DNA from: Porphyrobacter sp. IPPAS B-1204
Lineage (GTDB): Bacteria; Pseudomonadota; Alphaproteobacteria; Sphingomonadales; Sphingomonadaceae
Direction: 5' to 3'
Assembly: GCA_003724185.1 (NCBI GenBank)
Contig: RHGM01000001.1
Span: 868,001-932,000, forward strand
DNA: 64,000 bases
Part shown: one piece after another, positions 1-64,000 of the stretch
How the letters are laid out: each line of letters begins with the position of its first letter
Position numbering within the stretch: position 1 is the first letter of the stretch
Made by a program: the position numbers and the translations under genes
Notes under the pieces: generated by a model
What the model was told of the DNA's origin: nothing
The model's database searches: none
The model's input: only the letters and a program-made list of their open reading frames with translations

Positions 1-2
1 GC

Positions 3-584
3 TTTTGCGGCGGGGTCGATATCAAGGAAATGCAGGCCCACCCGGAACGCATCACCCTGCTCAATCGCGGCAATTACCTGACCTTCAAGGCGATCCGCGA
101 TGCCGAGGTGCCGGTGGTCAGCGCGGTGCACAAATTCGTGATCGGCGGCGGGATCGGGATCTGCGGCGCGTCGGACACGATCATCGCGGCGGACGATGCC
201 TTCTTCAGCCTGCCCGAGGTTGATCGCGGGGCGATGGGCGGGGCCAGCCACCTGTCGCGGATGCTGCCGCTGCACAAGGTGCGCGCCGCCTTCTTCACCG
301 GCGGCAATATCCCTGCGGAAGAGGCCTACCGCCTCGGCGCGGTGGAGAAGGTCGTGCCGCGCGCTGATCTGGAGGCCGAGGCGCGAGCCTTCTGCGCGGT
401 GATCGCGTCGAAAAGCCGCAAGGCGCTGGTGATCGCCAAGGAAGCGCTCAACGGTCTCGAACCGCGTGACGTTGATCGCGGCTATCGCTGGGAACAGGGC
501 TTCACGCTCGAAATGTACATGCACGAGGATAGCCAGAAGGCCCGCGATGCCTTTGTCGAAACGGGCAAGGCGGCCGAGTTCTGA
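3..584 (+). CDS. Enoyl-CoA hydratase/isomerase family protein (5' partial)
   Basis: The open frame enters from the left edge (first readable residues FCGGVDIKEM) and ends at TGA 582-584, so the true start lies outside the window. It is a crotonase-fold protein: the stretch VHKFVIGGGIGICGASD is the oxyanion-hole GG region, and the C-terminal part (KSRKALVIAKEALNG) matches the family's helical tail. It would hydrate an enoyl-CoA or isomerise its double bond during beta-oxidation in the cytoplasm. The next gene starts 2 bases after its stop, so it is the first visible member of a long acyl-CoA degradation operon. The exact substrate cannot be told from sequence. Confidence 0.9.
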   Translation, partial: FCGGVDIKEMQAHPERITLLNRGNYLTFKAIRDAEVPVVSAVHKFVIGGGIGICGASDTIIAADDAFFSLPEVDRGAMGGASHLSRMLPLHKVRAAFFTGGNIPAEEAYRLGAVEKVVPRADLEAEARAFCAVIASKSRKALVIAKEALNGLEPRDVDRGYRWEQGFTLEMYMHEDSQKARDAFVETGKAAEF

Positions 585-586
585 TC

Positions 587-1750
587 ATGCACCTTGCTTA
601 CACACCACAACAGCAGGCCTTCCGCGCCGAAGTGCGCGCGTGGCTTGCCGCGAACGTCCCCCCTGCCCCGCTGCTCACGCTCGAATGCGAGGAAGGTTAC
701 CACCAGCATGTCGGCTGGGAACGGCAGCTCGCCAGCGGCAATTGGGGCATGGTCACGTGGCCGGAAGCCTATGGCGGGCGCGGGCTCGATCTGATCGAAT
801 GGCTGATCTTTGAAGAGGAATACTGGGGTGCGGGCGCGCCCTTGCGGGTCAACCAGAACGGCATCTTCCTGCTCGGCCCGACGATCATGGAATATGGCAC
901 CCCGGAACAGAAAGAGCGCTTCCTGACCCCCATGGCCGCAGGCGAAAAGATCTGGGCGCAAGCCTGGTCAGAACCCGGCGCAGGCAGCGACATGGCGGCG
1001 ATCAAGACCACCGCTTTTCGTGACGGCGATCATTACGTCATCAACGGCCAGAAAACCTGGTCCAGCCGCGCCAGCTTTGCAGACTGGGGCTTCGGCCTGT
1101 TCCGCACCGAGGAAGGCAGCCAGCGCCACAAGGGCCTGTCCTTCATCCTGTTCGATCTCGACACGCCCGGTGTGACCCGCCGCCCGATCCGCCAGCTGCA
1201 CGGCCATCCCGGCTTTGCCGAGCTGTTCTTCGATGATGTGCGGGTGCCGGTGGAAAACCGGCTGGCGGGCGAAGGCGAAGGCTGGAATGTGGCGATGGCC
1301 ACCGCCGGGTTCGAACGCGGGCTGATGCTGCGATCACCGGGGCGGTTTCAGGCGGCTGCGCGGCGGTTGGTGGAACTGTTTCGCCAGCACGAACACGCCG
1401 CAGCGCCTTCAGCACGTGAGGCGGTGGCGCGGGCGTGGATGGATGCGCAAGCCTATGCCTACAACACCTACGCTGTCGCGGCGAAGATCATGGCGGGCGG
1501 CAAGATCGGCGCTGAGGCGAGCCTCAACAAGATTTTCTGGTCGGAACTTGACCGGACAATGCACCGCACCGCGATGCAATTGTTGGGGGCGGCTGCCGAA
1601 CTGCGCCATCTGGCCGATGGTTCGATCAACGAATGGCTGGAAGGCTACATGTTCTCGCTCTCCGGCCCGATCTATGCCGGGTCGAACGAGATCCAGCGCA
1701 ACATTACTGCCGAGCGGCTGCTGGGCCTTCCACGCGTGGGAGCGGGCTGA
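587..1750 (+). CDS. Acyl-CoA dehydrogenase (pair 1, larger subunit-like)
   Basis: 387 aa. An FAD-dependent acyl-CoA dehydrogenase that would introduce the alpha-beta double bond into an acyl-CoA. It has the N-terminal helical domain, a middle beta domain with the flavin/substrate motif QAWSEPGAGSDMA (about residues 125-137), and the C-terminal signature SNEIQRNITAERLLGLPR. It starts 2 bases after the enoyl-CoA hydratase and its TGA overlaps the ATG of the next dehydrogenase (ATGA). Two different dehydrogenases encoded back to back is the arrangement of heteromeric FadE pairs used on steroid side chains in actinobacteria. That role here is inference. Confidence 0.92.
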   Translation: MHLAYTPQQQAFRAEVRAWLAANVPPAPLLTLECEEGYHQHVGWERQLASGNWGMVTWPEAYGGRGLDLIEWLIFEEEYWGAGAPLRVNQNGIFLLGPTIMEYGTPEQKERFLTPMAAGEKIWAQAWSEPGAGSDMAAIKTTAFRDGDHYVINGQKTWSSRASFADWGFGLFRTEEGSQRHKGLSFILFDLDTPGVTRRPIRQLHGHPGFAELFFDDVRVPVENRLAGEGEGWNVAMATAGFERGLMLRSPGRFQAAARRLVELFRQHEHAAAPSAREAVARAWMDAQAYAYNTYAVAAKIMAGGKIGAEASLNKIFWSELDRTMHRTAMQLLGAAAELRHLADGSINEWLEGYMFSLSGPIYAGSNEIQRNITAERLLGLPRVGAG

Positions 1751-2682
1751 TGGATATGCTGATTGCTCCCGAAAGACTCGAACTGGCCGAAGCCGTGCGC
1801 GACTATCTCGCCGGAACCCACGGGCCGGAAGTGCTGCGGCGGCTTGACGCCGGGCCGAACCGTGATCCTGCGATCTGGCAGGGGCTGGTCGACATGGGTC
1901 TGCCCGGCCTGCTGGTGCCGGAAACCCACGGCGGGCTTGGAATGGGCCTGCTCGATGCGGCGCTGATCGCACGCGAATGTGGGCGGGTATGTCTGGCAGA
2001 GCCGCTGGTGGAGAGCGCCTTCGTGGCGACCCCGTGGCTCATTGCGCAGGGGCAGACGGCCAATCTTGCCGCTGTCGTGGCGGGCGAGTATCGCCCTGTC
2101 GCCGCCCATGCGATCAACGGCTGGGTGGCGGACGGCGAAGGCGAATCTGTCGCCAGCATCGATCCTTTGCGCCGCCTCGCCGCTCCTGTGGAAGCGCAGA
2201 GCGATGATCCGCTGCTGCTCGATCTCGGAGCACTGATGAGCGCCGCGCAGCTGGTCGGGCTGGCCGAAGCGATGCTCGATCAGGCGGTCGAATACGCCAA
2301 GATCCGCACCCAGTTCGGCCAGCCGGTCGGCGCGTTTCAGGCGATCAAGCACAAGCTGGCTGACGTTTCCGTGGCGCTCGAATTCGCACGGCCTGTGCTG
2401 TGGCGCGCAGCGCAGGCGCTGGATGATGGTGCCGAAAGCGCCGCGCTCCACGTGAGCCATGCCAAGCTGGTCGCCACCGACGCGGCTTACCTGTCTGCCG
2501 AAAGCGCAATCCAGGTGCATGGCGCAATGGGCTACACCTACGAGGTTGACCTGCATTTCTGGATGAAGCGCGCCTGGGCGCTGGGCGGCGCATGGGGTTC
2601 CCGCGCTTTCCACCTTGCCCGCATCGATGCCGCCGTGATCGGGGCTGCGCATCCTATCGGACCGGAGAACACCTTTGCCTGA
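1750..2682 (+). CDS. Acyl-CoA dehydrogenase (pair 1, smaller subunit-like)
   Basis: 310 aa from ATG 1750, which overlaps the preceding stop (ATGA); the frame continues further upstream but only inside the previous gene. Shorter than typical acyl-CoA dehydrogenases (about 380 aa), with a reduced middle domain. The C-terminal half keeps the fold: RTQFGQPVGAFQAIKHKLAD, then IQVHGAMGYTYEVDLHFWMKRA, the flavin/CoA-site region. Probably the partner of the preceding dehydrogenase in a mixed oligomer, because such short subunits usually need a partner to complete the active site (family knowledge; pairing inferred from adjacency). Confidence 0.9.
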   Translation: MDMLIAPERLELAEAVRDYLAGTHGPEVLRRLDAGPNRDPAIWQGLVDMGLPGLLVPETHGGLGMGLLDAALIARECGRVCLAEPLVESAFVATPWLIAQGQTANLAAVVAGEYRPVAAHAINGWVADGEGESVASIDPLRRLAAPVEAQSDDPLLLDLGALMSAAQLVGLAEAMLDQAVEYAKIRTQFGQPVGAFQAIKHKLADVSVALEFARPVLWRAAQALDDGAESAALHVSHAKLVATDAAYLSAESAIQVHGAMGYTYEVDLHFWMKRAWALGGAWGSRAFHLARIDAAVIGAAHPIGPENTFA

Positions 2683-3826
2683 AGCTTACATCATTGACGC
2701 CGTGCGCAGCCCGATGGGCCGCAAGAAGGGCAGCCTTGCCGCGCTCCACCCGGCTGACCTTGCGGCGCACCCGCTGCGCGCCCTGTTCGCCCGTCTGGAC
2801 GTCGATCCGGGCACGGTCGATGATTGCGTGTGGGGTTGCTGCGACACCATCGGGCCGCAGGCGGGTGATATTGGCCGCACTGCCTGGCTGGTTGCCGGGC
2901 TGCCGCAGCACGTGCCCGGCACCACGGTCGACCGGCAATGCGGATCAAGCCAGCAGGCGGTGCATTTCGCCGCGCAAGGCGTGATGAGCGGGACGCAGGA
3001 TCTGGTGGTCGCGGGCGGCAGTCAGGCGATGAACGCGATTCCGATTTCCGCCGCCATGTTTGCAGGCCAACCCTATGGCTTCGACAACCCCTTCAACACC
3101 TCGCCCGGCTGGGTGGCGCGTTATGGCGACGGGCTGCTGAACCAGATCGCGTCCGCACAGATGATCGCCGACAAGTGGGGCATTTCCCGCGAGGATATGG
3201 AAGCCTTCGCGGTCGCCTCCCACGCCCGCGCCCACGCTGCGACGACCAGCGGCGCTTTCGTCCGCGAAATCGCCCCGCTCGAAGGATTGGCGCAGGATGA
3301 AACCATCCGGGCTGGCACCACGCTGGAAGCTCTGGCCGCGCTCAATCCGGTCGGCGGCGAAGGCACGATTACCGCCGGGGTCGCCAGCCAGAATTGCGAT
3401 GGTTCCGCCGCGTTGCTGATCGCCAGCGAACGGGCGGTCAAGGATCACGGCCTCACGCCGCGCGCGCGAATCCACCACCTTTCGGTGCGCGCCGATGATC
3501 CTGTGTGGATGCTGACCGCGCCCATTCCGGCCACGATCCATGCCCTCGCGAAGGCCGGGATGCGGGTGGAAGATATTGACCTGTTCGAATGCAACGAGGC
3601 CTTTGCCTCCGTGCCGCTTGCATGGATGAAGGAGCTCGGCATTCCGCATGACAAGGTGAATGTACGCGGCGGAGCGATTGCGCTCGGCCACCCGCTCGGC
3701 GGCACTGGTGCGCGGTTGATGACCACGCTGCTGCACGCGCTGGAGGACACCGGTGGGCGCTATGGCCTGCAAACCATGTGCGAAGGCGGCGGGCAGGCCA
3801 ACGTCACCATCATCGAGCGGCTGTGA
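2675..3826 (+). CDS. Acetyl-CoA acyltransferase (thiolase)
   Basis: 383 aa with a TTG start at 2675, eight bases inside the previous gene. Catalyses CoA-dependent cleavage of a 3-ketoacyl-CoA to acetyl-CoA and a shortened acyl-CoA. The nucleophilic cysteine sits in VDRQCGSSQQAV (about residue 89), the histidine motif is GGAIALGHPLGGTGAR, and the second catalytic cysteine is in QTMCEGGGQANVT near the C-terminus. The motif set is that of a degradative thiolase such as FadA5/FadA6. It closes the beta-oxidation cycle formed with the neighbouring hydratase, dehydrogenases and SDRs. The stop TGA overlaps the next ATG. Confidence 0.93.
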   Translation: MPEAYIIDAVRSPMGRKKGSLAALHPADLAAHPLRALFARLDVDPGTVDDCVWGCCDTIGPQAGDIGRTAWLVAGLPQHVPGTTVDRQCGSSQQAVHFAAQGVMSGTQDLVVAGGSQAMNAIPISAAMFAGQPYGFDNPFNTSPGWVARYGDGLLNQIASAQMIADKWGISREDMEAFAVASHARAHAATTSGAFVREIAPLEGLAQDETIRAGTTLEALAALNPVGGEGTITAGVASQNCDGSAALLIASERAVKDHGLTPRARIHHLSVRADDPVWMLTAPIPATIHALAKAGMRVEDIDLFECNEAFASVPLAWMKELGIPHDKVNVRGGAIALGHPLGGTGARLMTTLLHALEDTGGRYGLQTMCEGGGQANVTIIERL

Positions 3827-4266
3827 TGAACGATCATCCCGCCATCGCCATTCCCAATCTGCTCTACGCCTATGCCATGCGCTTCGATGATGGCGATTTC
3901 GATGGAGCGGCCGCCCTGTTCGACAAGGGCGGCGTGATCGTCGGCGGCCAGCACCTTGCCGGACGCACCGCGATCCTCGCGCTGTGGCAGCAATGGGTGA
4001 AGACCTATGACGGCAAGCCGCTCACCCGCCATCTCGTCACCAATCCGATCATCGATCTGGACCAAGGCGGCGCATCGGCCACCTGCCAATCGCAATGGAC
4101 CGTGCTTCAGGCGGCACCCGGCTTCCCGCTCCAGATCGTCGCCAGCGGGCGTTACCGCGACAGCTTCGCCCGCGATGCCGAAGGCTGGCACTTCACTTCG
4201 CGCGAATATCTCCAGACCGATCTGGTCGGCGACAGTTCCGCACACACCCTGCAAACGCTGAACTAG
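3826..4266 (+). CDS. NTF2-like (SnoaL-type) protein
   Basis: 146 aa from ATG 3826, coupled to the thiolase stop. The N-terminal helix followed by FDDGDFDGAAALFDKGGVIVGG and a later curved-sheet region (YRDSFARDAEGWHFTSREY) is the pattern of the SnoaL / nuclear transport factor 2 fold. Members act as small cyclases, isomerases or hydratases, or only bind ligands. In steroid and aromatic clusters similar proteins act as ketosteroid isomerases or dehydration helpers. No catalytic residue can be assigned safely, so the specific reaction is unknown. Confidence 0.75.
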   Translation: MNDHPAIAIPNLLYAYAMRFDDGDFDGAAALFDKGGVIVGGQHLAGRTAILALWQQWVKTYDGKPLTRHLVTNPIIDLDQGGASATCQSQWTVLQAAPGFPLQIVASGRYRDSFARDAEGWHFTSREYLQTDLVGDSSAHTLQTLN

Positions 4267-4279
4267 AGGCCTCATATCC

Positions 4280-5182
4280 ATGGGAATTTGCGATAATCGC
4301 ACAGTCATCATCACCGGCGCCGCCCGCGGGCTGGGCCGCGCCTATGCGCTCGCCTTCGCGGCCGAGGGGGCCAATGTTGTCGTCAATGACATCGGCACGT
4401 CACTGGGCGGCGAAGGGCGCGACACCAGCGCCGCTAACGGTGTGGTGGCCGAAATCATCGCAGGCGGCGGCAAGGCTATCGCCAATTACGACGACGTGAC
4501 TGACTGGGACGCGGCTGAACGCATCGTCGCCGCCGCCATCGCCGCCTTTGGTGACCTCCACGTGGTGGTCAACAATGCAGGGATCGTCCGCGACCGGATG
4601 TTCGTTTCCGCCACGCTCGACGAATGGGACGCGACCATGCACGTCCACCTGCGCGGCCATTTCTGCATCAGTCGCCATGCCGTGAACTACTGGCGCGCCA
4701 AGCAGAAGGACGGGCGCGATCCCGATGCGCGGATCATCAACACCACCAGCGGCGCAGGGCTTCAGGGCTCTATCGCGCAGGCGGCCTATTCGACTGCCAA
4801 GGGCGGCATCGCATCGCTGACGCTGGTGCAGGCGGCGGAGCTTGGGCGCTACGGCATCACCGCCAATGCCCTCGCCCCCTCGGCCCGCACCCGCATGACC
4901 GAGCAGGCCTTCGCCGACAAGATGGCGACCGAAGGGCAGGATTTTGACGTGATGGACCCGGCCAATATCGCACCCACCCTGGTGTGGCTCGGCAGCGCGG
5001 AAAGCCGCGAGGTGACGGGCTGCGTGTTCGAGCTCGAAGGCGGGAAGATCATGATCGAGGATGGCTGGCGCGAAGGCCCGGCCATCGACAAGGGCGCGCG
5101 CTGGCAGCCCGCAGAGGTGGGCGCGGCGGTCGACCGGCTGCTCGCCGAGCGGATGCCCCCGCGCAAAGTGTGGGGAAGCTGA
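4280..5182 (+). CDS. SDR family oxidoreductase (3-hydroxyacyl-CoA dehydrogenase-like)
   Basis: 300 aa. Classical short-chain dehydrogenase/reductase: cofactor loop TGAARGLGRA at residues about 12-21, NNAG motif (VVNNAGIVRDRMF), catalytic Ser in NTTSGAG and YSTAK further on. The long C-terminal tail and overall layout resemble the dehydrogenase domain of peroxisomal 17-beta-HSD4 / MFE-2 enzymes, which oxidise 3-hydroxyacyl-CoA. It could supply the beta-oxidation step between the MaoC or crotonase hydratase and the thiolase. It starts 13 bases after the NTF2-like gene. Confidence 0.88.
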   Translation: MGICDNRTVIITGAARGLGRAYALAFAAEGANVVVNDIGTSLGGEGRDTSAANGVVAEIIAGGGKAIANYDDVTDWDAAERIVAAAIAAFGDLHVVVNNAGIVRDRMFVSATLDEWDATMHVHLRGHFCISRHAVNYWRAKQKDGRDPDARIINTTSGAGLQGSIAQAAYSTAKGGIASLTLVQAAELGRYGITANALAPSARTRMTEQAFADKMATEGQDFDVMDPANIAPTLVWLGSAESREVTGCVFELEGGKIMIEDGWREGPAIDKGARWQPAEVGAAVDRLLAERMPPRKVWGS

Positions 5183-5183
5183 G

Positions 5184-6242
5184 ATGGATTTCGTGTTCAC
5201 CGACGAACAGCGCATGATCGCCGAGACGGCGCAGGCGTTCTTCACCGAAAACGCCACCTCCGAGCGCACCCGGGCAGCGATGGCGGCGGACGGGATCGAC
5301 CATGCGCTGTGGCAGGCGTTCTGTCAGGAACTGGGCCTGTCCGGCATCGGCATTCCCGAGAGCGTGGGGGGCGCGGGCCTTGGGCTGGTGGAACTCGCAA
5401 TCATCGCCGAGGCCGCAGGCGCGCAGGTTGCAGCGCTGCCGCTGCTCGGCTCGCTCGCGCTGGTGGCGCAGGCGATTGCCGCAGGCGGCAGTGATGAACA
5501 GCGCACCGCGTGGCTGCCCGCGCTGCTGACAGGCGAGACTATCGCCGCGCACATCACCGCCACAGATCTTGCCGCCGATGGCAACCGCATTTCCGCCTCC
5601 AGCGCCTTTGTCGCCCATGGCAGCGCAGCACAGCTGTTCCTGGTGAGCGGCGCAAGCGGCAGCTGGATGGTGCGCGCCGATGCGCCGGGTGTCACTGTGA
5701 CCGCGCAGACCACGATGGACCAGACCCGGCCCTATGCCCGCGTCACGGTCACCGGGGCTGAAGGCGAACCTCTGGCTGACGGCAAAGCAGGCACGCAGGC
5801 TGCGACCAATGCGGCATTGATCGTGCTCGCCGCTGAAGGCCTCGGCCTTGCGCAAGCCGCGCTGGATCGCACTGTCGCCTATTCGCGCGACCGGGTGCAG
5901 TTCGGGCGGGCGGTCGGATCGTTTCAGGCCTACAAGCATCGCCTCGCCGATATGATGGTGGAAATCGAACAGGCCCGCAGCGCCGTCTACTGGGCGGCCT
6001 GCGCCGTGGATGAAGGTGCCGATGATGCGCAGCTTGCGGTGCACGCCGCCAAGAGCTTCGCCGCCGATACCGCCTTCCGCTGCGCCAGCGACATGATCCA
6101 GTTGCATGGCGGCATCGGCTTTACCTGGGATCACGACGCGCATCTGTTCTTCAAACGCGCGCGCGCGCTCCAGACGATGATGGGCAATGGTGACTGGCAC
6201 CGCGAACAGATCGCCGCAATGGTGCTCGGAGAGACAGCATGA
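5184..6242 (+). CDS. Acyl-CoA dehydrogenase (pair 2, smaller subunit-like)
   Basis: 352 aa from ATG 5184, one base after the SDR stop; the longer upstream frame lies inside the SDR gene. N-terminal motif MDFVFTDEQRMIAETA is typical of the family. The C-terminal part has RVQFGRAVGSFQAYKHRLADM and IQLHGGIGFTWDHDAHLFFKRA. The middle domain is short and lacks a clear SEPGAGSD-type motif, as in the smaller member of heteromeric FadE pairs. Its stop overlaps the ATG of the next dehydrogenase by four bases. Confidence 0.9.
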   Translation: MDFVFTDEQRMIAETAQAFFTENATSERTRAAMAADGIDHALWQAFCQELGLSGIGIPESVGGAGLGLVELAIIAEAAGAQVAALPLLGSLALVAQAIAAGGSDEQRTAWLPALLTGETIAAHITATDLAADGNRISASSAFVAHGSAAQLFLVSGASGSWMVRADAPGVTVTAQTTMDQTRPYARVTVTGAEGEPLADGKAGTQAATNAALIVLAAEGLGLAQAALDRTVAYSRDRVQFGRAVGSFQAYKHRLADMMVEIEQARSAVYWAACAVDEGADDAQLAVHAAKSFAADTAFRCASDMIQLHGGIGFTWDHDAHLFFKRARALQTMMGNGDWHREQIAAMVLGETA

Positions 6243-7417
6243 AACTGGGATTTTCCGCCGCGGAAGAGGAATTCCGCGCTGAGTGCGCCGACTGGCTGAC
6301 CGCGCAGATGTCGGGCGAGTTCGCTGACATCAAGGGCATCACCACGCTCACCGAAAAGGCCGAACGCCGCAAGGAGTGGGAACAGCATCTGGGCGCCCAC
6401 GGCTGGGGCTGCATCGGCTGGCCCAAGGCCTGGGGCGGGCGCGACGCGAGTCTTGCCCAGCAGGTGATCTTCGCCGAGGAATATGCCCGCGCCGGGGTTC
6501 CGGGCCGGGTCAACCATATCGGCATCGAACTGGCCGGGCCGACTTTGCTGACGCTCGGCACCGAGGAACAGAAGCGCCGCTTCCTGCCTGACATTGCAGC
6601 GGGCAAGACAATCTTCTGTCAGGGCTTTTCCGAACCCAATGCCGGGTCCGACCTCGCCAGCGTGCGCACCAAGGCGCGTCTTGAAGGCGGCGAATGGGTG
6701 GTCGATGGCCAAAAGATCTGGACCAGCCTCGCCCATATCTCCGACTGGATCTTTGTCGTGGCCCGTTCGGAAGAAGGCTCGAAGGGCCCCAAGGGGCTGA
6801 CCTTTCTGATGATGGAGCTGGATCAGCCCGGAATCGATATCCGTCCGATCCGCCAGATCAACGGCGATGCGGAATTCAACGAGACTTTCTTCGACGGGGC
6901 GCGCTGCCGGGAAGACAGTCTGATCGGCGCTGTCGGCGATGGCTGGCGGGTGGCCATGACGCTGCTCAGTTTTGAGCGCGGGGTTTCGACCCTCGGCCAG
7001 CAGATGGCGTTCCGCAACGAACTCGACGCGATCATCGCAGCCGCCAAAGCCAATGGCGCGAGCACCGATCCGCTGATCCGCCAGCGCATCGCCAAGGCGG
7101 AAATCGGCCTCAGGCTGATGCGTTATGGCGCGCTGCGGATGCTGTCGAACACCGATCACGCGAGCGTTGACGGTGCGGCGCTGACCTACAAGATCCAATG
7201 GGCGAGCTGGCGGCGCAGCCTTGGCGAGTTGGCGATGGACGTGCTGGGGCAGGCGGGCGAGGTTACCGACCACGACGGTTACGAATGGCCGATGCTGCCC
7301 AACCTGTTCCTCTATTCGCGCGCCGACACGATCTATGGCGGCACCAACCAGATCCAGCGCAACCTGATCGCCGAACGCGGGCTGGGCCTGCCCCGCGAAC
7401 CACGGGGGGAAGCATGA
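6239..7417 (+). CDS. Acyl-CoA dehydrogenase (pair 2, larger subunit-like)
   Basis: 392 aa. FAD-dependent acyl-CoA dehydrogenase with N-terminal MKLGFSAAEEEFRAE, the flavin/substrate loop FCQGFSEPNAGSDLAS (about residues 124-139), and the C-terminal signature GGTNQIQRNLIAERGLGLPR. Immediately coupled to the shorter dehydrogenase upstream (ATGA) and to the SDR downstream (ATGA), which supports co-assembly with the upstream partner. Two such pairs in one operon suggest that two different chain positions or chain lengths of one substrate are oxidised. Confidence 0.92.
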   Translation: MKLGFSAAEEEFRAECADWLTAQMSGEFADIKGITTLTEKAERRKEWEQHLGAHGWGCIGWPKAWGGRDASLAQQVIFAEEYARAGVPGRVNHIGIELAGPTLLTLGTEEQKRRFLPDIAAGKTIFCQGFSEPNAGSDLASVRTKARLEGGEWVVDGQKIWTSLAHISDWIFVVARSEEGSKGPKGLTFLMMELDQPGIDIRPIRQINGDAEFNETFFDGARCREDSLIGAVGDGWRVAMTLLSFERGVSTLGQQMAFRNELDAIIAAAKANGASTDPLIRQRIAKAEIGLRLMRYGALRMLSNTDHASVDGAALTYKIQWASWRRSLGELAMDVLGQAGEVTDHDGYEWPMLPNLFLYSRADTIYGGTNQIQRNLIAERGLGLPREPRGEA

Positions 7418-8196
7418 GCCTGACCCCCGCCTATCCCCCGCCCCGCGACCTGCTGGCAGGCCAGACGGTGGTGGTGACCGCCGCTGCCGGAACGGGCATC
7501 GGCTTTGCCGTCGCCAAGCGCGCTGCCGAAGAAGGTGCGCGCGTGCTGATCTCGGACTTCCACGAGCGCCGGCTGGGTGAAGCGGCTGACCGGATCGCAG
7601 CTGAAACCGGGTGCGAACGCCCCGCCACGGTGCTGTGCGACGTGACCCGGCAAGAGGATGTCGATGCCCTGCGCGATGCGGCGCTGGCGACCCTCGGCCA
7701 TGTCGATGTGCTGATCAACAATGCCGGACTTGGCGGCGAGGTGGCGGTCACTGCAATGACCGACGAGCAATGGCACCGCGTGCTCGATGTGACGCTGACC
7801 AGCGTAATGCGCATGACCCGCGCTTTCCTGCCCGCGATGCAGGCGCGCAAGACCGGGGCGATCGTCAACAACGCCTCGGTGCTGGGCTGGCGGGCGCAGA
7901 AGGGGCAGGCGCATTATGCCGCGGCCAAGGCCGGGGTGATGGCCTTCACCCGCTGCTCGGCGCTCGAGGCTGCCGAATACGGCGTGCGCATCAACGCGGT
8001 CGCCCCGTCGATTGCGATGCATGCCTTTCTGGCCAAGGTGACCAGTGACGAATTGCTTGCCGATCTCGCCGCGCGCGAGGCCTTCGGGCGGCCAGCGGAA
8101 GTGTGGGAAGTCGCCAATGCGATGATCTTCCTCGCCTCGGACCTTGCCAGCTACATGACCGGCGAGGTCATTTCGGTGTCGAGCCAGAGGGCCTGA
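7414..8196 (+). CDS. SDR family oxidoreductase
   Basis: 260 aa from ATG 7414, overlapping the previous stop; the frame upstream is inside the dehydrogenase gene. Short-chain dehydrogenase with a variant cofactor loop TAAAGTGIG, the motif INNAGLGG, catalytic Ser in NNASVLGW and HYAAAKAG (YxxxK). The acidic residue at ISDFHERR after beta-2 would favour NAD(H). It probably oxidises a hydroxyl on the substrate or on a 3-hydroxyacyl-CoA. It sits between the second dehydrogenase pair and the MaoC hydratase. Confidence 0.88.
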   Translation: MSLTPAYPPPRDLLAGQTVVVTAAAGTGIGFAVAKRAAEEGARVLISDFHERRLGEAADRIAAETGCERPATVLCDVTRQEDVDALRDAALATLGHVDVLINNAGLGGEVAVTAMTDEQWHRVLDVTLTSVMRMTRAFLPAMQARKTGAIVNNASVLGWRAQKGQAHYAAAKAGVMAFTRCSALEAAEYGVRINAVAPSIAMHAFLAKVTSDELLADLAAREAFGRPAEVWEVANAMIFLASDLASYMTGEVISVSSQRA

Positions 8197-8198
8197 AC

Positions 8199-8660
8199 AT
8201 GACCACGATATTTCACCGCCCGCAGGATCTGCTCGGAGCCGAAGGCACACAGCTTGGCCCGACAGAATGGCTCACCATTGATCAGGCGCGGGTCGATGGC
8301 TTTGCCGAAGTGACCGAGGATCGCCAGTGGATCCACGTCGATGTCGAGCGCGCCCGATCCGGCCCCTTCGGCGGGACGATTGCTCATGGCTATCTGACCA
8401 TGAGTCTGGTCAACCACTTCCTGCCGCAACTGATTGAAGTGCGTGGTTTTACCCATGCAGTCAATGTTGGGGCAGACCGGCTGCGGTTCCTCAATCCCGT
8501 GCGCGTCGGCGCGCGCATCCGCGCTACCGGCGAGATCGTCGGGGTCGAAGAAATCAAGGGCGCGGTACAATCGATCGTGCGGGTCACGGTCGAAATCGAA
8601 GGCGAGGAAAAACCCGCCTGCGTGGTCGACACCATCAGCCGCTATTTTCCGGAAGGGTAA
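8199..8660 (+). CDS. MaoC-type (R)-specific enoyl-CoA hydratase
   Basis: 153 aa from ATG 8199. Single hot-dog domain with the hydratase-2 catalytic region: FAEVTEDRQWIHVDVERAR holds the Asp and His of the Asp/His dyad, followed by GPFGGTIAHGYLTMS, the conserved turn and helix. It would hydrate a 2-enoyl-CoA to the (R)-3-hydroxyacyl-CoA. This makes a second hydratase in the operon besides the crotonase at its left end. Two bases separate it from the SDR stop and two from the next gene. Confidence 0.88.
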   Translation: MTTIFHRPQDLLGAEGTQLGPTEWLTIDQARVDGFAEVTEDRQWIHVDVERARSGPFGGTIAHGYLTMSLVNHFLPQLIEVRGFTHAVNVGADRLRFLNPVRVGARIRATGEIVGVEEIKGAVQSIVRVTVEIEGEEKPACVVDTISRYFPEG

Positions 8661-8662
8661 TC

Positions 8663-9037
8663 ATGCTGGACGCTGACCGAATGGTGGCCGCCGTCGAGGA
8701 CTATATCGGCAGCTATAATCGCGCCGATCTGGACCGCGTGTGCGCGGTGTTTGCCGAAGATGCCGTGGTCGAAGACCCGGTCGGCACCCCGCCCCGCGTC
8801 GGGCAGCCTGCGCTGCGCGAATTCTTCGCCGTCGGGATCGCAGCGGGTGCGCGCCTGACGCTCGACGGGCCGGTGCGCTGTGCTGCCGATCACGCTGCCT
8901 TCGCCTTCCACGTCGATCTTGAATGGGACGGCAGGGCGACACGGATCGATGTGATCGACGTCTTTACTTTTGGCGCACAGGGCAAGGTGAGTTCCATGAA
9001 GGCCTATTTCGGCCCCGCCAACATGGGGGCAGCATGA
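8663..9037 (+). CDS. NTF2-like / ketosteroid-isomerase-like protein
   Basis: 124 aa. Length and layout fit the small ketosteroid isomerase/SnoaL-like fold: an N-terminal helix (VEDYIGSYNRADLDRVCAVF), the segment EDAVVEDPVGTPPRVGQPALREFF, and a final sheet. The aspartate-rich loop VVEDPVG resembles the catalytic-base region of delta-5-3-ketosteroid isomerases (family knowledge; alignment not computed). In a steroid-like acyl-CoA operon a double-bond isomerase would make sense. A pure ligand-binding role is equally possible. Confidence 0.7.
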   Translation: MLDADRMVAAVEDYIGSYNRADLDRVCAVFAEDAVVEDPVGTPPRVGQPALREFFAVGIAAGARLTLDGPVRCAADHAAFAFHVDLEWDGRATRIDVIDVFTFGAQGKVSSMKAYFGPANMGAA

Positions 9038-10569
9038 CCGCCCTGCCCGCCACCATCCCGCACGCCGCCGAAGCCGCCGCGCACCGCTGGCCTGACGCGC
9101 TGGCGCTGATCGAGGGCGAGGCGCGCTTCACCTTCGCGCAGCTGTGGGACGAATGCCGCAGGGCCGCCTCGGCCTTGCTGGAACGCGGTGTTGGCAAAGG
9201 CGACCGCATCGCCATCTGGGCTCCCAACCGCCGCGAATGGGTGATCGCCGCGATCGCCGCGCAGACCTGCGGCGCAGCAATCATGCCGCTCAACACGCGA
9301 TTGAAGGGCCGCGAGGCGGGCGATATCCTGCGCCGCACCCGGGCGCGCATCCTGTTCACGGTGACGGACTTCCTCGGGATCGACTACCCTGCTCTGCTCG
9401 CCGATGAAGCCCTCCCCGACCTTGGCGAAACCATCCTGATGGACCGCGACTGGGACGCTTTCCTCGTCACCGGCAAAGGCGCAGCCGATCCGCGTACCGA
9501 CGCACACCTTGCCGCGCTCACCGCCGATGACCTTTCCGACATCATGTTCACCAGCGGCACCACCGGCCAGCCGAAAGGCGTGCTGATGACCCACGGGCGG
9601 ATCATCCCGCAAGTCGGCGTGTGGATCGGCAACACCGGCCTCGGCGCGGGTGAACGATACCTGATCGCCAACCCCTTCTTTCACAGCTTCGGGATGAAGG
9701 TGGGCTGGGTCGCCTGCCTGATTTCCGGCTCCGTCATGGTGCCGATGCCGCAATTCGATGTCGCCGAGGCCGCTCGGCTGATCGCGCAGGAACGCATCGC
9801 CTTCCTGCCCGGCCCGCCGACGATCTTCCAGATGCTGCTGGCCGAACTGGAGCGTGCGCCCTTCGACGTGTCGTCGCTGCGCGGCGGCACCACTGGCGCT
9901 GCCACCGTGCCACCGGTGCTGGTCGAGCGGATCCGCAGCGAGCTTGGCATGCGCGACATCATCACCGCCTATGGCATGACGGAATGCGTCAACATCACCT
10001 CCTGCCGCCCGGGCGACCCTGTCGAACTGATCGCAGGCACCTGCGGCGCGGCCATCCCCGGCAATGAGGTCATCATCGCGGGCGATGACGGGCGCGAACT
10101 GCCACGCGGCGAAACCGGCGAGATTTTCGTGCGAGGCATCGGCGTGATGCAGGGCTATCTCGACGATCCTGCCGCCACTGCCGAAGCCATCGATGCCGAC
10201 GGCTGGCTGCACACCGGCGATGTCGGGACGATGGACGACAATGGCTATGTCCGCATCACCGACCGCAAAAAGGACATGTTCATTTCGGGCGGGTTCAATG
10301 TCTATCCGGCCGAGGTCGAAAAGCTGCTCGCCGCCCACCCGGCGATCGGCATGGCGGCAGTAATCGGGGTGCCTGACGAGCGCATGGGCGAAGTCGGCAA
10401 GGCCTTCATCGTCTTACGCCCCGGCGCTGAGGCGAGCGCCGCAGAACTGCTCGGCTGGGCGCGGGAGAACATGGCCAACTACAAGGTGCCGCGCCATATC
10501 GCTCTGGTCGAGGACCTGCCGCGTAATGCCGCCGGCAAGGTATCGAAGATTGATCTGGCGGGGTCCTGA
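9034..10569 (+). CDS. AMP-dependent acyl-CoA ligase (FadD-type)
   Basis: 511 aa from ATG 9034, overlapping the previous stop by four bases; the upstream frame is within the NTF2-like gene. ANL-superfamily enzyme: P-loop-like motif MFTSGTTGQPKGV (about residue 170), adenylate motif AYGMTECVN, hinge region TDRKKDMFISGGFNVYP, and catalytic lysine in NAAGKVSKI near the C-terminus. It activates a carboxylic acid with ATP and CoA and so would start the pathway encoded upstream. Last gene of the operon; its stop is five bases from the converging regulator gene. Confidence 0.93.
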   Translation: MTALPATIPHAAEAAAHRWPDALALIEGEARFTFAQLWDECRRAASALLERGVGKGDRIAIWAPNRREWVIAAIAAQTCGAAIMPLNTRLKGREAGDILRRTRARILFTVTDFLGIDYPALLADEALPDLGETILMDRDWDAFLVTGKGAADPRTDAHLAALTADDLSDIMFTSGTTGQPKGVLMTHGRIIPQVGVWIGNTGLGAGERYLIANPFFHSFGMKVGWVACLISGSVMVPMPQFDVAEAARLIAQERIAFLPGPPTIFQMLLAELERAPFDVSSLRGGTTGAATVPPVLVERIRSELGMRDIITAYGMTECVNITSCRPGDPVELIAGTCGAAIPGNEVIIAGDDGRELPRGETGEIFVRGIGVMQGYLDDPAATAEAIDADGWLHTGDVGTMDDNGYVRITDRKKDMFISGGFNVYPAEVEKLLAAHPAIGMAAVIGVPDERMGEVGKAFIVLRPGAEASAAELLGWARENMANYKVPRHIALVEDLPRNAAGKVSKIDLAGS

Positions 10570-10574
10570 CCCCT

Positions 10575-11264
10575 TCAGCTATTCGCGATCCGCTGGAGGC
10601 CCGCAATATCGCGCAGTTCGATCTGGCCATAACTCACACGAACAAGACCGTCTCGCTCGAAAGCCGACAGATAGCCGTTGATCGTCTTGCGCGTCAGGCC
10701 CATCATCTCCCCCAGCAGCTCCTGACTGATTTTGAAGACTGGCCGTTCAAGCGCTTCCCCACCATCCACGACAGCCAATAGCCGCGCGGCAACGCGTTGG
10801 CGCGGCTTCAGGGAAATGACCTCTGCCGCCAGCTGCAGCGTTCTGCGGGTGTGGGCATAGGCAAACCCGGCAATGGCGCGCCATATCTCCGGGGACGTCA
10901 TCGCGACCCGATCAAGCGAGGCCTCGGAGATTTCGAGAAGCAGGCTGGGCTCGACACAAACAGCTGTCACCAGCCGAGGGCCGCCGCTGTAGCGTGTGGT
11001 ATGACCAAGCACCGCGCCGGGCCCGACAATGCCGATCATCACGGCTCTGCCCCCCGGTGCAGCACAATAGGAATGAAGGGAGCCAGCAATCACGATGAAC
11101 AGTCCGCTCCGGTCATCACCCTCGGCCTGAGCCCACTCTCCCGCGTTCAGGCGCACCATCCGCCCCTCGGCCACGAGCTGTTGTTGCAGCGCCGGAGGAT
11201 AATCTCTCAGCCAGTCGGATGAACCCAGAACTGCCAGTGCCAGATTTTGCTCATCCTGCTTCAT
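10575..11264 (-). CDS. Crp/Fnr family transcriptional regulator
   Basis: 229 aa from the ATG at 11264. The N-terminal half is a cyclic-nucleotide-binding-like beta-roll (RMVRLNAGEWAQAEGDDRSGLFIVIAGSL), followed by a long dimer helix. The C-terminal winged helix is ISQELLGEMMGLTRKTINGYLSAFERDGLV with wing residues VSYGQIEL. No cysteine cluster for an iron-sulfur sensor is visible, so it is not a classical Fnr oxygen sensor. Divergent from the AtuA/BVMO operon with only 72 bases between the start codons, and convergent with the acyl-CoA operon. It probably controls the divergent operon and possibly itself. The effector is unknown. Confidence 0.88.
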   Translation of the reverse strand: MKQDEQNLALAVLGSSDWLRDYPPALQQQLVAEGRMVRLNAGEWAQAEGDDRSGLFIVIAGSLHSYCAAPGGRAVMIGIVGPGAVLGHTTRYSGGPRLVTAVCVEPSLLLEISEASLDRVAMTSPEIWRAIAGFAYAHTRRTLQLAAEVISLKPRQRVAARLLAVVDGGEALERPVFKISQELLGEMMGLTRKTINGYLSAFERDGLVRVSYGQIELRDIAGLQRIANS

Positions 11265-11269
11265 GCTGA

Positions 11270-11291
11270 GACTGTAACTCTCGTGACAGTC
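11270..11291. promoter_or_regulatory. Inverted repeat, possible operator of the Crp/Fnr-type regulator
   Basis: GACTGT and ACAGTC form perfect six-base arms around a ten-base spacer, in the 72-base gap between the regulator and the AtuA-like operon. Crp/Fnr proteins bind dyads of this general size. Position and symmetry are seen directly; the binding partner is inferred. Confidence 0.35.
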
Positions 11292-11336
11292 TGTTGCAAT
11301 TGCGCCTGCTATCTCTTGCGCGAGGGATGAGAGGAC

Positions 11337-13175
11337 ATGGGGATGGGTGCGGCGCAAAACGGCGACAAGGTTGTGCGCATTGGCGGCGCGACCGCCTCGT
11401 TTTCCGACACGGCTTTGTCGGTGCCGCAACTCTTGGCCGGCGGGGCGCTTGATTACCTGATCTTCGATTATCTGGCGGAAGGCTCTATGGGCATCTTTGG
11501 CCGGATGCAGGCCGCCGACCCGGCGGCAGGCTATGGCACGGACTTTCTCACCGTGCATGTTGGCCCGCACCTGCACGAGATCGCGTCACAGGGCATCAAG
11601 GTCGTGGCCAACGCCGGCGGCGTGAATCCGGCTGGCCTGGCGCAAGCGCTTGAGACGATGATCGCCGAAGCGGGGCTCGACCTGACCGTAGCCTGTGTTG
11701 CCGGAGACGATCTCAGGGGACGCGAGGACGAACTGCGCGCTGTCGGACACATCGACATGTTCTCAGGGGCCGCGTTTCCCGACAATATCCTGAGCGCAAA
11801 CGCCTATCTGGGTGCTTTCCCGATTGCCGCTGCCCTGGCGCAAGGCGCCGACATCGTCATCACCGGGCGCGTTGTGGACAGCGCGGTGGTCCTCGGGCCG
11901 TTGATCCATGAATTTGGCTGGCAGGTTGACGATTGGGACAGGCTCGCCGCCGGAACGCTCGCCGGGCACTTGCTGGAATGTGGGGCGCAAGTCACTGGCG
12001 GCACCTTTACCGATTGGCGCGACGTGCCTGACTGGGCCAATATGGGCTATCCGATCGGCGAATGTCACGCAGACGGAAGCATCATCATCACCAAGCCCGA
12101 GGGCACCGGCGGGCTCGTTTCCATCGGTACAGTCGCAGAACAAATCCTCTATGAGGTGAGCAATCCTGCCGATTACATCGTCGCTGATGTCCGCTGCGAT
12201 TTCAGCAACGTGCGGCTCGATCAGATCGGCCCGGACCGGGTCCGCGTAACCGGCGCGAAAGGGTTGCCAGCCACCGATACCTACAAGGCCTGCATCACTT
12301 ACGATTGCGGCTGGCGCGCCATCGCGTACCAGCCGATTATCGGGGAAGACGCGAGCGAAAAGGCGGCAAGGCAGGCCGAGGCCCTGTTCGAGCGCGCGCG
12401 AACGCTGCTGCGGTCCAGGAATCTGCCCGATTTTTCCCATACCGAAAATGTCCTGATCGGCAGCGAAGCGAGCTTTGGCGCACATGCCGAGCCTGGCGGC
12501 GGGCGTGAGGTGATTTCGAAACTGGTGGTCGATCACCCCATGCAAGCGGGCGCAGCCATCTTTGCCCGTGAGCAATGGGCGGGCATTTCCGGCATGTCGG
12601 TGGGGACTTCCATCAACCTTGCGACGAATGTCTGGCCTATGACCGGCATTTTCCTGTTCCTGATCGACAAGCAGCAGCTAACGCCCACCATGACCATCAA
12701 TGGGGTCACTCAGGATGTGCCTGCACATGCCGGTGAACCTGCATCTGAAACCACTTCAACACATCATGGGAGTGAGCCCGCCGTCCGGGCCGATGCAGGC
12801 CAACAGGTGAAACTTATCGATCTGGCTTGGGTGCGCAGCGGCGACAAGGGGCATTTGTTCAATGTCGCCGTGATTGCACGCAGGCCCGAATTTCTGCCCT
12901 ATTTGAAAGCGGCACTGACGCCTTCAGCCGTTGGCGAATGGTATCAGCATCTCGGCCAGAATGGGCTGCCTCCGCGGGTCGATGCCTATGATGTGCCGGG
13001 CCTCGATGCGCTGAATTTTGTTGTCCATGACGCTTTGCAGGGCGGGATCAATGGCAGCACCCGGTTGGACCCGGCCGCCAAGGGAATGGGGCAGATGTTG
13101 CTGCGCTTTCCGGTCAGGGTTTCCGACCAGATCCGGGCCGCAATCAACCGGCACGACAAGCAAGGAAACGCATGA
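11337..13175 (+). CDS. AtuA-like (DUF1446) acyclic terpene utilisation family protein
   Basis: 612 aa, with a GAGGAC ribosome site just before ATG 11337. Residues about 10-450 match the AtuA/DUF1446 domain (VRIGGATASFSDTA, LAEGSMGIFGRMQAADP, VVANAGGVNPAGLAQ, ITGRVVDSAVVLGP). Residues about 495-605 form the separate AtuA-like ferredoxin-fold domain (VKLIDLAWVRSGDKGHLFNVAVIAR). Pseudomonas AtuA is needed for citronellol/geraniol catabolism but its reaction is not established. Here it leads an operon with an aldolase-like protein, an SDR and a Baeyer-Villiger monooxygenase, so a role in handling a branched or cyclic terpenoid-type acid is likely but unproven. Confidence 0.88.
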   Translation: MGMGAAQNGDKVVRIGGATASFSDTALSVPQLLAGGALDYLIFDYLAEGSMGIFGRMQAADPAAGYGTDFLTVHVGPHLHEIASQGIKVVANAGGVNPAGLAQALETMIAEAGLDLTVACVAGDDLRGREDELRAVGHIDMFSGAAFPDNILSANAYLGAFPIAAALAQGADIVITGRVVDSAVVLGPLIHEFGWQVDDWDRLAAGTLAGHLLECGAQVTGGTFTDWRDVPDWANMGYPIGECHADGSIIITKPEGTGGLVSIGTVAEQILYEVSNPADYIVADVRCDFSNVRLDQIGPDRVRVTGAKGLPATDTYKACITYDCGWRAIAYQPIIGEDASEKAARQAEALFERARTLLRSRNLPDFSHTENVLIGSEASFGAHAEPGGGREVISKLVVDHPMQAGAAIFAREQWAGISGMSVGTSINLATNVWPMTGIFLFLIDKQQLTPTMTINGVTQDVPAHAGEPASETTSTHHGSEPAVRADAGQQVKLIDLAWVRSGDKGHLFNVAVIARRPEFLPYLKAALTPSAVGEWYQHLGQNGLPPRVDAYDVPGLDALNFVVHDALQGGINGSTRLDPAAKGMGQMLLRFPVRVSDQIRAAINRHDKQGNA

Positions 13176-13966
13176 TGGATGCCCCCATTCGCTCCAATCC
13201 GATGCTCGCCAAGCTGGCACCCAATCCTGGCCGGTATGCTTTGCTGCCAGACCTGACACCACATCAGGAACTCGCGCTCCTTTGTCGTACGCTGCACCGT
13301 GAAGGGTATGATGATCACGTTGCAGGCCACATCACCCTGGCGCAGCCAGACGGGACGTTTCTGGTCAATCCATGGGAGCTCACATGGGATGAAGTGACCG
13401 CCGCTGACATCATCCGCGTCGATAACACCGGCGCGGTGGTGGAAGGAGACTGGAACGTAACGCCTGCCATCGGACTGCACCTTGCGGTCCACCGCCAGCG
13501 CCATGACCTGAAGGTGGTGCTGCACAATCATCCCCGATGGGGGCTGGTCTGGTCAGCATCCGGGCGAGTGCCGCCGATCTATGATCAGACATCCGGGCAA
13601 GTCGCAGGCGATCCGGTGTTCTACGATGAATATGCGGGCACGGTCGATGGCGCATCCGAAGCGGAAGCCGCGGCCGCGGCGCTCGGCAAAGAAAAATGGG
13701 CGCTCCTGAAGAACCACGGCGTCTTCGTGGTCGGGAAGGATGTGCGGCAAGCACACCTGCGCGCCATCACGCTGGAGCACCGCTGCCAGCTTGCGTGGCA
13801 TGTCGAGACGCTTGGCACCGGGCAGCCGATCACTGATCCCGAAACGCTGAAAGTCGCGCAAATGTCCGATGATCTGGGCTTCCCCTTCCTTTGGGAAGCA
13901 ATGGCGCGCAAGGAAATCCGGCTGGATGCAAGCGTTCTGGGTAGTGCTGCGGAGACAGACCAATGA
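13172..13966 (+). CDS. Class II aldolase/adducin domain protein
   Basis: 264 aa; its ATG overlaps the preceding stop. The fold is that of fuculose-phosphate aldolases and adducin heads: GHITLAQPDGTFLVNPW near the start, then VVLHNHPRWGLVWSASG holding the paired zinc-ligand histidines (HNH), and later LLKNHGVFVVG with the third histidine. Family members cleave aldols, epimerise sugar phosphates or act as decarboxylases, using zinc. With no sugar genes beside it, a retro-aldol or decarboxylase step on the operon's carbonyl substrate is more likely than sugar metabolism; this is inference. Confidence 0.85.
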   Translation: MMDAPIRSNPMLAKLAPNPGRYALLPDLTPHQELALLCRTLHREGYDDHVAGHITLAQPDGTFLVNPWELTWDEVTAADIIRVDNTGAVVEGDWNVTPAIGLHLAVHRQRHDLKVVLHNHPRWGLVWSASGRVPPIYDQTSGQVAGDPVFYDEYAGTVDGASEAEAAAAALGKEKWALLKNHGVFVVGKDVRQAHLRAITLEHRCQLAWHVETLGTGQPITDPETLKVAQMSDDLGFPFLWEAMARKEIRLDASVLGSAAETDQ

Positions 13967-14766
13967 GCACCTGCGTCATCACCGGCGCGGCAAGCGGCAT
14001 CGGGGCGGGTCTGGCCCGCCAAGCAGCTTCGCTCGGCATGAATCTCGTGCTGGCGGACTGGGATGAAGCGGGGCTGACAAATCTCGCTTCAAGCCTGCCT
14101 GTCGAAACGCTCGCCATGCCAACTGATGTGCGCGACGATGCTGCTGTTCAGGCACTGGCAGCGGCCGCCTTCGACAGGTTTGGCGCAGTCGATCTGGTGT
14201 TCAACAACGCAGGCGTGCTTTCCAGCGGACTAAGCTGGGAAATCGACGCGGCAACGTGGCAACGCTCGCTCGATATCAACATCGGCGGCGTGGTGAACGT
14301 CATCCGCGCTTTCGTACCGCGTCTGATTGCAGCGGATCGCCCCGCACGGATCGTCAACACGTCCTCGCTCGGCGGATTTCTGACATCTCCCTTCATGTCA
14401 CCCTACTCCGCGACCAAGTTTGCGATTGTGTCGATATCGGAGGCGCTGGCAGCAGAGTTGGCGGCCATTGACAGCAAGGTTCAGGTGTCACTCCTCGCAC
14501 CCGGCCCCGTCAAAAGCGCGATCATGGATGAGCAAGCCCCGGCGCAAACGGCCGACTTCATGGATATGCTGCGCGGGATGAACGACGAAAACGGAATGAG
14601 CCCGGACGAGCTCGCGAGAATCGTTTTCGGCGCGGTTGAACGCGGAGAATATTGGATCATTCCGCATCCGGAAATGCTCGACGCGCCGCTGCGTAAGCGT
14701 ACCGAAATGATCGTTGAACGCGCATCCCCCACCGGCTCCGGCCTCGTCACGGCAGAGGAGCCATAG
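13963..14766 (+). CDS. SDR family oxidoreductase
   Basis: 267 aa; ATG overlaps the previous stop. Classical short-chain dehydrogenase with cofactor loop TGAASGIGAG at residues 6-15, the motif FNNAGVLSSG, catalytic Ser in NTSSLGGF and YSATKFA. The Asp at the end of beta-2 (LADWDEA) suggests NAD(H) preference. Lying immediately before the Baeyer-Villiger monooxygenase, it could oxidise an alcohol to the ketone that the monooxygenase uses. Confidence 0.88.
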   Translation: MSTCVITGAASGIGAGLARQAASLGMNLVLADWDEAGLTNLASSLPVETLAMPTDVRDDAAVQALAAAAFDRFGAVDLVFNNAGVLSSGLSWEIDAATWQRSLDINIGGVVNVIRAFVPRLIAADRPARIVNTSSLGGFLTSPFMSPYSATKFAIVSISEALAAELAAIDSKVQVSLLAPGPVKSAIMDEQAPAQTADFMDMLRGMNDENGMSPDELARIVFGAVERGEYWIIPHPEMLDAPLRKRTEMIVERASPTGSGLVTAEEP

Positions 14767-14767
14767 G

Positions 14768-16369
14768 TTGGCCAACGCACCAGAACAATCCGATGTCGTC
14801 ATCATCGGCGCGGGGTTTTCAGGGCTCTATGCCGTTCACAAGCTCCGCCAGACGCACAAGGTCGTGTGTCTGGAAGCGGGCGATGGGGTTGGCGGCACGT
14901 GGTATTGGAACCGCTATCCCGGCGCGCGGGTCGACATCAAAAGTGTCGAATATTCCTATGGGTTTGATGAAGACCTTCAGCAGGAGTGGCACTGGCCCGA
15001 AGTGTTCTCCGCGCAACCCGATCTGGAGCGCTACGCAAACCACGTTGCGGATCGCTTCGACTTGAGAAAGAATATCCGCTTTTCGACGACCGTGGCGGCA
15101 CTCAAATTCGACGAGAGCACGGACCGCTGGCACGTCCAAACCGCTGATGGCGGCCGGTTGGTCTGCAAATATGTTGTTGCCGCAACGGGCGCACTGTCGG
15201 CCCCCAATACGCCGGATTGGCCGGGGCGAGAGGAATTCCAGGGCGAAATCTTCCACACCTCGCGCTGGCCGGAGGGACCGCTGGACCTCAGCGACAAGCG
15301 CGTGGGGATCATCGGCACCGGATCAACCGCCATTCAGGCTGCGCCCATTCTGGCTGAGCAATGCAAGCATCTCACGGTGTTTCAGCGCACGCCCGCTTAC
15401 TCCATGCCCTCTGGCAATCGTCCGATGGATCCAGAGCACGAGCGCGACTGGAAGGACAATTACGCCGATCGCCGGGCGCAGATGCTCGACACTTACGGCG
15501 TGTCGATCATCGACTATCCGGCCAAGTCAGCCCACGAATATTCTCCGCAAGAACAGCGCGAAATCCTCGAAGCAGGCTGGAACTCCAAAAGCGCGTTCCA
15601 ATTGATGGTCGCCTTCACCGATGTGATGACGGACCGTGCCGCGAACGAAGTGGTTTGCGAGTTCGCGCGCAGCAAAATCCGCGAAATCGTCAAAGACCCG
15701 CAAACGGCGGAGAAGCTGTGCCCAAAGGACTATCCGATTGGCGCGAAGCGGCTCTGCATCGACAACGGCTACTATGAGATGTTCAACCGCGACAACGTGT
15801 CGCTGGTGGACGTAAAAGACGCCCCGATCGAAGCCTTTACCGCGAATGGCTTGCGGACCGCCGATGCCAGCTACGATCTGGATGTCATCGTTACCGCCAC
15901 GGGTTTTGACGCCGTAACCGGCGCGCTCACCCGGATCGAGATCGAGGGCGTCGATGGGACGAAGCTGACCGACAAATGGCGCGACGGGCCGACCAGCTAT
16001 TTCGGATATATGGTCGCAGGCTTTCCCAATTTCTTCATGGTTCACGGTCCTCTGACGCCTGCTGCTCTGGCGCAGATGATCACGGCGGGTGAATGGCAGG
16101 TCGATTTCATCGCAGGGATGATCAAGGATCTGGAAAACGACGGCTTTTCCCGGATCGATACGACCAGCGAGGCCGAACAGTCATGGGCTGCGGAAGTCGA
16201 CGGCGCGGCCTCGCACACGGTCTATGACCAAGCCCAGTCCTGGTACAACGGGAAGAACATCGACGGGAAGAAGGGCGGCTTCATGATCTATGTCGGCGGC
16301 TTTCCGCGCTACTGCGAACTCAGCACGAACGCGGTCAGGAACGGGTATGAAGGCTTCGTCAGGCAATGA
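14768..16369 (+). CDS. Type I Baeyer-Villiger / flavin-containing monooxygenase
   Basis: 533 aa with a TTG start at 14768, one base after the SDR stop and behind a GAGGAG ribosome site; the in-frame ATG upstream lies inside the SDR. First Rossmann motif VVIIGAGFSGLY (FAD), second Rossmann motif VGIIGTGSTAIQA (NADPH), and between them the Baeyer-Villiger fingerprint FQGEIFHTSRWP (FxGxxxHxxxW). It inserts one oxygen atom into a ketone to give an ester or lactone using O2 and NADPH. Coupled by overlap to an alpha/beta hydrolase that could open the product. Ketone identity unknown. Confidence 0.93.
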   Translation: MANAPEQSDVVIIGAGFSGLYAVHKLRQTHKVVCLEAGDGVGGTWYWNRYPGARVDIKSVEYSYGFDEDLQQEWHWPEVFSAQPDLERYANHVADRFDLRKNIRFSTTVAALKFDESTDRWHVQTADGGRLVCKYVVAATGALSAPNTPDWPGREEFQGEIFHTSRWPEGPLDLSDKRVGIIGTGSTAIQAAPILAEQCKHLTVFQRTPAYSMPSGNRPMDPEHERDWKDNYADRRAQMLDTYGVSIIDYPAKSAHEYSPQEQREILEAGWNSKSAFQLMVAFTDVMTDRAANEVVCEFARSKIREIVKDPQTAEKLCPKDYPIGAKRLCIDNGYYEMFNRDNVSLVDVKDAPIEAFTANGLRTADASYDLDVIVTATGFDAVTGALTRIEIEGVDGTKLTDKWRDGPTSYFGYMVAGFPNFFMVHGPLTPAALAQMITAGEWQVDFIAGMIKDLENDGFSRIDTTSEAEQSWAAEVDGAASHTVYDQAQSWYNGKNIDGKKGGFMIYVGGFPRYCELSTNAVRNGYEGFVRQ

Positions 16370-17289
16370 TTGATCCTCATCTCAAAGCCATGCTGGACGC
16401 AATGGAGCAAGCCGGTTTTGCCTTGCCTGAGCCCTTGGATGCCAAGGCGCTGCGTACCATGCTGGATGCACCGATCCCTGCGCCGCCAGTGGCGATTGCC
16501 GAGCGCCAAGTCGTTACGATTGATAGCGAAGGCGCGCCCATTCCAGCGCGGTTCTATCATCCTCAACCGGGTTCACTCTTGCCGCTCACTCTGTTCTTTC
16601 ACGGCGGCGGCTGGGTGCACGGAACCTTGGAAACCCATGACCGGCTGGCCGCAACCTTAGCCAATGAAGCGCAATGTGCGGTCCTGTCGGTCGATTACCG
16701 GCTCGCACCGGAGCACCCGTTTCCTGCCGCTTATCAGGATGCAATCGCTGCGGTTGGGTGGGCCAAAGCAAATGCGGCGAGACTGGGTGTTGATGCAGGC
16801 CGGATCGCGCTGGCTGGTGACAGTGCAGGCGGTAACCTGGCAGCGGCGGCCGCGCGCAGTCTGGCAGGCGATCCGGCACTATGTCATCAGCTGCTTTTCT
16901 ACCCGGCCCTCGATGCACACTGCGCCGCCAGGTCATTCGAGGCAGAGCACCCGGGCTTTCTCACCTCTGCTCAGATGCGTTGGTATTGGGATCAATATGC
17001 CGCCAGCGGGAACAGGCGCGATTTGGCCGACAATCCTCACGCGTCCCCCGCGGCTGGTGCTGTCGCAGCAGACACGGCCAAGGCAACCATCGTCGTGGCT
17101 GGGAATGACCCGCTGCACGACGAGGGAGCCTCCTATGCCGAAAAGCTGCAGGCGGCCGGGGTGCCTGCCACTCTGCTATCCTACCCCGGCGCAATCCACG
17201 GCTTTGCCAGCATGATCGGCATGGTGCCCTTGGCAGACGAAGCCGTCTCAGCCGCAGCCGCTGCACTACGGGGCAGTTTCGGCGAATGA
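16366..17289 (+). CDS. Alpha/beta hydrolase (hormone-sensitive-lipase-like esterase)
   Basis: 307 aa; ATG overlaps the monooxygenase stop. HSL-family esterase: oxyanion-hole motif FFHGGGWVHG (about residue 80), nucleophile elbow GDSAGGN (about residue 148), acid residue in VAGNDPLHDEG, and histidine in YPGAIHGFASM. No signal peptide, so cytoplasmic. Following a Baeyer-Villiger enzyme it most likely hydrolyses the ester or lactone formed by it. Confidence 0.92.
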   Translation: MIDPHLKAMLDAMEQAGFALPEPLDAKALRTMLDAPIPAPPVAIAERQVVTIDSEGAPIPARFYHPQPGSLLPLTLFFHGGGWVHGTLETHDRLAATLANEAQCAVLSVDYRLAPEHPFPAAYQDAIAAVGWAKANAARLGVDAGRIALAGDSAGGNLAAAAARSLAGDPALCHQLLFYPALDAHCAARSFEAEHPGFLTSAQMRWYWDQYAASGNRRDLADNPHASPAAGAVAADTAKATIVVAGNDPLHDEGASYAEKLQAAGVPATLLSYPGAIHGFASMIGMVPLADEAVSAAAAALRGSFGE

Positions 17290-17315
17290 AATTTCGCAGA
17301 TGAAAGCTGGTCAAG

Positions 17316-18152
17316 ATGAAAACGAAAACCGACGAAACGCCCTATCTTGCGCGCGGGATTGCGCTGCTCGGGACCGATTCCACCATCCTCATTTCGTCTT
17401 CGAAATACCTTAACGACGCGCGTTTGCGGGAGTGGGTGGCGAGAATTGCGCTCAAGAAGAACGGCGCAGATGTCCCGCCAGCGGCCGAGATGTATGAGCT
17501 GATCCAGATTCTCCAGGACTTGCGCGACTTCGACCGGATCGAGGCGCTCTTCACTGAAGAGCGCAGGACAAACCCGGCCCTAGACGCGTGGTTCAACGAA
17601 GGGTTCTGTTCCGATTACACCATCGAAGATCTGAAGGACTGCGCGCCCGGCACGGTCGGCGGCATCTATTACGAGGCCGCAACAAAGGGGAATTACGGCG
17701 TCCAGATCGTGCCCAACTTCCAGCCCCAGAGCCAATGGCAGTACTATTCCCTGCGCGCCGGTCAGACGCATGATTACGAGCACATCCTGACCGGCGGCGG
17801 CTTCAACTACATTGGCGAACTGCTGCCCTATTGGTTCCGCCTCGCAACCATAGATACGCATATCAAGAACAAGGAATTGGCCGGTGAAATGAACGTTATG
17901 GGCATATTGGGCACCACGCGGTATCTGGTCCGCACGGTGCTTCACTATCCCCAAACGTGGAGCGCGGCGCTCAAGTGTATCGAACAGGGCATCGCAATCG
18001 GCCGCAATTCCGACGCGTTCTGGATGGCAAAGATGGAAGACGTTTGGCACACACCCCTGGATGAAGCGCGCAAGCAGCTGGGCGTGCGCGGCGCGGTCGA
18101 TCTGGACACGCAGGCCGAAGGTGAGATTTGGAGCGGGCTTCAGGCGCGTTGA
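17316..18152 (+). CDS. Coq4-family protein with intact HDxxH(x11)E motif
   Basis: 278 aa. The signature HDYEH at residues 152-156 followed by eleven residues and E168 is exactly the metal-site motif of Coq4, a protein required for ubiquinone biosynthesis. N- and C-terminal regions are helical with no signal peptide. Last gene of the catabolic operon, 26 bases after the hydrolase. Coq4 relatives inside catabolic operons may perform an oxidative decarboxylation-type reaction on ring compounds. That is extrapolated from Coq4 work; it could equally be a ubiquinone-pathway paralogue. Confidence 0.75.
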   Translation: MKTKTDETPYLARGIALLGTDSTILISSSKYLNDARLREWVARIALKKNGADVPPAAEMYELIQILQDLRDFDRIEALFTEERRTNPALDAWFNEGFCSDYTIEDLKDCAPGTVGGIYYEAATKGNYGVQIVPNFQPQSQWQYYSLRAGQTHDYEHILTGGGFNYIGELLPYWFRLATIDTHIKNKELAGEMNVMGILGTTRYLVRTVLHYPQTWSAALKCIEQGIAIGRNSDAFWMAKMEDVWHTPLDEARKQLGVRGAVDLDTQAEGEIWSGLQAR

Positions 18153-18731
18153 AACGTCAGGCGGGAGCACAGGTAGTCCGCTCTCACCCCAGTCTTTGCC
18201 TCTTGCAGCAACACATCGATTGCCGCCTCGTAGCTATCCTATGCGAACGTACCTAGGCGCCGTTTAGTGGTCGCTCCCAAGGGCGATCGCAATGCGTGGA
18301 AGCACGGCGATCTGCCGAGACCGAAGGTGCGGCGCGGTTGCTGTGAGCAATGGCGCGGCTGGTTAGCTGGTTTTGGACCTGTATCGAAAGCGGGCAGAGT
18401 GAGACTGATTTCACGGTGCGAACACAAGAACTGCCTGAAGCCTCATGATAGCACTGCTTCGTCATGCCGGTCGTTTGCTCGCCATTCCTGAAGGCCATAA
18501 CCCACTGCGACAGGGCAGGGTGCGAAAAAGCGCCAGACTGACGGCCGCGCCCACTGTAATGATTTTCCGGACCATACTCATCCGCGCTCCCCTCCATCCG
18601 TGAACCAACGCCGTCGCTAACGGATGACCAGATGCGAGAGAGCATCTTGGCTTCAGCGACTCAGCAAAAGGGTGTCGGTAACGGAAACATCAGCCCCGAC
18701 GGAAAAATTATATAATAGATTCAATGGTGAT
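18153..18731. other. Gene-poor stretch between the catabolic operon and tRNA-Ser
   Basis: About 580 bases with no convincing intact gene, unusually long for this compact window and locally more AT-rich near 18700-18720 (AAAAATTATATAAT). It contains a short open frame resembling part of a phage-type protein (separate entry). It directly abuts the 3' end of a tRNA gene, a common integration point. No attachment-site duplication could be identified by eye. Confidence 0.6.
18267..18491 (+). pseudogene. Possible remnant of a phage-associated small protein
   Basis: A 74-codon open frame begins APKGDRNAWKHGDL. The motif PKGNRNAWKHG is common at the start of small proteins in alphaproteobacterial prophages and gene-transfer regions. 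After about residue 35 the sequence loses resemblance to anything and is rich in unusual residues. No ribosome site is visible. Most likely a decayed fragment; it may also be chance. Confidence 0.3.
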
Positions 18732-18821
18732 TGGCGGAGAGGGTGGGATTCGAACCCACGTTACCGTTGCCGGTAAACCGCATTTCGAGTGCGGCGCATT
18801 CGACCACTCTGCCACCTCTCC
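18732..18821 (-). tRNA. tRNA-Ser (anticodon CGA)
   Basis: Read on the minus strand, a 90-base class II tRNA: acceptor arm GGAGAGG pairs with CCTCTCC, the discriminator G is followed by an encoded CCA (18734-18732), and the anticodon stem CCGCA/TGCGG encloses the loop CTCGAAA with anticodon CGA, reading UCG. A long variable arm (TTACCGGCAACGGTAA region) and T-loop GGTTCGAATCC are present. The flanking 3' side is the gene-poor stretch described separately. Confidence 0.95.
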
Positions 18822-19001
18822 GCGAGGCCTGTCGCGGTGCAGGAGGCCGTCTGGTCGGGACGGTCTGGCGACAGGAAGGGCGCCCGTTAGCCCAAGCCTT
18901 GCAGCTTGCCAAGACCCGCGAGCATACAAAATGCGGGCATATCTGGCACACCTCCCGGCAGCGCGCTTGTTTTGCGCGTGCGAAGGTCCATATTGCAGCG
19001 C

Positions 19002-19382
19002 ATGGAACGCGCAGAGTTCTTCTCGAGCCAGGCCGGACGCACCATCATCGCGCCGCGTCAGACCCGTGCCCGCTTTGGCATCGGCGATGTGGTCCGCCAC
19101 CGCCTGTTCGCCTTTCGCGGCGTGGTGTTCGATATTGACCCGGTCTTCGCCAATTCGGAAGAATGGTACGAATCCATCCCCGAAGACATCCGCCCCCGGC
19201 GCGACCAGCCGTTCTATCATCTGCTCGCTGAAAACGACGATTCGTCCTATGTGGCCTATGTCAGCCAGGGCAACCTGATCGCTGATCCCGATGGCGGGCC
19301 GATTGATCATCCCACGGTGCGCCAGCTGTTCGACAGCTTCAAGGACGGGCGTTACCGGATGCGGGCGTCGCTCACACATTGA
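19002..19382 (+). CDS. hspQ: Heat shock protein HspQ
   Basis: 126 aa from ATG 19002. The YccV-like / hemimethylated-DNA-binding domain is clear: ARFGIGDVVRHRLFAFRGVVFDIDPVFANSEEWY, then PFYHLLAENDDSSYVAYVSQGNL. E. coli HspQ regulates Lon protease specificity and stability of DnaA. The first 20 residues are a variable lead. An upstream in-frame start exists but would extend into sequence without coding character. Confidence 0.9.
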   Translation: MERAEFFSSQAGRTIIAPRQTRARFGIGDVVRHRLFAFRGVVFDIDPVFANSEEWYESIPEDIRPRRDQPFYHLLAENDDSSYVAYVSQGNLIADPDGGPIDHPTVRQLFDSFKDGRYRMRASLTH

Positions 19383-19408
19383 CAACCTTGTCCTGCTAAG
19401 GCGGGGCC

Positions 19409-20029
19409 ATGGTGGATGCAGCGCAACCCGACACCGCAAGAATGGCGCAGCTTCGCGGCGCGCTCGAGCGCGAGCTTGGCCCGGACGAGGACGTATTGTG
19501 GCACGGATGGCATCTTGGGCAGATCGATCCGCGGGACTTCATGATCTATATCTTCGCGGTACCGTGGACGGCGTTTTCGATCGCCTGGACAGGCATCGCT
19601 GCGATGGCGATCGCCGGCTCGGGCGAGGATGGCCCCGGCCTGATCGGCTGGGCCTTTCCGCTGTTCGGCCTGCCCTTCATTGCCGTCGGCTTGTGGATGC
19701 TATCGCGCCCGTTAGCCCCTGTGTTGCAGAGGGGCCGGGTGCTGTATGTCGTCACAAGCAAGCGGGTCTTGAAGCTGGGCATGGGCCGCGTGCTCGAGAC
19801 CGACACGGTCCCGGCTGACCGCATCGGCCTTGCCAAGCGCCGCGAACAGCGTGACGGGACAGGGACACTCCAACTGGCGGTCAAGATCGGCCGCGACAGT
19901 GACGGCGACAGGCAGACCGAAGACTTCATCATCGGTCCCGTTGCCGACGTGATGGGCGCACAGCAGGCCGTGGACCGGATCGCGCGCGGCGGCACTGACT
20001 CCGTCGCAGCCCCCGCGGTCAGCTCTTGA
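19409..20029 (+). CDS. Membrane protein with PH-like domain
   Basis: 206 aa. Two hydrophobic segments (about residues 50-70 and 78-97: AVPWTAFSIAWTGIAAMAI and FPLFGLPFIAVGLWML) are followed by a soluble part beginning LYVVTSKRVLKLGMGRVLETDTVPADRI. The VTSKRVL pattern and following strands resemble bacterial PH domains (bPH_2/DUF304 type). Function unknown. Its 3' end overlaps the converging ABC permease gene by 11 bases. Confidence 0.75.
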   Translation: MVDAAQPDTARMAQLRGALERELGPDEDVLWHGWHLGQIDPRDFMIYIFAVPWTAFSIAWTGIAAMAIAGSGEDGPGLIGWAFPLFGLPFIAVGLWMLSRPLAPVLQRGRVLYVVTSKRVLKLGMGRVLETDTVPADRIGLAKRREQRDGTGTLQLAVKIGRDSDGDRQTEDFIIGPVADVMGAQQAVDRIARGGTDSVAAPAVSS

Positions 20030-20921
20030 GCTTCCAGCCGCTGCGCAACAGGGCATAGACTGCCGCCGCCAGCACCGCGTTGAGCGCCAGCAGCCCCCCC
20101 GCAGCTGCCAGTAGGGTGGCGCCAGACCCCATGTCGGTCGCCCCCAGAAAGCCGTAGCGAAAGCCCGAAATGACATAGAAGAACGGGTTCAGACGGCTGA
20201 CCCACTGGAACGCAGGATCAAGGTTCTCGATCACGTAAAAAGTGCCCGACAGCAGCGAGAGCGGGGCTATGATGAAATTGGTGATGGCCGCGTTGTGATC
20301 GAACTTTTCGGCCCAGATCGAGGTCGCCAGCCCCAGCGTTGCCAGCAGCAGCGCGCCCATCAGGCCGAACCACGCGACAGCCCAGGGGTGCGCCATGCCG
20401 AGCGACACACTCGGCCACAGGGCCATTGCCAGCGCGACGGTAAAGCCCACCAGAATCGCCCGCGTGACCGCAGCCGCAAGAATGCCTGCCATCAATTCGC
20501 CCGGCGACAGCGGCGGCATCAGAAGGTCGATGATCGTCCCCTGCATTTTGCCCGACAACAGCGAAAACGAGGAATTGGCAAAGGCGTTCTGCATCATCGC
20601 CATGACAATCAGCCCCGGCGCGACAAAGCTCGCGAAGGGCACACCCAGCACTTCGCGCCCCTCACGGCCCAATGCGACCGTGAAAATCACCAGAAACAGC
20701 AGTGTTGTGAAGGCCGGAGCCCAGATCGTCTGCGTCTGGACCTTGAGAAACCGGCGCACCTCCTTCATATAGAGAGCGTACAGCCCCACGCGATTGACCC
20801 CGGTGATCACCGGACGCCCGCGCGGGGCAAACCGGAAGCTCCCGCCGGTCTTGTCATCAGCGGTCAATTCAGCCACGGGAGCGGCATCGTTGATCGGGTT
20901 TGCGGAAGCATTTTTGGCCAT
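20019..20921 (-). CDS. ABC-2 type transport permease
   Basis: 300 aa from the ATG at 20921. About 50 N-terminal cytosolic residues, then six predicted membrane segments (for example APAFTTLLFLVIFTVALG, AVAWFGLMGALLLATLGLAT, IIAPLSLLSGTFYVIENLDP). The last of these, with LSGTFYVIENLP-type residues before LNPFFYVISGFRYGF, is the ABC2_membrane signature seen in drug and polysaccharide exporters (NodJ/YadH-like). The ATPase partner is not adjacent in this window. Minus strand, divergent from gcrA. Confidence 0.9.
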   Translation of the reverse strand: MAKNASANPINDAAPVAELTADDKTGGSFRFAPRGRPVITGVNRVGLYALYMKEVRRFLKVQTQTIWAPAFTTLLFLVIFTVALGREGREVLGVPFASFVAPGLIVMAMMQNAFANSSFSLLSGKMQGTIIDLLMPPLSPGELMAGILAAAVTRAILVGFTVALAMALWPSVSLGMAHPWAVAWFGLMGALLLATLGLATSIWAEKFDHNAAITNFIIAPLSLLSGTFYVIENLDPAFQWVSRLNPFFYVISGFRYGFLGATDMGSGATLLAAAGGLLALNAVLAAAVYALLRSGWKLKS

Positions 20922-21005
20922 GGCGCGGTGCCTAGGCCGCACAGGCCTTGCTGACAAGTATTCGCCCTTGCGGGCACACGCCGGACACAGGAACAGGTAG
21001 TAGAT

Positions 21006-21725
21006 ATGGGCTGGACGGACGAGCGCATCGCGACGCTCAGAAAGATGTGGGAAGGCGGATCGACCGCGAGCGAGATCGCTGCCGAACTCGGCGGGGTCAG
21101 CCGCAATGCGGTGATCGGCAAGGCGCATCGCCTTGGCTTGAAGGCACGCCCTTCGCCGGTGAAGGCCAACGACAAGAAAAAAACCGCTGCTCCGGTCAAG
21201 AAGCCGGTACCAGCGGCACCCTCCCCGCGCGCCGCCGAACCGCGGTCAGAGCCTGCCGAACGCAGCAGCGCCCCAGCCGAGCAGGCCGAGCGCCCCGCCC
21301 CGCGCCCTGCTGCTGCACCCGTGCGTGCAGACACTGCGGGCGATAGCGCCATTCCCTCGCAGCCGATCCCCGGCCCGTCAGCCGATCTGCCCAAGATCGT
21401 CTCGGTCGGCCCCGGCGGCTTTTTGCGGCAAGGCCCCGGCGATCAGCAGGCGCCGATCCCGCCCGCCCCGCCGCGCCGTCTGGTCCCCGCCAAGCCGAGC
21501 GCCGAGATCGCAGGCAAGACCACGCTGCTCGATCTGTCGGATAAGGTGTGCCGCTGGCCGATGGGCCACCCGGGCGAGCCCGATTTCCATTTCTGCGGGC
21601 AGCAGGTGAACCCGGGCTTCCCCTATTGCGTCGAACATTGCGGCCGTGCCTATCAGGCGCAGTTGCCGCGCGGTGTGCGCCGCCCGCCCCCGCCGCTGCC
21701 GTTCGGCGGCCCGCGGGTTCGCTAA
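21006..21725 (+). CDS. gcrA: Cell-cycle regulator GcrA
   Basis: 239 aa. N-terminal DNA-binding domain WTDERIATLRKMWEGGSTASEIAAELG followed by VSRNAVIGKAHRLGL is the GcrA signature. The middle is a Pro/Ala-rich linker (about residues 55-170). The C-terminal region (DKVCRWPMGHPGEPDFHFCGQ and YCVEHCGRAYQ) is the conserved cysteine-containing sigma-70-interacting domain. In Caulobacter GcrA recruits sigma-70 RNA polymerase to CcrM-methylated promoters controlling the cell cycle. 84 bases separate it from the divergent permease gene. Confidence 0.95.
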   Translation: MGWTDERIATLRKMWEGGSTASEIAAELGGVSRNAVIGKAHRLGLKARPSPVKANDKKKTAAPVKKPVPAAPSPRAAEPRSEPAERSSAPAEQAERPAPRPAAAPVRADTAGDSAIPSQPIPGPSADLPKIVSVGPGGFLRQGPGDQQAPIPPAPPRRLVPAKPSAEIAGKTTLLDLSDKVCRWPMGHPGEPDFHFCGQQVNPGFPYCVEHCGRAYQAQLPRGVRRPPPPLPFGGPRVR

Positions 21726-21772
21726 GGGTATCGCTTCGACCGTCAGGGGTTATCGCGGCTGAAGGGAGCGCG

Positions 21773-22732
21773 ATGGTGGTTGCCAGAACCCGATTGCAAA
21801 TGGTTTTGCTGGCCGCGGCAGTAGCTGCGGCTACGCCCGCGCATGCGGAGTTGCCCGAACCCGTGCGCGCCATGATCGACGCCGCCATCGCTACCGGCGA
21901 TGAGGGCAAGGTGAAAACCGTTGGCGAACTGGCCCGCGCCACCAACCCGGCTGACGTTGACGAGATCGACGCCATCCTCGCCGACTTCAATGCCAAGATC
22001 GCCGCCCACAAGGCCGCAGAGGCAGAGGCGAAGGAACAGCAAATCCGCTCTGCGGGCGTGTTCGAAAACTGGTCGGGCAAGGGTGAATTCGGCGCGTTCA
22101 GGGCTACTGGCAACGCTTCCGACACGGGGATCAGCACTGGACTGACAGTCAACCGGCAAGGTATCGACTGGCGGCACCAACTTACCGCGCGGGTTGATTA
22201 TCAGCGCTCCAACGGGGTCACCACGCGCGAACAATACCTCGCCCGCTACGAGCCCAACGTGAACATCTCCGACAGGTTCTACGTCTACGCTCTGGCGCAG
22301 TATGAACGCGACCAATTTCAGGGCTTTTCAGCACGCTACGCGGTCTCGGGCGGCCTCGGCTTTCAGGCGCTCAAGCGGGACGAAATCCAGCTTTCGTTGA
22401 AAGCCGGTCCGGCGTACCGCGTGACGGAATTCGTCGACGGGCGGAATGACAGCCGGATTGCAGGTTTGATCGGGCTTGATTTCGATTGGGACATCAGCGA
22501 TCGGCTCAAGCTGACGCAGGATACCAATGCGGTCGCCGAAACCGGCGGATCGGCAGTCGCGATCATTGATTCGCAGAACACCACCGTCGATCTGATCACC
22601 GGCCTCAATGCCAAGATCAACAGCAGCTTGTCGGCGCGGTTTTCCTATGCGGTCGAATATAACAGCAACCCGCCGCCGGGCGCAGTGCAGACCGACACGT
22701 TGAGCCGGGTGACGCTGATCTACGACTTTTGA
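21773..22732 (+). CDS. DUF481 outer-membrane protein
   Basis: 319 aa from ATG 21773 behind a GAAGGGAG ribosome site. Signal peptide (LQMVLLAAAVAAATPAHA), a helical charged segment to about residue 95, then a beta-rich DUF481 (YdiY-like) barrel domain: GKGEFGAFRATGNASDTGIS, YEPNVNISDRFYVYALAQYERDQFQGF, ending with an aromatic C-terminus (LIYDF), the outer-membrane sorting signal. DUF481 proteins are salt-induced or of unknown function. Confidence 0.88.
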   Translation: MVVARTRLQMVLLAAAVAAATPAHAELPEPVRAMIDAAIATGDEGKVKTVGELARATNPADVDEIDAILADFNAKIAAHKAAEAEAKEQQIRSAGVFENWSGKGEFGAFRATGNASDTGISTGLTVNRQGIDWRHQLTARVDYQRSNGVTTREQYLARYEPNVNISDRFYVYALAQYERDQFQGFSARYAVSGGLGFQALKRDEIQLSLKAGPAYRVTEFVDGRNDSRIAGLIGLDFDWDISDRLKLTQDTNAVAETGGSAVAIIDSQNTTVDLITGLNAKINSSLSARFSYAVEYNSNPPPGAVQTDTLSRVTLIYDF

Positions 22733-22733
22733 C

Positions 22734-23414
22734 CTAGTCCTTTTGGGCAAACCAGATGATGTGATGCGCGCCCTTGTTGTTCGGGCGTGAACGCACGTTC
22801 CATTCGGTGATGGTCAGGCCGGTATCATTCAGCCGCTTGCGGAAGGCGGGGTCAGGACCTGCGGACCACACGGCGAGGATACCTCCCGGCTTCAGCGCAT
22901 CGCGTGCCTTGGCAAGGCCGGTGCGTGAATAGATGCGGTTGTTGGCGTCACGCACGATCCCGTCAGGGCCGTTGTCGACGTCCAGCAGGATCGCATCGAA
23001 CTTGGCACAGGTGCCGTCATTGGCATCATCAATCAGCGCCGCGACATCGCAGATCTTCAGATCGAGCCGGGGGTCCGACAAGCCCGCACCGGTCAATTCC
23101 GCCATTGGCCCTTTGGCCCAATCGATGATCGCCTCCGAAATCTCGGCGACGACAATCTGCGCCTTGTCGCCCAGCCGCGCAGCAGCCGCGCGGTAGGTGA
23201 AACCCATGCCGTAACCGCCGATCAGGATCCGCGCATTGTCCTTGCCCAGCCGGTCGATGGTCAGATCGGCAAGCTGCTCCTCCGAAAAGCGCATGCGGGT
23301 GCTCATCAGCTCGTTGCGCCCCATCACGATCATGAAGTCGCCGGCGTGGCTGTAGAGTTCGAGAAGCACCCCGTCCTCGATCTGGGCGGTATCGATCAAT
23401 TCACGTTTGAGCAT
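22734..23414 (-). CDS. Spermidine-synthase-like class I methyltransferase-fold protein
   Basis: 226 aa from the ATG at 23414; a longer frame would run through the hairpin at 23433-23464, so the shorter start is preferred. Glycine-rich motif ILIGGYGMGFTYRAAAARLG binds SAM-type cofactors, the acidic residue after beta-2 is in VVAEISEAII, and LLDVDNGPDGIV resembles the spermidine synthase active-site region. Whether it transfers a methyl or aminopropyl group is unknown. Confidence 0.82.
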   Translation of the reverse strand: MLKRELIDTAQIEDGVLLELYSHAGDFMIVMGRNELMSTRMRFSEEQLADLTIDRLGKDNARILIGGYGMGFTYRAAAARLGDKAQIVVAEISEAIIDWAKGPMAELTGAGLSDPRLDLKICDVAALIDDANDGTCAKFDAILLDVDNGPDGIVRDANNRIYSRTGLAKARDALKPGGILAVWSAGPDPAFRKRLNDTGLTITEWNVRSRPNNKGAHHIIWFAQKD

Positions 23415-23432
23415 TGTGCGCCCCTTCAACGA

Positions 23433-23464
23433 TAAGGCCGCCCGGATCGCTCCGGGCGGCCTTA
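23433..23464 (-). terminator. Strong hairpin after pnp
   Basis: A perfect 14-base inverted repeat (TAAGGCCGCCCGGA and its complement) with a four-base loop lies between the end of pnp and the start of the methyltransferase gene. The U-tract is poor (TTATCGTT), so it may act as a terminator or as a 3' stabilising hairpin. Confidence 0.7.
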
Positions 23465-23474
23465 TGTTCATGCC

Positions 23475-25781
23475 TCAGATGAGGCGATCAGTCCTTGAGG
23501 AAGTCGGGCAGCCCGGCCGGCCGCTGTCACGCTCACGACCGCCGCGATCACCGCCGCCGCTGCGGCCGCCACGATCACCACCGCGACCACCGCCGCCGCC
23601 CTTGGGCCCGCGACGATCACCGCCACGATCCGGGCGATCACCGCGGGGCTCACGCGGTTCGCGTGCCGGGCGGGTGTCTTCCAGCTCGGCGCCGGTTTCC
23701 TGATCGACGACGCGCATCGACAGGCGAACCTTGCCGCGCTGATCGATCTCGAGCACCTTGACCTTCACTTCCATGCCTTCGGAGACGACATCGGTGGGCT
23801 TTTCCACCCGCTCGTTGCGCATTTCCGAGACGTGAACGAGGCCATCCTTGCCGCCCATGAAGTTCACGAACGCGCCGAAATCGACGATGTTCACGACCTT
23901 GCCGTTGTAGATCTTGCCGACTTCGGCTTCCTCGACAATGCCGAGGATCCACTTCTTCGCCGCTTCGATCTCTTCGACGTTGCTGGACGAGATCTTGATC
24001 ACGCCTTCATCGTCAATATCGACCTTGGCGCCGGTTTCGGCGACGATCTCGCGGATCACCTTGCCGCCGGTGCCGATGACATCACGGATCTTCGACTTGT
24101 CGATCTGGATCGTCTCGATGCGCGGCGCATGCTTGCTGACTTCGGTGCGGGCACCGGTCAGGGCCTTGGCCATTTCGCCGAGGATGTGCATCCGGCCAGC
24201 CTTGGCCTGTTCCAGCGCCTTGGCCATGATTTCCTGCGTGATGCCGGCAATCTTGATGTCCATCTGCATCGTGGTGATGCCGTTTTCGGTGCCGGCAACC
24301 TTGAAGTCCATGTCGCCGAGGTGATCTTCATCACCCAGAATGTCCGACAGAACGGCAAAGTCCTTGCCTTCAAGGATCAGGCCCATCGCGATGCCCGAAA
24401 CCGGCGACTTCACCGGAACGCCGGCGTCCATCATCGACAGACAGCCGCCACACACCGTCGCCATCGAGGACGAGCCGTTGGACTCAGTGATGTCGGACAG
24501 AACGCGGATGGTGTAGGGGAAGTCTTCCTTGCTCGGCAGCACGGGGTTCAGCGCGCGCCAGGCGAGCTTGCCGTGACCGACTTCGCGGCGACCCGGCGCG
24601 CCGAAGCGGCCCACTTCACCGACCGAGTACGGCGGGAAGTTGTAGTGCAGCATGAAGCTGGAATAGCTCAGGCCTTCCAACCCGTCGATCATCTGCTCGG
24701 AATCCTTGGTGCCGAGCGTGGTGGTGCAGATCGCCTGCGTTTCACCGCGGGTGAACAGCGACGAACCATGCGTGCGCGGCAGGAAACCGACGATCGCTTC
24801 GATCGGGCGAACCTGATCGAGCTTGCGGCCGTCGATGCGCTGGCCATCCTTGAGGATCGCCCCGCGTACGATTTCGGCTTCGAGCTTCTTCATCAGCTTG
24901 CCAGCGACCATCTGGGTCTGGCCGCCTTCGTCAGCGAACGCCGCCTTGGCCTTGGCCCGGGCTTCGTTGAGCAGGTTCGAACGCTGCGACTTGTCAGTGA
25001 CCTTGTAGGCTGCCGCGATATCGCCGCCGATCAGATCCTTGAGCTTCGCCTTCATGTCAGCGGTGTTGTCGCTGAGGTCGACGGTCCACGGATCCTTGGC
25101 AGCCTGTTCAGCCAGATCGATGATCGCGCCGATGACGTTGCGGATTTCGTTGTGCGCAAACATCACTGCGCCGAGCATTTCGTCCTCGGTCAGTTCCTTG
25201 GCTTCGGATTCGACCATCATCACTGCGTCTTGCGTGGCGGCGACGACGAGATCGAGGCGGCCTTCGGCAAGCGCCTTGTCCTGCTTCGGGTTGAGGGTGT
25301 ATTCGCCGTCAACATAACCGACGCGCGCAGCGCCGATCGGGCCCATGAAGGGGACGCCGCTGATGGTGAGCGCAGCCGAGGCCGCGATCATCGCCACGAT
25401 ATCAGCTTCGGTTTCGCCGTCGAACGACAGAACCTGACAGATCACGTTGATTTCGTTGTAGAAGCCTTCGGGGAACAGCGGACGGATCGGACGGTCGATC
25501 AACCGGCTGGTCAGCGTTTCCTTTTCGGTCGCGCCGCGTTCACGCTTGAAGAAGCCGCCCGGGATGCGCCCGGCGGCCGAGAACTTTTCCTGATAGTGGA
25601 CGGTGAGCGGGAAGAAATCCTGCCCTTCCTTGACCGACTTGGCGGCGGTCACGGCGCACAGCACCACGGTTTCGCCATAGGTGGCCAGAACGGCGCCATC
25701 GGCCTGACGGGCAATACGCCCGGTTTCCAGAGTGAGGGTCTTGCCGCCCCACTCCAGCGATACGGTTTTCGTGTCGAACAT
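23475..25781 (-). CDS. pnp: Polyribonucleotide nucleotidyltransferase (PNPase)
   Basis: 768 aa from ATG 25781 ([16 protein letters not shown]). Phosphorolytic 3'-5' exoribonuclease, core of the RNA degradosome. Domain order: first RNase PH domain (about 10-145), helical linker, second RNase PH domain (about 310-540; [16 protein letters not shown]), KH ([15 protein letters not shown]), S1 ([20 protein letters not shown]), then a Gly/Arg/Asp-rich tail. The last 13 or so residues ([14 protein letters not shown]) look out of place. Another frame over the same bases gives AGLPDFLKD and a stop at 23488, so a one-base error or true shift in the GC-rich tail is likely. Downstream of rpsO, as in most bacteria. 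Confidence 0.95.
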
Positions 25782-25915
25782 TGATTTTCCTTCTGACCCG
25801 CTCAGCCACATTGCCGGGCGGGGCCTCTTGTGCCGGGGAAACAACCGTCCCGGTCCGGTGCGGAGCGCTTCGGCCCCAAGGCGGAGCAGACCGGATGTCT
25901 GCATGCCCCATATGC

Positions 25916-25941
25916 AAAAAAGGCGGCCCCTTGGAGCCGCC
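25916..25941 (-). terminator. Rho-independent terminator/attenuator between rpsO and pnp
   Basis: On the minus strand GGCGGCT and GGCCGCC form a seven-base stem with a six-base loop, followed by six T residues. It lies 15 bases after the rpsO stop and 135 bases before pnp, the usual arrangement in which part of transcription stops after S15. Confidence 0.85.
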
Positions 25942-25955
25942 CTTTCGCAAAACTC

Positions 25956-26225
25956 TTACTTACGCAGGCCCAGCTTCTGGATCAGCGCGTTGTAGCGCTC
26001 GACATCCTTCTTCTTGAGGTATGCGAGCAGCGTGCGGCGCTTGTTGACCATCATCAAGAGGCCACGACGCGAATGGTTGTCCTTGTGGTGATCCTTGAAG
26101 TGCTCGGTCAGGTTGCGGATGCGCTGCGTGAGGATCGCAACCTGCACTTCGGGGCTGCCGGTGTCCTTGGGATCACGGGCATTGTCAGCAATGATTGTCT
26201 GCTTAACTTCGGCGGTCACCGACAT
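25956..26225 (-). CDS. rpsO: 30S ribosomal protein S15
   Basis: 89 aa, the normal length. Fully typical sequence, with [25 protein letters not shown] and the rRNA-binding segment [21 protein letters not shown], ending IQKLGLRK. Binds 16S rRNA early in small-subunit assembly. Fifteen bases downstream of truB and followed by a terminator before pnp. Confidence 0.98.
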
Positions 26226-26239
26226 AGTACGTCTCTTTC

Positions 26240-27238
26240 TTACTCAGCGACATCGGGAAGGTTGAACCCCCGGACGACCGTGGCCGTCCCATCCAAGATT
26301 TCCATCAGCGCGACCGGGACATTTCCCAGCTTCGCCAGATAGAGCCCGGATGATTGGGGCATGTCAGACAGCACCCGGCCCTGTCGGACCGCCTGCGCGC
26401 TTGTCTGATCGAGGTGGAGGGCCGGGATGTCGTCCAGCCCTGCCTCCAGCGGCAGGAGGAGGTGTTCAAGGCCCCGGCCCTTAGCGGTTTCGTCCAGCAA
26501 GTCCAGCGAAATCGCCTGTGCCTGCGTGAACGGGCCAGCCTTGGTGCGCCGGAGATAGGTGACATGGCCGCAGTTGCCAAGGGCGTAGGCAATGTCCCGC
26601 GCGAGGCTGCGGATGTAAGTGCCTTTGGAAACGTGGGCGGTAAGCGTCACGTGATCAATTTCCGTTCGGGCTGAGCTTGTCGAAGCCCCGTCCTTTACTT
26701 CAACCACGGCAACGGAAGAAAAGTGCAGCCCTTCGACAGGCTCAGGGCGAACGGAAAGAGAGAAGATCGTCACCGCCCTTGCCTTCAACTCCACCGCTTC
26801 ACCGGCCCGCGCCAGATCATAGGCCCGCTGTCCGCCCACTTTCAGCGCAGAATAGGCAGGCGGCACCTGCTCGATCGGCCCGGTGAAACGCGCCAGCACG
26901 GCCTCGATCTCAGCCAGCGACGGGCGCACATCGCTTTGCGCCACCACTTCGCCCTCGGTGTCGAGCGTGCTGGTTTCCGCTCCGAAGCGGATGGTAAACT
27001 CGTAAATCTTGCTGGCATCCAGCATCCGCCCGGCGAGCTTTGTTGCCTCCCCCAGCGCGATCGGCAGCACGCCTTCGGCCAGCGGATCAAGCGTCCCGCC
27101 GTGGCCGACCTTGGTCTTGGCATAGCCGTTCTGGCGGAGCACGCGCTTGACCGCGCTGACGCCCTGGGTGCTGCCCATGCCCCGCGGCTTGTCGAGGATC
27201 AGCCAGCCTGAAAGCGGGACAGAACGATCATGTGTCAC
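26240..27238 (-). CDS. truB: tRNA pseudouridine(55) synthase TruB, with an in-frame repeat insertion
   Basis: 332 aa. The preferred start is GTG 27238, which overlaps the tdk stop as GTGA; an ATG at 27271 would overlap tdk by 37 bases. Core motifs: [13 protein letters not shown], the catalytic aspartate in [20 protein letters not shown], and [17 protein letters not shown]. The C-terminal domain is short (PUA-like). Between beta-strands, residues about 162-193 ([10 protein letters not shown]...STSSARTE) are encoded by a palindromic repeat absent from normal TruB; the frame stays open on both sides. TruB makes pseudouridine 55 in the T-loop of tRNAs. Confidence 0.94.
26662..26755. repeat. Palindromic repeat element inside truB
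   Basis: Two arms of about 27 bases, CCGTTCGGGCTGAGCTTGTC... at 26662-26688 and the near-perfect complement at 26728-26755, flank a 39-base centre. Translated in various frames such elements give [15 protein letters not shown] and FDRLRANG, the hallmark of intergenic REP-like repeats in sphingomonads and xanthomonads (general knowledge). Here it sits within a coding sequence. It is the only copy I see in the window. Confidence 0.85.
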
Positions 27239-27810
27239 CGGCTCAGCGCTTCCGAAAAATGCTTGCGGCACAGCGCCACATAGCGATCATTGCCGCCGAT
27301 CTCGGTCTGCTGGCCCTGCCGCACCGCTGCGCCGCTGTCATCGACGCGCAGGTTCATCGTCGCCTTGCGCCCGCAGTGACATACCGCTTTCAGCTCCACC
27401 AAGGCATCGGCAATGCCCAGAAGCACCGCCGAGCCGGGAAACAGCTCGCCCTGGAAATCAGTGCGCAGTCCGTAGCACAGCACAGGAATGCCGCCCTCGT
27501 CCGCCAGCCGCGCCAGCTGCCACACCTGATCGGGGGTCAGGAACTGCGCCTCGTCCACCAGCACGCAATCGAGCGGCTGAACCTTATGCGCGGCGCTGAC
27601 AGCCGCCCACAGATCGGTGTCCGGCGCAAATTTGTGCGCCTCGCTCTCCAGCCCGATGCGGCTTTTCACCAACCCGCCCGAGCGGCTGTCGAGCGCGGCG
27701 GTCCACAGCATCGTCGCCATCCCGCGCTCACGATAATTGAAATCGGCCTGCAACAGGTGCGACGATTTGCCTGCGTTCATGCTGGCATAGTAAAAGTAGA
27801 GCTTGGCCAT
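27235..27810 (-). CDS. tdk: Thymidine kinase
   Basis: 191 aa, normal length for the type II (TK1-like) family. Walker A YASMNAGKS at residues 8-16, catalytic and Mg-binding DEAQF (about 86-90), YGLRTDFQGELFPGS lasso region, and a zinc-type CHCG...CRKHF cysteine pattern. Phosphorylates thymidine for nucleotide salvage. Overlaps truB by GTGA and is divergent from the YceI gene. Confidence 0.96.
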   Translation of the reverse strand: MAKLYFYYASMNAGKSSHLLQADFNYRERGMATMLWTAALDSRSGGLVKSRIGLESEAHKFAPDTDLWAAVSAAHKVQPLDCVLVDEAQFLTPDQVWQLARLADEGGIPVLCYGLRTDFQGELFPGSAVLLGIADALVELKAVCHCGRKATMNLRVDDSGAAVRQGQQTEIGGNDRYVALCRKHFSEALSR

Positions 27811-27890
27811 CGTGCCAGACTACCCATTCGCCGCTCGCTGGGCGAGGTGGGAGAGAACCTTTTGCCCGGTTGAAGCGTATAGGTACCATC

Positions 27891-28475
27891 ATGTTCAAGC
27901 CCGCCACCCGTCTTCGCAAGTTCCTGCTGCCGCTGCTGGCAGTGTTTGCGCTGGGCAACACGGCGGGCGTGCCGCAGCGCTACACGCTCGACGCCAGCGC
28001 CAGCAATGTCTCGGCAGAGGTGCCGTTCTTCGGCCTTGCCAGCAAGACCGCGCGTTTTCCCCGGATGCAGGGTGCCGTCACCATCGTGCCCGGCGCACCC
28101 GAACGCGCGGTGATTGACGTGACCTTCGATGCCACCGCGATCGAAGCGCCCGACAGCGTTACCCTTGCGCGGTTGCGCGGCGAGAAGTTCTTCTGGGTCG
28201 AGAAGTATCCGACGATCCGCTTCGTCGGCCGCTCGCTGAAGCTGTCGAGCCCGACGCGCGGCACGGTGGCGGGCGATCTGACCGCACGCGGCGTCACCCG
28301 CCCGGCGACGCTGGATGTGACCTTCACCGCCGACCCAATTGCGCAAGCGGGCAAGCCGGTCAGCTTCAGCGGCACCACCACCATCGACCGGCGGCAGTTC
28401 GGGATGAAATCCTATCAGCTGATTGTGGGCAACAAGGTCGACATCACGCTGAAAGCGCGAATGCTGCCGAGGTAG
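27891..28475 (+). CDS. YceI-family periplasmic protein
   Basis: 194 aa from ATG 27891 (an in-frame TTG lies 21 bases upstream). Signal peptide (LRKFLLPLLAVFALGNTAG), then a YceI lipocalin-like barrel: YTLDASASNVSAEVPFFGLASKTARF, VTLARLRGEKFFWVEKYPTIRFV, TVAGDLTARGVTRPATLDV. YceI proteins bind polyisoprenoids such as ubiquinone or carotenoid-like lipids. Stands alone; convergent with rbfA. Confidence 0.9.
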   Translation: MFKPATRLRKFLLPLLAVFALGNTAGVPQRYTLDASASNVSAEVPFFGLASKTARFPRMQGAVTIVPGAPERAVIDVTFDATAIEAPDSVTLARLRGEKFFWVEKYPTIRFVGRSLKLSSPTRGTVAGDLTARGVTRPATLDVTFTADPIAQAGKPVSFSGTTTIDRRQFGMKSYQLIVGNKVDITLKARMLPR

Positions 28476-28478
28476 GCG

Positions 28479-28883
28479 CTACTCTTCCTCGTCCTCGCCA
28501 AGATCGCGGGCGACCTTGGGATCGCGCAGCAGCGCCTCGATCCGGTCAGCCTCGGCAAAGCTTTCATCCTTGCGGAACTTGAGCTTGGGCGCGAATTTGA
28601 GTCCCAGCCTCTGGGCGACCTCGCGCTGCAGAAACGCGGTGTTCTGGCGCAGGGCGGTCACCACCTCGTCCTCGCCCGCACCCATCAGCGGCTTCACGTA
28701 AGCCGTCGCGTGGCGCAGATCGGGAGTCATGCGCACCTCGGTGACCGAGATATGCGCGGCGCGCACCACATCATCATGCACCTCGCCGCGTGCGAGCAGT
28801 TCGGACAGGATATGCCGCACCCGCTCGCCCACCTTGAGCACGCGGACCGATTGCTGTTCGGCGGTGAAAGGAGCCTTGGCCAT
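28479..28883 (-). CDS. rbfA: Ribosome-binding factor A
   Basis: 134 aa. KH-like single-domain factor: [73 protein letters not shown]. Needed for 16S rRNA 5'-end maturation. The C-terminus is acidic (DLGEDEEE). Its ATG overlaps the preceding stop by one base (TAATG), so it is translated with the infB operon. Confidence 0.96.
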
Positions 28884-29326
28884 TATCCCATTCCCGTGCT
28901 GGTCGGCGTGGGGCGCGGGGTTGGCAAAGCGGTGGACGTGGAACGGGCGTAGATCGTCCCGTCTTCGCCCAGCAACTCGCCTTCGAGGAACACCACGCGC
29001 CGCCCGCCCTTGACCACCCGGCCCTTGCCGATGATCGTCGCGCCGTCCGGGATCAGGCGGATCAGGCTCATTGAAATGTCGAGATTGAGCGGCGCCATCT
29101 CCCCGCCGGTGGCCGCGACATAGGCATAGCCCATCACGTCATCCAGATAGCCCGCGACCAGACCGCCCTGCACGCCGCCGCGCCAGGTGGTCATTTCGCG
29201 CTTCACGGTAAAGCGCATGGTCGCGGTCTGGGTCTCTGCGTCCCAGCCGACAAATTCCGAGCCGAGCAGCGCCGTATGCGGCGACTGCCCGGCATCGTCG
29301 GGGTAGTGCGCGTCGTTCAGGCTCAC
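28883..29326 (-). CDS. PaaI-family (hot-dog fold) thioesterase
   Basis: 147 aa. PaaI-type signature [22 protein letters not shown], with the GG-VAGYLDD helix carrying the catalytic acid, and a later [28 protein letters not shown]. Hydrolyses acyl- or aryl-CoA thioesters; substrate unknown. It is wedged between infB (ATGA overlap) and rbfA (TAATG overlap) in a translation operon, an unexpected place for a thioesterase. Confidence 0.86.
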
Positions 29327-31878
29327 AGCGTCCGCTCACGCTCCTCGACCGAGAACACTTCGAGCTGGTCGCCCGGCTTGATGTCGTTGGTGTCTTCCAG
29401 CACCACGCCGCATTCCAGACCGGTGCGCACTTCGTCGACATCGTCCTTGAAGCGCCGCAGCGACGCGATCTTGGTGGCAGACACGATAACATCGGCGCGG
29501 GTGAGACGGGCGAACAGTCCCTTGCGGATGACCCCTTCTTCGACCAGCAGACCGGCGGCCTTGTCGCGCTTGCCCGACTTGAACACCTCTTTGACCAGCG
29601 CCCGACCGACCACGTGTTCGATCCGTTCCGGACCAAGCTCGCCGACCATCTCCTTGGCGATGGCATCGGTGAGGTGGTAGATGACATCGTAATACATCAT
29701 CCGCACATTATCGCGCTTCAGCAGTTCGCGCGCCTTGGCATTGGGGCGCACGTTGAAGCCGATGATCGGTGCCTTCGATCCGCCCGCCAGCATAACATCG
29801 CTTTCGGTAATCGCACCGACGCCGCCGTTGAGCACGCGCACCTTGATCTCGTCATTCGAGAGATTGTGGAGCGCATTGACGATCGCCTCGACCGACCCTT
29901 GCACGTCAGCCTTCACCACCACCGGGAATTCGATAACGTTGGAGGATAGCGTGTTGAACATCGTATCGAAATTGGTCGGGGCCAGCGCGGTACGCTTTTC
30001 CGTCGCCATTTCCTGACGATATTTGGCAACTTCGCGGGCGCGCTGTTCGTTCTCGACCACGGTGAGGTTGTCACCGGCAGACGGTACGCCGCCAAGGCCG
30101 AGCACTTCGACCGGCATCGATGGGCCGGCTTCTTTCAGCTGCTGGCCCTTGTCATCGACGATCGCACGGACCTTGCCGCTTTGTGTGCCGACCACGAAGG
30201 TGTCGCCGCGCTTCAGCGTGCCGCGCGTCACCAGCACAGTCGCCACCGGGCCGCGGCCCTTGTCGAGCTGGGCTTCAATCACGGTTGCCTCGGCATCGCG
30301 GTCAGGCCGCGCGCGCAGTTCGAGCAGTTCGGCCTGAAGCCCGATTGCCTCGATCAGCTTGTCCAGCCCTGCGCCGGTCTTGGCCGAAACCTCGACGTCC
30401 TGCACATCGCCGCTCATCGCCTCGACCACGATTTCGTGTTCGAGCAGACGTTCGCGGATCTTCTGCGGGTTGAACTCGGGCTTGTCCGACTTGGTGATCG
30501 CCACAATCATCGGCACGCCGGCCGCCTTGGTGTGATTGATCGCCTCGATCGTCTGCGGCATCAGCCCGTCATCGCCAGCCACCACCAGAATGACGATGTC
30601 GGTGACATTGGCACCGCGCATCCGCATTTCAGTGAAGGCCGCGTGGCCCGGCGTATCAAGGAACGTGATCTTCTGCTTGTCCTTGGTGGTGATCTGGTAG
30701 GCGCCGATGTGCTGGGTGATGCCGCCGGCCTCACCCTTCACCACATCCGTGCCGCGCAGGGCATCCAGAAGACTGGTCTTGCCGTGATCGACGTGGCCCA
30801 TGATCGTTACCACCGGCGGACGGGTCACCAATGTTTCTTCGGGATCCATGTCCTCGCTGCTGACGATATCGACATCGCTTGCAGAAACGCGGGTGATGTT
30901 GTGGCCGAATTCCTCGACCAGCAGTTCGGCGGTGTCCTGATCGATGGTCTGGTTGACCGTGACCATCATGCCCAGATTGAACAGCGCCTTCACCAGATCC
31001 GCGCCCTTTTCGGCCATGCGGTTGGCGAGTTCGCTGACAGTGATCGCCTCGGGCACGACCACATCGCGGACCTGCTTTTCGCGCGGCTTGGACGGGCCGC
31101 CCTGACCGCGGCGTTCCTTTTCGCGGGCACGCTTCAGCGCAGCGAGACTGCGCGCGCGGCGGCCTTCGTCCTCGTTGAGCGCACGGGTGACTGTGAGCTT
31201 GCCCGAACGGCGGGCGTCCTTGCCTTCGTCGCTCGGCGCGGCGCGCTTTTCGTCCTTCTTCTTCGCCTTGATTTCGGCAGGACGCTTGGGCTCGGGCCGT
31301 TCGACCGGGGTGAACCGGCGGGCTGCGGGCACGGCGTCGGTCCGCGCGGCAGGCGCGGTGTTTTCTGCCGGTGCGGCAACCGGGGCCTCGGCGACGGGAG
31401 CGGGCGGCGCGTCCTCGGCCGCGGGCGCTGCGGCGGCGGCTGCGCGCTGGCGCTCGGCTTCCTCTTCGGCGCGGCGATTTTCCTCGGCGCGGCGGCGTTC
31501 TTCCTCCTCACGCTCGCGGGCGTCGGCTTCGTCACGCTTGCGCGCTTCCTCGGCCATCCGCAGCCGCTCTTCCTCGGCTTCGAGCTGGAGGCGCTTCACA
31601 CGCTCCTGCGGGGTCTCACCGGCAGGGGCGGGACGCGCGGGCTTGGGGGCCGGCGGAGGCGGGGGCGGCGGCGGAGGAGCCGGACGCGGTGCCTCTTCCA
31701 CCGGCGGCGGTGCTGCCGCTTCGCTGCCAGGCTTGCCGAGCACACGGCGGCGCTTCACCTCGACCACTACCTTGTTGGTGCGGCCGTGGCTGAAGGTCTG
31801 CTTGACCTCGCCCGCGTCCACCGAGCGCTTGAGGCCCAGGGGTTTGCGGATGCGTTGGTTGTCGTTGTCGTCGCTCAT
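29323..31878 (-). CDS. infB: Translation initiation factor IF-2
   Basis: 851 aa. A long charged and Ala/Pro-rich N-terminal region (to about 265), an IF2_N domain ([27 protein letters not shown]), then the GTPase domain with G1 [12 protein letters not shown]3 DTPGH, and G4 written TKSD instead of NKxD, followed by the IF2 C-terminal domains ending VEERERTL. It delivers fMet-tRNA to the 30S subunit. Downstream of ylxR by 9 bases, coupled to the thioesterase by ATGA. Confidence 0.97.
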
Positions 31879-31887
31879 TATCGCTCG

Positions 31888-32667
31888 TCAGTCCTTCACG
31901 TATTCATCAATGTTCGCCGCCCGGCCCTGAGGCCGGTCAGCGTGGCCGGAGGTGTCCCGGCCTGTTTCGTTTGTCTCGCTCGCCCGATCATTGCCGGCAT
32001 AGTGCACCAGCCGGGATACCGCCTGAAGCACGCGATTTGCCGCGCGCATGTCGCCGGGGTGGCCGGCAACGCCCAGGTGGACAACATTGTCGCGGCCCAA
32101 TGCCACAGACAGCGCGGTGCGGTCCAGAGGCAAGGTCTGCCCGCGCAGGCCGGAACCTTCGGCATCAGTGCCGACACGCCATGCCTGATCAAGCTTGCGC
32201 CGACCATCCTCGCTGCTGTCGGAGGCATGAAGCAGCACGGCAATCCGCCCGCTGCGCGCCTGTTCCTCGATCCGGGCCGAGCCCATCACGATGTTGCCGG
32301 AACGCAGTTCCAGACCCAGACGATCACCAAGATGACGCGCCAGCGCCGCCTCTGCCTTGTGGGCCAAGTCTTCCGGGATCGTAAGCGGCGCGCCCTTGAA
32401 GGCGCGCATCAGCGCCTTCTTCAATTGGCCATCGGCAAGCGCGGTTTCAAGCGCGGCGCGGGTCACCCCGATCCACGCACCCCGCCCAGGCGCCTTGGCC
32501 CCGGCATCGGGCAGAACCAGCCCGTCCGGCGAAATCGCCAGACGAAGCAGATCATCCCGCGCCGAGGTCGCCCCGGTAAGGATACAGCGCCGCTCGCTCC
32601 CGGCGGCTGCCGGAAGCCCAGGCCCGTCGATGTCGGACGTCAGGCGCTCATTGGGTGGAGTCCGCAT
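31888..32667 (-). CDS. YlxR-family (DUF448) RNA-binding protein with L7Ae-like part
   Basis: 259 aa from ATG 32667, overlapping the nusA end by 20 bases. The N-terminal DUF448 domain is SERRCILTGATSARDDLLRLAISPDG...GRGAWIG. The second half (SGNIVMGSARIEEQARSGRIAVLLHASDSSEDG) matches the L7Ae-like RNA-binding domain fused to YlxR in alphaproteobacteria. It sits between nusA and infB as usual and probably binds nucleic acid. Function poorly defined. Confidence 0.88.
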   Translation of the reverse strand: MRTPPNERLTSDIDGPGLPAAAGSERRCILTGATSARDDLLRLAISPDGLVLPDAGAKAPGRGAWIGVTRAALETALADGQLKKALMRAFKGAPLTIPEDLAHKAEAALARHLGDRLGLELRSGNIVMGSARIEEQARSGRIAVLLHASDSSEDGRRKLDQAWRVGTDAEGSGLRGQTLPLDRTALSVALGRDNVVHLGVAGHPGDMRAANRVLQAVSRLVHYAGNDRASETNETGRDTSGHADRPQGRAANIDEYVKD

Positions 32668-34285
32668 GGGCGGCCTCCTCGGTCGGCCCGGCGACAACTT
32701 CGTCTTCGAACCAATGCGCACGCGCGGCCATGATGATTTCGTTGCCCTGCTCTTCGCTGAGGCCATATTCGCCCAGCACACCGCCCTTGTCGGTTTCACG
32801 CTGCGGACGACGCTGCGGCGGGCCATCGGTGTTGTTCCGGCGGCGCGGCGCTTCACGCTTCTTGGCGATCAGTTCGTCAGTTGCGAGATCGGCGAGATCG
32901 TCGAGGGTCTTGATCCCCGCCTTGCCGAGCGTGACGAGCATCGCTTCGGTGAGGTGCGGGATTTCGGCGAGCGCATCTTCCACGCCCAGCCCGCGGCGCA
33001 CTTCACGGTGCGCAGCTTCCTGACGTTCGAGCGCTTCCAGGGCGCGGCTCTGGAGTTCCTCGGCGAGTTCATCGTCAAAGCCTTCGATGCTGGCGAGTTC
33101 GGCCAGATCGACGTAAGCGACTTCTTCGAGCTCGGCGAAGCCTTCGGCGACAAGCAGCTGCGACAGCGTTTCGTCGACGTCGAGCTCTTCCTCGAACATC
33201 TTGGAACGCTCGGCAAATTCCTTGGAGCGCTTCTCCGAGGCTTCTTCCTCGGTCATGATGTCGATCTGGTGGCCGGTCAGCTGGCTGGCCAGACGCACGT
33301 TCTGGCCGCGGCGACCGATGGCCAGCGAAAGCTGATCGTCAGGCACCACCACCTCGATGCGGCCATCATCTTCATCGAGAACGACGCGGCTGACCGTGGC
33401 GGGCTGCAATGCGTTGACCACGAAGGTCGCGGTGTCTTCCGACCAGGGAATGATGTCGATCTTCTCGCCCTGCAATTCCTGCACGACGGCCTGAACGCGG
33501 CTGCCCTTCATGCCGACGCAGGCGCCGACCGGGTCAATCGAGGAATCGCGGCTGATCACGCCAATCTTGGCACGGCTGCCCGGGTCACGGGCGGCAGCCT
33601 TGATCTCGATGATGTTGTCGTAGATTTCGGGCACTTCCTGCGCGAACAGCTTCTTCATGAAGTCAGGGTGCGCGCGGCTGAGGAAGATTTGCGGGCCGCG
33701 GTTGTTGCGCTCGACCTTGGTGATGAGCGCACGCACGCGCTCACCCGTACGGGCGGCTTCGCGGGGAATCTGCTGATCGCGGCGGATAACACCCTCGGCG
33801 CGGCCAAGGTTGACGATCACGTGGCCGAATTCGACCGACTTGATCACGCCGGTGATGACTTCGCCCTGACGGTCCTTGAACTCTTCGAACTGGCGCTCAC
33901 GCTCGGCATCGCGGACCTTCTGGAAGATCACCTGCTTGGCGGACTGCGCATCAATGCGGCCAAGATCGACCGGCGGCAGCGGATCGACGATGAAATCGCC
34001 CATCTTCGCGCCGGGTTGCAGCTTTTCAGCCTGCTTCAGATCGACCTGCTTGAAGTAGTCTTCGACCTCTTCGACCACCTCGACCACGCGCCACAGCGTC
34101 AGATCGCCGGTCAGCGGGTCAAGCTTGGCGCGGATGTCGTTTTCCGCGCCGTAACGGTTGCGCGCGGATTTCTGGATCGCTTCTTCCATCGCCTCGATGA
34201 CAATCGACTTGTCGATCATCTTTTCCGAGGCGACCGCGTTGGCGATCGCGAGGAGTTCGGCCTTGTTGGCGGAAATGGCACTCAT
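32648..34285 (-). CDS. nusA: Transcription termination/antitermination factor NusA
   Basis: 545 aa. N-terminal RNA-polymerase-binding domain, S1 (GEVITGVIKSVEFGHVIVNLGRAEGVI), KH1 (IDPVGACVGMKGSRVQAVVQELQGEKIDI), KH2 (LSLAIGRRGQNVRLASQLTGHQIDI), then acidic repeats with helix-hairpin-helix-like LVAEGFAELEEVAYVDLAELASIEGF. Overlaps the rimP stop by one base (TGATG). Controls pausing and termination. Confidence 0.97.
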   Translation of the reverse strand: MSAISANKAELLAIANAVASEKMIDKSIVIEAMEEAIQKSARNRYGAENDIRAKLDPLTGDLTLWRVVEVVEEVEDYFKQVDLKQAEKLQPGAKMGDFIVDPLPPVDLGRIDAQSAKQVIFQKVRDAERERQFEEFKDRQGEVITGVIKSVEFGHVIVNLGRAEGVIRRDQQIPREAARTGERVRALITKVERNNRGPQIFLSRAHPDFMKKLFAQEVPEIYDNIIEIKAAARDPGSRAKIGVISRDSSIDPVGACVGMKGSRVQAVVQELQGEKIDIIPWSEDTATFVVNALQPATVSRVVLDEDDGRIEVVVPDDQLSLAIGRRGQNVRLASQLTGHQIDIMTEEEASEKRSKEFAERSKMFEEELDVDETLSQLLVAEGFAELEEVAYVDLAELASIEGFDDELAEELQSRALEALERQEAAHREVRRGLGVEDALAEIPHLTEAMLVTLGKAGIKTLDDLADLATDELIAKKREAPRRRNNTDGPPQRRPQRETDKGGVLGEYGLSEEQGNEIIMAARAHWFEDEVVAGPTEEAAHADSTQ

Positions 34286-34848
34286 CAGTCGTCTGCCTTC
34301 TCTGTGTCTTCGATGAGTTCGTCAGCACCGCTGGTATCCAGCGGGCGAGTGGCGGCGATCAGCGCGTCTGTAAGAACGAGCTTGGCCGTGTGAACCTGTT
34401 CAAGCGGCAAGCGCACATCGCCTGCCTTAACTTCCGCGACGAGGATCATACCATCCTCAAGCCCGCCAAGCACGCCCTTGTTGACGCGCTGGCCTTCAAA
34501 ACCCTTGTCCATGACCACGCGGACTTCGTGACCGGCCCAATTGGCGAAATCTTTCTCGCGGGTGAGCGGGCGATCAATGCCGGGCGAGCTGACTTCGAGG
34601 TGATAGGCCCCTTCGATCAGTTCTTCGCCTGCTTCCTCCGCCGCGTCGATCACATCGGACACCCGGCGCGACAGGGCGGCGCACTGGTCGATCACCAGCT
34701 GGCCGGTGGCCGGATCTTCGGCCATGATCTGCAAGGCCATGCCGCCATCACCCGCTTCGGAGGCCATCATCGCCACGCGCACCAGTTCAAACCCGAGCGC
34801 GGCCGCTTCGGGTTCGATCAACTGGGTCAGGCGCGCGATATCGGCCAT
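34285..34848 (-). CDS. rimP: Ribosome maturation factor RimP
   Basis: 187 aa. Typical two-domain RimP: LIEPEAAALGFELVRVAM, CAALSRRVSDVIDAAEE, YHLEVSSPGIDRPLTREKDFANWAGHEVRV. Needed for 30S maturation. First gene of the rimP-nusA-ylxR-infB-thioesterase-rbfA operon; the 180 bases upstream (34849-35028) should hold the promoter but no strong consensus is obvious. Confidence 0.95.
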   Translation of the reverse strand: MADIARLTQLIEPEAAALGFELVRVAMMASEAGDGGMALQIMAEDPATGQLVIDQCAALSRRVSDVIDAAEEAGEELIEGAYHLEVSSPGIDRPLTREKDFANWAGHEVRVVMDKGFEGQRVNKGVLGGLEDGMILVAEVKAGDVRLPLEQVHTAKLVLTDALIAATRPLDTSGADELIEDTEKADD

Positions 34849-35028
34849 GCGGACTTTCTTTGCTTAGGCAGCTTGCTTTGCGAACGACAGTGCGGAAACG
34901 CGGTGTGGGGCCGGCCCCCGGAGGCGCCAGCATCCAAACCTTGTTGTGACAATGTCGGGATTGGCCGGTCAGTTAGTCGCTGGCGCGGCATTTGGCAAGA
35001 GCGAACCCGTGGGCGCAGTGGTCATCCC

Positions 35029-35439
35029 TCAGATCGGGCGATCACCCTCGGAATCGCCTGTCACCCATTTGCGGGCGGTTTCGACGAGGGCACGCCGCTC
35101 GCGATCCTCGAAGTTTTCGTGGTAGCGGCGGGTTTCGAGCACGATTTCATCGTTCAGAGGCTCATCAAAGGCGAGCGCGTTGAGGCCAAACTCGCTGCGG
35201 GTGATGATCGCGAATTGGTTGATGATGCCGCAGCACAGGATCGCGCCCTCTCCCTCGCGGATCGCATCTAGGATGGCGACCTGCGCGCCCGTGCGCGACA
35301 GGTTCAGGAGAATGCAGGCATGCGCCTTTTCGACGGCGATAAGCTGGGCGGGCAGGCTGAGGCGCAGACGCGGGGCCGCGCGGCGGCCGATCGGCTTCAT
35401 TACCGGCGTCAGATCCGGTTTAGGCGTAGGGTCCACCAT
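35029..35439 (-). CDS. PilZ-domain protein
   Basis: 136 aa from the ATG at 35439, chosen because AGGG lies just upstream; longer in-frame starts reach 35652. PilZ motifs are present: GRRAAPRLRLSLPAQL with the RxxxR element (about residues 23-27) and LNLSRTGAQVAI, the D/NxSxxG element. Likely a cyclic-di-GMP receptor. Downstream target unknown; it stands between the rimP promoter region and pspF. Confidence 0.8.
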   Translation of the reverse strand: MVDPTPKPDLTPVMKPIGRRAAPRLRLSLPAQLIAVEKAHACILLNLSRTGAQVAILDAIREGEGAILCCGIINQFAIITRSEFGLNALAFDEPLNDEIVLETRRYHENFEDRERRALVETARKWVTGDSEGDRPI

Positions 35440-35768
35440 ACCCTGTTCACCCTTCAAAAGACCTGATGCGTCATCTCTGGCTGGCTCACCAGCCTGCGAA
35501 TCGGCTCCAGATCTCTGCGATCCCCTGTTAAGGTTAACTGACGAGAGGCCCGGAGGCAAAAGGCGGACGGGGCGTTGGGAAAGGTCAGGACGCATAAGAG
35601 CACCGCCCCCGGAAACACGCCGCAAGCGAACCGACTGCGCGCGAAAACACACGCCCGGCGGCGCTGTTTATCGCGACATTTTCGGAAAGTGCCTGCATTG
35701 ATTTACTGCCATCTCGAACCACTTATCCGCAATATTCGAAAAGGCTTTCAAATCCGTTAGAGGCAGGC

Positions 35769-36806
35769 TCAGTCCTGACCCTCCATCAGGCCATGCTTGC
35801 GGATGCAGTGACGCAGCTGATCATACGTCAGGCCGAGCGCGCGAGCGGTCTGGCGCTGGTTCCAGCGATGCTTGCCAAGGGCATGGGCAAGGATCGCGCG
35901 TTCATGCGCATCGACCGCAGCACGCAGATCCTCGATGCTGTCGAAATTCGTCGCTGCGGCAGCGGGGAGCGCAGCGGTGGCAGCGGCGCCCGAAGGCGCG
36001 GCCGCACGGCGGTGCTCTGGCGGGCGCGGGCGCCAGGGGCTGTCGAAAGGGTCAAACTGGACGTGCGCAATCGCCATGTCCGGCGCATCCCAGCGATAGA
36101 CCGCGCGCTCGATCACATTTCGCAATTCGCGCACATTGCCGGGCCAAGGGTGATCCTCCAGCGCATCCATCACGTGCGGTGCGAAGCCCGGCCAACGCTC
36201 CCAATCGAGTTCAGCCGCCATGCGCCGCCCGAAATATTCGGCCAGCACGCCGATGTCCCCTTCCCTCACCCTGAGCGGCGGGAGCGTGATGACCTCGAAA
36301 CTCAGCCGGTCGAGCAGATCGGCGCGAAACTCACCCGCCGCGGCCAGCGCGGGCAGATCGTCGTTGGTGGCCGCCACGATCCGCACATCGACCCGGATCG
36401 GGCGCGATGCGCCGATGCGCGTGATCTCGCCATATTCGACCGCACGCAGCAGGCGTTCCTGCGCGCCCATGCTGAGTGTGCCAAGCTCATCGAGGAACAG
36501 CGTTCCCCGGTCGGCTTCCTCAAAACGGCCTGCGCGAGACTTTGTGGCGCCGGTGAAAGCGCCGGCTTCGTGGCCGAACAGTTCGGCCTCGATCAGGGTT
36601 TCGGGCAGCGCTGCGCAGTTCATCGTCACCAGCGGCTCGTCCCAGCGGGTCGACAAGCGATGGAGGCGTTCGGCGATCAGTTCCTTGCCGGTGCCGCGCT
36701 CTCCGATCACCAGCACCGGGCGGTTCATCGACGCGGCGCGGCTGGCGCGTTCGACCGCGTCAAGGAAGGCCCCCGATTGCCCGATGAATTGCGTGTCCTG
36801 CTTCAC
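35769..36806 (-). CDS. pspF: Phage shock protein operon activator PspF
   Basis: 345 aa from GTG 36806 (a TTG two codons earlier is also possible). Sigma-54 activator with no receiver or sensor domain: Walker A GERGTGKE (about 35-42), the sigma-54-contact loop GAFTGAT (82-88), Walker B GTLFLDELG (101-109), WPGNVRELRN (221-230), then an Ala/Pro linker and a Fis-type helix-turn-helix (RWNQRQTARALGLTYDQLRHCIRKHGL). Such PspF proteins are held inactive by PspA. Divergent from the psp operon and its sigma-54 promoter. Confidence 0.95.
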   Translation of the reverse strand: MKQDTQFIGQSGAFLDAVERASRAASMNRPVLVIGERGTGKELIAERLHRLSTRWDEPLVTMNCAALPETLIEAELFGHEAGAFTGATKSRAGRFEEADRGTLFLDELGTLSMGAQERLLRAVEYGEITRIGASRPIRVDVRIVAATNDDLPALAAAGEFRADLLDRLSFEVITLPPLRVREGDIGVLAEYFGRRMAAELDWERWPGFAPHVMDALEDHPWPGNVRELRNVIERAVYRWDAPDMAIAHVQFDPFDSPWRPRPPEHRRAAAPSGAAATAALPAAAATNFDSIEDLRAAVDAHERAILAHALGKHRWNQRQTARALGLTYDQLRHCIRKHGLMEGQD

Positions 36807-36905
36807 ATCCAAACTATAGTGAAAATCCCCAATGCTTGGCAATAGAGACCAACACCACTCCCTCCCGCCGGCGGAAAAACGGCGCAATTCCGCCATTTTC
36901 GAAGT

Positions 36906-36923
36906 TTGGCACAGCGGTTGCAA
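36906..36923 (+). promoter_or_regulatory. Sigma-54 (-24/-12) promoter of the psp operon
   Basis: TTGGCACAGCGGTTGCA: the -24 GG (36908-36909) and -12 GC (36920-36921) are separated by exactly ten bases and the flanking bases match the consensus TGGCAC-N5-TTGC. It lies between divergent pspF and the first psp-operon gene, 42 bases before that gene's ATG. PspF would activate it. Confidence 0.92.
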
Positions 36924-36964
36924 AATACCGGGCAAGACACCGGACACCACTTGGGAGGCCCACA

Positions 36965-37150
36965 ATGATCGACCGCAACTCCGCAAATGCCAGCTTCTGG
37001 AGTTCGAAGCTCGGGCAAGCAGCAATGGCAAGCATCGCTGCGATGACGATGATGATCCTGCTGTCGTCGCAGGTCCAGCCGGGCGCTGCCCATGCTGCGC
37101 CGATGGCCCACCCCGCTGCGGAAGCCGGCAGCATGATCGAGATTGCCTGA
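36965..37150 (+). CDS. 61-aa single-span protein, first gene of the psp operon
   Basis: ATG 36965 preceded by GGGAGGCC, a strong ribosome site, and ended by TGA one base before an in-frame ATG that leads into pspA. The peptide has a 16-residue polar start, one hydrophobic segment (about 18-35: AAMASIAAMTMMILLSSQV) and an Ala/His/Pro-rich tail. Directly downstream of the sigma-54 promoter, so it should be the first protein made on psp induction. It does not resemble PspB, C, D or G in any clear way. Confidence 0.7.
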   Translation: MIDRNSANASFWSSKLGQAAMASIAAMTMMILLSSQVQPGAAHAAPMAHPAAEAGSMIEIA

Positions 37151-37151
37151 G

Positions 37152-37439
37152 ATGGCCGACCACAATGACCCCCTCGGGCCGGAGCGCCCCATGCAGGATG
37201 TCCCCCCTGCCGATGCTGACCGCACTGCGACGCCCACGCGCGATGCGTTTGACAGCGATGCTCCGGCCCACCCCACCCGCCTGCTTTCGGCGGGACGGCT
37301 CACGCGGCTCGACGAGGAAATCGAAGCCTTGCGCCGCAGCCCGTCCCCGTCGCAATCTCGGCGCAACACCGCCCCCCCGCAGGACGAGCGAGTCGCTCCC
37401 CTCGACCGGGTCAATTCGTTTCTCGATGGAGTAGCCTTC
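37152..37439 (+). other. Open in-frame N-terminal extension of PspA (or a leader peptide)
   Basis: From ATG 37152 (one base after the previous stop) the frame is open for 96 codons straight into pspA without a stop. Codon third positions are GC-rich, as in coding DNA. The encoded part is acidic and Pro-rich and probably disordered, with a charged motif GRLTRLDEEIEALRRS that resembles the EIEALR motif of the downstream small proteins. If translated, PspA would be 325 aa rather than 229. Confidence 0.45.
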
Positions 37440-38129
37440 ATGGGCATTTTCAGCCGTACCCGCGACATCATTGCCGCCAATTTCAACGATATGCTCGACA
37501 AGGCGGATGATCCGTCGAAGATGATCCGCATGATCATCCTCGAAATGGAGGAAACCCTGGTCGAAGTCCGCGCCAGCGCGGCGCGCACCATTGCCGACCA
37601 GAAGGAAATGCACCGCCACTGCGTGAAGCTTGACCGGTTGCAGGCCGATTGGGCGGAGAAAGCCCAGCTCGCCCTGTCGAAGGACCGCGAAGACCTCGCC
37701 CGCGCGGCGCTGGTCGAAAAGAAGAAGGCCGGCGACATGGCCGATCAGCTGAAGAGCGAGATCGCTGTGCTCGACGACGCCCTGCGCGCTTACGAGGAAG
37801 ACATCGCCAAGCTGCAGCACCGCCTGCGCGAAGCCCGCAGCCGCCAGACCGCGATCGCCGCGCGTCTCGAAAGCGCCGAGAACCGCGTCAAGCTGCGCAC
37901 GCTGATGAGCACCGAACGCACCGACGAAGCACTCGCCCGATTCGACCAGCTCGAACGCCGGGTCGATTACGCCGAAGGCCGCGCCGATGCGCTGCGCATC
38001 GCTGAAGACGGTCCGCCGTCGCTCGCCGATCAGATTGCCGCACTCGGCGGGTCGGACGCGATCGACGATGAACTTGAAGCCATGAAGAAAGCGCTCGGCA
38101 AGGCCGACGACGCCAACAAGGGAGAATAG
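37440..38129 (+). CDS. pspA: Phage shock protein A
   Basis: 229 aa from ATG 37440, the usual PspA start (MGIFSRTRDIIAANFNDMLDKADDP), with GGAG eight bases upstream. ESCRT-III-like coiled-coil protein: PspF-inhibiting and membrane-binding N-terminal helices, then long charged helices to DELEAMKKALGK. It binds stressed inner membrane and releases PspF. The open frame continues 96 codons upstream (separate entry). Confidence 0.95.
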   Translation: MGIFSRTRDIIAANFNDMLDKADDPSKMIRMIILEMEETLVEVRASAARTIADQKEMHRHCVKLDRLQADWAEKAQLALSKDREDLARAALVEKKKAGDMADQLKSEIAVLDDALRAYEEDIAKLQHRLREARSRQTAIAARLESAENRVKLRTLMSTERTDEALARFDQLERRVDYAEGRADALRIAEDGPPSLADQIAALGGSDAIDDELEAMKKALGKADDANKGE

Positions 38130-38132
38130 GCC

Positions 38133-38438
38133 ATGGATCTGGAAGTCATCATGGTCGTGGGCATGCTGTTCATCGGCCTGCCCTGGGTCATCCTCCACTA
38201 CATGACCAAGTGGAAGACCGCCGCCACCATCACTTCGGACGACGAGGTGCTGCTTGAGGAACTCTACAACCTCGCCAAGCGGCTCGATGAACGCATGGAC
38301 ACGGTCGAACGGCTGGTCGCCAGTGACGACCCCGCCTTCACCCCCGCCCGCCGCCTGATCGCCGATCAGGAAAAGGACAACCAGCAACTGCGCGAGTTGG
38401 AAGCGCTGATCGCCGAGAAGAAAGGAACCCGCGCATGA
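38133..38438 (+). CDS. pspB: Phage shock protein B-like protein
   Basis: 101 aa. An N-terminal membrane span (VIMVVGMLFIGLPWVILHYM) is followed by a charged coiled coil (LLEELYNLAKRLDERMDTVERLVASDD), the classic PspB plan but with about 25 extra C-terminal residues. With PspC it normally forms the inner-membrane sensor that relieves PspA inhibition. Starts three bases after pspA; its stop overlaps the pspC ATG. Confidence 0.9.
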   Translation: MDLEVIMVVGMLFIGLPWVILHYMTKWKTAATITSDDEVLLEELYNLAKRLDERMDTVERLVASDDPAFTPARRLIADQEKDNQQLRELEALIAEKKGTRA

Positions 38439-38812
38439 ACAGCCCCCGCACCACGCTTTACCGCGACAAGCACAATGGCAAGCTGATGGGCGTCTGCGCC
38501 GGGATTGCCGACTACACCGGGGTCAACGTCTTCTGGATCCGGCTGATCGCCTTCCTGTCGATGTGGCCCACGGGCGGCGCTTCGATCTTCGCCTACCTGA
38601 TCGCCGGCTTCCTGCTGAACAAGAAGCCGCCCTATCTCTACCGCGACGAGAGCGAGCAGAAGTACTGGCAGTCCGTGCGGCAGAGCCCGAAGCGCACCGC
38701 CCGCGAAATCCGCGCCAATTTCCGCGACATCGACCGCCGCCTGGCCGCTGTCGAAACGCACTACGTCAGCAGCAACCCGCGCCTGACCGCCGAAATCGAG
38801 CGGCTGCGCTAA
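38435..38812 (+). CDS. pspC: Phage shock protein C
   Basis: 125 aa. PspC domain: LYRDKHNGKLMGVCAGIADYTGVNVFWIRLIAF followed by a hydrophobic segment and LLNKKPPYLY. The C-terminal third (EIRANFRDIDRRLAAVETHYVSSNPRLTAEIERLR) is an added coiled coil of the same type as in the following small proteins. Coupled to pspB by ATGA. Confidence 0.93.
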   Translation: MNSPRTTLYRDKHNGKLMGVCAGIADYTGVNVFWIRLIAFLSMWPTGGASIFAYLIAGFLLNKKPPYLYRDESEQKYWQSVRQSPKRTAREIRANFRDIDRRLAAVETHYVSSNPRLTAEIERLR

Positions 38813-38843
38813 GCCTGAAACCACGCAACAGGGACCGCACACT

Positions 38844-39152
38844 ATGGAAGGTTATCTTGCCCTGATGATCCCGATCATCGCCATGATGATCCCGATCGTC
38901 GCCATCTGGACGAAGCATCAGCAGAAGCTGGCGGAAATGCAGATTGGCTCCACCGCCGAACAGACCGCCGAAAAGGCTGCGCAATATGCCAGCCACATCC
39001 AGCGGCTTGAGGACCGGGTGCAGGTGCTTGAACGCATCGTCACCGACCGCGGCTACGACATCGCCACCCAGATCGAAGCGCTGCGCGACACGCGCCGCGT
39101 GGATGAAAGCGCCGGCGTGCCGCTCGGCCTCGAGACCAAGGAGCGCGTGTGA
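38844..39152 (+). CDS. PspB-like small membrane protein 1
   Basis: 102 aa. N-terminal double-length hydrophobic segment (YLALMIPIIAMMIPIVAIWTK), a charged middle, then HIQRLEDRVQVLERIVTDRGYDIATQIEALRDTRR. The tail motif (R-V-x-V-L-E-R-I-V-T-D...EIxALRD) recurs in the next genes and in the PspC tail. It looks like PspB with a longer tail; function unknown. Starts 31 bases after pspC. Confidence 0.82.
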   Translation: MEGYLALMIPIIAMMIPIVAIWTKHQQKLAEMQIGSTAEQTAEKAAQYASHIQRLEDRVQVLERIVTDRGYDIATQIEALRDTRRVDESAGVPLGLETKERV

Positions 39153-39508
39153 TGGAATTCACCGATTTTCTGCCTTATCTCGGCTGGATCATTGCCGGAG
39201 CCTTCACGCTCGGCGCCGCTGGTATCCTGACCTCGTTCCAGACCACCCGGATGAAGATCAAGAACGGCTACCCGCTGGAAGGCATGTGGGGCCAGTCCCT
39301 GAAGCCGGGTTCGGACAAGCAGACCGCCCAGCGCGTGACCCTGCTGACCCAGGAAAACGCCGAACTGCGCGCCGAACTTGGCGCGATCAAGGATCGGCTG
39401 GTGAATGTCGAGCGGATAGTCACCGACGGCGGCTATCACCTCGGCGCGGAAATCGATGCGCTGCGTGACCGGGCGCTCGAAGGGCTCAAGGACAAGGGCA
39501 AGGCGTGA
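39152..39508 (+). CDS. PspB-like small membrane protein 2
   Basis: 118 aa from ATG 39152, which overlaps the previous TGA (a GTG three bases earlier is also possible). One membrane span (FLPYLGWIIAGAFTLGAAGILTSF), a basic loop, then QENAELRAELGAIKDRLVNVERIVTDGGYHLGAEIDALRDRAL. Shares the VERIVTD...EIDALRD module with its neighbours. Probably a translationally coupled paralogue. Confidence 0.8.
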   Translation: MEFTDFLPYLGWIIAGAFTLGAAGILTSFQTTRMKIKNGYPLEGMWGQSLKPGSDKQTAQRVTLLTQENAELRAELGAIKDRLVNVERIVTDGGYHLGAEIDALRDRALEGLKDKGKA

Positions 39509-39822
39509 TGAGCGGCTGGGCCATGGTTGTCATCGTTGCGATCATCGTGTGGGGCGTGGTGGAATATGCCAAGGCCCGCGCCGGGATCGTTACCGATGAA
39601 TACGGGAACGAGAAAATCGCCCCGCGTGATGATGCCGGGTCGGCGGCCGAGCTGGAAGCCGCCCGCGCCGAACTGGCGAACCTGAAGGAACGGGTGAAGG
39701 TGCTCGAACGCATCGCCACCGACAGCAACAGCGGCGATGCGCGCGAACAGGCGCGGATTTCCGCCGAAATCGAAGCGCTGCGGGGTCTTCCTCCCGCCAG
39801 CAAGGAGGAACCGGGCCAATGA
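39508..39822 (+). CDS. PspB-like small membrane protein 3
   Basis: 104 aa from ATG 39508, overlapping the previous stop. One membrane span (WAMVVIVAIIVWGVVEY), an acidic linker (EYGNEKIAPRDD), then ELEAARAELANLKERVKVLERIATDSN and SAEIEALRG. Same coiled-coil module as the two preceding proteins. The order of the small genes and the coupling of each imply joint production in fixed ratio. Confidence 0.8.
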   Translation: MSGWAMVVIVAIIVWGVVEYAKARAGIVTDEYGNEKIAPRDDAGSAAELEAARAELANLKERVKVLERIATDSNSGDAREQARISAEIEALRGLPPASKEEPGQ

Positions 39823-40070
39823 TGTCTCCCCTTCTCGACCCTTCCGTGATCACGGCCACATCGGGCCTGATTGCGATCATCGTCATCGCGGCAGCCCTGC
39901 TGCGCGGCTGGCAGGGCTGGCTTGAGCTGAAGCGGCAGGAACTTGACCGCTCGCCCGCGCGCCCTGCCACCGACGAAGGTTCCAGCATCGGCACCGCCCG
40001 CATCGAGCTTGCCGATCTCAAGGAACGCATCCGCAAGCTGGAAGCCATCGCCAGCGGGGTGGAACTGTGA
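39819..40070 (+). CDS. PspB-like small membrane protein 4
   Basis: 83 aa. ATG 39819 lies behind AAGGAGGA and overlaps the previous stop. One membrane span (TATSGLIAIIVIAAALLRG), a basic turn, then IELADLKERIRKLEAIASGVEL, the shared LKERIxKLEAI coiled coil without the EIxALR end. Shortest of the series; closest in size to ordinary PspB. Confidence 0.78.
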   Translation: MMSPLLDPSVITATSGLIAIIVIAAALLRGWQGWLELKRQELDRSPARPATDEGSSIGTARIELADLKERIRKLEAIASGVEL

Positions 40071-40243
40071 GCGGCGCGGCAGGCACCGCCACGCAGGCGG
40101 GCATCGGCCTTGGCAGCGCGATTGCCGTGGCGATCAGCTGGAGCCTGAACAAGTCGATCATCTGGGCGATCGTCCACGGCTTCTTCGGCTGGTTCTACGT
40201 GATCTACCATGCGGTCACCCGCCCTGGCGGCCTCAGCGGGTAA
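40067..40243 (+). CDS. 58-aa small membrane protein ending the psp operon
   Basis: GTG 40067 overlaps the preceding stop (GTGA); ends at TAA 40243. Sequence features: IGLGSAIAVAISWSLNKS, then IIWAIVHGFFGWFYVIYHAV. That is a glycine/aromatic-rich hydrophobic peptide, probably two short hydrophobic helices around SLNKS. Similar small membrane peptides of unknown function occur in other bacteria, by recollection only. It has high coding-like GC at third positions. Confidence 0.65.
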   Translation: MSGAAGTATQAGIGLGSAIAVAISWSLNKSIIWAIVHGFFGWFYVIYHAVTRPGGLSG

Positions 40244-40286
40244 TTCCCCCTTCCGTTTCGCAATCACCCTGCGTAACGAAGCGCCC

Positions 40287-40700
40287 ATGCGCACCCTTTC
40301 CGATATTCTCGAAGAGTATGAATTCCTCGAAGGCGATGACCGCTACGGGTTGCTGATCGAGCTGGGCCGGGAGCTGGAACCGATGCCCGATGCGCTGAAA
40401 ACCGATGCGACTTTGGTGCGCGGGTGTTCGGCAGCGGTGTGGGTCTATCCCGCCTCGCAAGAGGAGCAGAAGCTGCACTTTCTGGCTGACAGCAACGCTG
40501 CGATCACCAAAGGCATCGTCGCCCTGGTGATCGCCGCAGTGCAGGATCGGCCCGCGCAAGAAGTTGCGCAGATGGACGTGATGGGCGCGCTCGCCCCGTT
40601 TGATCTCAAGAGCCAGCTATCAAGCAACCGCACCCAAGGCGTGCCGAACATGATTGCGCTGGTGAAGGAACACGCCGCAAGGCTCGCGGCAGGCGCGTGA
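40287..40700 (+). CDS. sufE: Cysteine desulfuration protein SufE
   Basis: 137 aa from ATG 40287. SufE/CsdE fold: LSDILEEYEFLEGDDRYGLLIELGRELEPMP, catalytic persulfide cysteine in LVRGCSAAVWVYP (about residue 51), then FLADSNAAITKGIVALVIAAVQ. It accepts sulfur from the SufS desulfurase for Fe-S cluster assembly. Its stop overlaps a small membrane gene. Confidence 0.93.
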   Translation: MRTLSDILEEYEFLEGDDRYGLLIELGRELEPMPDALKTDATLVRGCSAAVWVYPASQEEQKLHFLADSNAAITKGIVALVIAAVQDRPAQEVAQMDVMGALAPFDLKSQLSSNRTQGVPNMIALVKEHAARLAAGA

Positions 40701-40873
40701 CGCACAGGATCTCTCTTGCCTGTCTTGCCGTGATGGTCGCTGCGGCGTTTGCCGTTTATCCGCTCAGCATCATCGGTTGGGAGGCAGCGGCGGGCGCGAT
40801 TTTCATCCTTGCGATGGTGACCGCATGGATCGTGGCGGCTGCGGGAGCGATCAGGAACTTCTGGAGAGGGTAG
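40697..40873 (+). CDS. 58-aa small membrane protein after sufE
   Basis: GTG 40697 overlaps the sufE stop (GTGA); TAG at 40871-40873. Two hydrophobic segments (ISLACLAVMVAAAFAVYPLS and AAAGAIFILAMVTAWIVAAAG) and a basic end (IRNFWRG). No family recognised. The coupling suggests it is real; convergent with crtZ. Confidence 0.55.
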   Translation: MTHRISLACLAVMVAAAFAVYPLSIIGWEAAAGAIFILAMVTAWIVAAAGAIRNFWRG

Positions 40874-40879
40874 GCACCG

Positions 40880-41410
40880 CTAAAGGTTGCGGCCCACCGT
40901 CTCGAAGCCCTCGGCCCCGGCGCTGTCCCGCACCACGGCAATCCCGGCTTCCTTCTGCGCCTTCAGCTCGGCCTTCAGCTTGGCCGGATCGCGCGCGAAG
41001 ACAAAGCCGAAGCTGACCCCGCCTTCCTTGCCGATGGTTGCATGGTGCAGCTTGTGCGCCTGAACCAGCCGCTTGGCGTAACCCTTGCGTGGCACCCACT
41101 TCCAATACCGCTGGTGCACCAGCCCGTCATGCACCAGCGTGTAGATCACGCCGTAGAGCGTTATCCCGACTGCAAACCACCACAGCCAGTCCCAATAAAG
41201 CGAGCCATAGATATACATCGCGGCATTGATGCTGCCGAACACCACCGCGAACAGATCGTTCTTTTCCAGCACATTATCATGGGGTTCGTGATGGTCGCGG
41301 TGCCAGCCCCAGCCCCATCCATGCATGATGTACTTATGCGCATACCACGCAAACAGCTCCATCCCGATCAGCGAGGACATGACGGTAAGGAACACTTCGA
41401 GCCAGCTCAT
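40880..41410 (-). CDS. crtZ: Beta-carotene hydroxylase CrtZ
   Basis: 176 aa from ATG 41410, overlapping the crtW stop. Fatty-acid-hydroxylase-type membrane di-iron enzyme with the four His motifs: HKYIMHG, HRDHHEP, HDGLVHQRY and HKLHHA. It adds 3-hydroxyl groups to beta-carotene-type rings, giving zeaxanthin, or astaxanthin when the ring is already ketolated. Paired with the ketolase upstream. Confidence 0.94.
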   Translation of the reverse strand: MSWLEVFLTVMSSLIGMELFAWYAHKYIMHGWGWGWHRDHHEPHDNVLEKNDLFAVVFGSINAAMYIYGSLYWDWLWWFAVGITLYGVIYTLVHDGLVHQRYWKWVPRKGYAKRLVQAHKLHHATIGKEGGVSFGFVFARDPAKLKAELKAQKEAGIAVVRDSAGAEGFETVGRNL

Positions 41411-42216
41411 GCGGGCACCTTTTCTTCTCTCTCGACCTTGCCCACCCCGGCCCGGCGCGCACCCGGCAGCGCCCACCACGGCACGTCGGGGCGGCGGTGG
41501 TGTTCAAGATGATAGCCGAAATGGAAGCACGAGGCGAGGCTCGCCAGCGTGCCGAAATCCTCAGAGCGGGTGTTGTGACGGTCGGCAAAGGCACCGGCAT
41601 CCGCGCCCTCCCCCGCAGCCGCTTCGTGGCGGTGCGGGCGGAACGTGCCGAAGTAGAACAGCTGGAGCGATGATCCGAGCGCCGGCAAGCCATACAGCAT
41701 CACGATCTGCACCATCGGAATATCCAGCACCAGCCAGTAGATGCCGACCACCGTGTGCACGAACAACAACGAGCGCCATCCGAAATAGCGCCGGAAAAAG
41801 GTGCCATACCAGCGCCAGAAGTTGGCCGGATTGTGCTCGTCGAAATCGGGATCGCCGGGACGGCCTGCCAGCTTATGGTGGGTGAAGTGGGCATCGCGCA
41901 ATTGCCGCCATGCGAACCCGGCATACAGCGCCAGCAGCACCGCGCCGATCACGCCGTTGGTGCGCGGGTGTCCGGGGAGCAGGCTGCCGTGCATCGCATC
42001 GTGGCAGACGATGAACACACCCACCGACAACCAGCACTGCACTGCCGCCAACATCAGCGCAAAGGGCCAGTTGCTCCACGTCAGTTCGAAAACGAACATG
42101 CCCCAGGCATGGATGCCCAGCCAGCTTCCGGCAATAACCAGCGCCAGCGCAAGGCCAATGGCGCGCTGCAAACCGCGTTGGGGCAGCATGAAGCTTGGGG
42201 CAAAATGCGGGTTCAT
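41407..42216 (-). CDS. crtW: Beta-carotene ketolase CrtW
   Basis: 269 aa from ATG 42216 (MNPHFAPSFMLPQRGLQRA). Membrane di-iron desaturase-fold ketolase with His boxes CHDAMHG, FTHHKLAGRPGDPDF and FHFGYHLEHHRRPDVPWW. It introduces 4-keto groups into carotenoid rings. Directly coupled to crtZ, so together they could make astaxanthin-type xanthophylls. The rest of the crt genes are not in this window. Confidence 0.93.
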   Translation of the reverse strand: MNPHFAPSFMLPQRGLQRAIGLALALVIAGSWLGIHAWGMFVFELTWSNWPFALMLAAVQCWLSVGVFIVCHDAMHGSLLPGHPRTNGVIGAVLLALYAGFAWRQLRDAHFTHHKLAGRPGDPDFDEHNPANFWRWYGTFFRRYFGWRSLLFVHTVVGIYWLVLDIPMVQIVMLYGLPALGSSLQLFYFGTFRPHRHEAAAGEGADAGAFADRHNTRSEDFGTLASLASCFHFGYHLEHHRRPDVPWWALPGARRAGVGKVEREEKVPA

Positions 42217-42420
42217 CCGGCTGAAACTACGCGCTGTCGGGCCATAGGGATGCGTATAGACATCGCGCGCAAGCTGGCAATTGCGTTTGCGCGAAGCGCG
42301 GTTGCAGCGGCCTATGCCGAATATCGCTGGCGCTGCATGAAACAATCGCCCACCTGACGGGTTCAGCCCCTCGTTGCCGCCGCAACGCCCTGCATTTCTC
42401 GTACGAATGGACCGCCAGCC

Positions 42421-43197
42421 GTGAGCCTCCAGATCAGTGTCCAGCTCGACTACGGGTTCGAGACGCCATGCGACATTCTACTTCAGGTGGAGGCCGCCGC
42501 AATGGCGGGGCAGGTTGTCGAGCGCACGCATATCAGCGTCACCCCGTGCGAGCATCTCGCTCGCGTGCCAGCGCAGGATGATGTCGGTGAGCGGATGTGG
42601 CTTCGCACCCACGGCCGGATGCTGGTCGATTACCAGGCCACGATAAGCATCACCCGCAAGGCCAGCGATTGCGCCGCCCTGCCCGCCGTGCCGTTGCACC
42701 GGCTGCCGGGGACAGCGGTGCCCTACCTCATGCCGTCACGCTATTGCCCGTCGAACCAGTTCACCGACTTCGCCGAAAAGGAGTTCGGGGCGCTTGAAGG
42801 CGGGGCAAAGATCATGGCGATGCACGACTGGATTGCCAGCCACCTGTCCTATGTGCCGGGCTCAAGCGATGCGAACACGACCGCAACCGACACCTTCCAT
42901 GACGGCAAAGGGATTTGCCGCGATTACGCCCATCTGATGATCACGCTGGCCCGCGCCGCCGACATTCCGGCACGCGTTGCGAGCGTTTACGGGCTGGGCG
43001 TGAAACCACAGGATTTCCATGCCGTGACCGAGGTATACCTTGGCGGGGCATGGCATCTGGTCGATCCCACCGGCATGGGAACACCGGCGGACATGGCGAT
43101 CATCGGCGTTGGCCGCGACATCGGCGATGTCGCCTTCCTTACCGCGTTCGGCCCATTGGTGATGAACAGCCAGACCGTGTCCGTGACACGCGCATGA
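42421..43197 (+). CDS. Transglutaminase-like cysteine protease-fold protein
   Basis: 258 aa with GTG start at 42421. N-terminal beta domain, then the transglutaminase core: catalytic Cys in GKGICRDYAHL (about residue 165), His in DFHAVTEVYL (about 199) and Asp in HLVDPTGMG (about 215). No signal peptide is apparent. Resembles the bacterial YebA/Tgase-core proteins linked to peptide hydrolysis. Function unknown. Confidence 0.88.
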   Translation: MSLQISVQLDYGFETPCDILLQVEAAAMAGQVVERTHISVTPCEHLARVPAQDDVGERMWLRTHGRMLVDYQATISITRKASDCAALPAVPLHRLPGTAVPYLMPSRYCPSNQFTDFAEKEFGALEGGAKIMAMHDWIASHLSYVPGSSDANTTATDTFHDGKGICRDYAHLMITLARAADIPARVASVYGLGVKPQDFHAVTEVYLGGAWHLVDPTGMGTPADMAIIGVGRDIGDVAFLTAFGPLVMNSQTVSVTRA

Positions 43198-43201
43198 CGG
43201 C

Positions 43202-43621
43202 TTACTCGGCAGGCTTGGGGAAGAAGAATTCGCGCAGGTGTTCGCCAATGCGCGCCGGGCGCAGGGTTTCTGCATCGATGCAGCACCAGGAAGATTGCAC
43301 TTCGGCCAGCACCTCTTCGCCGCGCGTAATCAGCGTGGAATAGAACGCGCGCGCGCCGTTGAAGCGTTCCAGCACGGTCTGCGCGATAACGTCGTCTTCA
43401 AGGAAGGCGGGCTTGCGATAGGTGATCTCGTGCTTGAGCGCGACCCACGCCTTGCTCGCCACATCCTCGGCCGGAGCGATCCCACGCCAGTGGGCCAGAA
43501 CCGCATCCTGCACCCAGTTCAGATAGCGCGCGTTGTTGACGTGGCCCATGAAATCGATGTCAGCGGCTTCAACCGTGATCGGGTGGTGAAACGCGGCGGA
43601 AGGGGATTCGTTTGCTGACAT
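43202..43621 (-). CDS. Acyl-CoA thioesterase (4HBT family)
   Basis: 139 aa. Hot-dog 4-hydroxybenzoyl-CoA thioesterase type: ADIDFMGHVNNARYLNWVQDA holds the catalytic Asp and the HVNN loop, followed by EITYRKPAFLEDDVIAQTVLERFNGARAFYSTLI. Substrate unknown. Converges with the transglutaminase-like gene and is divergent from leuC. Confidence 0.88.
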   Translation of the reverse strand: MSANESPSAAFHHPITVEAADIDFMGHVNNARYLNWVQDAVLAHWRGIAPAEDVASKAWVALKHEITYRKPAFLEDDVIAQTVLERFNGARAFYSTLITRGEEVLAEVQSSWCCIDAETLRPARIGEHLREFFFPKPAE

Positions 43622-43750
43622 AGGTGTTAGCTAGCGCAAGATTATGACAAATTCTACCACAGCGTGCCGGGAAGCCGTCGCAATCTTGCCACGCCTCGGC
43701 AATCGTGACTATTGGGCCGCACATTGACCTCTCGAATAATGGACCCGATC

Positions 43751-45181
43751 ATGGCCAGCCGCCCGCGCACGCTCTACGAAAAAATCTGGGACGCGCATGT
43801 CGTGGAGATGCGCGATGACGGGACGGCGCTGGTCTATATCGACCGGCATCTGGTTCACGAAGTCACCAGCCCGCAAGCGTTCGAGGCGCTGAAAGTCGCC
43901 GGGCGCCCGGTGCGGCGGCCCGAACTGACGCTGGCGGTGCCCGATCACAACCTGCCCACCACGGCGCGAGTGGACGCAAAGGGCGCGCCGGTGCCGATTG
44001 CCGATCCGGAAAGTGCCGCCCAGCTGGCCGCGCTGGAGGTGAACGCACCTGCTTTCGGCATCCGCTATATCCCCGCAACCGCCAAGGAGCAGGGGATCGT
44101 CCACGTTGTCGGCCCCGAACAGGGCTTCTCGCTGCCCGGCACCACCATCGTCTGCGGAGATTCGCACACCGCCTGTCACGGCGGATTGGGCGCGCTCGCT
44201 TTCGGGATTGGCACGAGCGAGGTCGAGCACGTGCTGGCGACGCAGACGCTGCTTCTCCAGCAATCAAAGCCGATGGAAGTGCGGGTCGAAGGGCTGCTTG
44301 GCCCCGGTGTCAGCGCCAAGGATCTGATCCTGCATATCATCGGCCGGATCGGGGCGGCGGGTGGCAGCGGTTATGTCATCGAATATCGCGGAGCCGTGTT
44401 CGAGGCGATGAGCGTGGAAGAACGCCTCACCGTCTGCAACATGAGCATCGAGGCAGGCGCACGCGCCGGGCTCATCGCGCCGGATGATGTGACCTTCGCC
44501 TACCTCAAGGGCCGACCGATGGCCCCGAAGGACTCGGAATGGGATACGGCGGTGGCTTACTGGCGCACGCTCCATTCCGATGAAGGCGCTGTATTCGCCA
44601 AAAGCGTGGTGATCGACGCTGCAACTGTCGAACCCAGCGTCACCTGGGGCACCAGCCCCGAAGACGTGGTGCCGATTGGCGGGCGTGTGCCTTCACCCGC
44701 CGATTTTGCGGACGAGAGCAAGCGCGTCGCCGCGCAGAAAAGCCTCGATTACATGGGCCTCACCCCCGGCACCCCCATGACCGAGGTTCCCATCGAAAAC
44801 GTCTTCATCGGCTCCTGCACCAACAGCCGCATTGAAGACCTGCGCGCTGCCGCCGCTGTGCTGAAAGGTCGGCGCAAGGCTGACAATGTGCGCTGGGCCA
44901 TCGTCGTCCCCGGATCGGGTCTGGTGAAGGCTATGGCAGAGGAAGAAGGCCTCGACCGGATCTTCACCGACGCTGGATTCGAATGGCGTGAGCCGGGCTG
45001 TTCGGCGTGTCTGGGCATGAACCCCGACAAGGTGCCGCCGGGCGAACGTTGCGCTTCGACCAGCAACCGCAACTTTGTCGGGCGCCAGGGGCCGGGCGCG
45101 CGCACGCACCTTGTTTCCCCCGCTATGGCAGCGGCGGCGGCGGTGACGGGGCGGCTCGCTGACGTGCGCGAGGTAGTGTGA
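43751..45181 (+). CDS. leuC: 3-isopropylmalate dehydratase large subunit
   Basis: 476 aa from ATG 43751 ([18 protein letters not shown], the usual start); another in-frame ATG is at 43739. Aconitase-family enzyme with [30 protein letters not shown] and the 4Fe-4S ligand motifs [13 protein letters not shown] and [13 protein letters not shown]. Isomerises isopropylmalate in leucine biosynthesis together with LeuD. leuD follows after two unrelated genes. Confidence 0.96.
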
Positions 45182-45963
45182 TGCCTTCCCGGCGCGGCCT
45201 GATGCTCGGTGCATTCTCAGCGTGGGTCGCAAGCCTCGTCCGTCCTGCCAAGGCGCTCGCCGATGATAGCCCCGCGCCGGGCATGATCGCGATAGATGAT
45301 CCGCGCTATGACCGCTTCTTTGCCGCCCGAACCCAGGTCTGGGAAAGCCTCGGCAGCGTCGATGATGATGTCATCGCCTATATCATCAGCCCCGAATTCA
45401 ACGGCGGTCCCGCATGGCCGACCACCCGTCAGGCCTACCGCGTCGTGCGCCCGGAAGGGAGCCTGATCATTGCATCGGATGGCCTCAGCGACCTGTTCGT
45501 TGACACCAACAGCCCGGAGCCCGGTTTCGGGTGCGAGGTCTACCTTGAAAGCCCCGATCTTGCCGACGCAGATTTCGACGCCGTCAGGCGCAGCTGGCAA
45601 TTTTCGCTGATCGAGAGTTTTGCTCAGAACGTGGCCCACTTCGGCGGGATCAACGAACGGCTCGAACGACTTGGCGTGATCTCGATGGAACTGCCCGCCC
45701 CGCTGGCCATGCCGCAGCGATGGGTCACAGATCGTGGGACTGTCGGTGCGCTTATCAACATTATGGTGCCGGACCGGCCAACCCAATGCGCTCTTGAGGA
45801 AGGGATGAATATCCGTCTGGTTGCCCTGACCGCGCTGTTGCCCGATGAAACCGAGCACGTGATCGCAGGACGCGCCGCGGCGCGGGCCGAAGTGGCGGGC
45901 CTGCTCGTTTCGTCGGGCACCGGCCTGACTTCACCCGCCAATCGGCGCTCGGTGCTTGCTTAA
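45181..45963 (+). CDS. Unrecognised exported protein, possibly SUFU-like
   Basis: 260 aa from ATG 45181, overlapping the leuC stop (GTG 45178 possible). The N-terminus PSRRGLMLGAFSAW is a weak twin-arginine-like signal. The middle (SDGLSDLFVDTNSPEPGFGCEVYLESPD) and the end (RLVALTALLPDETEHVIAG) resemble the suppressor-of-fused (SUFU) domain of bacterial immunity-type proteins, but this was judged by eye only. It is an unexpected insert in a leucine operon. Confidence 0.6.
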   Translation: MPSRRGLMLGAFSAWVASLVRPAKALADDSPAPGMIAIDDPRYDRFFAARTQVWESLGSVDDDVIAYIISPEFNGGPAWPTTRQAYRVVRPEGSLIIASDGLSDLFVDTNSPEPGFGCEVYLESPDLADADFDAVRRSWQFSLIESFAQNVAHFGGINERLERLGVISMELPAPLAMPQRWVTDRGTVGALINIMVPDRPTQCALEEGMNIRLVALTALLPDETEHVIAGRAAARAEVAGLLVSSGTGLTSPANRRSVLA

Positions 45964-45990
45964 GCTCACAAGACGGACCATTTTGCGACC

Positions 45991-46167
45991 ATGACCGACA
46001 AGCCCAAATCGAACACCGCCCGAAACGCCGCGATCGCCGCGGCTGGCGCCATCGGATCGGCCGCAATTGCTGCTGCCCTGCTTTATGCTGGCAAGCGCAA
46101 GAAGAAGCCGAACGAGCCGACTCAGCCCGGCCCGATCCCCTCGGGCGAGCCGCCCCAGACCGACTGA
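45991..46167 (+). CDS. 58-aa small membrane protein between leuC and leuD
   Basis: ATG 45991 to TGA 46167. One hydrophobic Ala-rich helix (ARNAAIAAAGAIGSAAIAAALLYAG), then a lysine cluster (KRKKKP) and a proline-rich tail. This is the layout of a tiny inner-membrane anchor. No family recognised. Thirteen bases before leuD. Confidence 0.6.
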   Translation: MTDKPKSNTARNAAIAAAGAIGSAAIAAALLYAGKRKKKPNEPTQPGPIPSGEPPQTD

Positions 46168-46179
46168 GGTAAAATAATC

Positions 46180-46779
46180 ATGCAACCGCTGACCCGCGTC
46201 GAAGGCCGCGCCATCCCGCTTGGCCTCAAGAATGTCGACACCGACATCATCATCCCGGCAAAATGGCTCAAGACCATCAGCCGCGAAGGCCTGGGCGCCG
46301 GCGCGTTCGAAGCGCTGCGGGCAGAACCGGGCAATGTGATTGACGATCCCGCCTATGCCGGATCGACCCTGCTCATCGCGGGCGACAATTTCGGCTGCGG
46401 TTCCAGCCGCGAACACGCCGCATGGGCCTTGGGCGACATGGGCATCCGCGTGGTGATCGCGCCCAGCTTTTCGGATATTTTTTCAGGCAACGCGGTCAAG
46501 AACGGCATCCTCCCCGTGGTGCTGCCGCAGGACGCGGTCGACCGGCTGCTGGAGGTGGCGCGCGCGGGCGAGCCGATCTCGGTTGATCTTGAACACCAGA
46601 CCGTCACCACGCCCTATCAGGACCGTTTCACTTTCACCCTCGATCCGTTCCGGCGGCATTGCCTGCTGAACGGGCTGGACGAGGTGGGCCTGACGATGGC
46701 GCGGGGCGAGGCCATCGGCGGCTTCGAAGCCAGCCGCACCGCCGCACAGCCGTGGCTGATGCGCGGCACCGCAGCCTAG
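46180..46779 (+). CDS. leuD: 3-isopropylmalate dehydratase small subunit
   Basis: 199 aa, normal length. Swivel domain with [15 protein letters not shown] and the loop [45 protein letters not shown]. Partners LeuC. A GAGGTAAAATAATC-type leader precedes the ATG. Confidence 0.96.
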
Positions 46780-46804
46780 AACAACAACACCGGGAGAGGA
46801 CATC

Positions 46805-47803
46805 ATGAAAGCCATTCGCACCCACGCCACTGGTGGGCCCGAGACGCTGACGCTTGACGAGATCGACGCGCCCACCCCCGGCAAGGGCGAGGTGCTGGTC
46901 GCGGTCAGGGCCTGCGCGATCAACTATCCCGACGGGCTGATCATCCGCGACATGTACCAGTTCAAGCCGCAGCGGCCCTTCTCGCCAGGCGGCGAGATCA
47001 GCGGCGTGATCGAGGCAGTTGGCGAAGGCGTCGAAGGCTTCAAGGTCGGTGACAGGGTGCTGGCCGGCATCGGCAATGGCGGTCTGGCCGAAAAGGTTGT
47101 GGTGCCAGCGAACCGGATGTTTGCCGTGCCGGACGGTGTGCCTTTCGAAAAGGCCGCTAGCCTGCTGATGACCTACGGCACCACCATCCACGGGCTGAAG
47201 GATCGCGGGCACATCAAGGCTGGCGATACTGTGCTGATCCTCGGCGCTGCGGGCGGTGTCGGCCTGTCTGCCATCGAGCTTTCCAAGGCCTTCGGCGCAC
47301 GCGTGGTCGCCGCTGTCTCCTCCGAAGCCAAGGGCGACGTGGCCCGTAAGGCCGGTGCCGACGAGGTGGTGATCTACCCCCGCGAGGCAATGGACAAGGA
47401 CGCCTCCAAGGCGCTCGCCGAAGCTTTCAAGAAAGCCTGCGGGCCGAACGGCGCGAACATCGTCTATGACATTGTCGGCGGTCAATATTCCGAGCCTGCC
47501 CTGCGCGCCATCGCGTGGGAAGGCCGCTTCCTGGTGGTCGGCTTCCCCGCCGGGATCGCCAAGATGCCCTTGAACCTCACCCTGCTGAAAAGCTGCGACA
47601 TCTGCGGCGTGTTCTGGGGCGCCTTCACCGCACGCGAGCCTGAGGCTTTCCACGCGCAGGTGAACGAGCTGTTCGACCTGATGAAGGCGGGCAAGATCGA
47701 TCCGCTGGTCAGCGAAACCTTCCCCCTCGCCCGCGCAGGCGATGCGATTGCCAAGCTTGAAGCCCGCGAGGCGGTGGGAAAGCTTGTGGTTACTATGGAA
47801 TAG
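46805..47803 (+). CDS. NADPH:quinone oxidoreductase-like MDR protein
   Basis: 332 aa behind GGGAGAGG. Medium-chain dehydrogenase/reductase of the zeta-crystallin / QorA type: N-terminal GroES-like domain (EISGVIEAVGEGVEGFKVGDRVL) and Rossmann motif ILGAAGGVGLSAIELSKAFGARVVAAVSS. No zinc-site cysteines. Reduces quinones or other electrophiles with NADPH; substrate unknown. Confidence 0.9.
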   Translation: MKAIRTHATGGPETLTLDEIDAPTPGKGEVLVAVRACAINYPDGLIIRDMYQFKPQRPFSPGGEISGVIEAVGEGVEGFKVGDRVLAGIGNGGLAEKVVVPANRMFAVPDGVPFEKAASLLMTYGTTIHGLKDRGHIKAGDTVLILGAAGGVGLSAIELSKAFGARVVAAVSSEAKGDVARKAGADEVVIYPREAMDKDASKALAEAFKKACGPNGANIVYDIVGGQYSEPALRAIAWEGRFLVVGFPAGIAKMPLNLTLLKSCDICGVFWGAFTAREPEAFHAQVNELFDLMKAGKIDPLVSETFPLARAGDAIAKLEAREAVGKLVVTME

Positions 47804-47832
47804 TGCCTTCCGGGAAATAGTATATCATTGGG

Positions 47833-47854
47833 GCGGCTTCCCGCTTGAAGCCGC
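47833..47854 (+). terminator. Weak hairpin after the quinone reductase-like gene
   Basis: GCGGCTTC and GAAGCCGC form a perfect eight-base stem with a six-base loop, 30 bases after the stop codon. No T-run follows, so rho-independent termination is uncertain. Confidence 0.4.
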
Positions 47855-47908
47855 GCCCGCCCGGCTCTATCGCTTAGCGCGGATCGTATCCGAAGGGACA
47901 CACATCAG

Positions 47909-48232
47909 ATGACCGACTTCAAAGACCGTGAACGCGCCGAGGAAGCCAAGTTCGCGCTCGACAACGACACCGCCTTCCGCATCGCCGCCCGCCGCAACCG
48001 CCTGCTGGGCGAATGGGCGGCCGGGCTGATGAACCTCACCCCCGAAGAAACCGACGCCTACAAGAAGGCGGTCGTCCAGGCCGATTTCGAGGAATCGGGC
48101 GATGAGGACGTGGTGCGCAAGCTGCTCGGCGATCTTACCGCCGCGCAGACCGATGTCAGCGAAGCCGACATTCGCGCCAAGCTTGAGGAAATGACGGTCG
48201 AAGCCCGCCGCCAGCTGTTCGGCGAGGTTTAA
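47909..48232 (+). CDS. F1-ATPase zeta inhibitor subunit (DUF1476)
   Basis: 107 aa. Four-helix protein typical of alphaproteobacteria: FKDRERAEEAKFALDNDTAFRIAARRNRLLGEWAA, and GDLTAAQTDVSEADIRAKLEEMTVEARRQLFGE. The N-terminal segment inhibits ATP hydrolysis by the F1 motor in Paracoccus. Four bases before bolA. Confidence 0.92.
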   Translation: MTDFKDRERAEEAKFALDNDTAFRIAARRNRLLGEWAAGLMNLTPEETDAYKKAVVQADFEESGDEDVVRKLLGDLTAAQTDVSEADIRAKLEEMTVEARRQLFGEV

Positions 48233-48235
48233 GCC

Positions 48236-48469
48236 ATGCCCATGACCGCTGCGGCCATCGAGGAAGCGATCCTTGCCGCACTGCCCGGCGCGACGGTCGA
48301 ACTGACCGATCTGGCAGGCGACGATGACCACTGGGCCGCAACCGTCACCGCGCCGCAGTTCGCAGGCCTCAGCCGCGTGGCCCAGCACAAGCTGGTCTAT
48401 GCCGCCTTCGGTGGGCGCATGGGGGGTGAGCTGCACGCCTTGCAAGTCACCACCGTTGTCCCCACGTAA
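48236..48469 (+). CDS. BolA-family protein
   Basis: 77 aa. BolA fold: IEEAILAALPGATVELTDLAGDDDHWAATVTAPQFAGLSRVAQHKLVYAAFGGRM, with the conserved region and final short strand. Works with the monothiol glutaredoxin encoded next in Fe-S cluster or iron sensing (as in bacteria and yeast). Confidence 0.92.
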   Translation: MPMTAAAIEEAILAALPGATVELTDLAGDDDHWAATVTAPQFAGLSRVAQHKLVYAAFGGRMGGELHALQVTTVVPT

Positions 48470-48511
48470 CAACGCAGCAATTCCATATCCGTATCAGAGG
48501 CGCATCGCACC

Positions 48512-48841
48512 ATGACCGACGTTAAATCGCGCATTTCCGACCTCGTCACCGCCAATGACGTGGTGCTGTTCATGAAGGGCACCCCGCTGTTCCCGCAATG
48601 CGGCTTTTCCGCCCGCGCCATCGCGATCCTCGATCATTGCGGCGTCGCCTATGAAAGCGTCGACGTGCTGCAGGACATGGAAATCCGCCAGGGCATCAAG
48701 GGCTATTCCGACTGGCCGACGATCCCGCAGCTTTACGTGAAGGGTGAATTCCTCGGCGGCAGCGACATCATGACCGAAATGTTCGAAGCGGGCGAATTGC
48801 AGCAGCTGCTCGATCAGCATGGTGTTGCCAAGGTCAGCTGA
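48512..48841 (+). CDS. grxD: Monothiol glutaredoxin GrxD
   Basis: 109 aa. The CGFS active site is in LFPQCGFSARA (residues about 30-33); WPTIPQLYVKGEFLGGSDIM is the GSH-binding loop. Grx4-type Fe-S carrier, usually paired with BolA, which is encoded 42 bases upstream. Confidence 0.96.
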   Translation: MTDVKSRISDLVTANDVVLFMKGTPLFPQCGFSARAIAILDHCGVAYESVDVLQDMEIRQGIKGYSDWPTIPQLYVKGEFLGGSDIMTEMFEAGELQQLLDQHGVAKVS

Positions 48842-48932
48842 CCCCTTTGTTTTCCGCGCGTCATGATGGCCCGGTCGCGGCACACGTCCTTTAAAGCAGG
48901 CCGGCCTGTCGGCTGACAGCGCATCCAGAATC

Positions 48933-48969
48933 AAAAAGCGCCCCGCAGGACCAGTGCGGAGCGCTTTTT
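48933..48969 (+). terminator. Rho-independent terminator after grxD
   Basis: AAAAAGCGC and GCGCTTTTT form the outer stem, with an inner CCGC...GCGG part, and the T-run is included. It lies 92 bases past the grxD stop. The remaining bases to the Nudix start (48970-49214) show no gene. Confidence 0.9.
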
Positions 48970-49214
48970 CATTTGGGGAGGCGCAACCCGGAGACCGGGG
49001 TGGGTCGCGCCTCTCGTCAAAGACCATTAGGACCACCACACATTATGCACAGTGTGTGCCAAACTCAGGAAACCATGGATTTCCGCTGTTTTTTGTAATC
49101 CGCGCCCTGTCTCACGCCCCGCAGTTGTAAAGCAGTCCGACACCCCTCTCCAATCCGGCAGGGGAACGCCAAAGCCCTTGGCAATTGCGCGGCGCAGGGC
49201 CATCCTTTGCCGCG

Positions 49215-50009
49215 ATGACCAGCGATGAAACCCGTGATTCTGGCCCCGAGGGCATTCCCGCAGCCACCATCATCATTTTCCGCAATGCCCCTGACGGCAG
49301 CGCGCCTGAAGTGCTGATGACGGTGCGTTCGCGCAACATGACGTTCGCGGGCGGCATGGCGGTGTTTCCCGGCGGGCGGGTCGATCCGGCGGACTATGCA
49401 ATGGGCGAGGCGGTTGCCGCGGCCCACGACCTCACCACCGATGAAGCCGCGCACCAGATCGCCGCCGTACGCGAGACGCTGGAGGAGACTGGCCTTGCTC
49501 TGGGTCTGGCGGGCGACATCACAGCGGACACTGCCGCCGCTGCCCGCACCATGCTGGCCGAAACCGGAGCCCTTGCCCCGGTGCTGGAGGCGTTCGGCTG
49601 GCGACTTGATCTTGCGCAGATCACGCCGTTTGCGCGCTGGTTCCCCAAGAACGAGGCCATTGCCCGTGTCTATGACACCCGCTTCTACCTCGCCAATCTC
49701 GGCACCGGCGCGGTCGATGTGTCGATTGACCATTCCGAAAACACCCATCTGTTCTGGACGAGCGCACAGGGCGCGCTCGACGCGGCGGAGCGCGGCGAAA
49801 TCAAGCTGATCTTTCCCACCCGCCGCAATCTCGAACGCCTCGCGCTGTTCGCCAGCTTCGAGGAAGCCCGTGCGCAGGCCGAAGCGATCCCGGTGCGCAC
49901 GATCATGCCGCAGGTGGTCGAACAGGACGGCAGGCCGTGGCTGACGATCCTCGCCGATGCGGGCTATCCGGTAACGGGCGAGCTTCTGGAGAACGTCGCG
50001 CGCGGCTGA
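49215..50009 (+). CDS. Nudix hydrolase
   Basis: 264 aa from ATG 49215 (an in-frame TTG is 30 bases earlier). Nudix signature with an enlarged first loop: GGMAVFPGGRVDPADYAMGEAV ... AVRETLEETGLAL. This long-loop layout and overall length resemble mammalian NUDT19/NUDT7-type acyl-CoA diphosphatases. It would hydrolyse a nucleoside diphosphate linked to another group, perhaps CoA. Alone; not part of an obvious operon. Confidence 0.87.
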   Translation: MTSDETRDSGPEGIPAATIIIFRNAPDGSAPEVLMTVRSRNMTFAGGMAVFPGGRVDPADYAMGEAVAAAHDLTTDEAAHQIAAVRETLEETGLALGLAGDITADTAAAARTMLAETGALAPVLEAFGWRLDLAQITPFARWFPKNEAIARVYDTRFYLANLGTGAVDVSIDHSENTHLFWTSAQGALDAAERGEIKLIFPTRRNLERLALFASFEEARAQAEAIPVRTIMPQVVEQDGRPWLTILADAGYPVTGELLENVARG

Positions 50010-50062
50010 GCGCCTGCGTCCAAGCGGCGGCGAATCGCAGATCCTGCATCACCGCAAAGCTA

Positions 50063-50076
50063 TGGTATCGCTATCA
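50063..50076. promoter_or_regulatory. LacI-type operator-like site upstream of the GH3 gene
   Basis: TGGTATCGCTATCA fits the LacI-family dyad pattern TGNNANCGNTNNCA. Centred about 205 bases before the GH3 start at 50276. One of three similar sites in the sugar region. Confidence 0.6.
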
Positions 50077-50218
50077 TAACGGCATGATGCGCGGTGCAGT
50101 CGTATTCTGATATGCTATTATCTCATATATTCAGTAATTTGCTGATACCTTCCTCACTGAGCCAAAATCTCCGCACGCGCCCCCGATTGACTTAGCCTTG
50201 CAGATTTTCCAACATCAA

Positions 50219-50232
50219 TGTTAGCGTTAGCA
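50219..50232. promoter_or_regulatory. LacI-type operator-like site just before the GH3 start
   Basis: TGTTAGCGTTAGCA fits the same dyad pattern and is identical to the 56773 site at 11 of 14 positions. It overlaps an ATG at 50218 that would otherwise be read as the start of the GH3 frame, which argues that translation begins later (50276). Confidence 0.55.
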
Positions 50233-50275
50233 AAGACGCAGGACATGGCGGCCTCGCCGCCAAGGGGAGAGGGAC

Positions 50276-52821
50276 ATGACAGGCCATCAAGGCCACAGGC
50301 GAGCTTGGCTGGTCGCAGCGCTGCTTGGTGCTGCGAGCGCCGCGACGGTTGTTTCGGCCGAACGCCCCAGCCGCCAGCGACCGCCGCAGGCCCAGCAGAC
50401 CCCACAGGCCCAGCAACCGCCGCAGGCATTGCCAACCCGGACATCTGGCCCGCCTACACCTACCCCGTTCCCACGCGCCCCGAACACGAGGCGCGCATTG
50501 CCGCCCTGATCGCGCGCATGACGATGGAAGAGAAAATCGGCCAGCTGGTGCAGGCCGATCTGTGCTGCGTCACGCCTGACGATGTTCGCAAATACAAGCT
50601 CGGCTCGATCCTCGTTGGCGGCAACAGCGGCCCGTATGGCAACGATCTCGCACCCGCACCCGATTGGCTGCGCGCAGCGGACGAGTTCTACCTCGCTTCG
50701 ATCGACCGGAGCGATGGCGGCGCAGGCGTGCCAATCATCTGGGGCACCGACGCGGTGCACGGCCATTCCAACATCATCGGCGCGACGATCTTCCCGCACA
50801 ATATCGGGCTTGGCGCCATGCGCGATGCCGCGCTGGTCGAACAGATCGGGGCCGTCACCGCCAAGGAAATCCGTGTCACAGGGCAGGAATGGACCTTTGC
50901 GCCCACAGTCGCCGTGCCGCGGGATTTCCGCTGGGGCCGCGCTTATGAAGGTTACTCCTCCGATCCTGACCTCGTCGCATCTTATGTCGGCGCGATGGTC
51001 CGCGGTCTTCAGGGCCCACCGACGAACGATAACCTCCTTGCCGGGCCGTGGGTGATTGCCTCGACCAAACACTTCCTCGCCGATGGCGGCACGGACAAGG
51101 GCGTGGACCAGGGCGACAGCTCGATCTCGGAAGCCGAGCTGCGCGACATTCACGGCAAGCCCTATGGCCCCGCGATTGCCGAGGGCGTGTCGACCGTGAT
51201 GGTCAGCTTCTCAAGCTGGCAAGGGGTCAAGATGACCGGCAACCACTCGCTGGTGACCGGCGTGCTGAAGGAACGGATGGATTTCGGCGGCTTCGTGGTG
51301 TCGGACTGGAACGCCCACGGACAAGTGGCAGGCTGCACCAACGAGGCTTGTCCGCAGGCGCTGATGGCGGGCGTCGACATGTATATGGCGCCCGATACGT
51401 GGAAGCCGATCTACGATGATCTGCTTACCCGCGCCAAATCGGGTGCGATCCCGATGGCGCGGATCGACGAGGCGGTGGCGCGGATCCTGCGGGTCAAGGC
51501 GCGGCTCGGGCTGTTTGATGCGGGCAAGCCCTCCGACCGGCCATACTCCGGCCAATACGAATTGCTCGGCGCGCCTGAACACCGCGCCGTGGCGCGTGAG
51601 GCGGTGCGCAAGTCGCTGGTACTGCTGAAGAACGAGGACGTGCTGCCGCTCGCCCCAGGTAAGCGGCTGCTGGTCGCGGGCGACGGGGCGGACGATATTG
51701 CCCGCCAGTCCGGCGGCTGGACGCTGAGCTGGCAGGGCACCGGCATCGACAACAGCCACTTCCCCGGCGCGACATCGATCTGGGCCGGATTGAAGCAGGC
51801 GGTCGAGGCTGGCGGCGGCAGTGCGGTGCTATCGCCCGATGGCAGCTATGCCGACAAGCCCGATGCCGCCGTGGTCGTCTTCGGCGAGACGCCCTATGCC
51901 GAGTTTCAGGGGGACCGCGCCGCGCTGGTGCTCGATCCCGAACTGACCGCGCCCTATGCGACGATGAAGAAGTTGCAGGCCGAGGGCATCCCGGTGATTG
52001 CCGTGATGATTACGGGCCGCCCGCTTTACGTGAACCCCGCGCTCAACGCAGCCGATGCCTTCGTGGTCGCATGGTTGCCCGGGAGCGAGGGCGGCGGCGT
52101 GGCCGATGTGCTGGTGGCAGATAGCGCAGGCAAGCCGCGCCATGACTTTACCGGCAAGCTGCCCGCAGACTGGCCGCGCGCCACGCAGATGGATGAAGGC
52201 ATCCTGTTCCCCTTCGGCTTCGGCCTTGATTACACTGCCCCCGCACCGGACTGGGCTGCGCTGCCCGAGCTTGATGCCAGCATCGTCAGCGCAGACAGCC
52301 GGACGTGGTTCGGCGCGGGCAATCCGGCAGCGCGCTGGTCGCTGTGGGTGGCAGGCGGCGGGCCGGAGATCGAGACGCGGATCACCACTCTGCCAGCCGA
52401 GGCGTTCGGTGGCCGGGTGCGGGTCACAGCCGAAAACTACAAGGTGCAGGAAGGCGCAAGGCGCTTTGCCGTGGCGGACGGGCTGGCAAGCGTGCAGCTT
52501 GGCAATCTTGATCCGGTCGATGTGGCGCGCGAAACCAATGGCGATGTCATGGTGCTGGTAACAATGCGGGTGTGGGATGCGCCTGCCGCAGCCCGCATCG
52601 GAGCGATCGGGCCGGGCAGCGAAGGCTTTGTCGCCGTCACCTTGCCCGCCAGCGAAGGCTATGTCCGTTACGGCGTGCCATTGAAATGCCTGCGCGATGC
52701 GGGCGCGGATGTGGCCAGCCTGACCCGGCCCTTCGTGCTCGAAACCCAGGGCAAGGCCGATTACGCCATCGCCGAAGTCCGGTTGGGCAGCGATGCGCAA
52801 GCGGTGTTGCCATGTCGCTGA
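50276..52821 (+). CDS. GH3 exo-beta-glucosidase / glucohydrolase, signal peptide out of frame with body
   Basis: Family 3 glycoside hydrolase of about 845 aa (exo-1,3/1,4-beta-glucan glucohydrolase type). The body reads RMTMEEKIGQLVQADL, KHFLADGGTDKGVDQGD, nucleophile Asp in FVVSDWNAHG, then the GH3 C-terminal domain (SLVLLKNEDVLPLA) and a C-terminal beta domain. ATG 50276 has an AGGGGAGAGGG ribosome site and encodes a clear signal peptide (WLVAALLGAASAATVVSA), but that frame is one base off from the body, which is open from 50218. Joining needs one added base (or two removed) between about 50375 and 50430, in CCG/CAG-rich repeats. Real damage or sequence error. Confidence 0.88.
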
Positions 52822-52877
52822 AGCGCTGACGATTGAACGATATGCAGGCTGCAAAGGCCGCACCAAGGGAGAGACCG

Positions 52878-53906
52878 ATGAAACGCTCAATGTTCGCCGC
52901 ACTGCTGCCCGTAGCCGCCATGACGCTTGCCCCCATCAGCGCGGTCGCCGCCCAGCCTGCGCCCGCAACCAAGCCCCTGCCGGTCGGCACCTGCATCAAC
53001 ATGGGCAACACTCTGGAGCCGCAGACCGAAGGCGCCTGGGGCGGGCAGCCCGCACGCAAGGCCGATTTCGAGCGGATCAAGGCGGCCGGCTTCGACACCA
53101 TCCGCCTCCCCGTGCGCTGGCACAACAAGTCGAGCGACAAGCCTCCTTATACCGTCGATCCCAAGTGGATGGACCGGGTGCAGCAGATCGTCGACTGGGC
53201 TTTGGCCGAGGATCTCAACGTCATCCTCAACAGCCACCACTTCGATCCGATCCATGATGACCCCTTGGGCGTGGCCGCATGGCACGGCGGGGTGTGGAAG
53301 CAGATTGCGGCGCGCTTTGCCGGATACCCCGAGGACACCCTGTGGTTCGAACTGGAGAATGAACCGCACAAGAACTTTACGCACGCCAACCTGCTGGAAA
53401 CGCTCGCCCCGTCACTGAAGGAAGTGCGCGCCCTCCACCCCACCCGCGCTGTGATCATCGGGGGTGAGAACTGGAGCGGGATCAAGTCGCTGGAAACGCT
53501 GCCGCTGCCCGAAGACCCGAACATCCACCCGACGTTCCATTACTATGACCCCTTCTCCTACACCCACCAGGGGGCCGAATGGACCGCGCCTGACATTCCG
53601 CCGGTGGGCCGCGCATTCCCCACGACTGAGGATGCGGCGCAGCTGGCGCGCGATGTCGCCTCGATCCAGACCTATATCGCCCGCACCGGCAAGACCCCCT
53701 TCATGGGCGAGGTCGGCGCGTTCGATCGCCACATTCCGCTGGCCGACCGGGTGAAATATCACCGCATGATCACCGATGCCTTCGCCCCCACCGGGATCGG
53801 CGTCTGTGTCTGGGCCTATACCAACACCTTCCCGTTCTACGATTCCGACAAGCGCCGCTGGCTGCCGGGAATGCTCGGCGCGTTGGGTTTGAAGGAACAG
53901 AACTGA
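52878..53906 (+). CDS. GH5 cellulase-like beta-glycosidase
   Basis: 342 aa from ATG 52878 with GGGAGAG before it. Signal peptide (MFAALLPVAAMTLAPISAVA), then a GH5 barrel: GTCINMGNTLE, FDTIRLPVRWH, NSHHFDPIHDD, acid/base Glu in LWFELENEP and nucleophile Glu in PFMGEVGAF. Secreted or periplasmic endo- or exo-glucanase. 56 bases after the GH3 gene, probably in the same operon. Confidence 0.94.
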   Translation: MKRSMFAALLPVAAMTLAPISAVAAQPAPATKPLPVGTCINMGNTLEPQTEGAWGGQPARKADFERIKAAGFDTIRLPVRWHNKSSDKPPYTVDPKWMDRVQQIVDWALAEDLNVILNSHHFDPIHDDPLGVAAWHGGVWKQIAARFAGYPEDTLWFELENEPHKNFTHANLLETLAPSLKEVRALHPTRAVIIGGENWSGIKSLETLPLPEDPNIHPTFHYYDPFSYTHQGAEWTAPDIPPVGRAFPTTEDAAQLARDVASIQTYIARTGKTPFMGEVGAFDRHIPLADRVKYHRMITDAFAPTGIGVCVWAYTNTFPFYDSDKRRWLPGMLGALGLKEQN

Positions 53907-53924
53907 CGCTTGAGGAGCCTTGCG

Positions 53925-55052
53925 ATGATGAAGTGCACATCGATCACCCTTGCCGCAGGCTCGGCCCTGCTTGCTCTCGCCTTGCCCGCCCTTGCCCAGC
54001 TCCCGCCCGAGCTTGCCGCCTTTGACGAACAGGTGCCGGGCGACCTGATCAACGATCCTACCCGGATCGATTGGGCAAGCTATGGCGAGAATTACGAGAC
54101 CAGCGGGCGGCAGGCGGCCGACATCCCCGGCGGCGGCGCGGCGCGGGTGTTTGACATCAGGGCCAAGGGCGCATTTCCTTATACGGTCGCGGCCAACGTC
54201 CCCCTGCTGGACGATGTCAAATCAGGCGATCAGGTCACGGTCGGCTTCTACGCCCGCGTTGTCAGCACCGAAAGAACGGACGGCAAGGGCCTGATCGGCG
54301 TGCGTTTTCAGGAGAATGCGGCACCCTATGGCGGGTTTGGCGACACCAATGTGCTGGTGGGGTCGGAATGGGAATGGTACGAAGTCAGCGCCCGCGCCGA
54401 CAAGCGCATCCGCAAGGCCGACGCGATCGTTGCGCTGCAACTGGCGGGCGCGAAACAGCAGATCGAGATCGGTCAGACCATCGTGGTCAAGGGCTCTCCC
54501 ACCATCGTCGCCAAGACCGTGGTCGCCGCCGCGCCTGCGCCCAGTCTGAAAGATCCTGCCAGCATCGAAATGCCCGATGCCCTGCGCAGCGCCGGGCAGC
54601 TGATCAATGATCCCACCAACCGCGCCTGGGCGCATGGCGGGGCCGGTGGCAGCTGGCAGGGGCTGGATATCCCGGAAATCTGGCTCCAGAAAGCGACCCG
54701 CTTCACCACCACCAAGGTGGGCGAGAACCGCTGGGATCTGACCACGGCAATCCCGATCCTGCCGGACATCAAGGAAGGTGACCAGTTCACCGTCGCGGTG
54801 GTCGCCCGCACGGTCAGCGCCCAGACCGACAACGGCAAGGGCCTGATCTATGCCCGCATCCAGGGCACCATGCCGCCCTATGAGGGATTCGGCGACAAGG
54901 TCTTCAAGATCGGTGACCGCTGGCAGATGGTAAACCTGCCCTTCACCGCCACCCGCGGCTTTGGCGCAGGCGAGGCGACGGTCACACTCCATTTCGCCGC
55001 CGCCGCGCAAAACGTCGAGGTCGGGCCGGTTTACGTCTTCAAGACGAACTAG
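53925..55052 (+). CDS. Secreted protein of two tandem carbohydrate-binding-like beta domains
   Basis: 375 aa from ATG 53925 behind GAGGAG (a TTG at 53910 overlaps that site). Signal peptide (LAAGSALLALALPALAQ), then two homologous repeats of about 150 residues. Each begins LINDPT and carries DIP, DGKGLI or NGKGLI, AARVQ-type strands, GFGD and a final IEIGQTIVVKG or VEVGPVYVFKT. The repeats look like carbohydrate-binding modules without a catalytic domain. It follows the GH5 gene and may tether or assist it; unproven. Confidence 0.8.
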   Translation: MMKCTSITLAAGSALLALALPALAQLPPELAAFDEQVPGDLINDPTRIDWASYGENYETSGRQAADIPGGGAARVFDIRAKGAFPYTVAANVPLLDDVKSGDQVTVGFYARVVSTERTDGKGLIGVRFQENAAPYGGFGDTNVLVGSEWEWYEVSARADKRIRKADAIVALQLAGAKQQIEIGQTIVVKGSPTIVAKTVVAAAPAPSLKDPASIEMPDALRSAGQLINDPTNRAWAHGGAGGSWQGLDIPEIWLQKATRFTTTKVGENRWDLTTAIPILPDIKEGDQFTVAVVARTVSAQTDNGKGLIYARIQGTMPPYEGFGDKVFKIGDRWQMVNLPFTATRGFGAGEATVTLHFAAAAQNVEVGPVYVFKTN

Positions 55053-55061
55053 CCTCCCGGT

Positions 55062-56711
55062 TCATCCCGGCGAAAAGGCATAGGGGCCAACCACCAGCCC
55101 GGTGAACAGCCCCGCATGAACCGAGGCGAGCGGCTCGACATTGATCGCGGCCCCCAAGGGCTGCCATGCGCTGTCGCCTGCCACGCGCCAGAACACCCGC
55201 GCGCTGCCGCCATCCAGCGCGAGCTTCAGCTCAAGCGGCGCATCGGTGGCGAGCGGCGCTTCGGCCACGACCACGCCGCTTGCGTTCTGGTCCGGCGATG
55301 TGCGCAGCCGCACCACAAGCCGCCCGCGCTCCTTGCCCGCGGCGAGGAAATGCGTCTCGTCCATGAAGGCCAGCAGCCCGGCAAAATCGCTGCCACGTTC
55401 GGGCGTGAAGGTCAGCCGGGTGGTGATTTCGGCTGTGTGGTGCCGCAGCCGCCGCCCGGTGAAGGCAGGCTTGCCCACACTCCCCGCTGCCGCCGGGCCT
55501 GCAATCACGTGCAGCGCGCCGGATTTCACCGTCCATTGTGCCCCCTGCCCCGGCGTGCGCAGGCCGATCCATTCATCGGACAGCGCGCTGTCAAACTCCT
55601 CGCGCCAGCGGTCCCATTCGGACGCAGGCGAAGCAGGCAGGTTGGGCTTGGCCAGCACCAACGGCACCCCCTCCTGCCGGTCAAGGAAACGCGGCCAGCC
55701 ATCCTGCCAGCGCAGCGGCAGCAGGAACGTCTCGCGCCCCAGCAACGTCGATTGCCCCGCAAACGGCCGCGTCGCAAGGAAGACACCCCACCACGTGCCA
55801 TCGTCCAGTTCGACGATGTCGGCATGTCCCGTCGCCTCGATCCGGTCAGGGCGGTCTGCGGGCAGATCGCGCTGGGTCAGGATGGGGTTGAACGGCCCCG
55901 GGGTGTACGGCCCGGTGACATTGGGCGCGCGGTAGATGGTTTGCGAATGCTGGTCTGCCGTGCCCCCCTCGGCGGTCAGGAGGTAGTACCAGTCACCCAC
56001 CTTGTAGATATGCGGACCCTCGGCCCAGATCGGATTGGTGGCAGGATCGACCCCGCCATCGACCAGCAGGGTGCGCTCGGGAAGAACCCGCATTGCGGCC
56101 GGATCGAACTGCTGCATCCACAGCGCACGGTGGCCTTCGTAACGCGGCTCACCCGGAGGGGCATCGTTGTAGACGATCCATGCCCTGCCATCCGCATCGA
56201 AGAACAGCGACGGGTCGATCCCGCCGAAATCCAGCCACGCCGGATCGCTCCACGGCCCTGCCGGATCGGTGGCCGTGATGACAAAATTTCCGCCGCATTC
56301 GATACAGGTGTTCACGATCCAGAAGGTGCCGTCGTGATGGGTGATCGCTGGTGCGAACAGCCCGCGATTGGTCCCGAGTCCGGAAAAGTCGAGCTGGGTC
56401 GGGCGGTCGATGGCGTTGCCGATCAGCCGCCAGTTCACCAGATCAGTGCTGTGCAGGATCGGAAGGCCGGGAAACCAGCTGAAGGTCGAGGTGACGGCGT
56501 AGAAATCGCTGCCGACGCGCACGATCGAGGGATCGGGATGGAAGCCCGGGATCACCGGATTGCGGAATTGCCCCTCTGGCACGGGGGTCTGGCTTTCGGT
56601 CGATTCGTAGGCGAGCCAATCGAAACTGGCGACCACATCACGTGCGGACGCACCCCCGCCCGTCCCCGCCAATACCAGCGCGCCTGCCGCTGCCATCATC
56701 CTGCCCATCAT
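55062..56711 (-). CDS. GH43 beta-xylosidase / arabinofuranosidase (two-domain)
   Basis: 549 aa. ATG 56711 is preferred over 56717 because AGGAGG lies at the right spacing for the former. Signal peptide, then a five-bladed propeller with acidic residues in NPVIPGFHPDPSIVR, FGGIDPSLFFD and WAEGPHIYKVG, then a C-terminal beta sandwich (from about residue 375). This is the layout of GH43 xylan side-chain or xylooligosaccharide enzymes. Convergent with the two-repeat protein and divergent from xylX. Confidence 0.9.
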   Translation of the reverse strand: MMGRMMAAAGALVLAGTGGGASARDVVASFDWLAYESTESQTPVPEGQFRNPVIPGFHPDPSIVRVGSDFYAVTSTFSWFPGLPILHSTDLVNWRLIGNAIDRPTQLDFSGLGTNRGLFAPAITHHDGTFWIVNTCIECGGNFVITATDPAGPWSDPAWLDFGGIDPSLFFDADGRAWIVYNDAPPGEPRYEGHRALWMQQFDPAAMRVLPERTLLVDGGVDPATNPIWAEGPHIYKVGDWYYLLTAEGGTADQHSQTIYRAPNVTGPYTPGPFNPILTQRDLPADRPDRIEATGHADIVELDDGTWWGVFLATRPFAGQSTLLGRETFLLPLRWQDGWPRFLDRQEGVPLVLAKPNLPASPASEWDRWREEFDSALSDEWIGLRTPGQGAQWTVKSGALHVIAGPAAAGSVGKPAFTGRRLRHHTAEITTRLTFTPERGSDFAGLLAFMDETHFLAAGKERGRLVVRLRTSPDQNASGVVVAEAPLATDAPLELKLALDGGSARVFWRVAGDSAWQPLGAAINVEPLASVHAGLFTGLVVGPYAFSPG

Positions 56712-56772
56712 CGCCATTTCCTCCTGCCGATCCCGTGTTTTGGGGGCTTGTCGCCCCGCGATTGTGTGCTTA

Positions 56773-56786
56773 TGGTAGCGCTATCA
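56773..56786. promoter_or_regulatory. LacI-type operator-like site between GH43 and xylX
   Basis: TGGTAGCGCTATCA, an almost perfect dyad of the LacI pattern with central GCGC. It lies between the divergent GH43 and xylX genes, 23 bases before the xylX ATG, where it could repress both. Confidence 0.65.
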
Positions 56787-56808
56787 CTGCGGAGGGCAAG
56801 AGCCAGAA

Positions 56809-57933
56809 ATGGCCAAGGGGATACTTGAAAGTCTGCCGGCGGATTACCGCCAAGGCCATTTTATCGGGCGGGCGCAGTCGCCTGACGGGCCGTGCGTGAT
56901 CACGATTGCGGGCAATGTTCTTCATGATCTGACCGGCGTTGCCAGCACGGTCTCCGGTGCGATTGCGCGGCGCAGTTTTAGCGGCGGCACAGTTATCGGC
57001 CCGGTCGAGGATGGTCTGCCGGAGGGCTGGTCGCTGCTCTCGCCGGTCGACCTCCAGACCATCAAGGCCAGCGGCGTCACCTTCGCCCTGTCCGCCATCG
57101 AACGCGTGATCGAGGAACGTGCCCGCGGCGATGCATCGGCGGCCGCCGCGATCCGCACGCAGCTGGAAGGACAGATCGGATCGGGCATTCGCTCGGTCGT
57201 GCCGGGCAGCCCGGCGGCGGCGCAGCTCAAGCATGCGCTGATCGAGGCGGGCATGTGGTCGCAATATCTCGAGGTCGCGATTGGCCCGGATGCGGAGATT
57301 TTCTCAAAGGCCCCGACCCTTTCTGCTGTCGGCACCGGCGCCCGGGTCGGCGTGCGTTCGGATTCGCATTGGAACAACCCGGAACCCGAAGTGGTGCTGG
57401 TCTGCGATGCGGACGGCGCGGTTGTCGGCGCAACGCTCGGCAATGACGTCAACCTGCGCGATTTCGAGGGCCGTTCGGCGCTGCTGTTGTCCAAGGCCAA
57501 GGACAACAACGCCAGCTGCGCCATCGGCCCCTTCATCCGGCTGTTTGACGAGCACTTCACGATCGACGATGTGCGCGGCGCCGATGTGGAACTCACCATC
57601 GAAGGGCCGGAAGGCTACCGGCTCGAAGGCCGCAACGACATGAGCCAGATCAGCCGCGACCCGCTCGATCTGGTGGCGCAGTGCCTCTCGGAACATCACT
57701 ATCCCGATGGATTCGTGCTGTTTTGCGGCACATTGTTCGCGCCGACACAGGACCGTGACATGCCGGGGGCAGGCTTCACGCACAAGGTCGGCGATGTGGT
57801 GACGATCCGTTCGCAGCGTCTCGGAGCGCTGACCAACACTGTCACGACATCGCGTGATGCACCGCCGTGGACGATGGGCATCGCCGCTTTCGTGCGCAAC
57901 CTTGCATCGCGCGGGTTGATCGACCGCATCTGA
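56809..57933 (+). CDS. xylX: 2-keto-3-deoxy-D-xylonate dehydratase (XylX-like)
   Basis: 374 aa. Fumarylacetoacetate-hydrolase-fold enzyme: TFALSAIERVIEERARGDA, LIEAGMWSQYLEVAIGPDAEIFSKAP, SDSHWNNPEPEVVLVCD with the metal-binding acidic residues, NDVNLRDFEGRSALLLSKAKDNNASCAIGPF and CGTLFAPTQDRDMPGAGFTHKVGD. The pattern is closely like Caulobacter XylX, which turns 2-keto-3-deoxyxylonate into 2-oxoglutarate semialdehyde. A related L-arabonate pathway enzyme cannot be excluded. Confidence 0.9.
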   Translation: MAKGILESLPADYRQGHFIGRAQSPDGPCVITIAGNVLHDLTGVASTVSGAIARRSFSGGTVIGPVEDGLPEGWSLLSPVDLQTIKASGVTFALSAIERVIEERARGDASAAAAIRTQLEGQIGSGIRSVVPGSPAAAQLKHALIEAGMWSQYLEVAIGPDAEIFSKAPTLSAVGTGARVGVRSDSHWNNPEPEVVLVCDADGAVVGATLGNDVNLRDFEGRSALLLSKAKDNNASCAIGPFIRLFDEHFTIDDVRGADVELTIEGPEGYRLEGRNDMSQISRDPLDLVAQCLSEHHYPDGFVLFCGTLFAPTQDRDMPGAGFTHKVGDVVTIRSQRLGALTNTVTTSRDAPPWTMGIAAFVRNLASRGLIDRI

Positions 57934-58010
57934 GCGGCGCGGCAACAGAATTTGACAAGGCGCGTCCGCTGGGGATCATCGGGCGCGGCAATGAGGGATG
58001 GGGACATAAT

Positions 58011-58796
58011 TTGGACGCGCAATCAAGCAGCGCCGGCGTGCACAGCGCGATCTACCCGAGCCTGACCGGGCGCCGGGTGATCGTCAGCGGTGGCGGCTCC
58101 GGCATCGGGGAAGCAATGGTCGAGGCCTTTGCGCGGCAGGGCGCTGCGGTGGGCTTTGTCGATATCCAGGAAAGCCCCAGCCAGCAGTTGATCCGCAGGC
58201 TGGAGGATATTGAAAATACGCCGTATTTCCTGCCCTGCGATATCACCGATAGTGATGATTACATGGCCAAGATCGCTGCCTTGATCGGGATGATCGGCGG
58301 CTGCGATGTGCTCATCAACAACGCCGCCAGCGATGATCGCCACAAGCTCGAAGACATCACGCCCGCCTATTGGGACGAGCGGATGGCGGTGAACCTCAAG
58401 CACCAGTTCTTCGCGGCGCAAGCGGTGGTCCCGGCAATGCGGGCGGCAGGCGGCGGGTCGATTGTCAACATGGGGTCGATCAGCTGGCATCTGGGTCTTC
58501 CCGATCTGGTGATCTACCAGACCGCCAAGGCCGCCATCGAGGGGCTGACCCGCAGCCTTGCGCGGGAGTTGGGGCGCGACAAAATCAGGGTCAACGCGAT
58601 CCTTCCGGGCAACGTCCAGACCCCGCGCCAGATGCAGTGGTATTCGCCCGAAGGCGAGGCGGAAATCGTTGCCGCCCAATGCCTTGATGGCCGCATCCAG
58701 CCCTCTGACATCGCCGCGATGGCGCTGTTCCTGGCATCGGACGATGCACGCTTCTGCACGGCGCACAATTACTGGGTCGATGGCGGATGGAGGTGA
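58011..58796 (+). CDS. xylB: Xylose dehydrogenase-like SDR (XylB-like)
   Basis: 261 aa from TTG 58011 (GGGGAC upstream); a longer frame overlaps xylX and a later GTG is at 58038. Short-chain dehydrogenase: SGGGSGIGE, INNAASDDRHKLEDITPAYWDERMAVNL, SMGSISWHLGLPDLVIYQTAKA and CTAHNYWVDGGWR, all motifs of Caulobacter D-xylose 1-dehydrogenase. NAD-dependent oxidation of xylose to the lactone is the likely role. Confidence 0.87.
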   Translation: MDAQSSSAGVHSAIYPSLTGRRVIVSGGGSGIGEAMVEAFARQGAAVGFVDIQESPSQQLIRRLEDIENTPYFLPCDITDSDDYMAKIAALIGMIGGCDVLINNAASDDRHKLEDITPAYWDERMAVNLKHQFFAAQAVVPAMRAAGGGSIVNMGSISWHLGLPDLVIYQTAKAAIEGLTRSLARELGRDKIRVNAILPGNVQTPRQMQWYSPEGEAEIVAAQCLDGRIQPSDIAAMALFLASDDARFCTAHNYWVDGGWR

Positions 58797-58798
58797 AC

Positions 58799-59671
58799 TT
58801 GCCGGTCACCGCAGTGCTCGCTGCCGACAGCCTGCTCGGCGAAGGCGCGCTGTGGGACGAGGGGCGCGGGATTGTATGGTTCGTCGACATCAAACGCCGC
58901 CGGTTGTGGCATTTCGATCCGTCCAACGGCAGCAACGGCTTTGCCGAAGCACCCGAGCAGATCGGCTGGGCGCTGCCTGCCGAAGGGGGCCTGCTGCTGT
59001 GCGGGTTGAAGGATGGGCTGTACACCTTTGCCCCGGAAACTGATACATTCACAAAGCTTTGCGCGGTGCCGGGCGAGCCTGCGACCAACCGGCTCAACGA
59101 TGCCTGCACCGATCCCTGGGGCCGCGTTTGGTTTGGATCGATGGACGATTCCGAAAGCGCGGCGTCGGGCCGGTTCTACGTTTTTGACCGCGGCAGCATC
59201 CGCGCCGAGGGGCCTTCTGGCATCGCCATCACCAATGGCCCTGCCGTCAACGCATCGGGCACCCGCATCTATTTCACTGATACAATTGCACAAAACATAA
59301 TGGTCGCCGACCTTTCTGCGCAAGGCGTAGGCGAAGCGCGCCTGTTTGCCGATACCGGCACGCTGTTCACCAAGGCCTACCCCGATGGCCCGGTGGTCGA
59401 TGCCGAGGATCACGTCTGGACGGGGCTTTATCACGGTTCCTGCGTTGCGCGGTTTTCGCCAGATGGTCAGCTGGTCGCCACCGTCCCGATCCCGGCCCGC
59501 GACATTACCAAGATGGCGTTTGGCGGGCCCGATTTCAGAACCGCCTATGTCACATCGGCGACCAAGAACATGTCCCTACAGGACATGGCGCAAATGCCGC
59601 AGGCAGGCAGCCTGTTCGCCTTCGCCGCGCCGGTGGCCGGCTTTGCGCAGCCGCGCGTGAAACTGTCATGA
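58799..59671 (+). CDS. xylC: SMP-30/gluconolactonase family lactonase (XylC-like)
   Basis: 290 aa from TTG 58799, chosen because GGAGGTGA sits at the right spacing (an ATG at 58787 overlaps the dehydrogenase). Six-bladed propeller of the SMP-30 / regucalcin type: LLGEGALWDEG holding the metal Glu, TNRLNDACTDPWGRVWFGSMD with the conserved Asn and Asp, and PDGPVVDAEDHVWTGLYHGS. It would open xylono-lactone to xylonate. Overlaps the next gene (ATGA). Confidence 0.87.
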   Translation: MPVTAVLAADSLLGEGALWDEGRGIVWFVDIKRRRLWHFDPSNGSNGFAEAPEQIGWALPAEGGLLLCGLKDGLYTFAPETDTFTKLCAVPGEPATNRLNDACTDPWGRVWFGSMDDSESAASGRFYVFDRGSIRAEGPSGIAITNGPAVNASGTRIYFTDTIAQNIMVADLSAQGVGEARLFADTGTLFTKAYPDGPVVDAEDHVWTGLYHGSCVARFSPDGQLVATVPIPARDITKMAFGGPDFRTAYVTSATKNMSLQDMAQMPQAGSLFAFAAPVAGFAQPRVKLS

Positions 59672-61584
59672 TCGCTCGCCTTTTCAGGGACCTGCTGCCC
59701 GCGCTTGCCATGCTGTGGCCGGTCGCCGCAGCGTCCAACCCCGCCCTTGGCCCTGCTTATGGGGACAATATGGTGCTGCAATCCGGCCAGCCGCTGACCC
59801 TTGCCGGGCGCAGTCAAGCAGGGGTCAAAGTGGTGGCAAGACTGGGCAAGCACGAGGCTGGTGCCATCAGCGATGCCTCTGGGGCCTTCTCCATCACCCT
59901 GCCCGCGCAGCCCACCAGTACCGCCCCGCTCACTCTGACCCTCAGCGACGAAAGCGGCTCAACAGCCTATCGCAACATTCTCATTGGAAACGTCTTTTTG
60001 TGCGGCGGACAGTCCAACATGGAGCTTTCCGTCTCCCGCGCGCTTGATGCCGACAACCAGCTGCGCAGCGCGGCCGATGACGGCATCCGGCTGCTGAAGG
60101 TGCCGAAATCGACCGCGCCGCTTGCGCAAACCGCGTTTGCCGCGCCGGTGGCATGGACGCCCGCGACCCAGGACACCGCCGCCGAATTTTCCGCAGCCTG
60201 CTTCTACATGGCAAAATCGCTGCGTAGGAAAGACCCCGCCACACCCATCGGGCTGATCCATGCCAACTGGGGCGGCAGCGCGGCGCGAGCGTGGCTCGAC
60301 CCGCAGGGCGTGCGGGCCTTGCATGGTGACGACGCGCTGGCCCAGCTCGGACTGTACGTGCGCGATCCCTATGCCGCGACGCAGGCCTTCGTGCCGCAAT
60401 GGTTCGACTGGTGGCGCAAGGCTGACAGCTGGCGCGAGCCGTGGCGTGACCCCGGCAGCCTCAACTGGAAGCCGATCCCCAAATTTGCGGTATGGAACGA
60501 ATGGACCGGCACGGGGCTGGACACCGATCCGCAGGCCAATGTGTGGCTGCGCCAGACCTTCACGCTCACTGCCGATCAGGCGCGCGGCGACGGACAACTG
60601 GCGATTGGCGCGATCGACGATCTCGACCTTACCTTCGTCAACGGCCAGCCGGTCGGTTACACCTTCGGCTGGGGGGTGGAGCGCACCTACCGCGTGCCCG
60701 CACAGCACCTGAAGGCGGGGGAGAACGTGGTCCTCATCGCCGCCAACAATGCGTGGGGCACCGGCGGCTTTTCAGGTGGGCCGGAGCGGTTGTTCTTCAC
60801 CACCGCCAACGCAGAGCGCGTGCCGCTCGCCGCCGATTGGGATTATGCCACGAGCGCGGTCAAGGGCGTGCCCCCGCGTGCGCCGTGGGATGCCAATGCG
60901 GGCATGGGGGTGATGCACAACGCCATGATCGCGCCGATTGGGCCGATGCGGCTGGCGGGCGTGGCCTGGTATCAGGGCGAATCCGATGTCGGTCAGCCCG
61001 ATTACGACCGCAAGCTTGCCGCGCTGTTCGCCGGATGGCGCCGCCAGTTCGGTGCCGACACGCGGATGCTGGTGGTGCAGCTTGCCGATTTTGGCGAGCG
61101 CCGATCGGCCCCCGGCGAATCCGGCTGGGCGCAGTTGCGCAGCGAGCAGGTGAAAGCCGTGCAGGGCGACACCAATACCGCGCTGGTCACCGCCATCGAC
61201 ATCGGCGAGCCGACCGACATCCATCCGGCCAACAAGAATGATCTGGGCAAGCGACTGGCCGAAGCCTTTAACGGCCGCGCCTTGCCCATGCCGGAACGCG
61301 CCGTTCTGGAAGGAGGCACAGTGACAGTCAGCTTCACCGGGATCGAAGGCGCGTTACAGGCGCACAGCGGACTATATCCGCTGGGGGTTGAACTGTGCGC
61401 GGCTGGCGCTGGCACCTGCCGTTTCGTGCTGGCGCGGCTTGACGGCCCCCGCATGGTCATTCCCGTGCCGGACGGCATGGCGCCGACCCGCCTGCGTTAC
61501 GCCTGGGCCGATGCGCCGATCGTCAATCTGTTCGATGGCGGCGGGATGCCGATACCCGGCTTTGCGCTTGAAATTGCGCGCTAG
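59668..61584 (+). CDS. Sialate O-acetylesterase-like SGNH esterase
   Basis: 638 aa; ATG overlaps the lactonase stop. Signal peptide, then GDNMVLQSGQPL, catalytic serine block GQSNMELSVSRALD, IGLIHANWGGSAARAWL, an inserted jelly-roll (DQARGDGQLAIGAIDDLDLTFVNGQPVG), then VAWYQGESDV and a late DIHPANKNDLGKRLA with the His/Asp. In a xylan locus it most likely removes acetyl groups from xylan, though named for sialic acid. Confidence 0.88.
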   Translation: MIARLFRDLLPALAMLWPVAAASNPALGPAYGDNMVLQSGQPLTLAGRSQAGVKVVARLGKHEAGAISDASGAFSITLPAQPTSTAPLTLTLSDESGSTAYRNILIGNVFLCGGQSNMELSVSRALDADNQLRSAADDGIRLLKVPKSTAPLAQTAFAAPVAWTPATQDTAAEFSAACFYMAKSLRRKDPATPIGLIHANWGGSAARAWLDPQGVRALHGDDALAQLGLYVRDPYAATQAFVPQWFDWWRKADSWREPWRDPGSLNWKPIPKFAVWNEWTGTGLDTDPQANVWLRQTFTLTADQARGDGQLAIGAIDDLDLTFVNGQPVGYTFGWGVERTYRVPAQHLKAGENVVLIAANNAWGTGGFSGGPERLFFTTANAERVPLAADWDYATSAVKGVPPRAPWDANAGMGVMHNAMIAPIGPMRLAGVAWYQGESDVGQPDYDRKLAALFAGWRRQFGADTRMLVVQLADFGERRSAPGESGWAQLRSEQVKAVQGDTNTALVTAIDIGEPTDIHPANKNDLGKRLAEAFNGRALPMPERAVLEGGTVTVSFTGIEGALQAHSGLYPLGVELCAAGAGTCRFVLARLDGPRMVIPVPDGMAPTRLRYAWADAPIVNLFDGGGMPIPGFALEIAR

Positions 61585-61621
61585 TCTTGCGCAGGCAGCT
61601 TTGCGCGGTCACACCGATACC

Positions 61622-62485
61622 ATGCCGGACATGCCCGAACTGATACTGGAATGCGGCGATTGGCGCGCGCAGGTTGTGCCGCAAGGCGGGCTGCTGGGCG
61701 CGCTCGATCACCGCGGTGTGGCGGTGATGCGGCCCATGACTGCGGGCGCAACCTCGCCGCTGGAGGCTGCGTGCTTTCCGATGGTGCCGTGGTGCAACCG
61801 CATCGCAAATGCCCGCTTCATGTGGGAGAACACGGCCACGTGGCTCGCCCGCAATTTCATGCCCGAACGTCATGCGATCCACGGTCATGGCTGGCAATCG
61901 GAATGGTCGGTGGCCGAGCTTGACCAAGGAACCTGCATGATGACCCACAGCCATGACGGGGCAGCGCCCGGCTGGCCGTGGGCCTATGTGGCGAAGCAGA
62001 CAATCCGGCTGTCTGACGCAGGCTGCACGGTGACGCTGGCGCTCACCAATCTTTCCGAGCGTTTGATGCCGGCAGGGATCGGTCTTCACCCCTATCTGCG
62101 CCGCCGTCCGGAAAGCCGGGTCGCATTCCGGTCCGGACCGATTGTTGCGGTGGGTGCGGATATGATCCCCAGCGGTGCGCATATGCCTCCCAACCACTTC
62201 GCCGACTTCGCGGCCGATGGCGGCGCAGCACTGCCGCAGAACGGGATTGTAATCGATCATTGCTACACCGGCTGGCACGGCGCAGCGCTGGTCACCGATA
62301 ACAGCGGGACGATTACCCTTCAGGCCGAAGGAGCGGGGCACCTTCACCTCTATGCGCCCGAAGACCCGTCAATCCTGTGCCTCGAGCCGGTCAATCACCT
62401 GCCCGACGCTGCCAATACCGGCGGGATGCCCCTGATCGCGCCGGGTGAGACGGAGAGCCTGAGCCTGCGGATCGGCGTCCTTTAA
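61622..62485 (+). CDS. Aldose 1-epimerase
   Basis: 287 aa from ATG 61622. Galactose-mutarotase-like: FPMVPWCNRIANARF, HAIHGHGWQSEWSV with catalytic His, GIGLHPYL with the second His, and CLEPVNHLPDAAN with the Glu/His loop. Interconverts alpha and beta anomers of sugars such as xylose before oxidation. No signal peptide, so cytoplasmic. Converges on the GH43 gene (four-base overlap). Confidence 0.92.
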   Translation: MPDMPELILECGDWRAQVVPQGGLLGALDHRGVAVMRPMTAGATSPLEAACFPMVPWCNRIANARFMWENTATWLARNFMPERHAIHGHGWQSEWSVAELDQGTCMMTHSHDGAAPGWPWAYVAKQTIRLSDAGCTVTLALTNLSERLMPAGIGLHPYLRRRPESRVAFRSGPIVAVGADMIPSGAHMPPNHFADFAADGGAALPQNGIVIDHCYTGWHGAALVTDNSGTITLQAEGAGHLHLYAPEDPSILCLEPVNHLPDAANTGGMPLIAPGETESLSLRIGVL

Positions 62486-63459
62486 GGCAAAGGCGCGGTC
62501 ACTCCGGCGGCGGTCTGGGTGACCGGGCGCATCAGCCCCGCCTCGTCATAGGTGAGGTGCTCCACCGTGACCGCCCGCCGCCCGAGCGCACCTTTCCGCG
62601 TCCCGATGGTCAGCGCGGCATTGTGGAGGAACAGATACCACTGGCCCTTGAACTCGGCGATGCCGGGGTGGATGGTGAAGCTGCCCTCCCCCGATCCGGT
62701 CAGCTCGCCGCGATAGGTCCACGGGCCGTCGAGCGAGGTTGCTGTGGCATAGGACACCCGTTCATCGGTGTGCGTAGCGCGGTCGAGCGAGGCATAGGTT
62801 AGGTAGTACAGCCCGCCCCGCTTGTGGAGCCACGGCCCTTCCTCGAAATGCGGCGGGGTGATTTCGCGGATCGGCCCGTCGATGCTGACCATGTCCGCGC
62901 CGAGCTTCGCGATGTAGCACTGGCGGTTGCCCCACGCGATCCACCTGGTTCCGTCGTCATCGGTGAAGACAGTGGGGTCGATATCCTCCCAGCTGTGCGT
63001 CCCTTTGGGGGTCATGTCGTTGCTGATGAGCGCTGCGCCCTTGGCGTCCACAAAGGGGCCTTCGGGGCGGTCAGAGACGGCGACGCCGATGGCCTTGCCG
63101 GGCTTGGTCCCGTCATGTTCGACTGCGGCATAAAGCCAGTATCGCCCGCCTTTTGCGATCACCTGCGCGGCCCATGCGTCCTTTGACGCCCAGCGGAAAC
63201 CGGCGACATTCATGATCGCGCCGTGGAAGGTCCATTCCCGCATGTCCGTGGTGGAATAGGCCAGCCATTCGCGCATGTTGAACATCTCGCCCTCGCCCGC
63301 CTCGTCATGGCCGGTGTAGAGCCACAGCCGGTCGCCGATCACCACCGGCGCAGGGTCGGCGGTGAAGCGGTCGCGGATGATCGGGTTGCTGCCGGGCGCG
63401 GGTTCCTCCGCAGCGAGCGGACCGGCGGCCAGTAGCAGGGCGAGCGCGACCCACCTCAT
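62482..63459 (-). CDS. GH43 arabinofuranosidase/xylosidase-like enzyme (single domain)
   Basis: 325 aa. Signal peptide (WVALALLLAAGPLAAEE), then a GH43 propeller: RFTADPAPVVIGDRLWLYTGHD, HSWEDIDPTVFTDDDG and FEEGPWLHKRGGLYYL carry the three acidic catalytic positions. About 200 residues shorter than the upstream GH43 and lacking the C-terminal sandwich, so a different substrate is likely. Sixteen bases downstream of the xylD fragment and probably co-transcribed. Confidence 0.92.
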   Translation of the reverse strand: MRWVALALLLAAGPLAAEEPAPGSNPIIRDRFTADPAPVVIGDRLWLYTGHDEAGEGEMFNMREWLAYSTTDMREWTFHGAIMNVAGFRWASKDAWAAQVIAKGGRYWLYAAVEHDGTKPGKAIGVAVSDRPEGPFVDAKGAALISNDMTPKGTHSWEDIDPTVFTDDDGTRWIAWGNRQCYIAKLGADMVSIDGPIREITPPHFEEGPWLHKRGGLYYLTYASLDRATHTDERVSYATATSLDGPWTYRGELTGSGEGSFTIHPGIAEFKGQWYLFLHNAALTIGTRKGALGRRAVTVEHLTYDEAGLMRPVTQTAAGVTAPLP

Positions 63460-63475
63460 CAGTGCCCCTCCCCCA

Positions 63476-64000
63476 TCAGTGGTTATGGCGCGGCAGCTTG
63501 CGCGCCGTGCCGCGATATTTGAGCGCGAAGTCCATCACGCCCCCTTCGGCCAGTTGCCCGGTCTTCTCGCGGTAGAGCTCCTCCCACGGGGTCTGGCTTT
63601 CGGGCACGGGCGGGATGGTTTCCTCGGCGCGGCGGCGGGCGATCTCGGCTGCGTCAACCAGCGCATCGCAGCGCCGCGCGTTGAGGTCGACGCGGATGAT
63701 GTCGCCCGTGCGCAGCCACGAAAGCCCCCCGCCGACCGCGCTTTCGGGGCTGACGTTGAGGATCGAGGGGCTGTCGCTCGTCCCCGATTGCCGCCCGTCG
63801 CCCAGTGTCGGCAGCCACGGCTTGCCCGCGCGGATCATCGCGTCTGGCGGCTGCATGTTGACCACCTCGGCGCTGCCCGGCCAGCCGATCACGCCCGAGC
63901 CGCGGATCACCAGAATGCAATCCTCGTCGATGCCGAGCGCTGGGTCATTGATGCGGTGGTGGTAATCGTCCGAGCCATCAAAGACGATCGCCCGCGCCTC
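63476..64000 (-). CDS. xylD: Xylonate dehydratase (IlvD/Edd family), 5' cut by the window edge
   Basis: Partial: 174 codons before the stop at 63476, with the frame open to the right edge of the window. The visible part has the IlvD/Edd motifs RGSGVIGWPGSAEVVNMQPP, LGDGRQSGTSDSPSILNVSPESAVGG and RTGDIIRVDLNARRCDALVD, ending TARKLPRHNH. It would convert xylonate to 2-keto-3-deoxyxylonate, the step between XylC and XylX. An Fe-S cluster is expected in the missing part. Confidence 0.88.
   Translation of the reverse strand, partial: EARAIVFDGSDDYHHRINDPALGIDEDCILVIRGSGVIGWPGSAEVVNMQPPDAMIRAGKPWLPTLGDGRQSGTSDSPSILNVSPESAVGGGLSWLRTGDIIRVDLNARRCDALVDAAEIARRRAEETIPPVPESQTPWEELYREKTGQLAEGGVMDFALKYRGTARKLPRHNH

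What the first reader, a model, noticed from the sequence alone, without database searches (positions are those of the whole stretch)
36906..40243. Expanded psp operon: pspABC followed by four PspB-like paralogues and two tiny membrane proteins
The PspF/sigma-54 locus continues well past pspC with genes 38844, 39152, 39508, 39819 and 40067, mostly joined by overlapping stop/start codons. Four of them, plus the tail of PspC, end in the same coiled-coil module (RVxVLERIVTD...EIxALR). PspB itself is a single small protein in E. coli. A graded series of membrane-anchored coiled coils suggests a multi-subunit PspB/C-like sensor or scaffold specific to this group. I do not know a description of this arrangement.
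Basis: partly seen in the sequence, partly recalled or inferred. Interest (0 to 1): 0.75.

Follow-up and report, generated by a model that had tools for sequence, protein, structure and literature searches.

The report
Expanded array of PspB/PspC-like stress proteins
In every sampled member of one sphingomonad family, the operon that protects the inner membrane from damage carries an extra row of small membrane proteins, each joining its own anchor to a tail related to those of the known stress sensors PspB and PspC, which suggests a many-part version of a sensor known elsewhere as a pair.

Summary
The array is real. After pspF/σ54-pspABC come three TM-plus-coil proteins (orf1-3) ending in one shared ~31-residue tail, a fourth with half of it (orf4) and an unrelated 58-aa membrane protein (orf5). 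All 59 family (Sphingomonadaceae-type) psp loci examined, in 33 genera, carry 1-7 such genes downstream of pspC; of 19 loci in other families of the order 3 do, one each. In 30 genomes 126 of 129 tail-profile matches lie within 4 kb of pspA. Paralogue classes largely keep their order; 241 of 242 proteins match another genome better than a sibling, so most copies are old; dN/dS is below 0.5. The tail aligns end-to-end with that family's PspC tail (hhalign 95%) and over half its length with PspB (73-91%), yet none of the members scanned reaches a curated PspB or PspC cut-off. Related TM-plus-tail genes occur away from psp in other Pseudomonadota. [quoted passage not shown] I found no description of the ordered array. 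Best reading: accessory PspBC subunits that present several tails to the PspC/PspA switch. Function untested.

The parts
35769..36806 (-). pspF, σ54 enhancer-binding activator, divergent from the operon (the GTG start is a choice of my gene caller)
   Evidence: TIGR02974 478.5 bits, cut-off 443.55, on the frame read from 36824; tblastn match in 58 of 59 primary family loci
36907..36922 (+). σ54-type promoter element TGGCAC-N5-TTGCA
   Evidence: sequence; score of at least 11 of 12 in 57 of 59 loci, against 5 of 590 shuffles; a stricter pattern finds it in 36 of 59 and in none of 59 inside the array
36965..37150 (+). small membrane protein of 61 aa between promoter and pspA
   Evidence: tblastn in 20 loci including the window
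37440..38129 (+). pspA
   Evidence: TIGR02977 277.2 bits, cut-off 242.95
38133..38438 (+). pspB
   Evidence: TIGR02976 83.8 bits, cut-off 51.7; PF06667 3.4e-20
38435..38812 (+). pspC, tail ends ...SSNPRLTAEIERLR
   Evidence: TIGR02978 126.4 bits, cut-off 104; PspC tails of the family against the paralogue tails, hhalign 95.2%
38844..39152 (+). orf1: one N-terminal TM, coil, full tail (class 2)
   Evidence: tail HMM 8e-19; TIGR02976 1.4e-7, below cut-off; AF2 model one helix 2-89, low pTM
39149..39508 (+). orf2: TM, NGYPLEGxWGQ juxtamembrane motif, coil, full tail (class 0; ATG at 39152 is the alternative start)
   Evidence: tail HMM 5e-16; 51 of the 52 class-0 proteins (29 genera) form one clade, support 0.997; AF2 helices 8-39 and 56-117, low confidence
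39505..39822 (+). orf3: TM, RAGIVTDEYGN motif, coil, full tail with a 7-residue insertion (class 8)
   Evidence: tail HMM 4e-11
39819..40070 (+). orf4: TM, RGWQGWLELKRQELDR, half tail (LADLKERIRKLEAIASGVEL)
   Evidence: tblastn in 54 of 59 primary loci; no Pfam or NCBIfam hit
40067..40243 (+). orf5: 58-aa membrane protein, no tail, patchy
   Evidence: 14 of 59 primary loci; besides the window, 2 of 142 genomes of the class, in other families
40287..40700 (+). sufE-like gene (name recalled), downstream boundary of the array in the window
   Evidence: tblastn match on the same strand in 55 of 59 primary loci (distance to the array not measured)

Best explanation
An enlarged membrane-sensor layer of the PspF/σ54 Psp response. 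Each paralogue is a single-TM anchor with a cytoplasmic helix that ends in a PspC-type tail. Shown: operon position, shared tail, class-specific N-parts, old and largely ordered paralogues under purifying selection. Inferred: the tails hetero-oligomerise with the PspB/PspC tails and, as the PspC C-terminal domain does in Yersinia, take part in the switch by which PspA is drawn off PspF to the membrane; the differing TM and juxtamembrane segments let the complex answer to different membrane disturbances, or set its threshold.
For: 59 of 59 family loci have 1-7 tail genes, all downstream of the pspC match; 126 of 129 profile matches in 30 genomes are psp-linked; a σ54 element lies upstream in 57 of 59 and the strict pattern occurs inside the array in 0 of 59. 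Paralogues in one operon share the tail (mean identity 0.49, shuffled 0.21) but hardly the N-part (0.24, shuffled 0.18), while within a class the N-part is kept (0.37-0.55): constant output end, distinct input ends. Profile relation of the tail to the family's PspC tail 95.2% and to PspB 72.7-90.6%, against at most 5.7% for the reversed and PspA-coil controls of those pairs. dN/dS 0.05-0.43 for orf1-orf5 against three congeners. In Yersinia the PspC C-terminal cytoplasmic domain binds PspA in the on state, and PspBC form a complex (PMC5596341 passages); in E. coli PspB self-associates and binds PspC, and the PspC leucine zipper is needed for PspA interaction (PMC3068692 passages).
Against: No interaction, expression or mutant data for any array gene. 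Copy number varies from 1 to 7 and classes are missing in many genomes. Outside the family, TM-plus-tail proteins live away from psp, so the tail need not serve PspA; these orphans are nearer PspB (47.7-77.6%) than PspC (17.2-36.8%). PspC tails of other families match the paralogue tail at only 45.3%, and PspB and PspC tails hardly match each other (at most 7.7%). In E. coli the PspC zipper region was assigned to the periplasm and its topology is disputed (PMC3068692 passages). AF2 models are low-confidence monomer rods (pTM 0.33 and 0.27).
Confidence: 0.5

Rival explanations
1. Effector scaffold: the extra anchors do not signal but, once induced, coat and stiffen the inner membrane or tether PspA rings, as PspBC alone can counter mislocalised secretins.
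For: All lie downstream in the presumed induced operon; PspBC have an effector role separate from regulation in Yersinia (PMC5596341 passages).
Against: Class-specific N-parts kept for a long time suggest more than bulk tethering.
Confidence: 0.25
2. Constructive neutral drift: tandem copies of one orphan TM-plus-tail gene became mutually dependent subunits without new function.
For: Copy number and class content vary among genomes; several classes are not clean clades in the tree.
Against: Only 1 of 242 proteins has its best match inside its own operon; order is largely kept and dN/dS is well below 1.
Confidence: 0.12
3. Passenger genes: small membrane proteins with another task that merely use the psp promoter, as sufE beside them may.
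For: The tail family exists outside psp, also fused to a zinc-ribbon-like protein; a sufE-like gene is near in 55 of 59 loci.
Against: Tail similarity to PspC and PspB themselves and linkage of 126 of 129 matches.
Confidence: 0.13

Closest known systems
PspB (PF06667 / TIGR02976)
   Same: psp operon, small, single N-terminal TM, cytoplasmic coil, ERxxxLERI-like motif
   Different: orf1 scores below both curated cut-offs (16.0 of 25.6; 31.7 of 51.7 bits); neither model lists orf2 or orf3 at E up to 1 (another PspB model, PRK09458, lists orf3 at 0.19); the paralogues go on into TD...EIxxLR, which PspB lacks
PspC C-terminal tail (TIGR02978, positions about 80-121)
   Same: whole tail aligns to its end, hhalign 95.2% with PspC of the same family of bacteria; weak TIGR02978 hits in 9 of 24 members scanned
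   Different: no PspC domain (PF04024) hit in orf1-orf4; one TM at the N-terminus
[quoted passage not shown] 2024, PMC11237479)
   Same: probably the same phenomenon in outline; the example accession could not be opened here
   Different: section 17 and the passages read name no array, copy number, classes, order or family-wide distribution
TM-plus-tail proteins of 69-135 aa in other Pseudomonadota (no family name found)
   Same: same architecture and tail, hhalign 99.1% for seven of them
   Different: away from psp in the 11 loci read (no psp gene recognised by eye in about 3.1 kb each); single, or paired in tandem in two related genomes (G376, G768)

Membership tests
PspB | curated score cut-off of PF06667 or TIGR02976 | tested here: not met
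   orf1 16.0/25.6 and 31.7/51.7 bits; orf2 and orf3 not listed by either model at E up to 1. Of 24 members 8 match TIGR02976 (best E 1.4e-7, which is orf1) and 2 match PF06667 (best E 0.0007) at E up to 0.01 (bit scores shown for orf1 only, so for the rest this is judged from E-values)
PspB | single N-terminal TM followed by a cytoplasmic helix | tested here: met
   one hydrophobic stretch with K/R after it in orf1-orf4; AF2 helices for orf1 and orf2, low confidence; topology not measured
PspB | encoded in the psp operon | tested here: met
   tail genes downstream of pspC in 59 of 59 family loci; co-transcription not tested
PspB | binds PspC and is needed for induction | not testable with these tools
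   bench experiment
PspC | PspC domain PF04024 | tested here: not met
   no hit in orf1-orf4 at E up to 1
PspC | C-terminal tail profile | tested here: met
   hhalign 95.2% with the family's PspC tails, 38 columns in register to the last residue, reversed-tail control 5.7%; only 45.3% with PspC tails of other families
PspC | tail binds PspA in the on state | not testable with these tools
   stated for Yersinia (passages)
PspD / PspG / PspE | curated family hit (that the libraries hold these models is recalled) | tested here: not met
   no such hit for orf1-orf5 among Pfam and NCBIfam results up to E 1

The most novel reading that the evidence does not exclude
The tail is a portable plug for the Psp switch, and Sphingomonadaceae run a combinatorial PspBC: a hetero-oligomer of up to ten tail-bearing subunits (PspB, PspC and up to eight paralogues) in which each paralogue contributes its own TM and juxtamembrane sensor and competes for PspC or PspA, so that one σ54 response integrates several kinds of membrane damage. 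TM-plus-tail proteins elsewhere would then be unrecognised Psp partners.
Probability: 0.3. Interest if true: 0.8.

Novelty: new variant of a known kind. Interest (0 to 1): 0.55.

Why it matters
What PspB and PspC sense, and how their tails choose between each other and PspA, is to my knowledge still open in the Psp response. A family in which evolution has kept a series of different anchors on one shared tail separates input from output and offers natural variants for testing it.

Tried and rejected
Rejected: 'generic coiled coil by chance' (0 of 4406 reversed and 0 of 4406 shuffled ORFs; PspA-coil and reversed controls of the tail low). Rejected: recent local duplication (1 of 242). Rejected: scattered genes (126 of 129 linked; counted by reading the table against the pspA positions). 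Rejected: orf5 as a member of the tail family (no tail; relatives elsewhere).

Led nowhere: solved-structure search (12 hits, best E 0.036, a potassium channel); AF2 of orf1 and orf2 (rods, low pTM), so no fold search was run; paper searches for Novosphingobium plus pspB (0 papers), Sphingomonas plus phage shock plus pspA (5, none on this by title), Erythrobacter plus phage shock protein (2; in the passages of PMC9241875 psp genes are only noted as present), 'PspB-like' with psp operon or small membrane protein (2, unrelated by title), and sphingomonad plus PspC (1, PMC5443232, where a table column names PspC).

Errors made and mended in the work: one search translated pspA one base out of frame (redone); the PspC set of the family was empty, so its pspC_f1 rows are void (redone); pspC and orf4 were read out of frame (redone); one search counted one ORF twice in L057 and in L059, and its orf4 pattern missed some copies (use). 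The gene starts were chosen with a preference for -1/-4 overlaps, so its 121 of 233 overlaps are not an unbiased count. One protein (L067_1) was cut to its last 110 residues before clustering. The pattern used for pspC recognised it in only part of the loci (50); one search finds a pspC match in 59 of 59 and a pspB match in 58 of 59 (L090 lacks pspB and, pspF; its pspC match was not looked at further).

Limits: the tail HMM was built from the same loci that it was then counted in. The class search (11 of 385, five of them family members) scored at most 18 candidates per genome, so its low count is a lower bound. The 80 regions were chosen: the 58 family genomes, 19 of its 22 other-family genomes (3 had no PspA match), and 3 second loci; a second PspA match in G094 and the weak second matches were not fetched. 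dN/dS used three congeners only. The family and genus labels are the tool's numbers; the names come.
Full report
What is there. The window holds a canonical Psp locus: pspF on the minus strand, a σ54-type element at 36907-36922, a 61-aa membrane protein, then pspA, pspB and pspC, the four psp genes each above an NCBIfam cut-off. Five further genes follow on the same strand: orf1 38844-39152, orf2 39149-39508, orf3 39505-39822, orf4 39819-40070 and orf5 40067-40243, with overlapping stop/start codons from orf1 to orf5; a sufE-like gene (name recalled) comes next. In the scan with the orf2 alignment the nearest records are a Sphingomonadales MAG (93% identity) and Porphyrobacter sp. AAP60 (91%), followed by further Porphyrobacter/Erythrobacter records, so the window comes from that part of the sphingomonads.

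The shared module. orf1, orf2 and orf3 end in RVxVLERIVTD...EIxALR. An HMM of 150 such 31-residue tails from psp loci finds 245 hits at E<1e-4 among 4406 ORFs of the same loci and none in those ORFs reversed or shuffled. In the window's 1153 six-frame segments it ranks orf1, orf2, orf3, then orf4 (0.037), and then the frames of pspB, pspA and pspC (0.13-0.27). orf4 keeps the first half of the tail; orf5 keeps none.

Distribution and linkage. PspA was found in 77 of 80 genomes searched: all 58 of the window's family and 19 of 22 from other families of the order. With the window, 59 of 59 family loci, in 33 genera, carry 1-7 tail genes, 242 in all, every one downstream of the pspC match; 3 of 19 other-family loci carry one each, all in one family. 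In 30 family genomes a tail profile gives 129 matches: 126 within 4 kb of the primary pspA, one at a second psp locus, and two in unlinked zinc-ribbon-like proteins (one search read). By position, the weakest of these matches (E 1e-5 to 9e-4) are PspC tails. In 80 loci from named records of the genome collection 2-8 tail genes were counted, some cut by contig ends; Erythrobacter sp. NAP1 (L210) and E. longus (L227) have 7. In the phylum sample 47 of 398 genomes match, 28 of them outside the family. The 11 loci outside the family that I read (4 from the same class, 7 from elsewhere in the phylum) hold TM-plus-tail genes, with no psp gene recognised by eye in about 3.1 kb each. In the class sample 11 of 385 match, five of them family members, a lower bound.

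Age and constraint. Clustering on the part before the tail gives classes in a largely constant order: TAEKAAQYA type (window orf1), then HGYxLEDEWGG, then NGYPLExxWG (window orf2), then variable middle classes, then a last class (window orf3), orf4, sometimes orf5, then sufE. Of the 52 orf2-class proteins (29 genera) 51 form one clade with support 0.997; the other classes range from clean to poor (best-clade F 0.63-1.00, two supports as low as 0.04 and 0.27). For 241 of 242 proteins the best match is in another genome, and for 219 of 242 the best cross-genome match is of the same class. dN/dS against three congeners is 0.05-0.43 for orf1-orf3, 0.14-0.25 for orf4 and 0.07-0.43 for orf5. Within an operon, paralogues share the tail (0.49 against 0.21 shuffled) and hardly the rest (0.24 against 0.18); within a class both are kept (0.54-0.80 and 0.37-0.55).

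Relation to PspB and PspC. In profile comparison the tail aligns with the C-terminal tail of the family's own PspC over 38 columns to the last residue (95.2%), with PspB over 19-23 columns (72.7% and 90.6%), with the tails of seven orphan proteins at 99.1%, and with PspC of other families at 45.3%. Reversed-profile and PspA-coil controls that involve the tail lie at or below 8.0%. Controls of the other profiles against their own reversals went higher: PspC 10.2% and 13.0%, PspB 27.5%, so the PspB link is the weaker one. PspB and PspC tails match each other at 7.7% or less, and the orphans lie nearer PspB (47.7%, 77.6%) than PspC (17.2%, 36.8%). Of 24 members scanned against NCBIfam, PspC is matched by 9 and PspB by 8 at E up to 0.01, more than any other family; judged by the best E-values none reaches a cut-off. 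The proteins thus combine a PspB-like build with a PspC-like tail, and are filed as neither.

Mechanism. In Yersinia PspB and PspC form a membrane complex; [quoted passage not shown] In E. coli PspB self-associates and binds PspC, and the PspC leucine zipper is needed for PspA interaction, though that region was assigned to the periplasm and two topologies are proposed (PMC3068692, passages). The 2015 and 2016 papers on the PspB/PspC domain switch were seen only as titles in a reference list. From this I infer that the extra tails enter the same switch. In Zymomonas, a sphingomonad (placement recalled), ZMO1062-ZMO1065 (called pspD, pspA, pspB, pspC) rise in xylose media (PMC8645129, passages) and pspA, pspB and pspC under ethanol (PMC3495753, passages), so the family's Psp response is inducible; genes after pspC were not named in the passages seen.

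Prior knowledge. Ravi et al. 2024 (PMC11237479; [quoted passage not shown] I recall but could not check that the accession is from an Erythrobacter. The passages of Popp et al. 2022 (PMC9239133) do not mention it. Beyond that, searches gave no paper in whose listing or passages I saw the ordered array described; supplements could not be opened.

Verdict. A real, old, family-wide and largely ordered expansion of the Psp membrane component, partly foreshadowed in print, with an untested but well-motivated function.

Noticed in passing
L244:4773-5165 and L245:4770-5159: The same tail ends a ~130-aa protein with an N-terminal CPKC zinc-ribbon-like domain (DUF6487, 23.6 and 22.5 bits, cut-off 24) upstream of an IMP-dehydrogenase-like gene (name recalled): a soluble-looking use of the tail, away from psp.
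   Followed up: partly
window 36965-37150: A 61-aa membrane protein lies between the σ54 site and pspA; tblastn finds it in 20 loci, and by gene number its position corresponds to ZMO1062, called pspD in Zymomonas papers.
   Followed up: partly
L091, L092, L112: Second psp loci in three family genomes show, in my gene calls, pspA and a PspC but no pspB, and no tail genes; two of them keep orf4.
   Followed up: no
L103, L109, L111: In another family of the order a single tail gene follows pspC; in L109 and L111 an extra short PspC without a tail lies between them.
   Followed up: no
window 40067-40243; L247, L248: orf5-like small membrane proteins also occur in two genomes of other Alphaproteobacteria families and are patchy in the psp operons.
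   Followed up: partly
L156-L163, L118, L152, L155: TM-plus-tail proteins without a family name in other Pseudomonadota, several beside a tadA-like deaminase gene (name recalled).
   Followed up: partly
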